Assembly (NCBI GenBank): GCA_021795575.1
Contig: JAJYPH010000006.1
Span: 1-52,880, forward strand
Direction of reading: 5' to 3'
Source of the DNA: Bacillota bacterium
Lineage (GTDB): Bacteria > Bacillota > Sulfobacillia > Sulfobacillales > JAIMBI01
DNA length: 52,880 bases
Positions within the stretch are counted from its first letter, which is position 1. Each line of letters opens with the position of its first letter. The translations under genes and the position numbers were made by a program. This document shows, piece after piece, positions 1-52,880 of this stretch. The notes below the pieces were generated by a model. It was not told where the DNA came from and did not search any database. It saw only the letters and a program-made list of their open reading frames with translations.

Positions 1-38
1 CGCGCCCCTAATCCCCGGGTCATGTACAACCACTCCCC

Positions 39-64
39 ATAGTACAGTGGTGTCACTATACTAT
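39..64. promoter_or_regulatory. Palindromic operator candidate upstream of the ArsR-like regulator
   Basis: An 11-base inverted repeat with one mismatch: left arm ATAGTACAGTG, spacer GTGT, right arm CACTATACTAT. It lies about 70 bases before the ATG of the regulator and overlaps a TATACT hexamer (57-62) that could be its -10 box. No good -35 box is visible. A dyad over the promoter is the usual layout for an autoregulating winged-helix repressor; the function is inferred. Confidence 0.5.
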
Positions 65-132
65 AGACGCTCGACGCGTTAGTGGCAAGAGGCGGCGCCC
101 GCTTCGGTATCATGGAGTCGAGGGGGTGTCCG

Positions 133-777
133 ATGGAACTGGGGCAGCGGCTGTCGAATCTGGTGGAGGCGCTGGGGGACGCGACGCGCGGCGCCATCCT
201 GCTGGAGCTGGCGCATCAGGCGGAACGGACGCCCACTCAGCTGGCTCGGGCGTTGGGCCTGTCCGCCAACAACGTGTACCACCACATGCGTGTGCTGCGG
301 CGCCTGGAAGTGGTGGCGCCGCCGCGTGCCGTGCCTGGTCCCACGTACGTGGAGAAGTATTACCGACTGCATCCGGATCTGGCGCGGGCCACGAGCGACC
401 CCTTCTGGCTGGATCAGGTGCTGGAGGGAGAACAGCCCGACGTCCACCGCCGCCTCATGGCGGCGGAGCTGCTGCTGCTCGCGAATCTGCTGCGGCGGGC
501 GGCGGCCCAGACCGAGGCTCTAACCGAGGATCAGGTGCGCGAGCAGCGAGAACACGCACTCTCGATGGTGTCCATCGCGCGGTTGCCTCGGTCACCGTAC
601 CTCAAACGGCTGGAGCGCATGCGGGCGATTGTATCGGCGGAACGGGGGGAGGCCCTGGGTGCGGCAGACGAGCGGCGGGGACCGGACCTGGTCGTGATGG
701 TGGGGATCCCAGCTCTTTGGCATAACGAGCCGGATCTACCGCCCTCTCGCTCAAGCGACGAGCGCGCCGACTCGTAA
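133..777 (+). CDS. ArsR-like winged-helix transcriptional regulator
   Basis: A 214-residue predicted DNA-binding protein. The N-terminal ~85 residues look like an ArsR/HTH_20 winged helix: a helix beginning ALGDATRGAILLELA, then the recognition region LARALGLSANNVYHHMRVL and a wing-like stretch ending YVEKYYRL. The rest is helical and hydrophobic, probably for dimerisation or effector binding, with no metal-binding CxC typical of true ArsR metal sensors. I chose ATG 133 because AGGGGGT lies 6 bases upstream; in-frame GTG 82 and ATG 112 lack such a site. It stands alone, followed by a strong hairpin, and the dyad at 39-64 suggests autoregulation. The ligand and targets are unknown. Confidence 0.75.
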   Translation: MELGQRLSNLVEALGDATRGAILLELAHQAERTPTQLARALGLSANNVYHHMRVLRRLEVVAPPRAVPGPTYVEKYYRLHPDLARATSDPFWLDQVLEGEQPDVHRRLMAAELLLLANLLRRAAAQTEALTEDQVREQREHALSMVSIARLPRSPYLKRLERMRAIVSAERGEALGAADERRGPDLVVMVGIPALWHNEPDLPPSRSSDERADS

Positions 778-800
778 TGCTTCGCCCCTTCGGCCAAGAG

Positions 801-833
801 AGAACCGCCCCGAGCGTGACTCGGGGCGGTTCT
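801..833. terminator. Bidirectional terminator hairpin between convergent genes
   Basis: A perfect 14-base stem (AGAACCGCCCCGAG / CTCGGGGCGGTTCT) with a 5-base loop CGTGA. It sits between the stop of the regulator (777) and the stop of the convergent surface-protein gene (871). There is no clear T-tract on either strand, so termination strength is uncertain, but position and symmetry fit a shared terminator. Confidence 0.75.
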
Positions 834-870
834 GGCAAGGCGACCAGGGGCCAGGGTTCGGCTACGGGAC

Positions 871-3849
871 TCAGTCGCTGCCTGAGATGGGCTGGTCCGT
901 CGTGGCGCCGGACGTGGTGCCCACCAGCCACACCGGCGCACTGGAGGCGTTCACGGGAATGTCCACCGTGACGCTGCCGGATGACGTGGGGCCCGCCGCT
1001 GTGGTCCGCCACACGAACCCGGTCGGTGGAGGGGGCAGCACGACTGCGAGGGCATGCCCGGTGCTGTTGGGAATGGGATCCCCGCCCGCGTCCACGTTCA
1101 CCACCTGCAGCTGCTGAGACTGGTTGGTGTTCAGGGTAAGCGGGTTTGCGTCAGAGATGGGCGCCCCGTTGAGCTCCACCTCAGGGGAGTGCGTGGCCGG
1201 TCCGGGCACCACGGTCACGGTGAACGACACCGGAGGCACCGTGGGGTTGGACACATCCTGGATCGTGATGGTGGCCGTCCCCGCGTGGCCCAGGTGGAGG
1301 TCGTTCAGACTCATGGTGGTGCCACCGTCACTGGAATACCACTCGTCCGACACGAACCACTGGTTGGCTACGCCAAACGACCGCACATCGAAGCCATTGG
1401 GGTCAAACGACGCCACACCGCTGTTGCTTGAGGTTACGACCAAGCCGTCACCGCCATGGCGCCAGTAGTGATTGCGCACGACCGGGGCATTCAACGCATT
1501 GAACGCCTGCAGGTCGAGCCCTTCCACTTCGGTTCCGGCCATGAGGTTGCCGGTGCCAGGCCAGTTGCTTCGGCTTGTCGAGAGGTAGTCCTCGCGGAAG
1601 TTTACCGTCACGCTGGCAGCGTACGAGCTCCCGGGCACCACCGTGTACTTGTCGGTCTTCCAGGCCCGCCGCACCTGCCGCGCGCTCGACAGGTCGTAGA
1701 ACGACCGCCCCAGGTCCGCTTGCCCATACACGCGGAACGCGAAGTGATCGTGGCGATTGGCGGGGGCGCCCGACGGCGTGCTCACCGCAATCGTCGCGAC
1801 GCCTTGGGCGTTGGTAAAGGCTTCATAGAAGTCGCCCGACTGGGACGCCCCGTTGGGAAGCATCCCCGTCCCCGTCGTCGGCTGCAGCAACTCAAACCAG
1901 ATGGGCTGACCGGCCTCGGCCACCGGCGTGCCAAACTGATTGGTCAACTGTGCCGACACAGTGGTGCTGTGTCCCGCCAACACGCTGAACCCATGGGGTT
2001 GATTCTCGCTTCTGGTCTCATGGAACATGGTCTTCATCCACGCCGGCGTCAGCACCGCGTAGCCATTCACGGGCGCCGCAAAGTTGTACGCGGCCGTGGC
2101 GCTGTACCCCGTGGTGGTGTCGGTCACGGTGATCGTGGGGTTGGTGGCGGTGTGCGTGTAGTCGGTCGAGACGTACACCGTGGCCAGACCCGACGTGGTG
2201 GTGATGCTGTGCGACGAGATGTTGCTGCTCGTGTACGGGGTGCCCAGGCTCACGCCGCTGGGTGTTTCCATGGCGTCCGGGTAGTAGTACAGCTCTGCTG
2301 CGCTTGGTGCGTTGTCCTTCAGCGTGAACGTGGCGCTGGCGCCCGCTCCCGTGGTCACCAGGTGGCCGTTCTGGTCCACCACTTCAATCTGATACTCCGT
2401 GTAGGGGCTGCCGTTGACGAACACCTGGCTGCTGACGATGGCCAGGTGATTGGCCGCTCCCACGTCGTCGAGCCCAATGGTGGCACTGGCGCCTGCGAGT
2501 CCCGACGCCGCGGCGCTCACCACGATGCTGCCGGACCCGGCCTGCACGTCGTACACTTGGGCGGACGCCTGCGCGGTGCCCGTCGGGATGTACACCGACT
2601 CCGTGGTCTGGGTGCCACTCGAGCTGAAGCTCCCCGGCCCGGTCAGGGTCAGGGTGACGTAGCGGCCCACCGACGTGGCGTTGAGATTGGCGGCCTGGTC
2701 GTTCAAGCCCACCCACACGGTGTCGCTGTTGGCGAAGTTGTTGGCGAGGCTGGGCAGCATGGGGGTCACGGTGAGCGAGGCGGCCTGCGCCACCAGGGCC
2801 GACACCGTCGCGCTGCCGTAGCTCACGTTGGCGGCCTGGCCCTGGCCCGCCGCGCCTCCGGCGGACGTGGCGGCCGACTGCAGATGGTCGGCGGCGAGGG
2901 TGTAGGTGGTGCCGCCGTAGCCCGACCCCACGTCAACCTGAACCGTGCCCACGCCGCTCGTGATCGAGACCGTCGCGGGGCCTTCTTGTCCGACGAAGTT
3001 GACGTGGGAACTGGAGCCGGTCAGCACGACCGAGCCGTTGAAGTTGGCCACGGTGTTGTGGTTGGAGTCCTCGACGGTGACGGTGACCGTGTCGGTGGCC
3101 AAGCCATCTGCCACCACCGTGGGGCTGGCGAGCGAGACGGCCACCTGCGAGGCCAGACCGTACTCGGTCGTGGTGCCCACGGGGCTCATGAGCGCGCCAT
3201 GGGGATTGTTGGCCGCGAGCGGACTTTTGGCGTACGCCACGTAGGTGACCGCACCACTCCCGGGCGGCGTGAACGAGAACGTGCTGCTGGACTGGTAGGC
3301 TCCGCTCTGGTGCCACTGGCCGTTTTGCTCCCACCAGAACTGGTACAGCGGGTCGAAAATGTTCTGAGCCGTGGCCGACAGCGTGATCGACGTGCCCGCG
3401 GGTGCGTCGGTCGTGGAGGCCGACACCGTGACGGCACTTTGGACAAACACCCCGTCGGGCAGCGTGGTCTGAGCCGCGGACCAGTCACCCGCGGCCACCT
3501 GGCTCTGATCCATGACGTCGACCGCCACCAGGTAGTTGCCCGCCGACGGCGTCGCGAGCGTGAAGCGGGAACTGGCCGAGTAGTTTTGGGCATCCACCCA
3601 CTGACCGTTGGGCTCCTGGACCCAGAACTGATAGAGGGCCGTGCCGTTGGGGTCTTGGGCCGTGGCCTGGAACGTCACCTGCCCCTCAACCGAGGACCGT
3701 GTGGGTCCGGAGAGCGTGACGGAGCCGGGCGTGACCGTTGGCCCGCTCTGGGCAATGGCCAAGGCGGGGGGAATCAGGGAGAGCCAGATGAGCGATGAGG
3801 CCAGTGTCAAACCGTAGCGGGCCTTGCGAGATCCTGCGGAGGTCACCAC
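871..3849 (-). CDS. Large secreted cysteine-free surface protein with tandem Ig-like domains
   Basis: A 992-residue exported beta-rich protein. The N-terminus is a Sec signal peptide: basic SRKAR, hydrophobic core, probable cleavage after ALAIA. Residues ~37-240 hold two related Ig-like repeats, each with ATAQ, then LYQFW, then NGQW and a closing SSxFxxxxPxxG strand. A Big_1/invasin-like domain follows (VSLASPTVVADGLATDTVTV onward), then more Ser/Thr/Gly-rich beta repeats. The C-terminal third is richer in aromatics and has no obvious family. I see no cysteine in the whole chain, no LPxTG sortase motif, no S-layer homology domain and no C-terminal anchor, so it is either released or held non-covalently. 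The start is GTG 3849 with AAAGGTG just upstream. A role as wall or matrix protein, adhesin or S-layer-like subunit is inference. Confidence 0.7.
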   Translation of the reverse strand: MVTSAGSRKARYGLTLASSLIWLSLIPPALAIAQSGPTVTPGSVTLSGPTRSSVEGQVTFQATAQDPNGTALYQFWVQEPNGQWVDAQNYSASSRFTLATPSAGNYLVAVDVMDQSQVAAGDWSAAQTTLPDGVFVQSAVTVSASTTDAPAGTSITLSATAQNIFDPLYQFWWEQNGQWHQSGAYQSSSTFSFTPPGSGAVTYVAYAKSPLAANNPHGALMSPVGTTTEYGLASQVAVSLASPTVVADGLATDTVTVTVEDSNHNTVANFNGSVVLTGSSSHVNFVGQEGPATVSITSGVGTVQVDVGSGYGGTTYTLAADHLQSAATSAGGAAGQGQAANVSYGSATVSALVAQAASLTVTPMLPSLANNFANSDTVWVGLNDQAANLNATSVGRYVTLTLTGPGSFSSSGTQTTESVYIPTGTAQASAQVYDVQAGSGSIVVSAAASGLAGASATIGLDDVGAANHLAIVSSQVFVNGSPYTEYQIEVVDQNGHLVTTGAGASATFTLKDNAPSAAELYYYPDAMETPSGVSLGTPYTSSNISSHSITTTSGLATVYVSTDYTHTATNPTITVTDTTTGYSATAAYNFAAPVNGYAVLTPAWMKTMFHETRSENQPHGFSVLAGHSTTVSAQLTNQFGTPVAEAGQPIWFELLQPTTGTGMLPNGASQSGDFYEAFTNAQGVATIAVSTPSGAPANRHDHFAFRVYGQADLGRSFYDLSSARQVRRAWKTDKYTVVPGSSYAASVTVNFREDYLSTSRSNWPGTGNLMAGTEVEGLDLQAFNALNAPVVRNHYWRHGGDGLVVTSSNSGVASFDPNGFDVRSFGVANQWFVSDEWYSSDGGTTMSLNDLHLGHAGTATITIQDVSNPTVPPVSFTVTVVPGPATHSPEVELNGAPISDANPLTLNTNQSQQLQVVNVDAGGDPIPNSTGHALAVVLPPPPTGFVWRTTAAGPTSSGSVTVDIPVNASSAPVWLVGTTSGATTDQPISGSD

Positions 3850-4191
3850 ATCACACCTTTCACAAACGGCATCGAGGGCAACACGGAGGGACGGAGGTTA
3901 AAAATTCAAGGGCCAATGGGCCTCAATGGAACAGGACCCATTGTACTACTTTTCGCGGTCAATAGGGCGGTTCGCCCAAAAAGGCCAATCACTCGACGGG
4001 GGGGCGCCGATATCGTTTTGCCGGCGACCGACCGACCCGCACACGCGGGCCTTCCGTGTCGCCCCCGGTCCAAAAAACCCGAGGCATCGAGGGAAGGCGA
4101 ACGGCGAGAGGGAGTCTGGGGTGGGAGCCTCACCAGAGTGGCATGCGAGGGACCCTTCACGGTCTGCCGAGGCACCCACCGGGGCAGCGCT
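3850..4191. other. Intergenic region upstream of the surface-protein gene
   Basis: 342 bases without a credible gene. It contains an inverted repeat CAATGGG (3914-3920) / CCCATTG (3937-3943) and a short hairpin GGGCG-GTT-CGCCC near 3964-3976, both on the leader side of the minus-strand surface-protein gene. A TACAAT hexamer on the minus strand lies in this leader, but its nearest TTGACC is only 11 bases away, so I cannot call a standard promoter. The base composition is less GC-rich near 3890-3960 than in the neighbouring genes. Confidence 0.4.
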
Positions 4192-5262
4192 TCATGCCAA
4201 GGCGTGCCGCCCCAGGCGCGGCAGCAGCGCGACCGCTGTCTCATGGTACAACGCGGCGAGCGCCGCGTCCGACAGGCCGAGCCCATAAATCTGCCAGCGG
4301 CCCTGCAGGCCGGGGTGGCGCGCCTGGCCGGGACTGTAGTCAAAGTATTCATCGCGGGTTTCCAGCATTCTGTAAACCGTGCGGTAGTCCTCACGGCTGG
4401 CGGGCCAGTCGTCCAGCCCAAACGCCACCCGACCCCGGTGCGCCTCCAGAAAGTCGTGTGCGGTGTAGGGCTGGCGGCCCAGCTCCGCGGTGCGCGCGGC
4501 AATGTCCACCGTAAGATTGGGATGCCGGGCCAAGAGCGCGGACACGCGAACCAGATCCTCCGAGCAGGACGCGAGGTGGGCTCCAATGAAGCGTGTCGCC
4601 GGATGGCGGCTCATGACGGCTTCCCAGTCCGCGATCAGGGCGGCGTGGCTCGGGACGCCCGGTCCGTAGAAGTGCCAGTCGGGGTGGCGCACTAGCTCCT
4701 CATACCGCTCGTTGGTTTCGTCCAGCGGCTCGAAGAAGGCCATCGGGTCCGCGACGTGGATCATGATGGGCACGCCCCGCTCGCCGCACGTGGCCCAGAG
4801 GCCGTCGAGGCGCGGGTCCGAGAGGGCCAGGCGCTGGCCATCCGGCGTCCGACGGGTGAGGCCGACGTCTTTCCACACTTTCAGACCCTCGGCGCCGTCG
4901 TCCAGCGCCTGGCGCAGTTCGTGGGTCATCCGGTCCCCAAAGTCATCGTGGGCCAGCGCGTGGTCCCAGTCCACGGTGGCAAAGACCACGAACCGGTCGG
5001 GATAGGGCCCCCGAAAACGCCCGAGGTGCATCGCGAGCCGCTCCCCGCTGCCGCCATCCAGGTCCACCATGGCGGCGACGCCGGCCGCATCCATCTCGGC
5101 CACCAGTGCGGGCACGTCCGTGACCTGCCAGCGCCCGCCCCATTGAGAGTGGTTGTGGATGTCGATGACCGGACAGCGCGGCCGCTCGACCCGGTGGCTG
5201 GGCACCCGCAGCATGGAGCGGGGACGAAAGGCCGCCAGCGGCAGGGTGGGGGACTCGGGCAT
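4192..5262 (-). CDS. Amidohydrolase family (Amidohydro_2) metal-dependent hydrolase
   Basis: A 356-residue predicted TIM-barrel hydrolase of the amidohydrolase-2 family, which acts on C-N, C-O or C-C (decarboxylation) bonds of small substrates. The metal-binding HxH is in VIDIHNHSQWGG (about residue 32). Later landmarks are VPIMIHVADP, FIGAHLASCSEDL and the C-terminal VAFGLDDWP, where the family usually has an FGTDWP-like Asp motif. The start ATG has GAGGAGTGAGG upstream. It lies 51 bases downstream of the Rieske gene on the same strand and may be the last gene of the suf transcript. L-rhamnono-lactonases are also in this family, so it could supply the missing lactonase of the rhamnose cluster, but nothing in the sequence shows its substrate. 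Confidence 0.75.
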   Translation of the reverse strand: MPESPTLPLAAFRPRSMLRVPSHRVERPRCPVIDIHNHSQWGGRWQVTDVPALVAEMDAAGVAAMVDLDGGSGERLAMHLGRFRGPYPDRFVVFATVDWDHALAHDDFGDRMTHELRQALDDGAEGLKVWKDVGLTRRTPDGQRLALSDPRLDGLWATCGERGVPIMIHVADPMAFFEPLDETNERYEELVRHPDWHFYGPGVPSHAALIADWEAVMSRHPATRFIGAHLASCSEDLVRVSALLARHPNLTVDIAARTAELGRQPYTAHDFLEAHRGRVAFGLDDWPASREDYRTVYRMLETRDEYFDYSPGQARHPGLQGRWQIYGLGLSDAALAALYHETAVALLPRLGRHALA

Positions 5263-5313
5263 GACCTCACTCCTCGTTCACCGAATGGCGTCGCCCGAGA
5301 CGACGTCGGCGCC

Positions 5314-5622
5314 CTACACCAGATCGATGTAGATGGCGCCGGCTTCAATCTTCGTCGGATAGGTGGCCACCGGCGCGAACGCCGGATAGTGCACGGCCTT
5401 GCCGGTACGGATGTCAAACTGGCCGCCGTGGCGCGGGCATTCAAGAATCGGGCCCTGCTGCTCGCCCTCCGAGAGGGTGGCCTCCGCGTGGCTGCAGACA
5501 TCGTCGATCGCGAAGATCTGTCCCTGCCACGCCAGGAGGCACACATCGTATCCGGCCACCGAGACACCAAGGGGGAAGCCTTCCGTCAATTCGTCAACGG
5601 TGGCCGCGTGTTGCCATGCCAT
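5314..5622 (-). CDS. Rieske [2Fe-2S] ferredoxin-like protein in the suf operon
   Basis: A 102-residue single-domain Rieske protein resembling NirD or dioxygenase ferredoxin subunits. The cluster ligands are Cys43 and His45 in VCSHAEATLSEG and Cys62 and His65 in LECPRHGGQFD. There is no signal peptide or membrane anchor, so it is a soluble cytoplasmic electron carrier. The start lies 2 bases after the sufB stop, implying translation from the suf transcript. Rieske genes sit inside suf operons mainly in Actinobacteria; finding one at the end of a Bacillota-type sufCDSUB is less usual. It may supply electrons for cluster assembly or simply be an early client; that is inference. Confidence 0.85.
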   Translation of the reverse strand: MAWQHAATVDELTEGFPLGVSVAGYDVCLLAWQGQIFAIDDVCSHAEATLSEGEQQGPILECPRHGGQFDIRTGKAVHYPAFAPVATYPTKIEAGAIYIDLV

Positions 5623-5624
5623 GC

Positions 5625-7025
5625 TCAGCCGATGGCTCCCTCCATCTCAAACTTGATCAGCCGGTTCATCTCGACGGCAAACTCCATCGGCAGCTCGCGC
5701 GTGAACGGCTCGATGAAGCCCATGACCACCATGCGGGTGGCGTCTTCTTCTGAAAGCCCTCGGCTCATGAGATAAAACAGCTGCTCCTCGCTGACCTTGG
5801 TCACCGTCGCCTCGTGCTCCATCTCCACGCGGCTGTCGGCCACCTCGGTGTACGGAATCGTGTCGGAGGTGGAGTCTTCATCCAGAATCAGGGTGTCGCA
5901 CTTGACGTTGGATTTGGCGCCCTCGACGCCCTTCGCCATGTGCACCAATCCCCGGTAGGTGGTTTTGCCACCGTGCTTGGAAATCGACTTCGACAAAATG
6001 GTCGACGTGGTGTGCGGGGCGTAATGGTACATCTTGGACCCCGTGTCCTGATGCTGGCCCTTGCCCGCGACCGCGATGGACAGCACCATGCCGCGGGCCC
6101 CTTCGCCCACCAGGTAGACCGAGGGGTACTTCATCGTGACTTTGGATCCGATGTTGCCGTCGACCCACTCCATCGTGGCGTTCTTCTCCGCGACGGCCCG
6201 CTTCGTTACCAGGTTGAACACGTTGGAGGCCCAGTTCTGCACCGTCGTGTAGCGCATGCGAGCGCCCTCTTTAACCAGGATCTCGACCACCGCCGAGTGC
6301 AGCGACTCGGAATTGTACGAGGGGGCCGTGCAGCCTTCCACGTAGTGGCCGAATGAGCCTTCATCCGCCACGATGAGCGTGCGCTCAAACTGGCCCATGT
6401 TTTCCGAGTTGATCCGAAAGTACGCTTGCAGAGGGATGTTGCAGTGCACCCCCTTGGGCAGGTACACAAACGATCCGCCGCTCCACACCGCCGTGTTGAG
6501 GGCCGCGAACTTGTTGTCCTCGGACGGAATTACGGTCCCGAAGTACTCCCGGACCAGGTCCGGGTACTCGCGCAGGGCGGTGTCGGTGTCGGTGAAGATG
6601 ATGCCCTGCTCCTCCAGGTCCTTGTGGATGTTGTGGTAGACGACTTCAGAGTCGTACTGGGCGGACACCCCGGCCAAGAACTTGCGTTCCGCCTCGGGGA
6701 TCCCCAAGCGCTCAAACGTGTCTTTGATTTGCTGGGGCACCTCGTCCCAGGTTTTGCCCTGCCGGTCCGACGGCCGCACATAGTAGACGATTTTCTCGAA
6801 GTCCAGGGCGGACAGGTCCGCGCCCCAGTGGGGCATCGGCTTCTTCAGGAAAATGTCCAGCGCGTGCAGGCGGAAGTCCAGCATCCAGGCGGGCTCCTGC
6901 TTGATGCGGGAAATCTCCTCAACCACCGCGCGGGTGAGGCCCTTCTGAAACTTCAGGACGCCGACGTCACCGTCATTGAACCCGTACTCGTATTCGTCGG
7001 ACACCAGCTGCTGTCGCGTTGCCAT
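5625..7025 (-). CDS. sufB: Fe-S cluster assembly scaffold subunit SufB
   Basis: A 466-residue SufB, full length for the family. SufB forms the cytoplasmic SufBC2D complex on which Fe-S clusters are built before transfer to apo-proteins. Diagnostic stretches are [20 protein letters not shown] near the N-terminus, [24 protein letters not shown], and [20 protein letters not shown] near the C-terminus. The start ATG 7025 is preceded by AAAGGAGG with a 7-base spacer; the open frame continues upstream to 7334 but those residues are not SufB-like. It follows sufU by 53 bases in a C-D-S-U-B order, the standard Bacillota arrangement. Confidence 0.95.
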
Positions 7026-7078
7026 CGCGCGCCTCCTTTCGATTCGATGCCTTGGCCTGCAGATTGGGTCGCTGAATC

Positions 7079-7552
7079 CTAGTGTGGCTGGGCACGCACC
7101 CCGTGAGCCGCGAGCGCCTCCATCAGCGCGTTGTGGGCCAGGGTGGCACACTTGACCCGCGCCGGAAACTTCCTGACTCCGCCCAACGCCTCCAGGTCCC
7201 CGGGGGGAGTCTCCGGGCTTTGGGGGTTCGTCAAAAAGTTGACAAAGCCCCGGGCCACCTCGGTGGCCTGGGCCACCGGCCTTCCCACGACGGCGTCGCC
7301 CAGCATCGAGGCGGATGCCATGGAAATGGAACACCCGTGGCCCGAGAACCGGTAGTCCGCGACGCGACCGTCCTCCACCTTGAGGTCCACCGCAATCTTG
7401 TCGCCGCAGGTGGGGTTGTGCAGGCCCAGCGAGTGGGTGGGCTCGGGGAGCCTCCCCATCCGGCGAGGATTTTGGGAATGGTCCAAAATCACCTCGCGGT
7501 ACAACTCGTCCAAGTTAGCGCCCAAAATATCGCCCCACTTCGCGGAGACCAT
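7079..7552 (-). CDS. sufU: SufU zinc-containing sulfurtransferase / Fe-S assembly protein
   Basis: A 157-residue SufU. In Bacillota SufU accepts persulfide sulfur from SufS through a zinc site. The expected ligands are visible: Cys49 and Asp51 in [12 protein letters not shown], Cys74 in [14 protein letters not shown] and Cys135 in [10 protein letters not shown]. The helical opening [19 protein letters not shown] is typical. I chose the ATG giving MVSAKWGD (7552); this overlaps the 3' end of sufS by 38 bases, consistent with translational coupling. An in-frame extension to 7603 adds non-homologous residues. Confidence 0.93.
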
Positions 7553-8756
7553 CCACCAGCCGGTCGACGTCCTCCCTAGTATTGTACAAGTAAAAGCTGG
7601 CACGTGCCGACGACTGGATGGCCAGCGTCTCCATCAGGGGCTGGGCGCAGTGATGGCCCGCTCGCACGGCAATGCCCTGGCTGTCCAACACCTGCGCCAC
7701 GTCGTGCGGATGCACCCCCGCGAGATTAAAGGCCACGACCGCCTGCCGGTCGGCCAACGGCCCGTACACGGTTACCCCGGGCAGCGGGGCTAGGCGCTGG
7801 GCGGCCTCCACGGCCAGCTCGCGGCTGTGGACAGCGATGCGCGGCATCCCCACGCTCTCGAGAAATCCCACCGCGGTCCCCAGCCCAATGGCGCCGGCCA
7901 CATTCGGCGTGCCCCCCTCGAACCGATAGGGCACGTCGGCCCAGGTGGCGCGCTCGCGGTCTACCTCGGCAATCATCTCACCACCGAAAAGCAGGGGGTC
8001 GGTTTCTCGAAGGCGGTCTGACCGTCCGTACAAAGCGCCGATGCCCGTCGGCCCGCACATTTTGTGGCCCGAGAACGCGAAGAAGTCGACTCCGAGCTCG
8101 GCCACGGACACGGGGAGATGGGGCACGGACTGGGCCCCGTCCACCACCACGACGGCGTGCTGGCGGTGCGCCAGCTCCACCACGTCGCGAATGGGGTTTT
8201 CCGTGCCCAGCACGTTGGAGACGTGGGCCACGGCCACCACGCGCGTCCGCGGCGTGAAGGCGGCGCGCACGGCCGCCATGGTGAGACGTCCCTCGGGGGT
8301 GAGCTCCGCATACACGAGGTGGGCCCCGGTGGCGCGCGCGGCCTGCTGCCAGGGCACCAGGTTGGAGTGGTGCTCGGCCGGCGTCAGCAGGATCTCATCG
8401 CCGGGCTTCAGATGGCGGCGGGCCCATCCATACGCCACCAGATTCACGCTCTCCGTGGTGCCGTGCGTGAACACCAGATTCTCCGCCCGCGCCCCGACGA
8501 AGCCCGCCACCCGCGCCCGCGCCGCCTCGTAGGCTTCGGTGGCGCGCCCGGCCAAGGTGTGCACGCTGCGGTGCACATTGGAGGGGTAGTCCCGATAGTA
8601 CTCGGACACCGCGTCAATCACGACGGTGGGCTTTAGGCTCGTCGCCGCCGAGTCCAGGTACACCAGCGGGTGGCCGTTCACCGTCTGTCGGAGCGCGGGA
8701 AACGCCCCAGCCACCTCGGTCCAGGCCGGCGCGGTCGCCGTGGACGTGGAGGTCAT
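7515..8756 (-). CDS. sufS: Cysteine desulfurase SufS
   Basis: A 413-residue PLP-dependent group II cysteine desulfurase that takes sulfur from L-cysteine and passes it to SufU. Family marks are VYLDSAATSLKP near the N-terminus, THGTTESVN, VVVDGAQSVPHLPV, the PLP-binding Lys232 in FSGHKMCGPTG, and the catalytic Cys370 in RAGHHCAQPLM. Its start overlaps the sufD stop by 4 bases (ATGA type), so the genes are translationally coupled. Confidence 0.95.
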   Translation of the reverse strand: MTSTSTATAPAWTEVAGAFPALRQTVNGHPLVYLDSAATSLKPTVVIDAVSEYYRDYPSNVHRSVHTLAGRATEAYEAARARVAGFVGARAENLVFTHGTTESVNLVAYGWARRHLKPGDEILLTPAEHHSNLVPWQQAARATGAHLVYAELTPEGRLTMAAVRAAFTPRTRVVAVAHVSNVLGTENPIRDVVELAHRQHAVVVVDGAQSVPHLPVSVAELGVDFFAFSGHKMCGPTGIGALYGRSDRLRETDPLLFGGEMIAEVDRERATWADVPYRFEGGTPNVAGAIGLGTAVGFLESVGMPRIAVHSRELAVEAAQRLAPLPGVTVYGPLADRQAVVAFNLAGVHPHDVAQVLDSQGIAVRAGHHCAQPLMETLAIQSSARASFYLYNTREDVDRLVDGLREVGRYFGR

Positions 8757-10033
8757 AACGTGCCGCGCCCCCTTTCTTCCTGGAGCTTGGCCTCAATGGC
8801 CTGCCAGATGCGGTCCTGGACCGCGGGCAGCGCGATGCGCTCCACGACTGGGCCCAGAAAGCCGCGCACCAGCAGGTCAATGGCGTCGGGGCGGGGAATC
8901 CCGCGACTGGCGAGATAATACAGCGCCAGCTCGTCGACGGGACCGGCACTGGCCGCGTGAGCGGCAAACACGTCGTTATCGTCGATCAGCAGCGAGGGGA
9001 TGGCGTCGGCGCGGGCATCCGGCGACAGCATCAGGGTTTCTTCCTTTTGGCGCGCGTCGGTGCGGCGGGCGCCCTGGCGAATCTCCGACAGCCCGGTGAA
9101 GATGCTGCGCGAACGGCCGCTCATGACGCCCCGGGCCCGCATGTCGCTCGTTGTGTGGGGCCCGATGTGCACCACCTCGGCGTCGTAGTCAAAGTGCTGC
9201 GCCGCCGATCCAAACGTCACCGTGTGGCTCGTGGTGCTGGCCCCCGACTCCGCCAACTCCGTATGGTGGCCCGCTACCGAGAGCGCCGCGCCAAACTCGG
9301 CGGTTGCCCAATCGATGCGGGCATCGTGCCGCGCCCGTCCGCGGCGCCGCAGGAACGCTTCGGCGCCCGGCGGCAGCTGCTGGAGCGCGGAGACCGAGAC
9401 CTGGCTGCCTGGTCCCGCTACCACCTCGGTGGTGGCGGACACCAGTACCCGGTGGCTGTCGGCCGGGTCGCCCAAATACGTTTCCACCACGGCGACCGAC
9501 GCGTCGTCTTCGGCCACGATGAGCGTCCGGGGGAAGATGCCCGCCGCCGCCGCCCCCACCCAGTGAACGATCGTCACGGCCTCCGCGAGCGCGACCCCGC
9601 GCGGCACGACCAAGAGCACGCCGTCGCGCCAGAAGGCGGCGTTGGCGGCGGTGTAGCGATCCGTGTCGGTGGCCACCAGCGATCCGAGGTGCTGTGATAC
9701 GAGCGCCGCGTCGTGCTGGGCCGCTGCGGCCAGGCTCAGGAGCTTGACCCCGGCGCGGCGGGCGGCCTCGTCCAGCACGCACGACACCACGTGGCCGTTG
9801 GACAGCACCACGTGTCCGGCCGACTCGGGCGCCGAGCGGAGCGCCGCGGGCACTTCATCGGGGCTGGGGGCCGCGGACTCGCGATAGGGGATGGCTTCCA
9901 ATCGGCGCGCCTTTAAGGGTGTGCGCGGCCGCGTCGGCACCGGCAGGGTTTCGTACAACGCCTGCGCCGCTCGCCGCCGGTCCGCCAGCACCGTGGGCTC
10001 ATCGGGCAGGGTCAACAGCTCCGGCGTGCTCAT
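8753..10033 (-). CDS. sufD: Fe-S cluster assembly protein SufD
   Basis: A 426-residue SufD, paralogue of SufB and partner in the SufBC2D scaffold. Landmarks are PRTPLKARRLEAIPYRES near the N-terminus, FPRTLIVAEDDASVAVVE mid-protein, the core SGRSRSIFTGLSEIRQGARR, and a C-terminal LYYLASRGIPRPDAIDLLV helix like that of SufB. It is more divergent than SufB, as usual. I place the start at ATG 10033 (MSTPELL), overlapping the sufC stop by ATGA; the open frame extends to 10084 within sufC but without homology. Confidence 0.92.
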   Translation of the reverse strand: MSTPELLTLPDEPTVLADRRRAAQALYETLPVPTRPRTPLKARRLEAIPYRESAAPSPDEVPAALRSAPESAGHVVLSNGHVVSCVLDEAARRAGVKLLSLAAAAQHDAALVSQHLGSLVATDTDRYTAANAAFWRDGVLLVVPRGVALAEAVTIVHWVGAAAAGIFPRTLIVAEDDASVAVVETYLGDPADSHRVLVSATTEVVAGPGSQVSVSALQQLPPGAEAFLRRRGRARHDARIDWATAEFGAALSVAGHHTELAESGASTTSHTVTFGSAAQHFDYDAEVVHIGPHTTSDMRARGVMSGRSRSIFTGLSEIRQGARRTDARQKEETLMLSPDARADAIPSLLIDDNDVFAAHAASAGPVDELALYYLASRGIPRPDAIDLLVRGFLGPVVERIALPAVQDRIWQAIEAKLQEERGRGTL

Positions 10034-10815
10034 GCCGGACTCTCCTCCGGGGCGAAAGCGGGCACCAGCTCCTCGCGGACCCATTCGTAGCCACGGCTCT
10101 CCAGGGTTTCCGCCAGTTCCGGGCCACCGGACGTCACGACGCGGCCATCGTAGACAATGTGCACGCGGTCCGGGCGGACGTAGTTCAGGATGCGCTGGTA
10201 GTGGGTGATGAGCAGGAGGCCCAGGTCGGGGCCGCGCGACGCGTCGACGCCCTCGGCCACGATGCGCACCGCGTCGATGTCCAGCCCGGAGTCGATCTCG
10301 TCCAGAACGGCGATGCGGGGCTTCAGCAGAAGCATCTGGAGAATCTCATTGCGCTTCTTCTCTCCGCCGGAGAAGCCCTCGTTGAGATATCGGTTCGCAA
10401 ACCCGTGGTCGATCGACAGGATGTCCATCGCGTGGTCCAGCTCGTCGCGAAATTCTTTCAGACGTACGGGATCCTTGGCGTCTCGGCGCGCGTTCAGCGC
10501 CGTGCGGAGAAAGTTGGCGGTGGTGACGCCCGACACCTCGTTCGGATACTGCATCGCCAAAAACAGGCCGGCGCGTGCCCGCGCGTCGGTTTTCATGGCC
10601 AAGACGTCGCGGCCATCCAGCGTGATGGACCCGCCCGTCACCTGGTATCGCGGGTGGCCCATAATCGTTTGGGCGAGGGTGCTCTTGCCCGTGCCGTTCG
10701 GTCCCATCACGGCGTGCACCTCGCCGCCGCGGACGGTGAGGGTGAGCCCTTTCAGCACGGGCTTGCCGTCCACCGCCACGTGCAAATTGTTGATTGCCAA
10801 CTCCGGACCTGCCAT
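10030..10815 (-). CDS. sufC: Fe-S cluster assembly ATPase SufC
   Basis: A 261-residue ABC-type ATPase that drives SufBC2D. Walker A is GPNGTGKST (38-46). Further on are the Q-loop region FLAMQYPNEVSGV, the signature FSGGEKKRNEI, Walker B with IAVLDEIDSGLDIDAV, and the switch His in LLLITHYQRIL. It is the first gene of the operon. ATG 10815 is preceded by GAGGAGG with a 6-base spacer. The promoter at 10881-10908 would give a leader of about 60 bases. Confidence 0.96.
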   Translation of the reverse strand: MAGPELAINNLHVAVDGKPVLKGLTLTVRGGEVHAVMGPNGTGKSTLAQTIMGHPRYQVTGGSITLDGRDVLAMKTDARARAGLFLAMQYPNEVSGVTTANFLRTALNARRDAKDPVRLKEFRDELDHAMDILSIDHGFANRYLNEGFSGGEKKRNEILQMLLLKPRIAVLDEIDSGLDIDAVRIVAEGVDASRGPDLGLLLITHYQRILNYVRPDRVHIVYDGRVVTSGGPELAETLESRGYEWVREELVPAFAPEESPA

Positions 10816-10880
10816 GACTGCCTCCTCGTCTCGCATCGCTTCGGATCGATACCCTAGCATTTTGGTCGGGTTTCGAGTCC

Positions 10881-10908
10881 AGTGTAGCCCACGACGGCCA
10901 AAAGTCAA
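10881..10908 (-). promoter_or_regulatory. Sigma-A-type promoter of the suf operon
   Basis: On the minus strand: -35 TTGACT (10908-10903), a 16-base spacer and -10 TACACT (10886-10881). Transcription would start near 10874, about 60 bases before sufC. I see no SufR- or Fur-like dyad in this short region. Confidence 0.7.
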
Positions 10909-11037
10909 CCGCCCCGGTGGAGAGCCAAGAAGCCGGGGGAACCGTCGCGATGCCGGCGTGAGACAGCAGACGCGCGACAGCGCTGCACAGGGTCCCGCCG
11001 GCTCGCCGCTCCGCACGGCGAGCGGACGGGGCCGAAT

Positions 11038-11856
11038 TCAGACGGAACGAGCGAGGTGACGGGAAATCCACTCGGCGGCCGTCATGTCCCCCACCGGTCC
11101 GATGGGGTACCGCAGCGCGGGGGCGGGGTGGGCGACAATGTCGGCCATGAGCCGCCCCACCTCGGCCGGATCGCCCGCTCCCGGCGGCGGTCCGCCGCCC
11201 AGCGACCGCCAGTCGTCGCAAATCGCGGCATACAACGGTTCGTTATCCTGGTCCAGGAGGGCTTTGGTCTCTGTCCACATGCCGGTGGCGAATTGGCCGG
11301 GCTCGACGATGACCACTCGGATGCCGAACGGCTCCAGCTCGAGCCGGAGCGTCTCGGACAGACCTTCGAGGGCAAACTTGGACGCCACGTACGCCGCCGC
11401 CCCTTCGACGGGCACGCGGCCATTAATGCTGGACACATTAATAATGGTTCCCGCACGCCGCTGCCGCATGCCCGGCAGGACCGCTCGAATGCAGGCCATG
11501 GGCCCGAATACGTTCGTGTCAAACGTGCGGCGCCACTCCGCGTCCGCCAGCCGTTCGGCCGGCGCGACCGCCGCCGTGCCGGCGTTGTTCACCAGGACGT
11601 CGATGCCCCCGGGCGCGGCCGCGATCCGCTCTACCCGGGCCTCCACCTCGGCGGCTGGCGCCGCCACGTCTAGGGTCGCGACTTCGATGCGCTGCGCCAC
11701 GCCCGCCTGCTGGGCCGCGGCGAGCAGGCGGTCAGCGCGGCGGTCATCCCGCATCGAGGCCACCACCTGACAGCCGCGTCGCGCCAACTCCACCGAGGCC
11801 GACAGCCCCATCCCGGACGACGAACCCGTCACCAGCACCCGTAGGGCTTGCGTCAT
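11038..11856 (-). CDS. Short-chain dehydrogenase/reductase (classical SDR)
   Basis: A 272-residue classical SDR. The cofactor motif VLVTGSSSGMG is at the N-terminus, NNAGTA stabilises the fold, and the catalytic Ser, Tyr and Lys are in NVSSINGRVP and AAYVASKFALEGL. The phrase GIRVVIVEPGQFATGMW is typical of SDRs related to 17-beta-hydroxysteroid-dehydrogenase-like oxidoreductases. ATG 11856 follows a GGGAGGGGG site; the reading frame stays open upstream to 12123 without homology. It is separated from suf by its own intergenic space. The substrate cannot be told from sequence. Confidence 0.85.
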   Translation of the reverse strand: MTQALRVLVTGSSSGMGLSASVELARRGCQVVASMRDDRRADRLLAAAQQAGVAQRIEVATLDVAAPAAEVEARVERIAAAPGGIDVLVNNAGTAAVAPAERLADAEWRRTFDTNVFGPMACIRAVLPGMRQRRAGTIINVSSINGRVPVEGAAAYVASKFALEGLSETLRLELEPFGIRVVIVEPGQFATGMWTETKALLDQDNEPLYAAICDDWRSLGGGPPPGAGDPAEVGRLMADIVAHPAPALRYPIGPVGDMTAAEWISRHLARSV

Positions 11857-12149
11857 TCCCCTTGCCCCCTCCCTGATCAGCGCGGACCATAGTGGGCGGG
11901 GCGGTGAGTTCGCGCACGACACGGTGGAATCCTGCCTTCTCACCCCTATAGCGCCGACGATATGCTGAAAAATCGGTGGGGAGGTCGCGCGCGGCGCGGG
12001 TCCGCCCGCCCACAGGACGACGCCGCCCAGGGCGCCCCGCGTCTGGTAGAATGACGGTACACGGCTATCGCGCTTCTGAACGGGGCTCGAGCGGCGCGGA
12101 TCCGCCACGGAGTGCGCCACCACCCGCGCGATGCGGGAGGGAGGTTTCG

Positions 12150-12590
12150 ATGGGAATCTTCAAGCGGCAGGCGCCGACCAGGAACGCAGCCGCCGTGCGC
12201 GAGGACCTGCCGCCCTCCATCGTGGATGGCCGGATAGAATCTGTCCTCGACCAGGCCGTGCGGGCGGGGGCGCTGGATGACGTGTCGGGTAAGGGCGCGC
12301 CGCTGCCGTCCGACTACCTGCGGGATGGCGAGGGCGGCTTTCTGATGAACAAGATCTTAAAGGAGCAGGGCTTTGCGCCGGATTGGGCCGTGCTGGGCCA
12401 GGCGGTCGACCAGGCAGACGAGCGGCTCGGGCGGCTCGTGGCGGAAGGACGCGATGAGGACGCGGCGACGTTGCTGACCGAGCGCAACCAGCTGGTCCGG
12501 AAGCTGAACGCCCAGGTGCCGTCGTCGCTCCTCCAGCGCGGTGTGCGCCGCCTCGACTTCTTCCGTCCGAACAACCCCCCGACACCCTAA
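12150..12590 (+). CDS. DUF1992 (DnaJ-homologue-subfamily-C-28-like) protein
   Basis: A 146-residue member of DUF1992, a family of unknown function found in bacteria and fused to J-domains in eukaryotic DNAJC28. Matching marks are the helix beginning RIESVLDQAVRAGALDDV, the motif GKGAPLP, then LMNKILKEQGFAPDW and a long charged C-terminal helix. It is cytoplasmic, with no membrane segment. The start ATG follows GGGAGGGAGG closely. It is a single gene, divergent from the SDR gene and convergent with the kinase-like gene. Confidence 0.8.
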   Translation: MGIFKRQAPTRNAAAVREDLPPSIVDGRIESVLDQAVRAGALDDVSGKGAPLPSDYLRDGEGGFLMNKILKEQGFAPDWAVLGQAVDQADERLGRLVAEGRDEDAATLLTERNQLVRKLNAQVPSSLLQRGVRRLDFFRPNNPPTP

Positions 12591-12628
12591 GTGCGCCCCC
12601 AGGCCAGCGCCGGCGTCCGGTAGCCACG

Positions 12629-13426
12629 TCACGCGGGTGGGCTCGGCGGGGCGGCGTGGCCGAAGGCGGCAATGGCTACCGTCAGGCGCGTGCGCGCCAC
12701 CGGGTCCTCGGTCCACCGGACCACCCGGCCCACGGCCCGGTCGGCTGCCCACCGGTCGTAGACGGCCAGCCGGCGGGTGTCGACGTGGGACGCGGCGGCG
12801 CGGTAGGCCGTGGTGAAGGTGGCCATCGCGTCCGCGCCGAACCGAATCCACACCTCCAGGCGCGCGTTGGCCAGGTCTTCCAGCGGATCGCCCCGGTGGG
12901 CATCTTCCCAGTCCAGCACCCCCTGCAGCCGGCCGGCGTGCCAAAGCCAGTTGCCGGGCCAATAATCGCCGTGCAGGACAGCGGGCTCGTGGCCGCGTGC
13001 GGGGCTCGGCGCATCAGCGGGACTGTCCGGGAGAAAATCAAAGTCGGGATGCCGCCCGTCCAGGCGGTGAATGGAGGCCAGCATGCGGGCCGCTTGTGCG
13101 ACGCCGGACCCGGTCTCGCAGGCGGTTAAATCCGACCGACCGGGCAGCCACGATAACAGCAGTCCACCGGATGCCAGCAGGGGACCGGGCGGCTCGAGCC
13201 GCACGGGCCGGGGAACCGGCAGGCCGCGGTCGTGCAGCCGCGTGAGCAGGCGAAACTCGAACGCGGCTCTGTCCGGCTGCCGAAGAACCAGCTGCACGTC
13301 GCGGTCCGCAACCTTCACCCGCAGCTTGGTCAGGGTCGCGGAGATGCCGCCCCGCAGCGGCACCGCCTCGAGGAGCACCCCGTCGGGGTGCACGCGCCGC
13401 ACCAGCGTCTCCAGCCGCGCGTCCAC
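12629..13426 (-). CDS. APH-family phosphotransferase (aminoglycoside/choline-kinase-like)
   Basis: A 265-residue protein-kinase-fold enzyme of the APH family. The catalytic loop is AVLHGDYWPGNWLW (Brenner motif HGDxxxxN) and the metal-binding Asp is in GVLDWEDAHRGDPLEDLA, typical of small-molecule kinases. The N-lobe carries LRGGISATL and VQLVLRQPD. I prefer GTG 13426, which has AGGAGG 10 bases upstream, over ATG 13474, which has no site. It follows the padR / HAAS pair with 49 bases between and may be co-transcribed. APH proteins act on many small molecules; a resistance role is not supported here. Confidence 0.75.
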   Translation of the reverse strand: MDARLETLVRRVHPDGVLLEAVPLRGGISATLTKLRVKVADRDVQLVLRQPDRAAFEFRLLTRLHDRGLPVPRPVRLEPPGPLLASGGLLLSWLPGRSDLTACETGSGVAQAARMLASIHRLDGRHPDFDFLPDSPADAPSPARGHEPAVLHGDYWPGNWLWHAGRLQGVLDWEDAHRGDPLEDLANARLEVWIRFGADAMATFTTAYRAAASHVDTRRLAVYDRWAADRAVGRVVRWTEDPVARTRLTVAIAAFGHAAPPSPPA

Positions 13427-13475
13427 GCCGCCCGATCCTCCTGGGGACCACCTCTCCCCCGACGATCCCTCCATG

Positions 13476-14327
13476 CTAATCGTGGTGCGCCGCGGGCCAC
13501 GGAAGCCCAGGGTTCCGCAACCACTCGGGTCGTCGCTGCCACACCGCGCCCACGAGCCAGCCCTGGAGGGTGAAAAACACCCCCGCCAGCAACGTGGCCA
13601 ACGCGACCGCCGTCATGGGTCCCACCCACAAGGGCGGCATCCACAGCGGGTGCAGCGTCCATCCCCCCACCATGACCAGCCAGGCTGCCGCCACGGCGAC
13701 TCCGGCGCCCACGGGGTAGGTGCTGGGGCCTGCGGTCCACGCGCAGGCGAACAGGCCGATCAGGCCCACGGCAAACAGGGGCCACAGCGGACCGCTGCTG
13801 GTGTGGAACGCGGGAAACAGCCGGATCGTGAACCATCCCACGGCGCCCCCGTACAGCACAAAGGCCCATGCGCGCCGCCACGCCGCGCGCACCGCCCGGC
13901 GAGGGGGCACCAGGCGCTCCCGGTGGCGGAGGCGGGCGCCCACCTGGTAGAAGCTCGGCCAGTGGCCCATCGCCCATACGACTGCCCAAATGGCAAACCA
14001 CGCCGAGAAGCCGCCCGCCGGTCCTGTCCAGCGGGGGCCAGGCGTCAGCGGCACGAACACCAGCACGACGCCCACCAGCCAAACCGGCACGGGCCAGACC
14101 GGCGGCGCCTGGAGGCTGTGCGACCAGGCGCGAGCCAGGAGGGGCGCCGGCCCAAAGGACGCGAGCGCCTCACGGCGGGCCGCCTCGTCCTCGAGGCCGC
14201 GCGCCCGCGCGGCCTGGTACAGGTCGTCCAGGTGCTCCTCCAACTCCGCGCGGCAGGCCTGCCGGTCGTCGGCGGGAGTGATGGTGCGGACCACCTCGCC
14301 CAAATAGTCGTCCCACATTCCGCTCAC
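13476..14327 (-). CDS. HAAS-domain multi-pass membrane protein paired with PadR
   Basis: A 283-residue protein with a cytoplasmic N-terminal helical domain and about seven hydrophobic segments. The first ~70 residues match the HAAS / permease-prefix pattern: CRAELEEHLDDLYQAARARG and EAARREALASFGPA. Such proteins are regularly encoded directly after a PadR regulator, as here, where the genes overlap by ATGA. The membrane segments start around PVWPVPVWLVGVVLVFVPL and continue to LATLLAGVFFTLQGWLVGAV. The family is thought to sense or modulate membrane state under PadR control; the exact function is unknown. Confidence 0.7.
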   Translation of the reverse strand: MSGMWDDYLGEVVRTITPADDRQACRAELEEHLDDLYQAARARGLEDEAARREALASFGPAPLLARAWSHSLQAPPVWPVPVWLVGVVLVFVPLTPGPRWTGPAGGFSAWFAIWAVVWAMGHWPSFYQVGARLRHRERLVPPRRAVRAAWRRAWAFVLYGGAVGWFTIRLFPAFHTSSGPLWPLFAVGLIGLFACAWTAGPSTYPVGAGVAVAAAWLVMVGGWTLHPLWMPPLWVGPMTAVALATLLAGVFFTLQGWLVGAVWQRRPEWLRNPGLPWPAAHHD

Positions 14328-14641
14328 TGCACCACCCCCAACAGCCGGCTGAACACCCGGACCTCCTGGGACCAGCGCTGGCGGCCGTCAGCCAGCCGCC
14401 GACGGCCGGCCTCGGTCAGGCGATAGTACTTGCGGTCACGGCCCGCTTCGGGCCGGTCCCACCGCGACTGAACCAGTCCGTCGCGTTCGAGGTCATGCAG
14501 CAGCGGATACAGCAGCCCCTCGTTCAAGGTCACGAGGTCCTCCGACTGGTCGCGCACGCGTCGGGCAATCCCGTAGCCATGCAGCTCACCTGCTTGGAGC
14601 GCGCTCAACACGACCAATGGCGTCCATGGAGATGCCTTCAT
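14324..14641 (-). CDS. PadR family transcriptional regulator
   Basis: A 105-residue PadR-type winged-helix repressor of the small subfamily (no long C-terminal domain). Marks are LSALQAGELHGYGIARRV, then LNEGLLYPLLHDLERDGLV and the wing RDRKYYRLTEAGRRRL. ATG 14641 has AGGAGGG at 14649-14655. It is the first gene of an operon with the HAAS membrane protein and probably the downstream kinase-like gene. The promoter at 14662-14690 carries a dyad, so autorepression is likely. Confidence 0.9.
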   Translation of the reverse strand: MKASPWTPLVVLSALQAGELHGYGIARRVRDQSEDLVTLNEGLLYPLLHDLERDGLVQSRWDRPEAGRDRKYYRLTEAGRRRLADGRQRWSQEVRVFSRLLGVVQ

Positions 14642-14661
14642 GTGTCACCCTCCTATGCCTA

Positions 14662-14690
14662 ATCATACAATGCATATGAGAGAGAGTCAA
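14662..14690 (-). promoter_or_regulatory. Consensus-like promoter with overlapping dyad for padR
   Basis: Minus strand: -35 TTGACT (14690-14685), a 17-base spacer and -10 TATGAT (14667-14662). The spacer and -10 include an inverted repeat TCATA-TGCATTG-TATGA, placed to let a repressor such as PadR block the polymerase. The predicted start (~14655) gives a very short leader holding only the ribosome site. Confidence 0.75.
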
Positions 14691-14736
14691 TGAGCTGGCC
14701 AAGTGACGTGCGCGGGCATGAGGGGCGCCGCGTCGT

Positions 14737-15837
14737 GTGCACGCCCCGGCTATCATGAGGAGCCAACAGTGGGCAGCCGAGGACGCGATCCATAGGTTTT
14801 GGGGGTCTGGGGGGATTTTGAAGGTGGGCTTCCGGAGGGGCGGCGAGGCAGACTTGTCGCTCCAGTCGGTCCAGAGGCAGGTGAGCCGCCAGTCCGGGGT
14901 CGCGCTGCCCCGACCCCACGCGGTGGCGGGCGGCCTGGTGAACCGCGCGTACCGCGCCGGCGCGTGGTTTGTGAAAGTTTACGCCCCCGAGGTCGTCGCG
15001 GCGTCCACGACGATCCCGTCCGTGCGCCTGCAGGCGTCCCTGGCCGGCCGGGGCGTCGCGGTGCCACCCGTGGCCCTGACGCGCACGGGGGATCCTTTCG
15101 TCGTATGCGACGGCCGGGTGATCGCCGTGATGGCCTGGATTTCCGGCGTGCCGCTCCAAGCCGCCGCCCTGACTCCCGTCGAGGCGCGGCAGGCGGGACA
15201 GCTGTGGGCGCGTTTCCATGAGGCGGCGGCGGGCTGCCTGGACCCCACGAAGCCCGGGCCTCCGGCCTGGTCGGCGGCCGCAGTCATGGATCACGGGAGC
15301 GCCATCGGGCGACAGGCACAGGCTGTCCGACCCGAGACGGCCTTCGACCAGGAGGTGGCCCGGACGGCCGCCTGGGTGGCCAGTCTCCGCTCGGACGCGA
15401 GAGAGAGCCTCGCCGCGGCGCGAGGCACCTGGGGCCTCTCCCACCGCGACGTTCACGGAGGGAACCTGCTGGCTGCGGCGGACCAGCTTTATCTCATCGA
15501 CTTCGACAACGCCGGGGCCGGACATTACGAGGTGGAGATCATGACGGCCTGGACCCTATTGGCCGCCGGAATGGCGTTAGAGCCGGCCTGGACGGCACAG
15601 GGGTCGGAACTTTTTGCGGGCTACCAGGAGGTCCGGCGCCTGAACACGGCCACGCGGGCCAACCTGGTGCCGCGGTACCTCCGGCCCCTACTCCGGAATT
15701 CGTGGCCGGCGGCGATTCGATATCAGACCGGCGACGTGCGGGAGGAGTGGACCGAGCTGGTGCGACTGCGCGGGGCGGCGCTGCGGTGGCTCTGGGGACA
15801 CCAAGAGGCGTTGGCGGCCGCCGTCGCGCGCCCGTGA
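14737..15837 (+). CDS. APH-family phosphotransferase-domain protein
   Basis: Up to 366 residues of APH-type kinase fold. The catalytic loop is WGLSHRDVHGGNLL and the metal site is LYLIDFDNAGAGHYEVE. The N-lobe shows VAGGLVNRAYR and WFVKVY (probable ATP-binding Lys). The DVHGGN and IDFDNA motifs suggest a homoserine-kinase-like or Ser/Thr-exchange-like small-molecule kinase, but the substrate is unknown. The start is uncertain: GTG 14737 gives the longest frame, ATG 14755, TTG 14818 and TTG 14854 are alternatives, and the first ~40 residues do not look conserved. It is divergent from padR and not closely related to the kinase-like gene at 12629. Confidence 0.65.
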   Translation: MHAPAIMRSQQWAAEDAIHRFWGSGGILKVGFRRGGEADLSLQSVQRQVSRQSGVALPRPHAVAGGLVNRAYRAGAWFVKVYAPEVVAASTTIPSVRLQASLAGRGVAVPPVALTRTGDPFVVCDGRVIAVMAWISGVPLQAAALTPVEARQAGQLWARFHEAAAGCLDPTKPGPPAWSAAAVMDHGSAIGRQAQAVRPETAFDQEVARTAAWVASLRSDARESLAAARGTWGLSHRDVHGGNLLAAADQLYLIDFDNAGAGHYEVEIMTAWTLLAAGMALEPAWTAQGSELFAGYQEVRRLNTATRANLVPRYLRPLLRNSWPAAIRYQTGDVREEWTELVRLRGAALRWLWGHQEALAAAVARP

Positions 15838-15856
15838 AACTGACCGGCCACGCGCG

Positions 15857-16447
15857 TTACTCGAAGAAGTCTAGAAGCCGGCACGTGAAGCCGGGCAACA
15901 CCGGATCCCGGACCATGTCAGCGGGATCGGTGAGCGTGCGCGTGTCGGTGCTCGGTCCGTACTGGGTGAGCGACCGCGCCTTGGGATCGACGACCCATAC
16001 CGAAGGGATCCCCGCTGTCCGGTATTGGTGCACCTTGCGCCGCAGTGCGGGGTCCGACGCGTCGTGTACCTCAATGGCCAGGTCCGGCAAAACATCCCAA
16101 AAGCCCGAAGCAGCCCCATCATCGGCATCTCGGGCGGTGGCCGCCGTCCTCGCTACCATCGCTACCATCGCTACCTTCGCGGCGGAGAAGTAGGCCACAT
16201 CGATGCCCCGCAGCGTCTCGACCGGCTGCCGTTCGATGTACACGCCGACTTCTCCCGAATCCACTTCCCCCAACTGGTGGTCATGGACGAAGTTGCCCAC
16301 GTTTCGGGTGATCGCGCCGGTGATGCGCGCGTGCGCGCGGCCGGCCGGCGCCATGATGATCAACTCTCCGCGGTCAATCTCGTAGCGCCAACCGTCGGGG
16401 AGCCGGGAAAGTTCGTCCGCCGTCCCCGGAGCCGTCAACGTACGCAT
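15857..16447 (-). CDS. Uma2 family (DUF820) restriction-endonuclease-fold protein
   Basis: A 196-residue Uma2 protein. The PD-(D/E)xK-like core shows GELIIMAPAGRAHARI, a DVAYF strand, DLAIEVHDASDP (acidic catalytic region) and KVHQYRTAGIPSVWVVDP (Lys and the IPxVWVVDP strand). Uma2 proteins are very abundant in cyanobacteria and scattered elsewhere; their targets are unclear. ATG 16447 has GAGG 9 bases upstream. Between the strands it carries a short tandem Val-Ala-Met repeat (see 16151-16175). It is a single gene, convergent with the kinase-like gene upstream in the window. Confidence 0.85.
   Translation of the reverse strand: MRTLTAPGTADELSRLPDGWRYEIDRGELIIMAPAGRAHARITGAITRNVGNFVHDHQLGEVDSGEVGVYIERQPVETLRGIDVAYFSAAKVAMVAMVARTAATARDADDGAASGFWDVLPDLAIEVHDASDPALRRKVHQYRTAGIPSVWVVDPKARSLTQYGPSTDTRTLTDPADMVRDPVLPGFTCRLLDFFE
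16151..16175. repeat. 9-base tandem repeat inside the Uma2 gene
   Basis: Two full copies plus 7 bases of CGCTACCAT in a row. Read on the minus strand they encode VAMVAMVA inside the Uma2 protein. The unit is a multiple of three, so copy-number change would keep the frame. Confidence 0.85.
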
Positions 16448-16567
16448 AAACCATCACCTCTTGGCGGGGGGCGCAGGCCAACAGTGTCGATAAGCATATC
16501 ATGGTCCGGCCCCCGTGCCCACGGATGCCCGCCGGCGCGCAGGTCGGGGCCTCAAGCCCGGTCGCCG

Positions 16568-16576
16568 TGCTATAAT
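16568..16576 (+). promoter_or_regulatory. Extended -10 promoter of yqeG-aroE-prepilin peptidase
   Basis: TGCTATAAT: a perfect TATAAT with an upstream TG, i.e. an extended -10 element that does not need a strong -35; none is visible. It lies 48 bases before the GTG start of yqeG. Confidence 0.6.
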
Positions 16577-16623
16577 GACGCCCACTCCACAGCACAGGAG
16601 CGGCAGGAGGGGAGGGGCCACGC

Positions 16624-17175
16624 GTGGTTGAGCGCCTTCGCCCCCGTCTCTACGTATCGTCGATTTACGCCATCAACCTGGATCGCCTGAAAGGCCAGGG
16701 CATCGTGGGGCTGGTGGTGGACTTGGACAACACCCTGGTGGCCTGGAACAATGACCGCGCGTCCAAAGATTTGTCGCGATGGGTTCAGCGGGTCAAACTG
16801 CAGGGCTTTCGCCTGTGCCTCGTCTCCAACAACTTTCCCGCCCGCGTCCGGCGCTTCGGCCAGTGGCTGGACGTGCCCTCGGTCGCCAACGCGGCCAAAC
16901 CACGCCGCCGGGCGTTTCGTCGGGCCATGGAGCTCCTGGGCACGGAGCCCGGCAACACCGCCGTGATCGGGGACCAGGTGTTCACCGACGTGCTGGGCGG
17001 CAACCGGCTCAAGTGCTATACGATCCTGGTGCTCCCGATGACGGAGCACGAGTACTGGACCACCCGGCTGGTGCGGCGCGTGGAGCGGCTGGTGCTGCCG
17101 CAGGCGATGCGCCGACCGCGATCGGCCCACCCGCCCACCCGCGGCGTGCCCTCTGGCCATGGCCGAACACCCTAG
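16624..17175 (+). CDS. yqeG: YqeG family HAD IIIA-type phosphatase
   Basis: A 183-residue HAD-superfamily phosphatase of the YqeG type, common in Bacillota. Motif I is VVDLDNTLVAW (Asp33 nucleophile, Asp35), motif II is in LCLVSNNFP, and motif IV is in AVIGDQVFTDVLGGNR. It may be related to mitochondrial phosphatidylglycerolphosphate phosphatases, but the bacterial role is unsettled. The start is GTG with GGAGGGG upstream. The gene overlaps aroE by 17 bases; yqeG next to aroE is a familiar Bacillota arrangement (yqeG-yqeH-aroE), here without yqeH. Confidence 0.88.
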   Translation: MVERLRPRLYVSSIYAINLDRLKGQGIVGLVVDLDNTLVAWNNDRASKDLSRWVQRVKLQGFRLCLVSNNFPARVRRFGQWLDVPSVANAAKPRRRAFRRAMELLGTEPGNTAVIGDQVFTDVLGGNRLKCYTILVLPMTEHEYWTTRLVRRVERLVLPQAMRRPRSAHPPTRGVPSGHGRTP

Positions 17176-17998
17176 GCCCGCCCTCTATGGGGTGCTGGGC
17201 CATCCCGTAGTGGCCAGCCGTTCTCCCGACATCCATCGCGCCGCCTATCAGGCGATGGGCTGGACCCACTGCCACTACGTGCCGGTGGACACCATGCCGG
17301 ACCGTCTCACCGAGGTCATCGCCGCGTTCACCGCCCTGGGCGGCCGGGGCCTCAACATCACCATCCCCCTCAAGGCCGCGGTCTTGGCCCTGCCCTTCAT
17401 GCACAGCCGCGATCCGTGGGTGCTCCGGGCGGGCGTGGCCAACACCCTGGCCCGTCGGCCAGACGGGTCCTGGGAGGCGTTCAACACCGATGGGCCGGCG
17501 CTGCATGGGGCGCTGGCGCATCGGGTGGTGGAGCCCCGCCGAGTCCTGGTGCTTGGGGGGGGCGGGGCGGCCCGGGCGTCCGTGCTGGCCGTGCAGGCCA
17601 CCGCCGAGACGGTGGTGGTGGGCACCCGGACGCCGGTCGCGTGGGTGGGAGCGTTGGACGTCCCCGCCTGTCGCCGGGTCGCGTGGGCCGACGCGCTCAG
17701 GTGGGCGCCAGAGGCCGACGTCATCATCAACGCCACACCGCTGGGCCAGGAGGGGCGAGCGTCCTGGGACCCCGTGCCGCGCTTCCAGCCGGGCCAGTGC
17801 GTGGTGGACTGGGTGTACGGTCACGCCCCAACCCGCCTGCTTCAGCAAGCCCAAGCCGATGGCGCGGCCGTCATCGACGGGCGGGAGCTGTTGGTGCGGC
17901 AGGCGGCCGGCGCGTGGACGCGATGGTTCGGGGATGGGGCGCCGGTGTCCGCGATGGCGGGGGCCGTCGAGCTGGCGGGCACTGGGTGGTTCTCATGA
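17159..17998 (+). CDS. aroE: Shikimate dehydrogenase
   Basis: A 279-residue shikimate 5-dehydrogenase (3-dehydroshikimate + NADPH to shikimate) of aromatic amino-acid biosynthesis. The substrate site shows VASRSP (18-23), Lys72 in LNITIPLKA and Asp111 in FNTDG. The nucleotide motif is VLVLGGGGAARA (129-140) and the C-terminus keeps GRELLVRQAAGAWTRWFG. The usual HS before xSP is AS here, a mild departure. It overlaps yqeG at its start and the prepilin peptidase at its stop (ATGA), so the three genes are coupled. Confidence 0.93.
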   Translation: MAEHPRPALYGVLGHPVVASRSPDIHRAAYQAMGWTHCHYVPVDTMPDRLTEVIAAFTALGGRGLNITIPLKAAVLALPFMHSRDPWVLRAGVANTLARRPDGSWEAFNTDGPALHGALAHRVVEPRRVLVLGGGGAARASVLAVQATAETVVVGTRTPVAWVGALDVPACRRVAWADALRWAPEADVIINATPLGQEGRASWDPVPRFQPGQCVVDWVYGHAPTRLLQQAQADGAAVIDGRELLVRQAAGAWTRWFGDGAPVSAMAGAVELAGTGWFS

Positions 17999-18600
17999 TC
18001 GGCTGGGCGGTGGCGGCCGGCGTGGTGGGCATCGCGGTGGCCTGGTGGGCCACCGCGCGCCCCGAGCGCTGGGGCCTGGAGCGTGACGGGCTGCCGCGGT
18101 GGCGCGTGCCGTTGGCGGTCTTGGCGGGGGGCGTGTTGGCGGTTGCCGTGGCGCTGGGCCACCCGGCGGGCGCGGTGGCCGTGTGGGCGGCCGTGTTGGC
18201 GGCCGGCGCTGACCTCGTGGACCGCGTCATCCCTCACCGGTGGCTGGCCGTCATGCTGGCGGCCGCCGCGGTCCGATTGGCGTCGGGGTCGGTCGCCTGG
18301 CAGCCAGACCTTCTGCTGGCCGCGGCCTTGGGCGTGTTTTTCCTGGCCGCCTACGTGGTGTCTCACGGCGGGTTTGGCATGGGCGACGTCAAGCTGGGCG
18401 TCGCGATGGGCCTCGTGCTGGGGTGGCCCGCCGGCTTCTCGGCCGTGGTGCTGGGGCTGTTGGTGGGAGGATTGTACGGCATCGGGCTGGTGGTGGCTCG
18501 GCGCGCCACGCTCCAGGACGGCATTCCGCTGGGACCATTTCTCACGCTGGGCTTGGCGGCTGCGGTTTTGCTGTCCTTCGCCCCCGTCGTGGGCGGCTGA
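17995..18600 (+). CDS. A24 prepilin peptidase, catalytic core only
   Basis: A 201-residue multi-pass membrane aspartyl protease of the type IV prepilin peptidase family (A24). The two catalytic aspartates are in the ADLVDRVIPH stretch (Asp73 or Asp76) and in GMGDVKLG (Asp131), each in a hydrophobic segment. The N-terminal cytoplasmic domain with the CxxC pairs and N-methyltransferase activity, present in full-length PilD/ComC, is absent; the protein resembles the short archaeal or TadV-like form. The start overlaps the aroE stop by ATGA. No pilin or competence gene is nearby, so its substrate lies elsewhere. Confidence 0.85.
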   Translation: MIGWAVAAGVVGIAVAWWATARPERWGLERDGLPRWRVPLAVLAGGVLAVAVALGHPAGAVAVWAAVLAAGADLVDRVIPHRWLAVMLAAAAVRLASGSVAWQPDLLLAAALGVFFLAAYVVSHGGFGMGDVKLGVAMGLVLGWPAGFSAVVLGLLVGGLYGIGLVVARRATLQDGIPLGPFLTLGLAAAVLLSFAPVVGG

Positions 18601-18660
18601 GGAATTTCTCCGACGGTCACAAGGATCTGGCGGCGGCGTGGCGAATTAAGCGGTTGGGTA

Positions 18661-18674
18661 TCTGGTGAACCAGA
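18661..18674. promoter_or_regulatory. Palindromic operator candidate before the rhamnose cluster
   Basis: A perfect dyad TCTGGT-GA-ACCAGA about 30 bases before the GTG of the first gene of the predicted rhamnose operon. It is placed where a repressor such as the locally encoded IclR protein could act. No clear sigma-A hexamers flank it. Function is inferred. Confidence 0.4.
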
Positions 18675-18702
18675 GTTCTCATACAGGAATCGGAGGTGGA
18701 CT

Positions 18703-19512
18703 GTGCCGTATTCGGTCCGCATGGTGCAGGCAGCCGACCTGGGCGAGGTGCCCGGTCCCGAAGTGTTTTGGATGAGTCACTTTGACCAGTGGCTGCCGCT
18801 CCAGGTGTACGTGGGAATCATCCGGGGTGAGGGGCGCACGGTGCTGGTCAACTCGGGACCTCCCCAAGATTATCTAGACGTCATGAACGCCGTCTGGCGT
18901 CAGGAGCTGGGGCCGCGCGCGCACATCTCCGTGGAGGGGTCGGACGCGGTGGCCGCGTGGCTTGGTCGCGTGGGCGTGGCGCCGGACGACGTGGACGCCA
19001 TTGTCGTGACGCCGCTCCAGGCGTATGCCATTGGGAACATCGACCGGTTCCCCAATGCCGAGGTGTGCGTCAGCCGTCGGGGATGGGAGGATCTGGTGGC
19101 GCCGGCGCGCTTCGACCCGCGCCGGCGCATGGCGGTGCCCGACCGGCTGCTGCGCTACCTGTTGGAAGATCGCTGGGCGCACCAGCGCTTTCGGCTCTTG
19201 GGGGACGCAGGCGACGAGGTGGTGCCGGGCGTGCGCACCTGGTGGGCGGGCACCCACCACCGAAGCTCACTGGCCGTGGAAGTGGACAGCCCGGAGGGGG
19301 TGGTGGTGCTGTCCGACGTGGCGTTCTACTACGAAAACCTGGAAAACGACCATCCCCTGGGGATCCAAGAGAGTCTTGAGGAGTGCCGCAGCGCCTATGA
19401 GCGCATCCGCGCGTGCGGCGGCCGTTTTGTGTCCCTCTACGACCCACGCAATCGGGAGCGGTTTCCTGACGGCTGGGTCGTCCGACCCATCTCGACCGAG
19501 GTGGCCGAGTGA
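18703..19512 (+). CDS. Metallo-beta-lactamase-fold protein lacking the HxHxDH metal site
   Basis: A 269-residue protein with the layout of an N-acyl-homoserine-lactonase-type MBL hydrolase: LPLQVYVGIIRGEGRTVLVN in the first strands, SGPPQDY where VDTG is usual, and then VVTPLQAYAIGNIDRFP (101-117) exactly where such enzymes have TH(L)HxDHxGN. There Pro104, Gln106, Tyr108 and Ala109 replace the His, His, Asp and His ligands. THH (184-186) and Asp205 in VVLSDV remain, but the final His is Tyr246 in SLYDP. The gene is intact, with GGAGG before its GTG start, and couples by GTGA to the L-rhamnose dehydrogenase gene. It may be a metal-independent lactonase or diketo-acid hydrolase, or a non-catalytic partner; this is inference. 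Confidence 0.7.
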   Translation: MPYSVRMVQAADLGEVPGPEVFWMSHFDQWLPLQVYVGIIRGEGRTVLVNSGPPQDYLDVMNAVWRQELGPRAHISVEGSDAVAAWLGRVGVAPDDVDAIVVTPLQAYAIGNIDRFPNAEVCVSRRGWEDLVAPARFDPRRRMAVPDRLLRYLLEDRWAHQRFRLLGDAGDEVVPGVRTWWAGTHHRSSLAVEVDSPEGVVVLSDVAFYYENLENDHPLGIQESLEECRSAYERIRACGGRFVSLYDPRNRERFPDGWVVRPISTEVAE

Positions 19513-20288
19513 CCGGGGGGCGGCTCGACGGCAAGGTGGCGGTGGTGACGGGGGCCGGCCGGGGCATTGGGCGGGCGGTGGCGCGGCGCCTGGGGGAGGA
19601 CGGGGCGCGCGTGGTCGTCAACTTCCCCGGCGATCCCGGCGAGGCCGGGCATGCGGCGTCCGTGGTCGCGGAGATTCGCGCGGCGGGTGGCGAAGCCTGG
19701 GCGGTGGAGGCCGACGTGTCGCAGTCCGACGAGGTGGCGCGGCTCTTCGACGCGGTGGCGGCCGAGACCGGTGGGCTGGATATCTTGGTGAACAATGCGG
19801 GCATCTGCCCGTTCCAGGATTGGTGGGGCATGACGGAGGCGCTGTGGGACCGGGTGGCGGCGGTCAATCTCAAAGGGACGTTTCTCTGCAGCCACCGGGC
19901 GTCCCGCATGATGCGCGACCGCGGGGCGGGCGGCCGCATCATCAGCATGTCGTCCATTTCCGCGCTGGTGGGGGGCGAACGGCAGACGCACTACACGCCC
20001 ACCAAGGCGGGCGTGCGATCGCTCATGCAGTCGCTGGCCATCGTGCTGGGGCCCTACGGGATCACCTGCAACAGTGTCATGCCGGGGTCGATTCTGACCG
20101 ACATCAACCGAGCCCACTATGAGGAACCGGGTCTGAAAGTGCGCGATGAGGCGCGGATCCCGCTGGGACGGCTGGGCCAGCCGCGCGACATCGCGGGGGC
20201 GGTGGCGTTTCTCGCCTCCGACGATGCCGCCTACATCACGGGGGCAGACATCCTGGTGGATGGCGGCCTGTTTGTGAACCTGCAGTAA
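19509..20288 (+). CDS. SDR family L-rhamnose 1-dehydrogenase (predicted)
   Basis: A 259-residue classical SDR predicted to oxidise L-rhamnose to L-rhamnono-lactone with NAD(P)+. The cofactor motif is VVTGAGRGIGRAVARRL. NNAGICPF, a run I associate with L-rhamnose dehydrogenases, is followed by the catalytic Ser in ISMSSISALV and Tyr/Lys in HYTPTKAG. The end YITGADILVDGGLF is typical of the FabG-like group. It begins GTG overlapping the MBL gene stop. Its neighbours, a mutarotase and L-rhamnonate dehydratase, support the assignment; by sequence alone another sugar or an oxoacyl substrate could not be excluded. Confidence 0.75.
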   Translation: MTGGRLDGKVAVVTGAGRGIGRAVARRLGEDGARVVVNFPGDPGEAGHAASVVAEIRAAGGEAWAVEADVSQSDEVARLFDAVAAETGGLDILVNNAGICPFQDWWGMTEALWDRVAAVNLKGTFLCSHRASRMMRDRGAGGRIISMSSISALVGGERQTHYTPTKAGVRSLMQSLAIVLGPYGITCNSVMPGSILTDINRAHYEEPGLKVRDEARIPLGRLGQPRDIAGAVAFLASDDAAYITGADILVDGGLFVNLQ

Positions 20289-20355
20289 CGCGCCCCAGCG
20301 CGGTGCCGGTTCCCCGAGAGCCGCCTGCGCTGCGCCGGCAAGGGAGGGATGGCGA

Positions 20356-20673
20356 TTGCAGCCAGCGGTCTTTCGGATGCGAATTCAGCCAGGGATGGAA
20401 GACGTGTACCGCGAGCGCCACCAGGCCGTCTGGCCCGAAGTGGAGGCGGCGCTGCGGCGCGCCGGCTTTGCCCGCTACAGCATTTTCGCGGCGGGTACGG
20501 AGCTGGTGGCGTACTTCGAGGCGGTCGATCCGCCGGCCACCCTGGCACGGTTGGCGGAAGAGCCCGTCATGAAGCGGTGGTGGGCGTGGATGGCGCCGGT
20601 TATGGCGGACGAACCGGCCGACGCGCATGACTACGTGCGCGTGTATCACCTGGATGACCCACGAGAGGAGTGA
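20356..20673 (+). CDS. rhaM: L-rhamnose mutarotase
   Basis: A 105-residue RhaM/RhaU-family protein that interconverts the anomers of L-rhamnose so the dehydrogenase gets its preferred form. The family pattern is clear: FRMRIQPGMEDVYRERHQAV with the catalytic His22, WPEVEAALRRAGFARYSIF, and the C-terminal WWAWMAPVM. I use TTG 20356 as start (GGGAGGG 8 bases upstream); the homologous N-terminal strand requires it, whereas ATG 20377 would cut it. It lies between the dehydrogenase and the MDR enzyme in one run. Confidence 0.88.
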   Translation: MQPAVFRMRIQPGMEDVYRERHQAVWPEVEAALRRAGFARYSIFAAGTELVAYFEAVDPPATLARLAEEPVMKRWWAWMAPVMADEPADAHDYVRVYHLDDPREE

Positions 20674-20677
20674 CAGC

Positions 20678-21709
20678 ATGCAGGCGTTGGTCTGGGAAGG
20701 CCCGGAACGGATGACCTACCGGAGCGCGGACGCTCCGGTCGCGGCGTCGGGCCACGTGGTGCTGCGCGTGGCGGGGGTGGGGGTATGCGGGTCTGAACTG
20801 GGCGCCTACCTGGGGCACAATGAACTGCGCCGGCCCCCGCTGGTCATGGGCCACGAATTTTCCGGCGTCGTGGTGGAGGTGGGGACGGGGGTCGACCCCG
20901 TGTGGGAGGGCGCCAGCGTGGTGGTGAACCCATTGGTCACGTGCGGAACCTGCCGATGGTGTCGCCGGGGGGAGCGGCAGCTTTGCCGCACCCGGCGAAT
21001 CATCGGCATCGACTTTCCCGGTGCCTTTGCCGAGCGGGTGGTGGTCCCGGCGGCGTCCCTGTGGCGGGTGCACCGCGACCCCGAGGACCTCTGGACCGGT
21101 GCCCTGGTGGAACCCCTGGCCTGCGCCGTGCGAGCCACGGGTCAGGCGGCGATTGAGGTGGGGGACGCGGTGCTGGTGTACGGGGCCGGCATCATTGGGC
21201 TGATGTCGGCGTGGATGGCCCGGCGTCGGGGTGCGGGGTCCGTGTGGCTGGTGGATGCCAATCCCGTGCGGCTGAGTCAGGGCCCGGTGTGGGGGGCCGA
21301 CCGCGCGCTGGACGCCACCGCCGAGGACGTGGCGGCGCTGGTGCGCCGCACCCACCCGGACGGTGTGGACCGGGTCATCGACGCGGTGGGGCTCCCCGGC
21401 ACTCGGCGCCAGGGGCTGGAACTGCTGGTCCGCGGCGGCCGCCTGGTGCTGGTGGGCCTTCACGAGCCCGCCACCACCCTGGACGGCAACCGGGTGGTGC
21501 GGGACGAAACCGAAGTGGTCGGGTCGTTCTGCTATCGCGATCAGGACTTCGCCGTGGCCACCAATCTGTGGGATGGCCGCCGCCTGCCCGAAGAGGGCGG
21601 GTGGCTGGACCGGCGCCCACTGTCCGCGGGCGACGCCGCGTTTCAGGAACAGGCCCGAGGCCCAGCGCCGTTTGCCAAAATCGTGCTGGACGCGGAGGGG
21701 AGGCCATGA
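20678..21709 (+). CDS. Zinc-type MDR dehydrogenase, probable 2-keto-3-deoxy-L-rhamnonate dehydrogenase
   Basis: A 343-residue medium-chain alcohol/polyol dehydrogenase. Catalytic zinc ligands are Cys37 in GVGVCGSE and His59/Glu60 in MGHEFSG; structural zinc cysteines are Cys89, 92, 95 and 103 (CGTCRWC...C). The NAD(P) motif is VLVYGAGIIGLM. Context places it between mutarotase and L-rhamnonate dehydratase. From memory, an MDR-type 2-keto-3-deoxy-L-rhamnonate dehydrogenase has been described from Sulfobacillus, which would fit step four, oxidation at C4 to the diketo acid. Sorbitol or threonine dehydrogenase activity is the alternative. It starts 4 bases after rhaM, with GAGAGGAG upstream. Confidence 0.7.
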   Translation: MQALVWEGPERMTYRSADAPVAASGHVVLRVAGVGVCGSELGAYLGHNELRRPPLVMGHEFSGVVVEVGTGVDPVWEGASVVVNPLVTCGTCRWCRRGERQLCRTRRIIGIDFPGAFAERVVVPAASLWRVHRDPEDLWTGALVEPLACAVRATGQAAIEVGDAVLVYGAGIIGLMSAWMARRRGAGSVWLVDANPVRLSQGPVWGADRALDATAEDVAALVRRTHPDGVDRVIDAVGLPGTRRQGLELLVRGGRLVLVGLHEPATTLDGNRVVRDETEVVGSFCYRDQDFAVATNLWDGRRLPEEGGWLDRRPLSAGDAAFQEQARGPAPFAKIVLDAEGRP

Positions 21710-22878
21710 GCGGCGAGCGCATTCGGGCCGTGCGGGCGCTCACGGTCCGCGGGGGCGGGGCCGACTACCACGACCAAGCGGCCAACCACTGGATTGTGGG
21801 CCAGGTGGCCACGCCGATGTCCCGCTACCCCGCGTATCGGGGCACGCGGTCGTCCTGGGGGATCGACGCGCTGGGCACTGTGGTGGTGGAGGTGGAAGAC
21901 GAGGCCGGCCGCGTGGGCGTCGGCGTGAGCACGGGCGGGGTGCCCGCCGCATGGCTGGTGGCCCATCACTTGGACCGGTTTGTCGTGGGCCGGCATCCGA
22001 GCCAGGTGGAACTCATGTGGGACCAGATGTACCGGTCGTCCCTGTACTACGGGCGGAAGGGTCTGGCCTTAAACGCGATTTCGGCCGTCGATCTCGCCCT
22101 GTGGGACCTTTGGGGGCGCCAGCGGCAGGAACCGGTGTTTCACCTGCTGGGCGGGCCGGTCCGGCGGGTCCTCCCGTGCTACGCCACCGGGCCCCGGCCC
22201 GACTGGGCCGTGGCTGAGGGGTTTCTCGGCGGGAAGCTGCCCCTGGTGCACGGTCCCGACGAAGGGATGGTCGGCCTGCGCCAGAATGTGGACACCGTCG
22301 CGCGCGCGCGGGACCAGGTGGGCGCCGACGCGCTCCTGATGGTGGACTGCTGGATGGCGCTCGATCTGAACTATGCGGAACAGCTGGTCGCCGGCTTGGC
22401 GCCCCTGGGCGTCTACTGGGTGGAGGAGTGCTTTCCGGCTGACGACTACTGGTCGTATCGCGAGCTCCGCCGGCGGCGTCCCCTGGGGATGCGCATTGCC
22501 ACCGGGGAGCACGAAGCGACGCGCTGGGGTTTTCGGCTCCTGCTGGAGATGGAGGCCGCCGACGTGATCCAGCCCGACGTGACGTGGTGCGGAGGTCTGA
22601 CCGAGCTCACGCGAATCGCGGCGTTGGCCGACAGCTGGCAGGTGCCCGTGATTCCCCATGGGTCAAGTGTGTACAGTTATCACTTCGCCGCCGCCCGCGC
22701 GGCCACCCCCTTCTCCGAGTTCCTCATGATGCATCCCACGGCGACCGGCCTCACGCCGATGTTTGCCCCGCTGCTGCTGGGAGAGCCGCTGCCGCTCAAT
22801 GGCGTGATCACGGTGCCCGACACGCCCGGGTTTGGCGTGGAGCTGAATCGGTCCCTGGACCTGATGCCGGCGCCCTAA
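21706..22878 (+). CDS. rhmD: L-rhamnonate dehydratase (enolase superfamily)
   Basis: A 390-residue enolase-superfamily dehydratase, converting L-rhamnonate to 2-keto-3-deoxy-L-rhamnonate with Mg2+. The N-terminal signature NHWIVGQVATPMSRYPAYRG is characteristic of RhmD. Metal ligands are Asp214 in LMVDCWMALD, Glu240 in YWVEECFPADDY and Glu268 in IATGEHEATRWGF; the catalytic His318 is in VIPHGSSVYSYHF. The length is normal for the family. It overlaps the preceding dehydrogenase by ATGA. This is the most secure functional call in the sugar cluster. Confidence 0.9.
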   Translation: MSGERIRAVRALTVRGGGADYHDQAANHWIVGQVATPMSRYPAYRGTRSSWGIDALGTVVVEVEDEAGRVGVGVSTGGVPAAWLVAHHLDRFVVGRHPSQVELMWDQMYRSSLYYGRKGLALNAISAVDLALWDLWGRQRQEPVFHLLGGPVRRVLPCYATGPRPDWAVAEGFLGGKLPLVHGPDEGMVGLRQNVDTVARARDQVGADALLMVDCWMALDLNYAEQLVAGLAPLGVYWVEECFPADDYWSYRELRRRRPLGMRIATGEHEATRWGFRLLLEMEAADVIQPDVTWCGGLTELTRIAALADSWQVPVIPHGSSVYSYHFAAARAATPFSEFLMMHPTATGLTPMFAPLLLGEPLPLNGVITVPDTPGFGVELNRSLDLMPAP

Positions 22879-22898
22879 TCCGCGCCGACGGCCAGCGT

Positions 22899-22910
22899 CA
22901 AAATATTTTG
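22899..22910. promoter_or_regulatory. AT-rich palindrome upstream of the MFS transporter gene
   Basis: The perfect 12-base palindrome CAAAATATTTTG stands out in GC-rich surroundings. It lies in the 138-base gap between rhmD and the transporter. IclR-family operators often have AAATnATTT-like cores, and an iclR gene is the next one but one, so it is a candidate operator. Confidence 0.45.
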
Positions 22911-23016
22911 TGAAGCGAGCCCGGCGGAGGCAGGACTCGGTGGACCGCGCCGCGAATATGAGTGAACGGGAGTTCATAGATGAGAATTCCGTGAGCGATG
23001 AAGGGGAGTGTTGCTC

Positions 23017-24378
23017 GTGAGCACCGCACCGGGGTCCGGGGGAGGGGCGCTGGCACAGGTGGACGACGCCCGCTTGAGTGGGGCACATTGGCGCTGGACC
23101 ATCCTGTCTGCGCTGGGGGACTATTTGGATGCCGGCTCGATTGTGGCCGGTGGCGCATCGGTCTTGTTTTGGACGCAGCTGTTTCACCTCGATTCGTCGA
23201 CCGTGGGTCTCATTGCGGCGGTGGGGTCGAACGGGTTTTCCACGGCGGTAGGGGCCATTATCGGCGGGCGGCTCGGCGACTTCTACGGCCGCAAATTTAT
23301 TTACTCGATTGACTTGTTGATTTATGCCCTGGGGGCGGTGGTCGTGATTCTGGCGGCCAGCCTGCCTCTCTTGATCGTCGGTCTGGTGGTCATGGGCCTG
23401 GCGGTGGGCGCCGACATTCCCACGTCGTGGTCCCTGATCGCCGAGTTTTCGCCGCGGCGGGAGCGCGGCAAGATGATGGGCTTCACCAACATCTTCTGGT
23501 ACATCGGTCCCATTGTGATCCTGCTGCTGTCGCTCGCGTTCAGCCATCTGGGCATCACGGGCGTGCGGCTGGTGTTTGGGAGCCTCCTGCTGGTCGCCAT
23601 CGTCACGTGGTTCTTGCGCCGGTCGCTGACGGAGTCGCCGCGCTGGGCGTTGGCCCGCGGCAAGACGGCTGAGGTGGAGCAGGCGGCCCACCAGCTGGGC
23701 TTTCAGGCGGAGGCGGACGCACCCGCGACCACTCCGGCCGTGGCGCCCTGGCGCGAGATGTTTCGAAACGGTGGCTGGCGGCGGCTCGGGTTCATCACGC
23801 CCATCTACGTACTGTGGGGGATCCCGGCCGGGACGTATGGGTTCTTTCTGCCGTATATCTTCAAGACCGAAGGCGCCACCACCGCGGCGGGCGGGGACCT
23901 GTTGGAAATTCTCTGGTTCGCCTCGGCCATCGTGGCGGTGCTGGTGATTTTCATGCCGTTCAATGACCGGGTGGACCGACGCCTCCTGTATGCCATCAGT
24001 GCCGCGTTCTGCGCCGCGGCCTTTTTCCTGTTGGTGGCCTTCCCCATCACCGACCCGACGGTGGCCATCTTAAACGTTCTGCTGTTCGGGTTCGGGCAGG
24101 GGATTGGACTCTGGCCGCTGCAGCGCGTGTGGTCCGTGGAGCTGTTTCCGACCAGCGTGCGCAACACGGCGCAGGGGTCGCTGTGGGCGGTCATGCGCAT
24201 CATGATTGGGGGATGGAGCCTTTTCCTGCCGGTGTTGGCCGGCGCGTCCGGCTTCAAGCTGGTGGCGGTCATCATGGGAGTGATGTTCACCTACAACCTG
24301 GTGGTGGGCGGACTGTTTGGTCCGCGCACCAGTGGGCAGTCTCTGGAGGCGATTCAATCCGGGGGCCTGTCGGCCTAG
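23017..24378 (+). CDS. MFS sugar transporter (predicted L-rhamnose/sugar uptake)
   Basis: About 453 residues with 12 predicted membrane helices, sugar-porter type. Cytoplasmic loop 2-3 has GGRLGDFYGRKFIY, the MFS A-motif G-x-L-x-D-x-x-GRK/R. The loop after helix 4 has SPRRERGKMM, and the central loop begins RRSLTESPRWALARGK (like PESPRWL of sugar porters). The C-half keeps WSVELFPTSVRNTAQG. Its place between the rhamnose enzymes and the IclR regulator suggests it imports L-rhamnose or its acid. I prefer GTG 23017, with AAGGGGAG 8 bases upstream, over GTG 23008, which touches that site. Confidence 0.8.
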   Translation: MSTAPGSGGGALAQVDDARLSGAHWRWTILSALGDYLDAGSIVAGGASVLFWTQLFHLDSSTVGLIAAVGSNGFSTAVGAIIGGRLGDFYGRKFIYSIDLLIYALGAVVVILAASLPLLIVGLVVMGLAVGADIPTSWSLIAEFSPRRERGKMMGFTNIFWYIGPIVILLLSLAFSHLGITGVRLVFGSLLLVAIVTWFLRRSLTESPRWALARGKTAEVEQAAHQLGFQAEADAPATTPAVAPWREMFRNGGWRRLGFITPIYVLWGIPAGTYGFFLPYIFKTEGATTAAGGDLLEILWFASAIVAVLVIFMPFNDRVDRRLLYAISAAFCAAAFFLLVAFPITDPTVAILNVLLFGFGQGIGLWPLQRVWSVELFPTSVRNTAQGSLWAVMRIMIGGWSLFLPVLAGASGFKLVAVIMGVMFTYNLVVGGLFGPRTSGQSLEAIQSGGLSA

Positions 24379-24388
24379 CGTCCGCGCC

Positions 24389-24423
24389 GAGCGGCCGCGG
24401 GGCAACCCGCGGCCGCTCTGTTT
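24389..24423 (+). terminator. Rho-independent terminator after the MFS gene
   Basis: A perfect 13-base stem GAGCGGCCGCGGG / CCCGCGGCCGCTC with a stable GCAA tetraloop, followed by TGTTT. It ends the rhamnose/transport run and separates it from the iclR-lutABC run. Confidence 0.85.
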
Positions 24424-24500
24424 ACGCCAGTCCAGGGGGATGGTTTGATACTATGGCCGTGATGCGGCCAGCCGCGGGGCGGTGGTAGAAGGAGGGGGAC

Positions 24501-25301
24501 ATGGCGGACCCGACGGGCGCGGGCGCAGTCAAATCGGCGGCCCGCGTCGTGGAGGTGCTGGAGGCGGTGGCGCGCCGCCCCTCGGGACTCACGTTCACGG
24601 AACTGCTGGATGCGACCGATATTCCGCGCAGCAGCCTGCACGGCCTGGTGCACACGCTCGCCGGTCGGGGCGTCATTCAGTTGGACTTGGCGACCAAACG
24701 CTATGCACCGGGCCCGAAGTTGTGGGAGTTGGCCATGAACTATGCCCAGCAGCTGCAGCTGGTGCCGCTGGCGTGGCCGGCGTTGGAGTCCCTGCGCAAC
24801 GCGTTTGACGAAACCGTGCAGATGGGCGTGCTGAACGGTCCCGATGTGGTTTACGTAGCCAAAGCCTCCTCGAGCCACCCGCTGCAAATGGTGTCGCATG
24901 TGGGAAGCCGCCTGCCCGCGTATGCCACCGGGCTGGGCAAGGCGCTGCTGGCGGGACTGGCGCCATCCGCCGTGCAAGCCCTGCTGCCGGCTTCCCTCCC
25001 GCAGTACACGCGAGCGACCCTCACCACGCGGGCGGCGCTGCAGGACGACTTGGCGCATGTGCGCGCACGGGGATACGCCCGGGATGCGGGCGAGTACTCA
25101 GGCGATGTGCGCTGTGTCGCGGCGCCGGTGGTGGAGCACACCGGCGCGGTGGTGGCCGCCGTCTCGGTGACCATGGCCAGCGAACGGTTTTCGCCCGAGC
25201 GTGAGGCCGCCATTGCGCCGGCCCTGGTCGAAGCGGTGGAACGGGTGAGCGGGCAGTTGGGCTGCCTGGACTGGCACCGGTGGCGGCACAAGGAGGTGTA
25301 G
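24501..25301 (+). CDS. IclR family transcriptional regulator
   Basis: A 266-residue IclR-type regulator. The N-terminal winged helix is AARVVEVLEAVARRPSGLTF...ATDIPRSSLHGLVHTLAGRG. The C-terminal effector domain shows GSRLPAYATGLGKALLAGL and the late EYSGDVRCVAAPV strand with a Ser-Gly in place of the more usual small motif. A GGAGGGGG site precedes ATG 24501. It is the first gene before lutABC and follows the transporter, so it is the likely controller of the rhamnose/lactate genes; the effector could be a keto-deoxy acid or lactate. Confidence 0.88.
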   Translation: MADPTGAGAVKSAARVVEVLEAVARRPSGLTFTELLDATDIPRSSLHGLVHTLAGRGVIQLDLATKRYAPGPKLWELAMNYAQQLQLVPLAWPALESLRNAFDETVQMGVLNGPDVVYVAKASSSHPLQMVSHVGSRLPAYATGLGKALLAGLAPSAVQALLPASLPQYTRATLTTRAALQDDLAHVRARGYARDAGEYSGDVRCVAAPVVEHTGAVVAAVSVTMASERFSPEREAAIAPALVEAVERVSGQLGCLDWHRWRHKEV

Positions 25302-25302
25302 T

Positions 25303-26136
25303 GTGGAGCAGGTCGACTTGTTTGTGTCGTGCCTCGTGGATTTGTTCGAACCCGCAACCGGTCGGGCGGCCGTGGCGGTGATGGAGCGGCGCGGCGCTCA
25401 GGTCGGGTTTCCTCTCGGACAAACGTGCTGTGGGCAGTTTGCCTACAATGCCGGCCACTGGCCGGAGGCGTGGGCCATGGCGAAAAATTTGCTGGCGGCG
25501 CTGGATGCCCCGCCCACGCCAGGCCCCGACAGAGGAGAGCGCGCCACCGTGGGGCTGTCGGGCTCCTGCGTCGCCATGGTCCGCGAAGAATACCCCAAGC
25601 TTTTGGACTGGGCCGCGGACCAACCGGGCTGGGACAGTAGTTGGCGCGTACGGCACGCGCGCGTGGCCGGTCGGCTCTGGGAGTTGTCCCAGTGGCTGAA
25701 TCGGGCCGCCCTTGCGCCGGTCGCGGACGAAGACACGACCACGACCCGCGTGGCGCTGCACACGGGCTGCCATATGCGGCGGGTGCTGGGCGCGGGCGCC
25801 GACGCGGCCGCCGTACTGGCGGCACTGCGGGTGAGGGTGGCCACGCCGGAGGACGAGGACCAGTGCTGCGGTTTTGGCGGCACCTACGCGATGACCGAGC
25901 CGAAAATCTCTACGGCACTCGCCGACGACAAGCTGACGGCGCTGCGGGCCACCCAGGCGGATGCCATGGTGAGCTGCGACTGGGGATGCCTGCTGCACCT
26001 CGCAGGTCGCCTGTCCCGTACCGGCGTCGCCTGGCCGGTGCTGCATCTCGCGGAGCTGGTGGATCTGGCCGACCGTGGAGAGCTGGCTCCCACGCAGCTG
26101 GCCCGGGCGGGGCGGTTTGCCCGGGAGGTGCCGTGA
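25303..26136 (+). CDS. lutA: L-lactate utilisation protein LutA (CCG-domain Fe-S protein)
   Basis: A 277-residue LutA/LldE-type protein, one of three subunits of the LutABC complex that oxidises L-lactate to pyruvate in Bacillota and others. It has two CCG-type cysteine domains. The first has VDLFVSCLVDLF near the N-terminus and GQTCCGQFAYNAGH; the second has HTGCHMRRVL and EDQCCGFGGTYAM, with MVSCDWGCLLHL at the end. The start is GTG 25303, one base after the iclR stop, with AGGAGG just upstream. Confidence 0.9.
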   Translation: MEQVDLFVSCLVDLFEPATGRAAVAVMERRGAQVGFPLGQTCCGQFAYNAGHWPEAWAMAKNLLAALDAPPTPGPDRGERATVGLSGSCVAMVREEYPKLLDWAADQPGWDSSWRVRHARVAGRLWELSQWLNRAALAPVADEDTTTTRVALHTGCHMRRVLGAGADAAAVLAALRVRVATPEDEDQCCGFGGTYAMTEPKISTALADDKLTALRATQADAMVSCDWGCLLHLAGRLSRTGVAWPVLHLAELVDLADRGELAPTQLARAGRFAREVP

Positions 26137-27587
26137 TGGCGGGACGGCTCCCGCGCGATCCCGCGCCGTGGGCGGCGCGCCGTGATCGGGCGCTCGCCAG
26201 CCCCGTGCTGCGGGCCAACATCCGCAGCGTCACGCACCGGCTGGCCGACGCCCGTCGCCGCGCGTACGCCAGCTACCCGGCCGGCCAGGTGCTGCGCGTG
26301 GCCGGGCGGGACGCCAAGCGACGGGCGATGGCCCAGGTGGAGCCCCTGTTGGACCAGCTGCGCGACCGCTTGTCCGCGAACGGCGCGCGGGTGATTTTTG
26401 CTGAGGGCCCCAAAGAGGTGGCCGACTACGTTGTGAGCCTGGCCGCCCGTCGGGGGGCGCAGCGGATTGTCAAGTCGAAAAGCATGCTGACGGAAGAATT
26501 GGATCTGAACCGGCGCCTGGCGGCCGCCGGTCTGGCCGTTCGGGAGACGGATCTGGGCGAGTACATCATCCAGCTGCTGGACGAGCGTCCCAGCCACATC
26601 CTGGCGCCGGCGGCGCACAGAAACCGCCAAGAGATCCACGCCGTCTTCCAGGAAACCGCGGACCGCGAGGGGGTGCCCGGCCCGACCTCGGACGACGTGG
26701 GGCCGCTGACCGCGTTTGCGCGCCAGCGCCTGCGCGAGGACTTCCTGGCCGCGGAGATCGGCATTACGGGGGCCAACTTTCTGGTGGCGGAGACGGGCAC
26801 CGTCGTGCTGATCACCAACGAGGGCAATGCCGACATGGTGGCGTCCCTGCCGCCGGTGCACGTGGTCATTGCCGGCATCGACAAGGTGCTGGACACGTGG
26901 GACGCCCTGGCAGCCGTGATCCAGCAGCCGGCCCTCTCGGGCGTGGGTCAGCGCCTGTCGGCCTACACGACCCTGATCTCGGGCCCCCGCGCCGCCGGCT
27001 CACCGGAGGGGCCGGAGGAACTGCACGTGCTGCTGGTGGACAACGGCCGTCGGCAGCTGCTGGGCGGGCCGTACGCGGACGTCCTCACCTGCATTCGGTG
27101 TGGCGCCTGTTACAACGTGTGCCCGGTGTACCGGCAGGTGGGCGGACACGCGTATGGCTCCACCTACGCCGGTCCCATCGGGGCTGTGGAAACGCCGCTG
27201 CTGGCGGGCCTGGACTTCCTGCCCGAGTTGCCCAAGTCGCTCTGTACGCTCTGCAACGCGTGTGTGGAGGCGTGCCCGATGGACATCGCCCTGCCGGACC
27301 ACTTCATCACGCTGCGGCGCCGCCAGGTCGACGAAGGCCGGGAGGCCGCCGGGACGCGACTGACGTATCGGGCGTGGGGGCGTCTCTGGTCGTCCCCGCG
27401 GCAGTACCAGCGCTTCGTGTCCTGGGCGCGGCGCGGCCAGCGATTCATGATGCGGCAGGGGCGCCTCGTGCGCTCGCCGGGCTTGTGGGCCGGCTGGTTC
27501 GAGACGCGGGACATGCCGCCGATTGCCCCCGAAACCTTTCACGAGTGGTGGGCCCGCCGCTCGCCGTCCGGGAAGGCGCCGGTATGA
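26136..27587 (+). CDS. lutB: L-lactate utilisation iron-sulfur protein LutB
   Basis: A 483-residue LutB. The N-terminal DUF162/LUD-like domain includes VKSKSMLTEELDLNRRLAAAG, GEYIIQLLDERPSHIL and GITGANFLVAETGTVVLITN. The C-terminal half binds two [4Fe-4S] clusters: CIRCGACYNVCPVYRQVGGH and CTLCNACVEACPMDIALPDH. It ends with a short LutB tail (WWARR). The ATG overlaps the lutA stop by one base (TGATG) and GGGAGGTG lies upstream; the open frame extends far upstream inside lutA but is not homologous there. Confidence 0.93.
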   Translation: MAGRLPRDPAPWAARRDRALASPVLRANIRSVTHRLADARRRAYASYPAGQVLRVAGRDAKRRAMAQVEPLLDQLRDRLSANGARVIFAEGPKEVADYVVSLAARRGAQRIVKSKSMLTEELDLNRRLAAAGLAVRETDLGEYIIQLLDERPSHILAPAAHRNRQEIHAVFQETADREGVPGPTSDDVGPLTAFARQRLREDFLAAEIGITGANFLVAETGTVVLITNEGNADMVASLPPVHVVIAGIDKVLDTWDALAAVIQQPALSGVGQRLSAYTTLISGPRAAGSPEGPEELHVLLVDNGRRQLLGGPYADVLTCIRCGACYNVCPVYRQVGGHAYGSTYAGPIGAVETPLLAGLDFLPELPKSLCTLCNACVEACPMDIALPDHFITLRRRQVDEGREAAGTRLTYRAWGRLWSSPRQYQRFVSWARRGQRFMMRQGRLVRSPGLWAGWFETRDMPPIAPETFHEWWARRSPSGKAPV

Positions 27588-28210
27588 GCGGGCCCGGCGG
27601 TTCGCCGCTCCGGCAGGCGTTTCGCGCGCGTTGGGAAGGGCTGGGCGGACAGTACTGGGAGACCGCGCCCGGGCCCGGTCTGACCGGCACGGTGGCAGCG
27701 GCGGCGGATGCTCTTATCGACCGCGTGCCGGGGCAGAAGCCCCCGGCCCTGTGGTGGCCCGGTCCTGCGTGGGCGTCGCTTGCGTGGGAGGCGGCGCTTC
27801 CTCCAGACCGATGGACCGTGACGGCCGTCACGGGGCGGGAGCCGCTCACGGTCGGCGGCCGCCCCACGGACCCGACGGTGCTGCGCGGTGTAGCCGCGTC
27901 GGCGGTGCTCGGGGTCACCGGTGCCGCCTGGGCGGTGGCCGACACCGGGTCGGTGGCGCTCACGAGTGCACCGGGGCAGGGTCTCTGGCCGAGCCTCCTG
28001 CCGCCCAGCCACCTCATCGTGCTGCGCGAGGCCCAGGTGGTGGCCACCGTGGCCGACGGCCTCCGGCGGGTGCGGGCCGAGGGCCCTCCGCCGGCCATGG
28101 CCAAAATCATCTCGGGGCCGAGCTCCACGGCCGACATCGAAGGTCAACTGTGGATTGGGGTGCACGGTCCCGGGCGTGTCGGCGTGGTGGTGGTCACGGG
28201 GGCTGATTGA
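27584..28210 (+). CDS. lutC: L-lactate utilisation protein LutC
   Basis: A 208-residue LutC (LUD domain), the third subunit of the LutABC system. Typical stretches are VTGAAWAVADTGSVALTS, SLLPPSHLIVLREAQVV and IISGPSSTADIEGQLWIGVH, the last being the family hallmark (GPSxTADIExxLxxGVHGP). The start overlaps the lutB stop by ATGA. It is somewhat short at the N-terminus but within family range. Confidence 0.92.
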   Translation: MSGPGGSPLRQAFRARWEGLGGQYWETAPGPGLTGTVAAAADALIDRVPGQKPPALWWPGPAWASLAWEAALPPDRWTVTAVTGREPLTVGGRPTDPTVLRGVAASAVLGVTGAAWAVADTGSVALTSAPGQGLWPSLLPPSHLIVLREAQVVATVADGLRRVRAEGPPPAMAKIISGPSSTADIEGQLWIGVHGPGRVGVVVVTGAD

Positions 28211-28219
28211 CGGCGACCG

Positions 28220-29041
28220 CTACCGGTCGGCCGTCGAGCCCAGGAGCAGGGCGCCCATCGCCATCCGCCACGCCGTGACGACGTCGTCGCCCGTTACCGC
28301 GATGGTTCGGGCGTCCACGCGCTCGACCGCCGGAAACCAGCACGCCACCTCCGCCTGCGTGGAGCGCACCATTTCGACTTGGAACGTGACTGGGCCTTCC
28401 AGGCGCACCGGCGGCACCGCGGTCCGCTCGCGGACGGCGGCTTCCACACCCTCGCGAATGTCGTGGTGAACGACGGAGCGGGGGCGCGACCGTGCGGTCA
28501 GGGTGTCGAGGGCGTGCTTGACGACCACCGTGCGGGTGGCGGGCAGCGTTGCCTGCACCTGCTGGGCCAAGGTGTCGTCGCCACTGACCAGCACGAGGGG
28601 GGCGCCGAACGATCCGGCCAGGGCGGCGTTGATTTGGGTTTCGCCCACCAAGACGCCGTTCATCCACCAGTTGTGCACCTGGGCGCCGGAGATGGTGTGG
28701 TCCAGCACCGCCTGGGCCGTGCCCGCCCGCGCGTGGTAGCCAATGCACACCACGGCGTCGGCTCCCTCGGCGCCCTGCATCATGCAAAGGGGCTTGTTGA
28801 AGCCGGAAATTAGCTCGGCCCGCTCGTCCAGTTCTTCGTACAGCAGATTGCGCATGCTCCCATGCGAGTCGTTGACCCAAATCTCATCGGCTCCGGCCCG
28901 TGCCGCGCCGACAATGGCCTGATTGGCTTCATCCGTCATCAGGCGGCGAAAGCGCTCGTACTCCGAGTGGCCCCGTGCCACCTCGTCGCGCCCGCTCACA
29001 CCGGCGATGCCCTCCATGTCCACGGAAATCAGCACTTTCAC
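28220..29041 (-). CDS. dppA: M55 family D-aminopeptidase (DppA-like)
   Basis: A 273-residue zinc peptidase of family M55, which releases D-amino acids such as D-alanine from the N-terminus of D-peptides. The metal-binding start is VKVLISVDMEGIAGVSG (Asp8, Glu10); EIWVNDSHGSMRNL and CIGYHARAGT follow, all family marks. It is cytoplasmic, and the native enzyme is a ring-shaped decamer. I choose GTG 29041 (GGAGG with 8-base spacing); the GTG at 29050 touches the ribosome site. It is convergent with lutC. It probably recycles peptidoglycan peptides. Confidence 0.88.
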   Translation of the reverse strand: MKVLISVDMEGIAGVSGRDEVARGHSEYERFRRLMTDEANQAIVGAARAGADEIWVNDSHGSMRNLLYEELDERAELISGFNKPLCMMQGAEGADAVVCIGYHARAGTAQAVLDHTISGAQVHNWWMNGVLVGETQINAALAGSFGAPLVLVSGDDTLAQQVQATLPATRTVVVKHALDTLTARSRPRSVVHHDIREGVEAAVRERTAVPPVRLEGPVTFQVEMVRSTQAEVACWFPAVERVDARTIAVTGDDVVTAWRMAMGALLLGSTADR

Positions 29042-29309
29042 GCTGCGCACCTCCCCCGGAATTCGGCCGTGAATGTTTTCACCCAGGACTCATGGTAGCC
29101 GAATGCGCACACGCCTACGATGGCCGTGACGACCTAGCGCGCGAGCTGGAGGCAGCGCGCACGCGGGCCAGAGACGGCGTGCACGTCATCGTGACGGCGC
29201 CTGCGGACAGCGCGGCCAGAGTCTCCCCACGGGGTTCATCCTTCGGAGCCCTCCGCGGCCTCACCCACGGCCGGTGGTCGTGTCGGAGCCGCGACGGGGA
29301 GCTGCCTGC

Positions 29310-29816
29310 CTACGACGAGCCCTCGGATCCCGACCCGCCGCCGCTGGAGCTGGAAGACGTTTGAAAGACGCTCACCTGGCCGGTGGGTTCCAGATACGCT
29401 TCGCGAACCTGCTGAACGGATGCAATGCCCTTCTGACGGAGTTCCATAAGGAGATCGGCTTGGGATATGCGCTCAGCGCGCATGGCCGCGGTCTGCACTT
29501 CGCCGTCCTTCACGACCGCCGTCTGCGTGCCCTGGGTGAGGCGCTCCAAGGCAGTCCACCGCACGTTGAGAAACGTGAGCGCCCACTGCAGGACGCCGAG
29601 CAGGACGACGATGCCGATCGGGATCACCAGGGCCACGTGGGGATCCTCCATGCCGATGGCCGTGGCCTCGCCCATCATAATGATCACCGCGAAGTCAAAG
29701 GCGCCCATTTTGCCCAGCGTGCGCTTGCCGACCAAGCGGAACACCGCGAGCGTGATCGCCCAGAGAATGGCGGTGCGCCATAGGGAAAGCCACAGTTCGC
29801 CACCGTCGAAATGCAC
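29310..29816 (-). CDS. DUF421 / YetF-family membrane protein
   Basis: A 168-residue protein with N-terminal membrane helices and a cytoplasmic YetF-type domain. WRTAILWAITLAVFRLVGKR, TLGKMGAFDFAVIIMMGEAT and PIGIVVLLGVLQWALTFL form the membrane part. QTAVVKDGEVQTAAMRAERISQ and ADLLMELRQKGIASVQQV are the conserved DUF421 domain. The tail ends in a Ser/Gly-rich run of low complexity. The start is GTG 29816 with AAAGGAG upstream. In Bacillota related proteins are linked to the spore or cell envelope; the function is unknown. Confidence 0.8.
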   Translation of the reverse strand: MHFDGGELWLSLWRTAILWAITLAVFRLVGKRTLGKMGAFDFAVIIMMGEATAIGMEDPHVALVIPIGIVVLLGVLQWALTFLNVRWTALERLTQGTQTAVVKDGEVQTAAMRAERISQADLLMELRQKGIASVQQVREAYLEPTGQVSVFQTSSSSSGGGSGSEGSS

Positions 29817-29980
29817 AGGATCCGCTCCTTTGCCCTCGCGTCACCGTAGGTAGTATCTGGTTGGCTGCTCCGCCATATACAGCGGCCCACCGGATTCGGA
29901 GCGCCCGGACGGGGCAGTCTCCCGCCGTGGCGGGTGGTTGCGAGCATCGGGTCGAGGCGCCCCAGCCAGTCGAGTCCATA

Positions 29981-30361
29981 GGATTGTGTAAAAGTCCGAT
30001 GGATCTCGGACCCGGCGAGAGCCATGGTTCCCTCGGGTAGATGGATGAGCGGTGCAGCCCATCAATCCTGGAGGAGAGAACCAGGACTCCGCATCCGATT
30101 CCCCTGGGCGACGACGTTGTCCCGCCCCGGTTTGTAGGAGATGGCGGGGTGACCCGGTTGTTGGAGCACGTCTTGGCCCAGGGGCTACAGGCGCAGACCC
30201 AGGGGACGGGGCAGGCAGCGCCGGACAAGCGGACGACCGATCGCCAGGCGGACCGCGCGCGCACAACGTGGGGCGGAATGCTGGCGCTCCGAATGCCGCG
30301 GCGGCGTGCAAGCGTCACCCCGGAGCTGTATCGCGGACCCAGGAATTTGGACAGACCCTGA
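29981..30361 (+). pseudogene. Relic of an IS256-family (Mutator) transposase, N-terminal part
   Basis: At 29983-29997 the sequence ATTGTGTAAAAGTCC resembles the terminal repeat of IS256-type elements (compare GTTGTGTAAACTCCC of the element at 30489). Within the frame from 30041, VTRLLEHVLAQGLQAQ and PDKRTTDRQADRARTTWGGM followed by LALRMPRRRASVTPELY match the N-terminal region of Mutator-type transposases, where RxGYRxRTWxTRVGxLxLxxPR is usual. The frame ends at 30361 with no catalytic core and the usual YRNG residues are lost. It is a decayed fragment. Confidence 0.5.
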
Positions 30362-30369
30362 AGTCCCTG

Positions 30370-30401
30370 TCTTGGTCCCGTGACATCTTGGTCCCGTGAC
30401 A
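30370..30401. repeat. Exact 16-base tandem duplication
   Basis: Two adjoining perfect copies of TCTTGGTCCCGTGACA. They lie between the IS256-family relic and the left end of the second IS256-family element, probably a scar of slippage or of element excision. Confidence 0.85.
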
Positions 30402-30488
30402 ATCCATGGGACAGCATGATGCTCCGGCCTTGAAGCCCAATGTGGTCCTCGAGATGCTCCGGGAAACCCGCCTGGGACTGTCAAGGGT

Positions 30489-31787
30489 GTTGTGTAAACT
30501 CCCCGGTGGTTATTTCAGGTAGGGGGTCAGCCGGTCCTCAAAGTAGATGACCAACTGGCCCAGAATCTCGCCCCAGTGCGGCAGACGGTTCGTCCACTTC
30601 CGCTAGCTTCTTGGCCCGCCAAGTACAGCATTTTCGTCAGCGCCGTGTCCGTCGTTGAGGCTCTTGCGCTTGGTCACCTTGCGCAGCTGCCGGTGGAAGC
30701 CTTCAATCCTGTTGAGAGGGTTGGTGGTGTAGATCGTGCGCCGGAGCCCCTCGGGATACCGATAAAAGGTCGTCAGTTCGTCCCAGTTGGTTTCCCAGGA
30801 CCGCACCACCGTGGGATACCGGTCCCCCCAGTCGGCGGCAAAGTCCGCCAGCGCCGCCGTCCCCGCGTCTTCCGTGGGCGCCTGGTAGATGGGGCGCAGG
30901 GCCGCCGTGAGGGCCGCATAGTCCTTGCGGGCGGCGTACTGGAGCGAGGTCCGGGTCTGGTGGACCACGCACTTCTGCACGTCCGCCCGCGGGAACACCG
31001 TGGCAATCGCTTCACTGAACCCGGTGAGGTGGTCCACCGCTACAACCAGGACATCCTGGACCCCCCCGGCTTTTGAGCTCACTCAGCACGGTGAGCCAGA
31101 ATTTCGCGGATTCGTGAGCCCCGATCCACATCCCCAGGACGTCCTGGTAGCCCTCGAGGTCAATGCCCACCACCATGTAGGCAGCTTTATTGACCACCCG
31201 GCCGTCCTCGCGGACCTTGTAGGGGATGGCGTCCAAGAACACCACGGGGTAGCAGGCGGCCAGCGGCCGCTGCTGCCACTCCGTGATGCGGGGTAACCGC
31301 TGGTCCGTAATGTTCGACACCAGCGCCGGCGAGATCTCCACGCCATACAGGTGCGCCAGTTGGGCCTGAATGTCCCGGGTCGGTCCCCCGCGCATACCGG
31401 GCGATGACTGGGTCCTCAATGCCGACCATCGTGGTCTGATGCGGGGGCACCACGACGGGCGTGAAGCTCCCGTCGCGGTCGCGGGGGATCGCCAGGGGCA
31501 CCTCCCCGTATTCGGTGGTGACCTGCTTGGGGTACCGGCCGTTGCGGCGGTTCGGGGTGGGCTTGGGGCCGGCCTGGTGCTTCGGATAGCCCAACGGTCT
31601 CCAGCTCGCCGGCCCACATCGCCTGCAGCGTCTCCGCAAACAGGCTTTTCAAGGCCCGCTGGACGTCTTCGGGGGACCGGAAGTCATGGGTCGCGATGAA
31701 GTCGCGCATTTGCTCGTGGGTCAATATGCTCATGGGAAGCTTCCTCACGGTAAACTCCAGAATATGGGACCAGGGAGTTTACACAAC
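30489..31787 (-). mobile_element. IS256-family insertion sequence (degenerate) with terminal inverted repeats
   Basis: About 1.3 kb bounded by inverted repeats GTTGTGTAAACTCCCCGGT (30489-30507) and its complement at 31769-31787, 18 of 19 bases matching. The size and the enclosed transposase fit the IS256 (Mutator) family. No 8-9 base target duplication is visible at the edges: the left flank ends TCAAGGGT and the right flank begins CCATGCTA. On its right it abuts the 5'-truncated IS110 gene directly, so it probably inserted into, or deleted part of, that element. Confidence 0.8.
30510..31733 (-). pseudogene. IS256-family transposase broken by several frameshifts
   Basis: The transposase can be followed end to end only by switching frames. 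MSILTHEQMRDFIATHDF to AGELETVG starts at 31733. LGYPKHQAGPKPTPNRRNGR to VIARYARG is in a second frame from about 31590. DIQAQLAHLYGVEISPALVS to WLTVLSELKSRG, holding the catalytic VVFLDAIPYKV, is in a third frame from about 31390. VQDVLVVAVDHLTGFSEAI to RKVTKRKS is back in the first frame from about 31070. TDTALTKMLYLA is shifted again near 30650, and a TAG at 30605-30603 precedes RKWTNRLPHWGEILGQLVIY and the final TAA at 30510. At least five shifts, so it cannot make an active enzyme. Confidence 0.85.
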
Positions 31788-31789
31788 CC

Positions 31790-32734
31790 ATGCTACTCCC
31801 GCAGCGGCAGTTGACGGCGCTGGGGGTGGCCTGCCCGGTCATCGCGCCGGGCCTGGTGCCGACGCGGCCCACCGACCGCCTCCAGACGGACCGGCGCGAT
31901 GCGCGCCACTGGGCGGACGCGCTGTGGGCGGGGACGCTGACGCCGGTGCGGGTGCCGACCGCGGCCGAGGAAGCCTTCCGCGACTGGGTGCGGGCGCGGA
32001 CGACGGCGGTGCCGGTCCGCCAGCGCGCGCGGCAGCGGGTCAAGAGCACGCTCCGGCGCTGGGGCCTCCGCCCTCCGGCGGGCCGGGCCGCCTGGGGGCC
32101 GGCTTACCGGGCCTGGCTCCGGCCGGTCACGCCGACACCGCCCCCCCGGGACCCGGTGTGGGTGGAGTTGCTCAGCCAATTGGAGGAAGCGGACACGCGG
32201 GTGGACCGGATCACCCGGCAGATCGGGACCGCGTGGCCGGCCCACCCGCTGGCGCCGCTGATGCGGGCGTGGCAGGGGCTCCGCGGCGTGGATTGGCTCA
32301 CGGCGGCGACGTTGGCCGCCGGGCGGGGCGACGGCGCGACCTTCACGCACCCGCGGCACATGATGGCCTGGGCCGGGTGGGTGCCGTCCGAAGCCTCGAG
32401 CGGCGTCACGCGGCACCAGGGCGGACTGACGAAGACGGGCAACGCCCCCCTCCGCCGCATCTTGGTGGAGGCGGCCCGCAGCTATCGGTTCCGGCCGCGC
32501 ACCGACGGGCCGGTGGGGCGCCGCCTCGCGGCGCTGGGGCCGTGGGAGCCGCCGGTGAGCGCCATCAGCGGGCGGGCGCCACAGCGCCTCCATGCGCGGC
32601 TGCGCACCCTGCCAGGGCGTCGGGGCACCCCGAAGGCGATCGCGGCAGTCGCCCGAGCACTGTGCGGGTACCTGTGGGAAATTGCCGTCTGGGTCCGCGT
32701 TCAGCCGCCGGGGGAGGTGCCGCCTGCCGCCTAA
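31790..32734 (+). pseudogene. 5'-truncated IS110-family transposase
   Basis: An open frame of 314 residues starting at the very edge of the IS256-family element. It has the rear of the IS110 DEDD domain (PTDRLQTDRRDARHWADALW, LTPVRVPTAAEEAFRDWVRA) and the Transposase_20 C-terminal domain (LRGVDWLTAATLAAGRGDGA, then HPRHMMAWAGWVPSEASSGV and TKTGNAPLRRILVEAARSYR). The first ~80 residues, including the GxDVHK-type catalytic Asp, are missing, as is the upstream end that would encode the bridge RNA. ATG 31790 is fortuitous, with no ribosome site. A dyad TCCCCGA/TCGGGGA follows the stop at 32744-32757. Confidence 0.85.
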
Positions 32735-33329
32735 GCCGCTCGGTCCCCGATCGGGGAGCCGTGAGCCCGCGGCGCGGGGTCGGGAGAGCCCTCGTGACTC
32801 CTATGCGTTAACGGCGACGGGCTATACGCGGGAGGCGTGCCGGTGACGGCCGCCGGGGATTCCGCCCCACACGATGTCCAGCGCACCGACAGGCTAAGAG
32901 AGCGGCCGCCGCACCGTGAGCGTTCCAGGTTCGGTTTGTCCCCGGCCCCCTTCCGACAGAACGTGGCTCCAATACGATCGCAACGCCTCGGGAAGAGCGC
33001 GGTGGCGGTGGGGCCACCCCGTGTACCTGGTCCACGCCGTAGACGCTGAGGACCCGACGCACGTCGTCGAGCCGCCCTCGCCGGACCACCCGAGCGATCG
33101 GCCACTCGGCATGCCGGTCCACGTCAAGATGCTCCACGGGCTTGTCCTAAAACCATACCCGCCGCCGGACCGGCACAAGGTGCTGCCGGCTTGCATCCGC
33201 TGACCTCGCATCATGCGGAAATCCTCTAAAATATTGCAACGGCCGCGCCATGTCATTCGCCAGCCCACTCTGGGCGCCAGCGGGCGGCCGGGCGATGGGG
33301 TGCACAGTGATCCCTGGCGATGGGGCGGC
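32735..33329. other. Scar region between the IS110 remnant and corA
   Basis: Nearly 600 bases with no intact gene. It holds the hairpin TCCCCGATCGGGGA at 32744-32757, the decayed DUF6922-like gene on the minus strand (32950-33146) and otherwise unrecognised sequence. An AT-richer patch (CTCTAAAATATTGCAA, near 33225-33240) lies upstream of the relic and could be its former promoter region. Confidence 0.5.
32950..33146 (-). pseudogene. Decayed DUF6922-like (antitoxin-associated) gene
   Basis: Minus-strand residues VEHLDVDRHAEWPIARVV and RRGRLDDVRRVLSVYGVDQV resemble the DUF6922 core (…hA.fii.RVLeyGd.eDvrwl…YG…). The next conserved part, ALPEALRSYWSHVLSE, continues in a different frame from about 32998 to 32950. 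A TAG stop lies five codons before VEHL. DUF6922 proteins are usually encoded beside AbiEii-type nucleotidyltransferase toxins, none of which is present here. The assignment is by pattern memory only. Confidence 0.4.
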
Positions 33330-34307
33330 TTAGCGGAATCCCTGGTGGCGACGCACCCACCACAGGAGGGTCAGCGTCACCGACGCCATGAGCGCCAGGC
33401 TGTACCAATAGCCGAACCACCAGTGCAGTTCGGGGATTTTGAAGTTCATCCCATAGATGGATGCGATGGTGGTGGCCGGCAGGGAGAGCACCGAGATGAT
33501 CGTCAGCAGCTTGACCACCTTGTTGATTTCGTTGGACTGCATCGACGTGTACGCCTCGACCGTCCCCGACAATCCTTCCCGAGTGGCCTCCACCTCGTCC
33601 ACCAGGTCGGTCATGCGGTCCGTGACGTCCTGGAAGTACGCGCGGTGTGTCTTTTGGACGAAGGTAAAGTCGCTAGACCCCAGGAGCTGGAATATCTCGG
33701 CTTCCGGGCGCAGGATCCGGTTGAATGCCAACAGCGCGCGGCGCGCAGCCAGGATGCGCGGGGCCAAGTTGGCGTACGGATGCAGCAGCATCTCGGCCTG
33801 AATCGACTCGTAGTCCGCGATGAGGTGGCCGCGCAGCCGCTCCCACGCGGACAGATACGCCGTGAGCACCTGGTACAGAGCCAAATCGACGCCCTCGGCC
33901 AGCGTTTCGCCGCGCCGCGTCTCCTCCCACGCCACGGCCAGTAGCTCCGAATCCGCCACGTGCGCGGTGACCAGCACCTTCCGGTTCATGACCACGTGCA
34001 GCGCGCGCCGCCGCTCGGAGGCGACACTCACCTCGCGACCGGCCTCGAGCGCCATGTCGGCCAGGAGAAAGGTGACCGCTTCCGGATACAGCAGGAGGCT
34101 GGGGCGCCGCCGTTCATGGCGGACAATGCGGGCCGCCAAGCCCGCGCGCGCGCGGGCCACGTGCCCGAGGACGGGCTCCAGCAGCGCCTCGTCCTCGGCC
34201 AAGTCCAGGTCCGCCCACACGGCCCGTGCCCCGCGCGGCCAGTCGGCGACGGCCGCGCCGCTTCGATTGTGGACGGTTCCATCGCTGGCCGACCAGGTAA
34301 TTTGCAC
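33330..34307 (-). CDS. corA: CorA-family divalent cation (Mg2+) transporter
   Basis: A 325-residue CorA-type channel. A long cytoplasmic alpha/beta and helical N-domain is followed by the stalk (TDLVDEVEATREGLSGTVEA, YTSMQSNEINKVVKLLTIIS) and two C-terminal membrane helices. The selectivity loop is YGMNFKIPELHWWFGYWY, containing the GMN signature, and the basic tail WWVRRHQGFR follows. It forms a pentamer in the membrane. The start is GTG 34307 with GGGGGAGG upstream. It is divergent from prkA. Confidence 0.92.
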   Translation of the reverse strand: MQITWSASDGTVHNRSGAAVADWPRGARAVWADLDLAEDEALLEPVLGHVARARAGLAARIVRHERRRPSLLLYPEAVTFLLADMALEAGREVSVASERRRALHVVMNRKVLVTAHVADSELLAVAWEETRRGETLAEGVDLALYQVLTAYLSAWERLRGHLIADYESIQAEMLLHPYANLAPRILAARRALLAFNRILRPEAEIFQLLGSSDFTFVQKTHRAYFQDVTDRMTDLVDEVEATREGLSGTVEAYTSMQSNEINKVVKLLTIISVLSLPATTIASIYGMNFKIPELHWWFGYWYSLALMASVTLTLLWWVRRHQGFR

Positions 34308-34535
34308 GCTGCCTCCCCCATCCGCGAACCAGCCCGGACTGCAACTCCGTCTCTACGCACAGCACCTAGGCTGGCTGAGCGCTCTCCGTGTATGCACGCG
34401 CCCAGGGTTCCCGGGAGAGCGGCGTCCGGTCCCTGGCGTGGTCGGGTGCGGGCTGGCGCGCCTTCCAGGCGTGCCGCTGGGCTGGATAAAACCGGGTCGC
34501 GTGGGGATCCTAGTCGCAGGCAAAGGAGGTTGAGT

Positions 34536-36434
34536 ATGGCTGTGGAAGAAGCGCGTCCCGCCGCAGGTTTCTCCTTGGGTTGGTCCGGCACCTTGGCCCA
34601 GTACTTAGACGTGGTCGCGGACCGCCCGGAGTTGGCGGATGACGCACACACTCGCCTGTATCGGATGATTCACGCCGCCGGCCGGCGCGCCAGCGACCGG
34701 GCCGGCCAGAGCGCGTGGGCCTTTTTCGACCACGAGCTGTACGGCTTGGAGGGCACGGTGGACACCTTGGTGGAGGAATACTTGCACAGCGCGGCCCTGG
34801 GGTTGGACACGCGGCGCCGGCTGCTGCTCCTGGTGGGTCCCGTCGGCGGCGGGAAGTCTACACTGGTGTGGCTGTTAAAACGGGGTTTGGAAGCCTGGAC
34901 CGCGACCGACGCCGGTGCCGTGTACGGGATTGCCGGCTGTCCGATGCAGGAGGATCCCCTGCATCTGCTCCCGCCGGCCCTCAGGACCGACTGGGCCCGC
35001 CGGTTGGGTCGCGTCCCCCCGGGCGAACTGTGCCCGCGCTGTCGGCTGACCCTTGAGGAGGAGTACGGCGGCGCCTACCTGGACATGCCGGTGACTCGCG
35101 TCGTGTTTAGCGAAGCGGAGCGTCTGGGCATTGGGACGTTTGTCCCGTCCGACCCGAAGTCGCAGGATGTGGCCGAGCTCACGGGCTCTCTGGATTTTTC
35201 GACCATCACGCAGTACGGGTCGGAGTCGGACCCCCGGGCCTTTCGCTTTGACGGCGAACTGTACCGCGCCAACCGGGGCGTGATGGAATTCCAGGAGATG
35301 CTGAAGCTGGATGAGCGGTTTTTGTACCAGCTGCTGGGGTTGGCCCAGGAGGGCCAGTTCAAGGCGGGCCGCTTTGCCCTCATTTCCGCCGATCAGGTGG
35401 TGGTGGGCCACACCAACGACCATGAGTATCGGGCCTTCGCGGCCAACCCCCGCAACGAGGCGCTCTTGTCCCGCATGATTGTCATTCGGGTGCCGTACCC
35501 CTTGCGAGTGTGCGACGAGGTGGCGGTGTACAAGAAGCTGTTGGGGCACAGCCGGCTCGTCGAGACGGTGCACTGGGCGCCCGGCGCCTTGGAGGCCGCC
35601 GCCGCCGTGTCAGTGCTGTCGCGGCTCAAGGACCGGCCGGACACCGTGGCCGACCCCGTGACCCGTTTGGAGGTGCTGAACGGGCAGGAGGTTCCCGGGC
35701 TGTCCCCCGAGGAGGCGGCGGCCATTCGGGAACAAGCCGCCCAGACGGGAGCCGGCATGGGAATGGAGGGCTTGGACCCGCGTTTTGTGGTCAACCGCCT
35801 GGCGGCGGCCGTCGTCCGCCGGGAGGGGTCGTGCATCAGTGCGCCGGCGGTGCTGCGCGCGCTGGATGCGGGCATCGGGCAGCACGCCCTGGCTGAGCGC
35901 GTGGGTCCCGACCGCCTGCAGCAGTGGATCGGGCAGGCGCGCCGCGCCTATGACGAGCGCGTGCGCCGCGACGTCGAGCGCCAGTTCATCGCCGTCTTTG
36001 CGGACCATGCGCGGGCCCTGTTTCAACGCTACCTGGATCAGGTGGACCAGTGGCTCCGCCCGCCTGGATCGCGCGGACCGGAGGGCGACGGGGCGCCGGT
36101 GCCCGACGAGGCGCTCATGCGCAGCATTGAGGAGCCGCTCGGCATTCTGGATGCGCAGCGGCGCACCTTCCGCGAGGAGCTGTGGCTCCGCGTGGCGGCC
36201 GTGGGGGGCCAGCGCGAAGCGTGGGACTATCGCGTACATGCCCGTCTCAGACAGGCGGTGGAGCGCCGCGTGTTTGATCAGCTGGCGGACCTGCTGGCGC
36301 TGGCGCCCCATGGTGACGCCCAGGGGGATGACGTGCGACTGCAGCAGGTGGTCGTGGGACTGACGCAGAGCGGGTACTGTGCTCGCTGTGCACCGGGCGC
36401 CCTTCAGTATGTGGCTGAGCTGCAGGCGCGCTAG
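34536..36434 (+). CDS. prkA: PrkA family serine protein kinase / AAA-type ATPase
   Basis: A 632-residue PrkA (YeaG). Walker A is GPVGGGKST (101-109). PrkA hallmarks are the cysteine-bearing GCPMQEDPLHLLP and LCPRCRLTLEEEYGG, then PSDPKSQDVAELTGSLDFST, RFDGELYRANRGVMEFQEML and NEALLSRMIVIRVPYPLRV, and the C-terminal GYCARCAPGALQYVAEL. In Bacillus PrkA supports sporulation and in enterobacteria YeaG acts in starvation responses; kinase versus Lon-like ATPase activity is still debated. ATG 34536 has AAAGGAGG. It heads the prkA-DUF444-spoVR run. Confidence 0.95.
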   Translation: MAVEEARPAAGFSLGWSGTLAQYLDVVADRPELADDAHTRLYRMIHAAGRRASDRAGQSAWAFFDHELYGLEGTVDTLVEEYLHSAALGLDTRRRLLLLVGPVGGGKSTLVWLLKRGLEAWTATDAGAVYGIAGCPMQEDPLHLLPPALRTDWARRLGRVPPGELCPRCRLTLEEEYGGAYLDMPVTRVVFSEAERLGIGTFVPSDPKSQDVAELTGSLDFSTITQYGSESDPRAFRFDGELYRANRGVMEFQEMLKLDERFLYQLLGLAQEGQFKAGRFALISADQVVVGHTNDHEYRAFAANPRNEALLSRMIVIRVPYPLRVCDEVAVYKKLLGHSRLVETVHWAPGALEAAAAVSVLSRLKDRPDTVADPVTRLEVLNGQEVPGLSPEEAAAIREQAAQTGAGMGMEGLDPRFVVNRLAAAVVRREGSCISAPAVLRALDAGIGQHALAERVGPDRLQQWIGQARRAYDERVRRDVERQFIAVFADHARALFQRYLDQVDQWLRPPGSRGPEGDGAPVPDEALMRSIEEPLGILDAQRRTFREELWLRVAAVGGQREAWDYRVHARLRQAVERRVFDQLADLLALAPHGDAQGDDVRLQQVVVGLTQSGYCARCAPGALQYVAELQAR

Positions 36435-36455
36435 CGCGCCAGAACGGAGGGGCCG

Positions 36456-37622
36456 ATGAACGAGGGGGCGCGGTCGACACCGCCGGGACGCCATCCCTAC
36501 CGGCTGACATCCCGCGGCTGGGACCTCATGTTTCCCGCGGAGGATGATCAGCGGCGGCACAAAGAGCGGGTGGCGGATGCCATCCAGTCGCACCTCACCG
36601 ACCTGGTGCAGGAGGAGAGCATTCTGGTGGCGCGCGCAGACGACCGGCGCCGGGTGCTCCGGGTGCCGGTGGAAACCCTGACGGAGGCGCGTTTTCGCTA
36701 CCAGGCACCGGGCGCCGGCGCGGAGGGCGGGGCGGCTGAGGGGGCGGACCGCGGGGCGGGAATGTCGGGGGCGGCTGGAGGTCGGGGGCCTGGCCTCGAA
36801 AATCTGGTAGATGCCGAGGTGACGCTGGAGGAGGTGGAGACCGCCCTGTTTCAGGCGCTGGCGCTGCCCGAGTGGGACCCCCAGCGGCGTCATCGCGAGA
36901 TGGCGGGCGGCGAACAGGCGGCGGTGCTCGCCCCGCATGGCGTGTCCGCCAACCTGTCACGGGCTCGGACGGTGGCACAAAGTCTGACTCATCGTCAGGC
37001 GGGACCGCGCCTGGCCATCTGGCCCACCGACCTGCGCTACTGGCAGGCCCGACCGGCCGAAGAGGAGGAGGCGGGGGCCGTGGTGCTGGCCCTGATGGAC
37101 ACCTCCGGATCCATGGGGAGCTTTGAGAAATTTCTCGCCCGCAGCTTCTTCTACTGGGCCGTGCGGATCCTCAGGACGCGCTATCCGCGCATTCAACTGG
37201 TGTTTTTGGCCCACGACGTCCGCGCCCGCGAGGTGGATGAGGACACGTTCTTTCACCGGGGCGCCAGCGGGGGCACGGTGTCGTCCTCCGTGTACCGGCT
37301 CGCGCTCGACGTGCTGGAGCGCTTTCCGGCCTCGCAGTACAACGCGTACGCGTTTCACTTCACGGACGGCGGCAACCTCACGTCGGACAACGTCCAGGCG
37401 CTGGCCGCGGGCGAAGCGCTGGCGGCACGGGTGAACCTGTTTGGCTACGGCGAGATTCACGACACCGCGCGGCATGCGAGTCCCCTGTACGAGGGGTTCC
37501 GCACGCGCGCTCGGACCCGATCCGTGCTGCTGCGCGGCAAGGAAGACGTGTTTCGGGCGCTGGTGCGGTTTTTGGGCACCGGGGCCCCCGGCAGGAGGAG
37601 TAACAACGATGCAGGCGAGTGA
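36456..37622 (+). CDS. yhbH: DUF444 / YhbH (YeaH) family VWA-like protein
   Basis: A 388-residue DUF444 protein, the constant partner of PrkA. The von Willebrand A-like fold has the MIDAS sequence VLALMDTSGSMGSFEKFLAR (Asp215, Ser217, Ser219), then the strands IQLVFLAHDVRAREVDEDTF, GGTVSSSVYRLALDVL and YAFHFTDGGNLTSDN. A Gly/Ala-rich linker (~85-113) separates an N-terminal basic region; such a linker is common in this family. AACGGAGGGG precedes ATG 36456. It overlaps spoVR by 14 bases. Confidence 0.93.
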   Translation: MNEGARSTPPGRHPYRLTSRGWDLMFPAEDDQRRHKERVADAIQSHLTDLVQEESILVARADDRRRVLRVPVETLTEARFRYQAPGAGAEGGAAEGADRGAGMSGAAGGRGPGLENLVDAEVTLEEVETALFQALALPEWDPQRRHREMAGGEQAAVLAPHGVSANLSRARTVAQSLTHRQAGPRLAIWPTDLRYWQARPAEEEEAGAVVLALMDTSGSMGSFEKFLARSFFYWAVRILRTRYPRIQLVFLAHDVRAREVDEDTFFHRGASGGTVSSSVYRLALDVLERFPASQYNAYAFHFTDGGNLTSDNVQALAAGEALAARVNLFGYGEIHDTARHASPLYEGFRTRARTRSVLLRGKEDVFRALVRFLGTGAPGRRSNNDAGE

Positions 37623-38829
37623 GCAGGCGGATCCGGCCGCGCCCTGGCGGCCCGTGCTGGAGGGCGTCGCCGAGGCCGCAGAGCGCGCGGGCCTGGACCC
37701 TGGGCCCGTCGACTTTCAGATGGTGCCGGTCCGGCTGCTGGAAACCGTGACCGCTTATGGCGGGCTCCTGACCCGCCTCGGGCACTGGTCGTTTGGCAAG
37801 GCGTACTACCGGCTCCGACTCGCGCAGCAGTATCGCGAGCTGCGACTGTACGAGCTGGTGGTGCCTACGCGTCCAGCGGTGGCGTATCTCCTGAACTCGA
37901 CCCCGCGGGCCCAGACGCGTCTGGTGATGGCCCACGTGCTGGCGCACGCCGACTTTTTCCGCCACCACGTGCGCTTTGCCCAGCAGCCGCCCGACATGGC
38001 CCGCCGCACGCGCCTCTGGCGTGAGTGGATGGAGGAGGCGGCGCCCTGGCAGCGGGGGCGGGGATGGGAGGCCTTCCTGGATGACGCGGCGGTGCTGGCG
38101 GACTTGATCGACCCCTACACCGCGGATCCGACGGCGCCACAGAACGTGTTGCGGTGGGTGGCGCGGGCGGGGGCCCACCTGACGGATCGAGAGCGCCACG
38201 CGCTCTCGATCGTGGAGCAGCAGGCGCGCTTCATGCGCCCGGCCCTGGAAACCAAAATTGCCAACGAAGGCTGGGCGACGTGGTGGCATCGGCGCCTCGT
38301 GCGCGACCAGGTGTTGCCGTTCGGCGATGTGGTGGACGCCGCGCAGCTGCATGCCCAGGTGGTGGCGCCGGGCCGCGCCCTGAATCCCTACGCCCTGGGC
38401 CTGCTGCTGTGGGAGCGCGCGGCCGCCGACGACCCTGAGCGGCCCTGGCGGGACCGCCACTGGATCAACGACGCGGCGCTCATCGACCGGTATCTGGATG
38501 AGTCGATCGCGGCCCAGTGCTTGTCTCATGTGGACGGGTCGTTCGCCACGGTCAAGGCGCAGCTGTTGGCCGAGCTGGACAACGGTGGTATTCCCCGCAT
38601 TGAGCTGGACGGCGTGGACGCGGGCACGCTCCAGCTCGTGCATCGGTTCGACGGGCGGGAGCTGGACGCCAGTCTGCTGCCGCACGCGCTGGGGGCGGTG
38701 AGCCGCCTGTGGGGCGGGCCGGCGGCCCTCGAAACCCGGCGGGGCGACACCGAGGTGGTGCTCACGTCACGAGCCTGGGACGGCGAGCCCCAGCTGGCGG
38801 AGCGGATCGTGTCCAGCGCCTCCCGATGA
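37609..38829 (+). CDS. spoVR: SpoVR family protein
   Basis: A 406-residue SpoVR-like protein, named for a cortex-formation gene in Bacillus; the enterobacterial homologue YcgB travels with YeaG/YeaH. Conserved features are FQMVPVRLLETVTAYGG, HWSFGKAYYRL, AHVLAHADFFRHH, and the hallmark TKIANEGWATWWHRRLV, then NPYALGLLLWER and CLSHVDGSFATVKAQLLAE. No membrane segment. The molecular activity is unknown. It starts inside the DUF444 gene with AGGAGGAGT before ATG 37609, so expression is coupled. Confidence 0.94.
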   Translation: MQASEQADPAAPWRPVLEGVAEAAERAGLDPGPVDFQMVPVRLLETVTAYGGLLTRLGHWSFGKAYYRLRLAQQYRELRLYELVVPTRPAVAYLLNSTPRAQTRLVMAHVLAHADFFRHHVRFAQQPPDMARRTRLWREWMEEAAPWQRGRGWEAFLDDAAVLADLIDPYTADPTAPQNVLRWVARAGAHLTDRERHALSIVEQQARFMRPALETKIANEGWATWWHRRLVRDQVLPFGDVVDAAQLHAQVVAPGRALNPYALGLLLWERAAADDPERPWRDRHWINDAALIDRYLDESIAAQCLSHVDGSFATVKAQLLAELDNGGIPRIELDGVDAGTLQLVHRFDGRELDASLLPHALGAVSRLWGGPAALETRRGDTEVVLTSRAWDGEPQLAERIVSSASR

Positions 38830-38839
38830 GGCGTCATCC

Positions 38840-39085
38840 CTACCCGTGCCAGATGTAGGGAATGATGAGGGCGATCACGACCAGCCCCACCCAGATCCAC
38901 GCCAGCCGAAAGCGTCCACGCGACGGCGGCGGGGGCAGTCGGCGGGAGGGGCCGCGGCGCGTCGGGAATGGCACCACCTTGCCCCGCACCGGCGCGATGC
39001 GCAGTGAATGCCCACCCCGCTTGGGTGTCGACGGCCGCCGCGCCGGCTGATCGTCTTCCGCCTGAGGCCCCCGTCCCACGTTCAT
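38840..39085 (-). CDS. Small tail-anchored-type membrane protein of unknown function
   Basis: 81 residues. The first ~58 are basic and proline-rich (RRPSTPKRGGHSLRIAPVRG, PTRRGPSRRLPPPPSRGR), with a single C-terminal hydrophobic helix LAWIWVGLVVIALIIPYIW ending HG. With no signal peptide this predicts a tail-anchored protein with a cytoplasmic basic domain. It begins 26 bases after the Nudix gene stop on the same strand and is probably co-transcribed. A GAGGAGGAGCC site precedes the ATG. I do not recognise a family. Confidence 0.6.
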   Translation of the reverse strand: MNVGRGPQAEDDQPARRPSTPKRGGHSLRIAPVRGKVVPFPTRRGPSRRLPPPPSRGRFRLAWIWVGLVVIALIIPYIWHG

Positions 39086-39110
39086 GCCACTGGCTCCTCC
39101 TCTCTGACCG

Positions 39111-39662
39111 CTAGTCCGACGGCCGCTGCCGGCGGGGGGCGTCGGCCGCCGGCGCTAGCCACCGGCCGTGCTGCCATACCCACCCCTGCGACACCAGAAA
39201 GTACACCAGGCCCAAGTGGGTCTTGGAGTCCGCTGCCCGGCCGTCCAGCAGCATGGCCGGGATCTGGTCCAGCGGGACTTTCGTGACGACAATGTCCTCC
39301 GTGGCGTCCCAGTGCATCTCGCCCAGCCGCGGATTTTTTGTGTAGTACAGGTGGCACTTGTTCCGCGCCACCCCCACCGACGGATAGAATCGGGCCAGAA
39401 ACCGCATGGGGCCGGCAACGAACCCGGTTTCTTCCTGCAGTTCGCGGCGGGCACCGGCCACTGGGTCTTCTCCACGCCGAAGCCGACCCGCCGGCAGCTC
39501 CAGAATCCGCCGGCCCAGGGTCGGGCGGTACTGCTCCACCAGGACCACGCCCTCCGGCGTCTCGGCCAAGACGGCCGCCACGTCCGGTAGAATCAAATAC
39601 TCGTGCACGTAGTGGGTCTCCCGAATCGTAACGGGCACCTGTCTAATGCGGTTGCGCAACAT
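39111..39662 (-). CDS. Nudix hydrolase, ADP-ribose pyrophosphatase-like
   Basis: A 183-residue Nudix enzyme. The Nudix box is GRLRRGEDPVAGARRELQEE followed by TGF, matching G-x5-E-x7-REUXEEXGU. Upstream are LVEQYRPTLGRRILELPAG, where EQYR and ELPAG are typical of NudF-type ADP-ribose pyrophosphatases; downstream FLARFYPSVGVARNKCHLYY fits the same group. The likely reaction is ADP-ribose to AMP plus ribose 5-phosphate. The ATG 39662 start is by homology; the nearest AAGGA is 11 bases off. Divergent from the TetR gene. Confidence 0.88.
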   Translation of the reverse strand: MLRNRIRQVPVTIRETHYVHEYLILPDVAAVLAETPEGVVLVEQYRPTLGRRILELPAGRLRRGEDPVAGARRELQEETGFVAGPMRFLARFYPSVGVARNKCHLYYTKNPRLGEMHWDATEDIVVTKVPLDQIPAMLLDGRAADSKTHLGLVYFLVSQGWVWQHGRWLAPAADAPRRQRPSD

Positions 39663-39782
39663 GCGGCCAACGTCCTTCTGCTCAAACTGTTTCGGCTCGG
39701 CCCGGGGTGACGCCCTCGCGCGTCGCTGTATTAAGATTGAGTATACCAGGTACGGGCGCGATGCACCCGGGGAGGTGCCAAG

Positions 39783-40382
39783 TTGGTCGAAGATCGGCGT
39801 GAGGCCCTGCTGCGGGCAGCCATTCTGGTGTTCCTGCGTGAGGGGTACCAGGGGGCGTCGGTCAAGGCGATTACGGAGGAAGCCGGCTGCGCCACGGGCA
39901 CGTTCTATCTCTATTTTCCGTCCAAAGATGACTGTCTGTCGGCCCTGATCGACCGGCTGTATGAGCGGGTGCTGGCCGGGGTGGCGGCAGCGCGGGCAGG
40001 TGAGACGGCCGTGACGGACAAGCTGTGGGTGTCCATGGAGGCGGCGGTGCGCGTGTTTGACCACGAGCGCCAGCTGGCAGCCGTGGTCCTGCGCGATGCG
40101 CCGGGGGCGTCGCCGTTGTTTCGGGACCGGCTGGACCGCGTGCGGCGGACGCTGGCCGCCCTCATCGCCGAGGACCTGGCCGAGGCGGGCATGGACGCGT
40201 GGGAGCGCGAGTGTGCGGCGCGCATGCTGGAAGGAGCGCTGGGGGAAGTGCTGGTGTGGCAAATGGCCCAGGATCCCGGCCCCAGCCGGCTGTGGGATGC
40301 CGGCCAAGTGGTGCGGCGGCTGTTTTGGCGGGGCTGCGGCCTGCCGGCGCGGGAGGCGGCCGTCGTGCCGGAATCCCCCTGA
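39783..40382 (+). CDS. TetR/AcrR family transcriptional regulator
   Basis: A 199-residue TetR-type repressor. The N-terminal HTH reads LLRAAILVFLREGYQGASVK, then ITEEAGCATGTFYLYFPSKD, a standard TetR signature. The C-terminal half is helical for dimerisation and ligand binding. The start is TTG 39783 with GGGGAGG 8 bases upstream. It is divergent from Nudix and upstream of the small unknown, SRPBCC and citrate synthase genes. The AT-rich stretch ATTAAGATTGAGTATACC (~39730-39747) just before it may hold operator and promoters, but I cannot delimit them. Confidence 0.88.
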   Translation: MVEDRREALLRAAILVFLREGYQGASVKAITEEAGCATGTFYLYFPSKDDCLSALIDRLYERVLAGVAAARAGETAVTDKLWVSMEAAVRVFDHERQLAAVVLRDAPGASPLFRDRLDRVRRTLAALIAEDLAEAGMDAWERECAARMLEGALGEVLVWQMAQDPGPSRLWDAGQVVRRLFWRGCGLPAREAAVVPESP

Positions 40383-40430
40383 CGGATACGGCACCGAGAT
40401 GGGCACCGAGATGGCAAGGAGGGACCACGC

Positions 40431-40724
40431 ATGGTGAAAGTGGTGAAGATGACGCCGGCCGGCGAAAGTTGGCAGGTGGAGTTGTCCGTGTACGACGGCG
40501 TATACGAAATGGACCGGTACCCGGTGCGGGTGGAGCACGTCCCGTTGGCGCCGGAAGCGCTGGATTCCGCGGCGCAGGAAGCGCGCATGCAGCAGTTCGT
40601 GCTGACCCAGGTGATGCGCCACATGCGCCGCGGCTCCCTGCCGCCGCGGGGCACCCGGCTTGACGGGCGGCCGGTGTGGACGTGGGAGCCCGCCGAGGTG
40701 GGCAAGGCGGCCGTGCCCGACTGA
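40431..40724 (+). CDS. Small soluble protein of unknown function
   Basis: 97 residues with a typical AAGGAGGGA ribosome site before ATG 40431 and 48 bases after the TetR stop. The N-terminal half looks like paired beta strands (WQVELSVYDGVYEMDRYPVR); the C-terminal half has a helix AAQEARMQQFVLTQVMRHMR and a short WTWEP end. No cysteine, no membrane segment and no family I recognise. It may belong with the TetR or the SRPBCC gene. Confidence 0.55.
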   Translation: MVKVVKMTPAGESWQVELSVYDGVYEMDRYPVRVEHVPLAPEALDSAAQEARMQQFVLTQVMRHMRRGSLPPRGTRLDGRPVWTWEPAEVGKAAVPD

Positions 40725-40893
40725 TCGGGCCGCCGGCCGGCGATGGCCCGCCGTCCCCGCACTCCTGCACGCCGACGCGCGCAGAGGGTGGATGGGGCAT
40801 CCCGGCTGGGCCCACGGTGGTGCTGGGGCGCCCGCAATCGCGAAACGGTGGGCATGGGGGCCCGGACGGCTCGATGATGGGAGGGATCACGTT

Positions 40894-41394
40894 ATGAACG
40901 ATCATGCGGTCATCCACGACACGTTCACGCTCGAGCGGAGGTATGCCGTGCCGGCGGCGGTCGTGTTTGGGGCCTTTGCCAGTGAGCAGGCGAAGGACAG
41001 CTGGGGGGTTACAGACGGCGTGGCGCCGCTGGATGGGCCGGGTGCCGCGGGCGAAGGGGCCGCCGAGTTTAACTTTCGGGTTGGCGGACGCGAATTCTTC
41101 ACGATGCAGATGGACGGGACGACGTACCGGTACGACGCCCGGTACTATGACATCGTGCCGGACCGCCGGCTCGTGTACAGCTATGAGATGTACGCCGACG
41201 GCCAGCGGATTTCCGTATCGCTGGCGACGATCGCGTTCATTCCCCGCGGCGAGGGCACTCTGCTCGCCTGGACTGAGCAGGGCACGTTCCTGGACGGGCA
41301 CCTGGGTGCCGACGCGCCAGCGCTGCGGAAGAGCGGCACCGCCGAAATGCTTGACGGCTTGGCGGCCTACCTGCAACGCGAGTCCGCACGTTGA
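40894..41394 (+). CDS. SRPBCC (AHSA1/START-like) domain protein
   Basis: A 166-residue SRPBCC ligand-binding-fold protein. Opening ERRYAVPAAVVFGAFASEQA, the middle FNFRVGGREFFTMQMDGTTY, YYDIVPDRRLVYSYEMY, and the C-terminal TLLAWTEQGTFLDGH and a final long helix are the AHSA1-type pattern. These proteins bind small hydrophobic molecules or act as stress-related chaperone cofactors. GGGAGGGATCACGTT precedes ATG 40894. Genes of this type often accompany ArsR or TetR regulators, here the TetR three genes upstream. Confidence 0.82.
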   Translation: MNDHAVIHDTFTLERRYAVPAAVVFGAFASEQAKDSWGVTDGVAPLDGPGAAGEGAAEFNFRVGGREFFTMQMDGTTYRYDARYYDIVPDRRLVYSYEMYADGQRISVSLATIAFIPRGEGTLLAWTEQGTFLDGHLGADAPALRKSGTAEMLDGLAAYLQRESAR

Positions 41395-41583
41395 GGCCAA
41401 GCACCCCCTGGGCGTGGCCTCTGCACGCCCCCCGCGGCGCCCTGGACGGACCGCAGACGCCCCTCGACCCTTGGGCGCGGAGTGGCCGCTCTGGTGCGCT
41501 TGTGGGGAGGCTGGGGGAGAGGAGTAGAATGGGGGGTGTCAGGGTCGCGCAAGCAAGCGCACCCGGCGAGGAGGGACCGAATT

Positions 41584-42714
41584 ATGCCCGAGACTCCGTT
41601 CAAGGCCGGCCTCGAAGATGTGGTGGCCGGCACCTCCGACATCTGCTTCATCGATGGCCATGAGGGCCGGCTCCTGTATCGCGGCTACAACATAACCGAC
41701 CTGGCCGCCCACTCCAGCTTCGAAGAGGTGGCCTTTCTGCTGTGGAACGGCCATCTGCCGACGCGCCCGGAACTGGACGCCTTCATCCGCGAACTGTCCG
41801 CCGAGCGGCAGGTGCCCGCGCCGGTCATGGCGCTCCTCCACACCCTCCCGCATGCGACGCACCCTATGGACATGCTCAGGACGGCTGTGTCGCTAATGGG
41901 CATCTACGACCCGGAGGGCGACGCCATGACGCCGGAGGCCAACCGGCGGAAGGCGGGCCGACTGACTGCCCAGTTGCCCACCGTGGTGGCGGCGTTCGAC
42001 CGTATCCGAAATGGCCAAGCGCCCGTGGACCCCGATCCCAGCCTGTCCCTGGCGGAAAACTTTCTGTACATGCTGCACGGCGAGCGCCCTCCCGCGCTGC
42101 ATGCGCACGTGATGGACGTCGCGCTCATGCTGCACGCTGACCACGAGCTCAATGCGTCGACGTTCTCGGCCCGCGTTACGGCGGGGACGCTGTCGGACAT
42201 GTATTCCGCCATCACGTCGGCCATCGGGACGCTGAAGGGCCCCCTGCACGGCGGTGCCAACGAGCAGGTCATGCACATGCTCGAGGAAATTGGCAGCGTG
42301 GACCGGGTAGAGGGATGGATGGCCGAGGCGCTGGCCGCGAAGAAGAAAATCATGGGTTTTGGGCACCGCGTGTACAAGGCGGAGGACCCGCGCGCGACGA
42401 TCCTGCGGCGGTACTCGGAAGAAGTGGGCCGCACGGCCGGCAACCTGAAGTGGTACGACATGCTGCGCAAGGTGGAAGCATTGTTTCCCCAGGGCAAGCC
42501 GCTGTATCCGAACGTGGACTTCTTCTCGGGCTCGGTGTATGCCCTGATGGGCATCCCCCGGGACGTCTTTACCCCGGTCTTTGCCATGAGCCGCACGGCG
42601 GGCTGGACCACCCACGTCCTGGAACAGTACGGCAACAACCGGCTGATCCGCCCGCGCGCGGAGTACACCGGGCCCACGCGCCTGGACTACGTGCCCATCG
42701 ACCAGCGGGCGTAA
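41584..42714 (+). CDS. Citrate synthase (or 2-methylcitrate synthase)
   Basis: A 376-residue citrate synthase of the short Gram-positive/archaeal type. The catalytic triad is His222 in KGPLHGGANEQV, His261 in MGFGHRVYK and Asp312 in YPNVDFFSGSVY; His187 lies in LHADHELNAST. It condenses acetyl-CoA (or propionyl-CoA) with oxaloacetate. Short enzymes of this type cannot be split into CitZ or PrpC by eye; no 2-methylcitrate dehydratase or lyase gene is next to it, which slightly favours citrate synthase. GAGGAGGGACCG precedes the ATG. A shared hairpin follows the stop. Confidence 0.92.
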   Translation: MPETPFKAGLEDVVAGTSDICFIDGHEGRLLYRGYNITDLAAHSSFEEVAFLLWNGHLPTRPELDAFIRELSAERQVPAPVMALLHTLPHATHPMDMLRTAVSLMGIYDPEGDAMTPEANRRKAGRLTAQLPTVVAAFDRIRNGQAPVDPDPSLSLAENFLYMLHGERPPALHAHVMDVALMLHADHELNASTFSARVTAGTLSDMYSAITSAIGTLKGPLHGGANEQVMHMLEEIGSVDRVEGWMAEALAAKKKIMGFGHRVYKAEDPRATILRRYSEEVGRTAGNLKWYDMLRKVEALFPQGKPLYPNVDFFSGSVYALMGIPRDVFTPVFAMSRTAGWTTHVLEQYGNNRLIRPRAEYTGPTRLDYVPIDQRA

Positions 42715-42740
42715 CTCGCGCCAGCGAGGGCGCAGACGTG

Positions 42741-42778
42741 ACCCCGGAGGCGGACTGGTGTCGGTCGCGCTCCGGGGT
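42741..42778. terminator. Hairpin between convergent citrate synthase and unknown gene
   Basis: Inverted repeat ACCCCGGAG (42741-42749) / CTCCGGGGT (42770-42778) with a 20-base loop. It ends on the first base of the TAA of the minus-strand gene. No T-tract. Confidence 0.5.
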
Positions 42779-43836
42779 TATGTCGTGGGATCCGGTGGAG
42801 TGTCCTCCCCGGCCGTGGGATCGCGGCGCCAGAATCGCTGCCACCAGATGCCCCCCTGGACCTCGTGAGGTCCGCTATGGAAAGCGGCCGCGTCAGCCCG
42901 CGCCGCCGCGGGCAGACGGGCCAGTAGTCGCTCCCAGTCCGAAACCCCCAGCGAGTCCCAGTCTGTCCAACGTTCCTCGCCAGCGAAGTACTGGCTGTAG
43001 CGGATGAGGCACTGGCTCACGCCGGGCGTGTTCCATCCCTCCGGGTTGTCACCCCAGCCGTGGGGCCCGTAGTACATGGGGACCGGCAGGCGGAAGGTGC
43101 GGCCATCGAGCCACTCCAGCTCGACGTCAAACAGTGGCTCGGGTTCGACGGGATGAGCCGCGCCGGCCATCGCGATCATCCACTGCTCGAGGGTCATGAG
43201 GGGATTGTCCAGCAACCGCACCGGGCCCACCTGGACGGGCAGCGTCGCGGCCCGAGTGAAGTGGGGCACCCAATCGACGGGATGGAGGGTCAGGGCGCTC
43301 AGGGGCACCATCGGAGCGGCGTCTTCCTCCCCGTGGACGACGGTGACCCAGTCGTCGTCGTCCCCCACCTGCGGTGCGACGCCGTTCTTGCGCTTGAGAT
43401 CCGACACCCGCATGTACTGGGTCTCCCGGTACGGGGCCAAGCGCACGACACCCTCGGCGGGCGCAAAAATCGGCGGCAGGGGGGGCTGGGCGGCCACTCG
43501 CGCCCGAATGGCCGCCAGTAGCGCTTCCACGTACGGGCCATACGTGTTCTCGGGCCACGTCCTGGGGGCCTGGTCCAAGTGGCGGTGCCTCCGCTGCTCG
43601 AAATACAGCGCCGCCCGCAGGCCGGGAACGTCGGACGGCAGCTCACGGCCGCACTCCCAGCGGCGATAAGCCAGAGGCCCCAGGGTCATGGGGTCCGGTC
43701 CGGAAGGCAGGTGAAGGTACGTTGAATAGGCAAATGTCCAGATGCCTGGCCAGTTCCCCGGGGTGGGGAGGTGGCCAGGGCGCAGGTCCTCATCGCGGGT
43801 CGGATGCGGCCGCCGCCGAACGAAGTTCCTAGGCAT
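42778..43836 (-). CDS. Unknown protein, tryptophan- and proline-rich
   Basis: 352 residues, unrecognised. It is rich in Trp, Pro and Tyr: GNWPGIWTFAYSTYLHLPSG and YYGPHGWGDNPEGWNTPGVS are examples. It begins basic (MPRNFVRRRPHPTRDED) and ends with an acidic/Pro tail (DPTAGEDTPPDPTT). No signal peptide or membrane helix is visible, and there is an internal acidic patch GDDDDW. ATG 43836 has GGGAGGG upstream; the frame is open to 43866. It is a single gene, divergent from the P-type ATPase. Codon use resembles its neighbours, so it is probably a real resident gene. Confidence 0.55.
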   Translation of the reverse strand: MPRNFVRRRPHPTRDEDLRPGHLPTPGNWPGIWTFAYSTYLHLPSGPDPMTLGPLAYRRWECGRELPSDVPGLRAALYFEQRRHRHLDQAPRTWPENTYGPYVEALLAAIRARVAAQPPLPPIFAPAEGVVRLAPYRETQYMRVSDLKRKNGVAPQVGDDDDWVTVVHGEEDAAPMVPLSALTLHPVDWVPHFTRAATLPVQVGPVRLLDNPLMTLEQWMIAMAGAAHPVEPEPLFDVELEWLDGRTFRLPVPMYYGPHGWGDNPEGWNTPGVSQCLIRYSQYFAGEERWTDWDSLGVSDWERLLARLPAAARADAAAFHSGPHEVQGGIWWQRFWRRDPTAGEDTPPDPTT

Positions 43837-43885
43837 CGCATGCCCTCCCACCCTGACGACAGTCAAGCTCCCCCACTAAGAAAAA

Positions 43886-43891
43886 TATAAT
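43886..43891 (+). promoter_or_regulatory. -10 element upstream of the P-type ATPase gene
   Basis: A perfect TATAAT in an AT-rich patch (AAGAAAAATATAATAG) about 95 bases before the GTG of the ATPase gene. The -35 position (TCAAGC, 17 bases upstream) is poor, so this is a weak call. Confidence 0.4.
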
Positions 43892-43987
43892 AGCCGACCC
43901 CAACCGGGGTGGCCACGAGCGCCGCGGCGGCGTGCGGTATGGGTCCTGTCCCGCCCACATACCGTGTACGGCGCGGAGGTGGGACCA

Positions 43988-46672
43988 GTGGACCAACTGT
44001 GGCATACCCTCACACCCGAGGAAGCGTTGGCCACGCTGAACAGCGATCGGGAGCGCGGGCTCACAGCGGGCAACGCCCGCCAGCGTCTTGAGGAGACGGG
44101 CCCGAACCGCCTCGTGAGCGCGCCGCCCACGCCCTGGTGGCGGCTGTTGCTGGGACAGTTCACGGACGTCATGGTGCTGGTGCTGATGGCGGCCACGGCC
44201 GTTTCCCTGGTGCTGGGGGAGACCGGCGATGCGCTCACGATTCTGGCGATTGTGGTGATGAATGCGTTCCTGGGCTTCTACCAAGAGGGGCGGGCGCAGC
44301 AGGCCGCGCTGGCGCTGAAGTCGCTGACGGCGCCCGAGGCGCAGCTGGTCCGCGACGGGCGCGTGGTGGCTGTCGATGCCGCCACCATCGTGCCCGGCGA
44401 CATTTTGGTGTTGGACGCGGGGGACCGGGTGGCCGCCGACGCCCGGCTGCTGGACGGGGTCAGCCTAGCCGTGGACGAAGCGGCCCTCACGGGGGAGTCG
44501 CATGCGGTGGCCAAGCGCACGGAGCTGGTGGGCGACCCCCGCGCGCCGTTGGCGGACCGGCGCGACATGCTGTTCATGGGCAGCGCCGTGACGCGCGGGC
44601 GGGGGCGGGCGCTGGTGGTCAACACCGGCATGGCCACCGCGATGGGTCAGATCCAGGATCTCATGAACCAACCCCGCGACGAAAGCACCCCGTTGGAACG
44701 GCGGCTGGAGCATCTCGGCCAAGTGCTGGTGTTTCTCTCGGTGGCCATCGTGCTGGGGGTGGTGGGCGTCGGGGTGCTGCGCGGCGAGCCCCTCTACCTG
44801 ATGTTCCTGACCGGTGTGAGCCTCGCCGTGGCCGCAATTCCCGAAGGGCTGCCCGCCATTGTCACGGTGGCGCTGGCGCTGGGCGTGCAGCGCATGATTC
44901 GGGCGCAGGCCATTGTCAAGAAGCTGCCCGCCGTGGAGACGCTGGGGTGCACGACCGTGATTTGTTCCGACAAGACGGGGACGCTCACGAAAAACCAGAT
45001 GACGGTGCTGGACGTGTATGCCGGCGGGGCGCGGCGGCACCGGCGATCGGGCCAGGAAGGTTTTTTTGGTCGCGATCCCATGGAGCCGGGGGATGCCGAC
45101 CGGCTGTTCGAGGGGGCGGTGCTGGCGTCCACGGCCCAGCTGGCGGACGAAACCGACGGCGAGGCGGTCGGGCAGGGGGATCCGACCGAGCTGGCGATGC
45201 TGGCGGCGGCCGCTCGGGGCGGCCAGCGGCCCACGCGGGTGTGGGAACAGCATCAGCGGGTGGCCGAGGTCCCGTTCTCGTCCGAGGAGCGCCGCATGAC
45301 GGTGGTGGTCAAAAACGCGGCGCAGCAGCACATGGCATTCGTCAAAGGCGCCCCCGACACGCTGTTGGCCCGTGCGAGCTTCATTTGGTGGCACGGGCGC
45401 GTCGCGCCGCTGGATGCCGCCCGCCGGGCCGCCTGGACCCGCGCCCACGAGGAGATGGCCGCCGAGGCGCTTCGGGTGCTGGCGGTCGGCTTCCGGCCGC
45501 TGGCGCCGGCGGAGGCGGGCGACCCCCCGCGGTGGGATGCCAACCTCGTGCTGCTGGGCCTTATGGGGATGATGGATCCCCCGCGGCCCGATGCCATCGA
45601 GGCGGTCGCGCTGTGCCGCCGCGCCGGCCTCGCGACCGTCATGATCACCGGAGACCATCCCGACACGGCGCTGGCTATTGCCCGCCAGATGGGCATCGCC
45701 CACCGGCGCGAGGAGCTTCTGACCGGCCGGGACCTGGACGCGCTGGACGACGCCGCCTTGTCACAGCAGGTGGCGGGCGTCCGCGTGTTTGCCCGGGTGT
45801 CGCCCCCGCATAAGCTGCGGGTCGTGGAGGCCTTGCGCCGGCAGCGCCACGTGGTGGCCATGACGGGCGACGGCGTGAACGATGCCCCGGCGCTGCAGGC
45901 GGCGGACATCGGCATCGCGATGGGCATCACCGGCACGGACGTGGCGAAGGAGGCCGCCGCCATGATCCTGATCGACGACAACTTCGCGACGATTGTGCGG
46001 GCCGTGCGGGAGGGCCGCGCCATCTATGACAACATCCGCAAGTTCTTGCGGTACCTGCTGTCCTGCAATGTGGGTGAGGTCCTCGTGATGTTTCTGGCCG
46101 TCGCGCTGGGCCTGCCGCTGCCGCTCCTGCCCATCCAGATCCTGTTTGTGAACCTGGTGACGGACGGGCTGCCGGCGCTGGCCCTGGGCGTGGACCCGCC
46201 CGACCCGGCCGTGATGTCCCGGCCTCCGCGCCCGCCGGGCGAAAGCATCTTTGCCCGGGGCCTCGGGACCAAGATCGTGGTGCGCGGCCTCCTCATCGGG
46301 GTGACCACGGTGCTGGTGTTTTTCTGGGCCCTCACGCTGGGCGGGCTGGGGCTGCGCGAAGCGCGCACGCTGGCTTTGGCCACGTTGGTCATGAGCCAGC
46401 TGTTTCACGTCTTTGATGCCCGGGTGGAAGATCGCAACTTTCTGGAGGTGGGGCTCTTGAGCAACCGCTGGGCGCTGGCGGCGGTGGGCTCCAGCGTGGC
46501 GCTGCTGCTGGCCATCACGTATGTGCCGTCGCTGTCGCTGCTGTTCAAGACGGATCCCCTCACGGCCGGCGACTGGGTGCTGGTGGTGGGTGCGTCGGGA
46601 TTCATTCAGGCGGCATCGGCCGTCCGGCACCTGTTTCGCGGAGCGCCGGCGGCGGCGCGCGCCTCCTCGTGA
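43988..46672 (+). CDS. Cation-transporting P-type ATPase, Ca2+ (SERCA-like, P2A) type
   Basis: An 894-residue P2-type ATPase. Actuator TGE is in ALTGESHAVA (168-170). PEGLP (285-289) in membrane helix 4 carries the cation-site Glu. The phosphorylated Asp328 is in CSDKTGTLTKNQ. Then come KGAPDTLL, MITGDHPDTALAIARQM and the hinge TGDGVNDAPAL. Helix 6 has FVNLVTDGLPALALGV with the Asn and Asp of Ca2+ pumps. It exports Ca2+ or a similar divalent ion across the plasma membrane. I take GTG 43988 (GGAGG 8 bases upstream); the frame begins at 43964. Confidence 0.92.
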   Translation: MDQLWHTLTPEEALATLNSDRERGLTAGNARQRLEETGPNRLVSAPPTPWWRLLLGQFTDVMVLVLMAATAVSLVLGETGDALTILAIVVMNAFLGFYQEGRAQQAALALKSLTAPEAQLVRDGRVVAVDAATIVPGDILVLDAGDRVAADARLLDGVSLAVDEAALTGESHAVAKRTELVGDPRAPLADRRDMLFMGSAVTRGRGRALVVNTGMATAMGQIQDLMNQPRDESTPLERRLEHLGQVLVFLSVAIVLGVVGVGVLRGEPLYLMFLTGVSLAVAAIPEGLPAIVTVALALGVQRMIRAQAIVKKLPAVETLGCTTVICSDKTGTLTKNQMTVLDVYAGGARRHRRSGQEGFFGRDPMEPGDADRLFEGAVLASTAQLADETDGEAVGQGDPTELAMLAAAARGGQRPTRVWEQHQRVAEVPFSSEERRMTVVVKNAAQQHMAFVKGAPDTLLARASFIWWHGRVAPLDAARRAAWTRAHEEMAAEALRVLAVGFRPLAPAEAGDPPRWDANLVLLGLMGMMDPPRPDAIEAVALCRRAGLATVMITGDHPDTALAIARQMGIAHRREELLTGRDLDALDDAALSQQVAGVRVFARVSPPHKLRVVEALRRQRHVVAMTGDGVNDAPALQAADIGIAMGITGTDVAKEAAAMILIDDNFATIVRAVREGRAIYDNIRKFLRYLLSCNVGEVLVMFLAVALGLPLPLLPIQILFVNLVTDGLPALALGVDPPDPAVMSRPPRPPGESIFARGLGTKIVVRGLLIGVTTVLVFFWALTLGGLGLREARTLALATLVMSQLFHVFDARVEDRNFLEVGLLSNRWALAAVGSSVALLLAITYVPSLSLLFKTDPLTAGDWVLVVGASGFIQAASAVRHLFRGAPAAARASS

Positions 46673-46785
46673 TGAGGCAGCGGGTGCCCGCTGCGCGTCA
46701 CGAGCGGGCCATTTCGGTTATCGTAGAGGACGCCAATGCGTGGGCCGGGCGTCAGGACGCCCCGCTATTCCTGGAGGTGGATCGG

Positions 46786-47952
46786 GTGCAGTTTGCGGAT
46801 CGGTTGGCGACGGTGGGCCCGTACTTGTTCTTTGACCTGGACCAAAAGGCGGCGGCGGCGCGCGCCCGCGGGGTGGATGTGATCAACCTCGGGATTGGCG
46901 ACCCGGACCTGCCGACACCCGGGCCGATCGTCGACGCGCTGGTGGCGGGGGTGCACGACCCCGCCACCCACCGCTACCCGGACTATCAGGGGGCCATGGC
47001 CTTTCGCGAAGCCGTGGCCGGCTTCTACGCCCGGCGGTTCGGCGTGGCGCTCGACCCCCGCGGGGAGGTGCTGGGCCTCATCGGATCCAAAGAGGGCATC
47101 AGCCACCTGACGTGGGCGGCGGTGGGACCGGGCGACGTGGTCCTGGTGCCCGAGCCCGCGTATCCGGTGTACGCCGTACAGGCCCGGATGGCCGGGGCCA
47201 TCGTGGTGCCGCTCCCGCTGACGGCGGCACGGGGCTTTCTGCCGGACCTGGCGGCGATTCCTGACGACGTGTGGCGTCAGGCCAAGCTCCTGTGGATCAA
47301 CTACCCGAACAACCCCACCGGGGCCGTGGCCGACCGAGCCTTTTTGGCCGAGGCCGTCGCCCGCTGCCGCCAGCACGACGTGGTCCTGGCCTCGGACCTG
47401 GCTTACTCCGAGATTGGCTACGAGGGCTACCGCGCCCCGTCTGTGCTGGAGGTGCCCGGCGCCCGGGAGGTGGCGGTGGAGTTTTTCTCCCTGTCCAAGC
47501 CGTACCGGATGACCGGGTGGCGGCTGGCGGCGGCTGTGGGTCGCGCGGACGCGCTGGCGGCGCTGTCGGTCGTGAAAACGAACACCGACTCGGGACAGTT
47601 CACCGCCATCCAGCTGGCGGGCGTGCGGGCCCTCGAGCCCGACCAGGACGCCGCCATCGCCGAGGCCGTCGCGGTGTACCAGCGCCGCCGCGACCTGGCG
47701 GTAGCGGCCTTGAAGGCAGCCGGATTTGATCCGCCGACGCCCTCGGCCACGTTTTATCTGTGGGTTCCCACGCCCGCCGGCGTGAGCGCCGCCGAAACGG
47801 CCGCGCGCGTGCTGGACGAGGCGGGGGTGGTGCTGACCCCGGGGTCCGCGTACGGGGCGGCCGGCGAAGGCTACGTCCGGTTGTCGCTCACGGCCGCCGA
47901 TGTGCGCCTGGAGGAGGCGTGCCAGCGCATCGCGGGCCTGCGCCTGGCTTGA
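46786..47952 (+). CDS. dapL: LL-diaminopimelate aminotransferase-like class I/II aminotransferase
   Basis: A 388-residue fold-type I PLP aminotransferase. The N-terminal ADRLATVGPYLFFDLDQKAA, GVDVINLGIGDPDLPTP and RYPDYQGAMAFREAVAGFY agree with the DapL family, which makes LL-diaminopimelate from tetrahydrodipicolinate for lysine and cell wall. PLP contacts are NYPNNPTGA, Asp204/Tyr207 in SDLAYSEIGYEG, and the Schiff-base Lys238 in FFSLSKPYRMTGWRL. GTG 46786 has GGAGG 8 bases upstream; residues of the frame before that (from 46669) are not homologous. Related aspartate or alanine aminotransferase activity is the alternative. Confidence 0.82.
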   Translation: MQFADRLATVGPYLFFDLDQKAAAARARGVDVINLGIGDPDLPTPGPIVDALVAGVHDPATHRYPDYQGAMAFREAVAGFYARRFGVALDPRGEVLGLIGSKEGISHLTWAAVGPGDVVLVPEPAYPVYAVQARMAGAIVVPLPLTAARGFLPDLAAIPDDVWRQAKLLWINYPNNPTGAVADRAFLAEAVARCRQHDVVLASDLAYSEIGYEGYRAPSVLEVPGAREVAVEFFSLSKPYRMTGWRLAAAVGRADALAALSVVKTNTDSGQFTAIQLAGVRALEPDQDAAIAEAVAVYQRRRDLAVAALKAAGFDPPTPSATFYLWVPTPAGVSAAETAARVLDEAGVVLTPGSAYGAAGEGYVRLSLTAADVRLEEACQRIAGLRLA

Positions 47953-47966
47953 AGGGCGGCACCACC

Positions 47967-48599
47967 CTAGTCGTCAGGCTCCGGCTGCACGGTGGCCACG
48001 GGGCGGCGGCCGTAGTGCCGCCAGCCCCACCAGACCAGGGCGGCAGCCGCCACGGCCCCCAGCGCGTAGTCCTCGGCCGTGTGGAGCGTCGCCAACAGGC
48101 TCAAAACCCGGGGTCCGGCCACATCGCCCACGCCCGTGGCCAGGGCCGCCCATGCGAGCGAACCCAGGATGGTTGCCGGCAGGAACTGGCGCCAGGACAG
48201 GTGAAACAAGCCGGCCGGGTAGGAGATGAGCATGCGCACCCCGGAGATGACGCGCCCCACGGCCACGATGACAAACCCCCGGCGGGTGAATGCGGTCTCC
48301 CAGCGCTCCCAGGTGGACAGCCGGGCACTGACGTGGCGCATGCGGCGCAGAACAAACTCCCGGCCCCGCACACGGGCGAGGGTGAACGCGACCGTGGCAC
48401 CGAGGGTGCTGCCCAGCGCTCCCACCAGCGTCACGGCCACGAACGAAAAGTGCCCCTCGGCCACCAACAGACCGGCCAGCAGCAGCACCACTTCCGACGG
48501 CGAGGGGATGCCGAGGCTCTCCGCCAGCAGAATCACAAACACCGTCGGCAGGCCGAGGCGGGAGAGCCACAGCAGCGTCCAGTGGATCAGCGCAAGCAT
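47967..48599 (-). CDS. DedA family membrane protein
   Basis: A 210-residue multi-pass inner-membrane protein of the DedA/VTT (SNARE-associated) family, thought to act as lipid (undecaprenyl phosphate or phosphatidyl) flippases. Marks are VFVILLAESLGIPSPSEVVL, LVGALGSTLGATVAFTLARV, FTRRGFVIVAVGRVISGVRM and SYPAGLFHLSWRQFLPATI. The start ATG 48599 has AAGGAGGCCTC upstream. It is convergent with the aminotransferase gene and divergent from the remA operon. Confidence 0.9.
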   Translation of the reverse strand: MLALIHWTLLWLSRLGLPTVFVILLAESLGIPSPSEVVLLLAGLLVAEGHFSFVAVTLVGALGSTLGATVAFTLARVRGREFVLRRMRHVSARLSTWERWETAFTRRGFVIVAVGRVISGVRMLISYPAGLFHLSWRQFLPATILGSLAWAALATGVGDVAGPRVLSLLATLHTAEDYALGAVAAAALVWWGWRHYGRRPVATVQPEPDD

Positions 48600-48701
48600 G
48601 AGGCCTCCTTATCGTCATCATCAATGATGGTCATGGGCATCGTCCGTGTCGGCGAGCCCGCGGAGTCGGGGACGGGCCGCGACGTAGGCGACTGCTTGAA
48701 A

Positions 48702-48730
48702 TTGACAGGCCTCCCGCACTTTCGTACGAT
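48702..48730 (+). promoter_or_regulatory. Sigma-A promoter of the remA-rpoZ-coaBC-priA-fmt run
   Basis: A perfect -35 TTGACA (48702-48707), a 17-base spacer and -10 TACGAT (48725-48730). Transcription would begin near 48737, giving a 47-base leader before the TTG start of remA. This is the best promoter match in the window. Confidence 0.85.
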
Positions 48731-48783
48731 ACCATGCAGGCCGGGCGAGATCATGAGAGCGCGCTGGGTCGAGGGGTGGCAGA

Positions 48784-49092
48784 TTGGACATCAAGTTGGT
48801 CAACATCGGGTTCGGCAACATCGTATCGGCCAATCGCATCATCGCGATTGTGAGCCCCGAGTCGGCCCCCATCAAACGCATTGTGGCGGAAGCGCGCGAC
48901 CGCGGGTCGCTTATTGACGCCACGTACGGCCGGCGCACGCGCGCGGTCATTATCGCGGACAGCGATCATGTGATACTGTCAGCGGTGCAACCGGAGACGG
49001 TGGCCAACCGGCTGTACCGTGGGTCGGGCACTGAGGCCGAGGGCGAGGGCGACGCGGAAGATCTGTCGGCCGAGGTGAGCACGTCGTCGTAG
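48784..49092 (+). CDS. remA: RemA / DUF370 extracellular-matrix regulatory protein
   Basis: A 102-residue RemA-family DNA-binding protein. In Bacillus subtilis RemA forms ring-like oligomers and activates biofilm matrix genes. The sequence follows the family closely: [61 protein letters not shown] variable acidic C-terminal tail (residues ~80-102) extends past the usual end. The start is TTG 48784 with GAGGGG upstream. It is the first gene of its operon. Confidence 0.93.
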
Positions 49093-49144
49093 CCGTATCG
49101 GGGGCGCTCGCCCTGCAATCGAAACCAGGCTGGGGGATGGTGGA

Positions 49145-49351
49145 GTGCTGAAGCCGTCGTTGGACGAGCTCATGAGCCGGGTGGACAGCAAGTACGCGCT
49201 GGTGGTCGCGGCGTCGCGCCGTGCCCGCGAACTCATGGCGGGAGCGGGCCCGCTGGTGGATACCGAGGCGACCAAGCCGGTCACCATTGCGCTGCAGGAA
49301 ATCGCCGACGGTCGTCTGGACATCGTGCTGCCGCCCGTCGCCACCCGCTAA
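49145..49351 (+). CDS. rpoZ: RNA polymerase omega subunit
   Basis: A 68-residue omega subunit, which binds the beta-prime subunit and aids its assembly. The pattern LDELMSRVDSKYALVVAASR, RARELM, TKPVTIALQEIADGRL is standard. The start is GTG 49145 with GGGGGATG upstream. It follows remA by 52 bases, with no gmk between them, and precedes coaBC by 6 bases. Confidence 0.93.
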   Translation: MLKPSLDELMSRVDSKYALVVAASRRARELMAGAGPLVDTEATKPVTIALQEIADGRLDIVLPPVATR

Positions 49352-49357
49352 CGGCCG

Positions 49358-50542
49358 GTGCGGGTCGTACTAGGTGTCGGCGGCGGCATTGCCGCCTACA
49401 AGGCGTGCGAGGTGGCCAGCCGACTGGTGCAGGACGGGCATACGGTGGATGTGGTGATGACGGAGGCGGCGCGGCAGTTTGTCGCGCCGTTGACGTTTCG
49501 CGCGCTGACACATCGGCCAGTCAGCACCGCCGTGGCCGATGAGCCGGTCGGGGTGCTGTCGCACGTGGCGCTGGCGCACGGCGCCGAGGTGATGGTGGTG
49601 GCGCCCGCCACCGCCGATTTGCTGGCCCGTCTGGCGTCCGGTCGCGCCGACGACATGCTGACCGCCGTGTATCTGGGCGTGCGGTGCCCGGTGCTGGTGG
49701 CGCCCGCGATGGAACCCGAGATGTGGGCCCATCCCGCGACGCAGCGCGCGGCGGCCGTGCTGGCCGGGGACGGGGTGGGGCGGTTGGGCCCCGCGTCGGG
49801 CCGGATGGCGTCGGGGGACCATGGCGTCGGCCGGATGGTGGAGCCCGACGCCATCGTGCGCGCGGTCCGCCGCCTGGCCACCGCGCAAGATTTGGCCGGC
49901 CTGCGCCTGTTAGTCACGGCCGGGCCCACGTGGGAATTTTTTGACCCGGTCCGCCTGTTGGGGAATCCGTCCACGGGGGCCATGGGCGTCGCCGTGGCGG
50001 AAGCCGCGTATTTTCGCGGGGCGGACGTCACCCTGGTGCACGGGCCCCTGACGGTCCCAATTCCGCCGGAGGTGGCCGCGGTGGCGGTGACCACCACCGA
50101 GGAGATGGCGGCGGCCGTGGACGAACGGTTTGGGGACGTGGACGCCGTGGTGGCGGCGGCGGCCGTCGCCGACTTTCGCCCCCGGGTCCCCAGCGCGGTC
50201 AAGTTGAAGAAGGCGGACGGCGACCAGCCAGCCGCGTGGGCCGTGGAACGCACGGTCGACATCCTGGCCCGGCTGGGCGACGCGAAGGGCCCCCGCCAGA
50301 CGGTGGTGGGCTTCAAAGCCGAGACCGACCACCACGTGGAGCGGGCCGTGGCCATGTGGCGCGCCAAGCACCTGGACTTGGTGGTGGCCAACCGGGTGGA
50401 GGCCGGACACGGCTTCGGGGGCGGTGATACGGCCGCGTGGCTGGTGTGGTCGCCGGACCGGGTCGAGCCGTACCACGGGTCGAAGGCCGGACTGGCAAAG
50501 GCGCTGCTGGACGCCTTGGTGAGCTTGCGTGGAGGGCGCTAA
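49358..50542 (+). CDS. coaBC: Bifunctional phosphopantothenoylcysteine decarboxylase / synthetase CoaBC
   Basis: A 394-residue CoaBC (Dfp) of coenzyme A synthesis. The N-terminal FMN-dependent CoaC domain shows GVGGGIAAYKA, SHVALAHGAEVMVVAPATA and PAMEPEMW. The C-terminal CoaB domain shows LLVTAGPTWEFFDPVRLLGN, AAAVADFRP, VKLKK and VVGFKAETD. Departures: PAMN is PAME (Glu119), the flap Cys seen in many enzymes is Ser152 in MASGDHGVGRM, and the CoaB NxSSGKMG loop is NPSTGAMG (Ala208 for Lys). The rest is full length and in its usual operon, so it is probably active. The start is GTG 49358. Confidence 0.92.
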   Translation: MRVVLGVGGGIAAYKACEVASRLVQDGHTVDVVMTEAARQFVAPLTFRALTHRPVSTAVADEPVGVLSHVALAHGAEVMVVAPATADLLARLASGRADDMLTAVYLGVRCPVLVAPAMEPEMWAHPATQRAAAVLAGDGVGRLGPASGRMASGDHGVGRMVEPDAIVRAVRRLATAQDLAGLRLLVTAGPTWEFFDPVRLLGNPSTGAMGVAVAEAAYFRGADVTLVHGPLTVPIPPEVAAVAVTTTEEMAAAVDERFGDVDAVVAAAAVADFRPRVPSAVKLKKADGDQPAAWAVERTVDILARLGDAKGPRQTVVGFKAETDHHVERAVAMWRAKHLDLVVANRVEAGHGFGGGDTAAWLVWSPDRVEPYHGSKAGLAKALLDALVSLRGGR

Positions 50543-52676
50543 GCGGGCGCAGGTGGTGCTGGACCGCGTGGCGGCCAGCCTGGACCGGCCCTTTGACTAC
50601 CTGGTGCCGCCCGAGTTTGGCCACATCGGGCCGGGATGGCGCGTGCGCGTCCCGCTGGGGCGCACCACCGCGACCGGCCTGGTGGTGGGGTGGGCGGATG
50701 CCGACGGGCCCCGCCCCGTGGCGCTGCGGCCGATTTTGGGTCCGCTCGGGGAGGAGCCGCTGCTGCTGCCCGATTTGGTGGCGGTCGTTCGCTACCTGCG
50801 CGAACACTGGTGCTGTTGGTGGGGCCAGGCGGTGCGCACCAGTGTGCCGGCGCCCGTCCGCCAGCAGGCGGTGCCTCCGTGGGAGCACCTGTACGCGAGC
50901 GAGGCGTCCCCACGAGGGGCGGCGCGGCAGCGGCTGTGGGCGTTTGTCCGTGAACACCCGGGGGCACGCGAGGGCGACGCCCGCGACGCCGCCGGGGCGT
51001 CCGCCGCGGTTCTGACCGCACTGCTGGCGTCCGGCGCGCTATGGCGTGGGCCGGCGCCGCGGCTTCCCCCAGCGAGCACGCCCCACGTGTTAAATCCCGC
51101 CCAGGCGGCGGCGGTGGCCGTGCTGAGACGGCATTTGGACGCCGGCGGCCCATCTACCGTGCTGCTGGAGGGTGTGACCGGGTCGGGCAAGACCGAGGTG
51201 TATCTGGCGGCGGTGGACACCGTGCTGGCGCAGGGGCGTCAGGCGATTGTCCTGGTTCCCGAGATCGCGCTGACCCCGCAGATGGGGGCGCGGTTTCGCG
51301 CCCGGTTTCCTGGCCGGGTGGCGGTGTTTCACTCGGCCATGGCGGACGGCGAGCGGGTCCGGGAGTGGCACCGGGCCCGTCGCGGGGAGGCGGACGTCGT
51401 GCTGGGGCCCCGGTCGGCCATCTTCGCGCCGTGCCCCCGGCTGGGACTGGTCGTGCTGGATGAGGAGCATGAGTCCACCTACAAACAGGAGGAGCACCCC
51501 CGCTATCATGCGCGCGACGTCGCGGCGGCGCGTCTGGCGCAGACCGGAGGGCTGTTGGTGCTAGGCAGCGCCACCCCCAGCCTCGAGACGGCGCATGAGG
51601 CCCGCGAGGGCCATATCGGGTGGGTGCGCCTGCCGGAGCGGGTGGCGGGCCGTCCGCTGGCCGCGGTCCAGGTGGTGGACCTGCGGGCCGAGTTGGAGGC
51701 CGGGAACCACGAGATGTTTTCCCGGGTCCTGGCGGCGGCGGTGGATGAGGCGCTGGGGGCCGGAGACCAGGTGTTGTTGCTGCTGAACCGGCGGGGATTC
51801 GCGAAAAGTGTGGTGTGCCGGACCTGTGGGCATACCGCGCGGTGTCCGGACTGCTCTGTGAGCCTCACCTGGCATCGCGACGACCAGCGGCTCTGGTGCC
51901 ACTACTGCGACTACCGGCGGGATGTGCCGCAGCACTGCCCCGCGTGTGGGTCCGCTCGGCTCCGGAGCTTCGGGGTCGGCACCGAACAAGTGCTGGCGGC
52001 CGCGGCCGCCCGCTGGCCGACCGCGCGGATGGCCCGGGCGGATCGCGACAGCCTCTCCCGGCGGGGCAGCCATGAGCGGCTGTTCCAATCGTTTGCCGAC
52101 CGCCAGCTGGACATGCTGGTGGGGACCCAGCTGCTGGCCAAGGGGATGGATTGGCCCCATGTGACGCTGGTGGGCATTATTGCGGCCGATCTGGCGCTGT
52201 CGCTGCCCGACTTTCGGGCGGCCGAACGGACGTATGATCTGTTGACCCAGGCCGCCGGGCGCGCGGGGCGGGGGGCCAAACGGGGCCGGGTGGTGGTGCA
52301 AACCTACAACCCCGAGCACTACAGCGTCGCGGCCGCCGCGGCCCAGGACTTTCAGCCGTTTTATGACCAGGAGGTGGGTTTCCGGGAGGAGTTGGGGTAT
52401 CCGCCCTTTGGGCATCTGCTCCTGGTCGAGGCGAGCGCGGCGAGTCCCCAAGAGGCTCGCGCGCCGCTCGACCGACTGGCCGCCGCCCTGCGCGGGCAGC
52501 CGGAACTCACGGTGCGGGGGCCGTCGCCGGCCCCGATCGAAAAGGTGCGTACCCAGCACCGGTGCCATGTGCTGATTCGGGCGGCGGACCGCGCCGTGCT
52601 GCTGGCCGCCGCCGCAGAGGTGGCGGCCAGCTATCCGGGCCTGTCCCTGACGATCGACCCGTATAATTTTCTCTGA
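50529..52676 (+). CDS. priA: Primosomal replication-restart helicase PriA
   Basis: A 715-residue PriA, the 3'-5' DNA helicase that reloads replication at stalled forks. N-terminal 3'-DNA-binding domain: PFDYLVPPEFGHIGPGWRVR and VPLGRTTATGLVVG. Walker A is GVTGSGKT (215-222), Walker B VVLDEEHESTYKQEEHPRYH. The zinc-binding cysteines are in CRTCGHTARCPDC and CHYCDYRRDVPQHCPACGS. Later helicase motifs are LVGTQLLAKGMDWPHVTLVG and TQAAGRAGRG. It starts with GTG 14 bases inside coaBC, so the two are coupled. Confidence 0.95.
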   Translation: MEGAKRAQVVLDRVAASLDRPFDYLVPPEFGHIGPGWRVRVPLGRTTATGLVVGWADADGPRPVALRPILGPLGEEPLLLPDLVAVVRYLREHWCCWWGQAVRTSVPAPVRQQAVPPWEHLYASEASPRGAARQRLWAFVREHPGAREGDARDAAGASAAVLTALLASGALWRGPAPRLPPASTPHVLNPAQAAAVAVLRRHLDAGGPSTVLLEGVTGSGKTEVYLAAVDTVLAQGRQAIVLVPEIALTPQMGARFRARFPGRVAVFHSAMADGERVREWHRARRGEADVVLGPRSAIFAPCPRLGLVVLDEEHESTYKQEEHPRYHARDVAAARLAQTGGLLVLGSATPSLETAHEAREGHIGWVRLPERVAGRPLAAVQVVDLRAELEAGNHEMFSRVLAAAVDEALGAGDQVLLLLNRRGFAKSVVCRTCGHTARCPDCSVSLTWHRDDQRLWCHYCDYRRDVPQHCPACGSARLRSFGVGTEQVLAAAAARWPTARMARADRDSLSRRGSHERLFQSFADRQLDMLVGTQLLAKGMDWPHVTLVGIIAADLALSLPDFRAAERTYDLLTQAAGRAGRGAKRGRVVVQTYNPEHYSVAAAAAQDFQPFYDQEVGFREELGYPPFGHLLLVEASAASPQEARAPLDRLAAALRGQPELTVRGPSPAPIEKVRTQHRCHVLIRAADRAVLLAAAAEVAASYPGLSLTIDPYNFL

Positions 52677-52737
52677 GGGTCGCCATCGCGCGTCCGAGGA
52701 TTTTGGGGCCAGGGCTTGTGCATGAGGGGGTGGGGCG

Positions 52738-52880
52738 GTGGGTTGCCGACTGGTGTTCATGGGGACCCCGGCGTATGCGGTGCCGGTGCTGCAGACCCTG
52801 GTGCATCTGCCCCAGGTGGACTCGCTGCTGGTCATCAGCCGACCGACCGCCCCGCGGCGCCGCGGCCGGCGCCCCGCGCC
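52738..52880 (+). CDS. fmt: Methionyl-tRNA formyltransferase, N-terminal fragment (runs off the window)
   Basis: The first 47 codons of Fmt, which formylates initiator Met-tRNA. CRLVFMGTPAYAVPVLQTLV is the characteristic N-terminus (compare RIVFMGTPEFAVPVL). SRPTAPRRRG stands where xQPDRPxGRG is usual. GTG 52738 has GAGGGGG 7 bases upstream. It is open to the window end, so incomplete. The def gene that often sits between priA and fmt is absent (61-base gap). Confidence 0.88.
   Translation, partial: MGCRLVFMGTPAYAVPVLQTLVHLPQVDSLLVISRPTAPRRRGRRPA

Follow-up and report, generated by a model that had tools for sequence, protein, structure and literature searches.

A metal-less MBL-fold protein, candidate L-rhamnono-lactonase, in the rhamnose operon of Sulfobacillales

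Rhamnose operons in Sulfobacillales encode an MBL-fold protein, here termed MBLx, in which five of the seven metal ligands have given way to other, strictly conserved residues. Judged from genomic context, there is about an even chance that MBLx is an L-rhamnono-lactonase whose catalysis does not need the dimetal centre, and may instead use a His185-Asp205 dyad. A fuller account is somewhat more doubtful than that: a metal-independent MBL-fold lactonase that lost its dimetal centre once and gained an invariant His-Asp-Arg-Tyr-Gln site instead, fixed as a rhamnose step in Sulfobacillales and serving another sugar operon in a second clade. We infer the lactonase reaction, the lack of metal, and the part played by each single residue.

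Few hydrolase superfamilies are larger than that of the MBL fold, whose chemistry is assumed to depend on the metal centre. If the proposal is true, MBLx represents a new, metal-free use of a very common fold, and accounts for the lactonase missing from the rhamnose pathway of acidophilic Bacillota. A clade that combines a single invariant pattern, one pathway step and canonical relatives would allow a direct test of how a metallohydrolase turns to metal-free catalysis. It would also caution against zinc-hydrolase or quorum-quenching-lactonase annotations for such genes. A literature search, which covered Bae 2015 and Reinhardt 2019 through citations of them, found neither a metal-independent MBL lactonase nor an MBL rhamnono-lactonase; ligand-less MBL members in the literature found are described as pseudoenzymes (e.g., INTS9, PMC7980224).

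The rhamnose operon

The window is the whole stretch of DNA analysed, 52,880 nucleotides long. Its rhamnose operon comprises the following features.

18667 to 18678, no strand: palindrome GAACCAGAGTTC, candidate operator 36 bases 5' of the MBLx gene (sequence; conserved in relatives)
18692 to 18699, + strand: ribosome-binding site GGAGGTGG, preceding the MBLx GTG start (sequence reading)
18703 to 19512, + strand: MBLx, metal-less MBL-fold protein, predicted L-rhamnono-lactonase (PF00753, AlphaFold2, Foldseek, orthologues)
19509 to 20288, + strand: SDR, L-rhamnose 1-dehydrogenase candidate (NF053807, 329.7 bits, below the cut-off of 400)
20356 to 20673, + strand: L-rhamnose mutarotase RhaM (PF05336, 84.6 bits)
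20678 to 21709, + strand: MDR dehydrogenase (ADH_N and ADH_zinc_N)
21709 to 22878, + strand: L-rhamnonate dehydratase (NF011968, 590 bits, cut-off 393)
22964 to 22975, no strand: second palindrome, GAACnnnnGTTC, 5' of the MFS transporter gene (sequence scan)
23008 to 24378, + strand: MFS sugar transporter (PF00083, 126 bits)
24501 to 25301, + strand: IclR-family regulator (PF01614, 154.8 bits)
25303 to 26136, + strand: LutA-like protein (PF02754)
26133 to 27587, + strand: LutB, L-lactate oxidation iron-sulfur protein (TIGR00273, 416 bits, below the cut-off of 444.8)
27584 to 28210, + strand: LutC candidate (position 3' of LutB; synteny kept in relatives)

L-Rhamnose 1-dehydrogenase is the best-scoring family of all for the SDR protein, though the score is under the cut-off. 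An MDR-type KDRDH has been reported from Sulfobacillus thermosulfidooxidans (Bae 2015, as cited in PMC5674754 and PMC10444878). The operon would specify a non-phosphorylative pathway that runs from rhamnose through rhamnono-lactone, rhamnonate, 2-keto-3-deoxy-rhamnonate, and a 2,4-diketo acid to pyruvate and L-lactate, the L-lactate then being oxidised by LutABC. This ending fits because genes for lactate oxidation lie in the run.

The diketo-hydrolase rhamnose pathway of Sphingomonas and Haloferax, with the Sulfobacillus KDRDH, likewise has clustered genes for the dehydrogenase, rhamnonate dehydratase, KDRDH, FAH, and lactate oxidation. By comparison, the operon in the window has MBLx in place of an amidohydrolase lactonase, and is without FAH. 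As the original prediction had noted, the run contains no gene for an SMP30 or amidohydrolase lactonase or for an FAH-type hydrolase; open reading frames and profile searches of the window's own run agree.

The MBLx reading frame is intact: 269 residues, a GTG start, and no internal stop. A four-base GTGA overlap joins its end to the dehydrogenase gene, as it does in two relatives (L002 and L003). Full frame and overlap together confirm the earlier view of an undamaged gene translationally coupled to the dehydrogenase.

The GAACnnnnGTTC palindrome lies upstream of the MBLx gene in the window and in 10 of 13 other loci scanned. Its distance from the orthologous gene is 28-47 bases in eight of these (L002, L003, L004, L005, L040, L041, L042, and L047) and farther, 32-143 bases according to which start is taken, in two (L046 and L049). 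It also precedes the MFS gene in three loci from the window's genus (L002, L003, and L036). Its presence upstream of both the MBLx and the MFS genes suggests that MBLx likely belongs to the same regulon; the palindromes are candidate IclR operators.

The fold

By prediction, MBLx has the MBL fold. The Pfam profile PF00753 matches residues 32 to 238 with 32.8 bits (cut-off 22.7), in keeping with the intact fold signature originally described. It is the sole Pfam family found in MBLx at E 0.1; PF04909 (amidohydrolase) and PF08450 (SMP30) are absent at that threshold. The AlphaFold2 model has a mean pLDDT of 92.2 and a pTM of 0.91. Foldseek matches it, with E-values down to 4e-18, most closely to PDB entries for AHL lactonases (8x78, AiiA, and GcL) and 4-pyridoxolactonase, at TM-scores of about 0.7-0.8.

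The best characterised sequence relatives also are AHL lactonases, with similarity over about 190-206 residues. With AiiA, AiiB, GcL, and 8x78, MBLx has in common the fold (TM about 0.7-0.8), the motif-3 His, and the bridging Asp. It differs in structural-alignment identity, which is 12-21%, and in its replaced HxHxDH motif and last His; against the AiiA profile NF045699 it scores 33.7 bits, below the equivalog cut-off of 375. The catabolic lactonase 4-pyridoxolactonase (4keq and 3aj3) shares the fold, with TM-scores of 0.75-0.76. Identity there is 17%, MBLx lacks the metal motif, and its score against NF047925 is 15.5 bits, versus a cut-off of 325.

The former metal site

To compare residues at the metal site, 23 metal-less sequences (20 genomes) were aligned with 10 canonical homologues. 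The relevant elements of the MBLx gene are as follows.

18850 to 18852, + strand: Asn50 codon (the same in all 23 metal-less rows, where the 10 canonical rows have Asp)
19009 to 19038, + strand: TPLQAYAIGN, residues 103-112, replacing T-HxHxDH (P104, Q106, Y108, and A109 invariant in 23 rows)
19252 to 19269, + strand: THHRSS, residues 184-189, with the motif-3 His185 kept and His186, Arg187, and Ser188 new (alignment)
19315 to 19329, + strand: bridging Asp205, retained, and Tyr209, new (alignment)
19438 to 19440, + strand: Tyr246, replacing the last His ligand (alignment, 23 rows)

The five replaced ligands are Pro104, Gln106, Tyr108, and Ala109, all within the TPLQAYA that stands for the HxHxDH region, and Tyr246. 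The original prediction correctly described these losses, but missed two retained positions: the motif-3 His185 and the bridging Asp205, which are invariant in metal-less and canonical rows alike.

All five replacements are invariant in 23 of 23 metal-less sequences. Invariant columns number 58 of 269, and five of five replaced ligands fall among them (hypergeometric p = 4e-4). Five further residues, Asn50, His186, Arg187, Ser188, and Tyr209, likewise are invariant in the 23 sequences, and the whole stretch from His185 to Ser189 is invariant where canonical rows read HTPGS. In all 10 canonical relatives the replaced ligands differ, as do nearly all of the five further pocket-motif residues. 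The substitution pattern of this clade is more than chance.

Conservation and origin

A first search gave MBLx orthologues, 59-95% identical, in 21 other Sulfobacillales genomes, and an order-wide search added one more (G535), making 22 besides the window's own. Pairwise dN/dS is 0.06-0.16 between rhamnose-operon orthologues, and 0.17 in a second metal-less clade. Cross-family identity of MBLx, about 60%, comes near that of rhamnonate dehydratase (mostly 61-66%) and exceeds that of the MDR enzyme (51-56%). The TPLQAY substitutions, which might have been either conserved or drifting, are the same in every orthologue, a pattern that speaks against decay. Close homologues from the same operon with a full HxHxDH site were sought, with a negative result. 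Conserved substitutions and purifying selection support the idea, put forward originally, of a repurposed MBL fold. One orthologue (L027; G144:C51:842-1612) has a single in-frame TAA toward the C-terminal part, which reflects either a genuine disruption or a mistake in the assembly.

The metal-less sequences group as one clade (support 100/100; stem length 2.47) when 41 proteins are placed in a maximum-likelihood tree. Sequence comparison thus indicates a single origin, in which the metal centre was replaced once. Canonical relatives are about 30% identical to the clade; the nearest in the tree are L052, L125, and L126, all with THLHYDH. The exact sister relation is tentative, because long branches were flagged. 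L052 and L125 adjoin SDR and enolase-family dehydratase-like genes, and L126 is near an SDR gene.

The second metal-less clade comprises L050, L051, and the tandem neighbour in L037. Its neighbours are another SDR and an aminotransferase-V gene; L050 and L051 also have an enolase-family dehydratase there.

A sample of 398 genomes from the phylum yielded the family, at E 1e-25, in the window's own genome only. Plasmid matches to MBLx are distant, and the one examined, from Nonomuraea, is a canonical THLHYDH protein.

Several loci are of separate interest. The second metal-less clade occurs in a sugar-operon-like setting at L050:1848-6038 and L051:1874-5870. L037:10222-11870 (G134) carries a tandem pair of metal-less MBL genes, 50-60% identical to that of the window, in a larger sugar operon. 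At L052:9656-12396 and L125:638-3420, canonical HLHYDH homologues stand beside sugar-dehydrogenase-like and dehydratase-like genes; these homologues are likely metal-dependent sugar lactonases.

The pathway step

Among 39 Sulfobacillales genomes, 22 encode both MBLx and L-rhamnonate dehydratase, 16 encode neither, and one (G121) encodes the dehydratase only (Fisher p = 4.5e-10, with shared ancestry ignored). The G121 contig starts inside the dehydrogenase gene; by the gene order of its sister G105, MBLx would fall just past the contig end.

Nine relatives (G071, G109, G130, G131, G133, G140, G142, G150, and G535) have an FAA-hydrolase (FAH) gene in the rhamnose locus together with MBLx, where it adjoins either LutA or the MDR and dehydrogenase genes. 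Two of these FAH proteins score 232-234 bits against PF01557. Since FAH coexists with MBLx in nine loci, MBLx would be no substitute for the diketo-hydrolase, and the lactonase slot alone is left. The original prediction had given equal weight to a missing lactonase and a missing diketo-hydrolase, an equivalence that these nine loci undo. The FAH gap that it reported does exist in the window's operon, but is a feature of the lineage and not of the pathway.

In other bacteria, the lactonase slot is filled differently. The L-rhamnono-gamma-lactonase LRA2 and its bacterial amidohydrolase counterparts occupy the place in the rhamnose operon that MBLx takes here, and belong to another fold and family (PF04909, versus PF00753). 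Rhamnose operons of Caulobacter, Sphingomonas, and Acidisoma contain an amidohydrolase gene, and those of the first two also FAH and SDR genes. The Sulfobacillales operon always has the MBL gene and never such an amidohydrolase. Six genomes (G000, G071, G109, G131, G133, and G138) lack both SMP30 proteins and relatives of the Caulobacter amidohydrolase at E 1e-8; they include the window's own genome, where that relative was not found at this threshold, and the near-complete G071 and G133.

In every acidophilic Sulfobacillus-type genome with a complete rhamnose operon, MBLx therefore appears, from gene content, to be the sole gene that fits the lactone-opening step. The case is strong but not closed, because other Amidohydro_2 proteins exist outside the operon in all genomes. 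One, encoded in the window about 13 kb ahead of the operon (4195-5262, - strand; PF04909, 53.7 bits), does not match the amidohydrolase of the Caulobacter rhamnose operon at E 1e-8.

Mechanism and alternatives

The context evidence backs the lactone step more than it backs any mechanism. As a working scheme, the ancestor of MBLx would have been a dimetal lactonase of the AHL-lactonase or 4-pyridoxolactonase type in an aldose-oxidation operon, and its metal centre would have been exchanged once for a fixed polar set. His185, oriented by Asp205, would activate water for metal-independent ring opening; Arg187, His186, Tyr108, Tyr209, and Tyr246 would make contact with the lactone hydroxyls and with the oxyanion, stabilising the tetrahedral intermediate. 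The positions of these residues rest on an alignment with the metal ligands and not on model coordinates. For GcL, a metal-bound Asp and a conserved Tyr have been discussed as acid/base catalysts, and not every proposed mechanism has a metal-bound nucleophile (PMC11423328). These proposals make a metal-free descendant chemically thinkable, and nothing beyond that.

MBLx might instead be a non-catalytic pseudoenzyme: a scaffold, a chaperone, an allosteric subunit of a rhamnose enzyme, or a sensor of a pathway lactone. Ligand loss marks known MBL pseudoenzymes such as INTS9 and CPSF100, which like MBLx have the MBL fold minus most metal ligands (PMC7980224). Moreover, a lactonase need not be essential, because sugar lactones can open spontaneously, and in the window's genus the MBLx gene is coupled to the dehydrogenase. 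However, this neighbour varies: the dehydrogenase in family f1, the MDR gene in most of f2, and a dehydratase paralogue in G146. INTS9 and CPSF100 belong to the RNA-processing MBL/beta-CASP proteins and pair with an active paralogue, whereas MBLx is in several genomes the sole MBL relative at E 1e-8; a second relative, as possible active partner, is absent at that threshold in G071, G133, G095, G109, and G087. The polar residues at the former catalytic site are invariant, and the paralogous metal-less clade occurs in other sugar operons. That the polar set in the former metal pocket is invariant, and that no neighbour gene is fixed, favours an enzyme; we consider a pseudoenzyme unlikely, if deserving of serious attention.

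A metal-dependent lactonase with a rebuilt single-metal site, formed for example by Gln106, His185, and Asp205 with His186 or a tyrosine, seems distinctly improbable. His185 and Asp205 are kept, Gln106 stands for a His ligand in every member, and the fold is that of metal lactonases; GOB-type metallo-beta-lactamases have a glutamine at a position like that of Gln106. Nevertheless, the histidines and Asp of the second site are gone, along with the last His, and Pro104 and Ala109 cannot bind metal.

There is a slim prospect that MBLx catalyses not hydrolysis but isomerisation of 1,5- to 1,4-rhamnono-lactone, or some other acyl transfer. The product that a sugar dehydrogenase releases can be a 1,5-lactone, whereas the substrate of a pathway lactonase may be a 1,4-lactone. 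No activated water is required for an intramolecular acyl transfer, and the context evidence is equal to that for a metal-independent lactonase. Against this, the rhamnose operons of Caulobacter, Sphingomonas, and Acidisoma have no separate isomerase gene, and we know of no MBL-fold relative with lactone isomerase activity.

That MBLx stands in for the diketo-acid hydrolase is very hard to credit. The window's operon is without FAH, and the closest FAH in the window's genome matches in the C-terminal domain only (54%); yet that genome encodes three FAH proteins elsewhere, and in nine genomes an orthologue with the same residues coexists with FAH in the rhamnose locus, on which ground this role was rejected. 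A decaying copy of a metallo-lactonase, to which the five lost ligands and the TAA in the G144 orthologue might point, is refuted by dN/dS of 0.06-0.17 and by identical substitutions in 23 sequences throughout.

Two features of the surrounding DNA were noted by eye. Reading frames at 31696-32811 of the window resemble an IS110-type transposase. In relatives, large proteins that adjoin the rhamnose operon (L043:1850-4501, L045:7744-10467, and L090:1608-4340) look like alpha-L-rhamnosidases.
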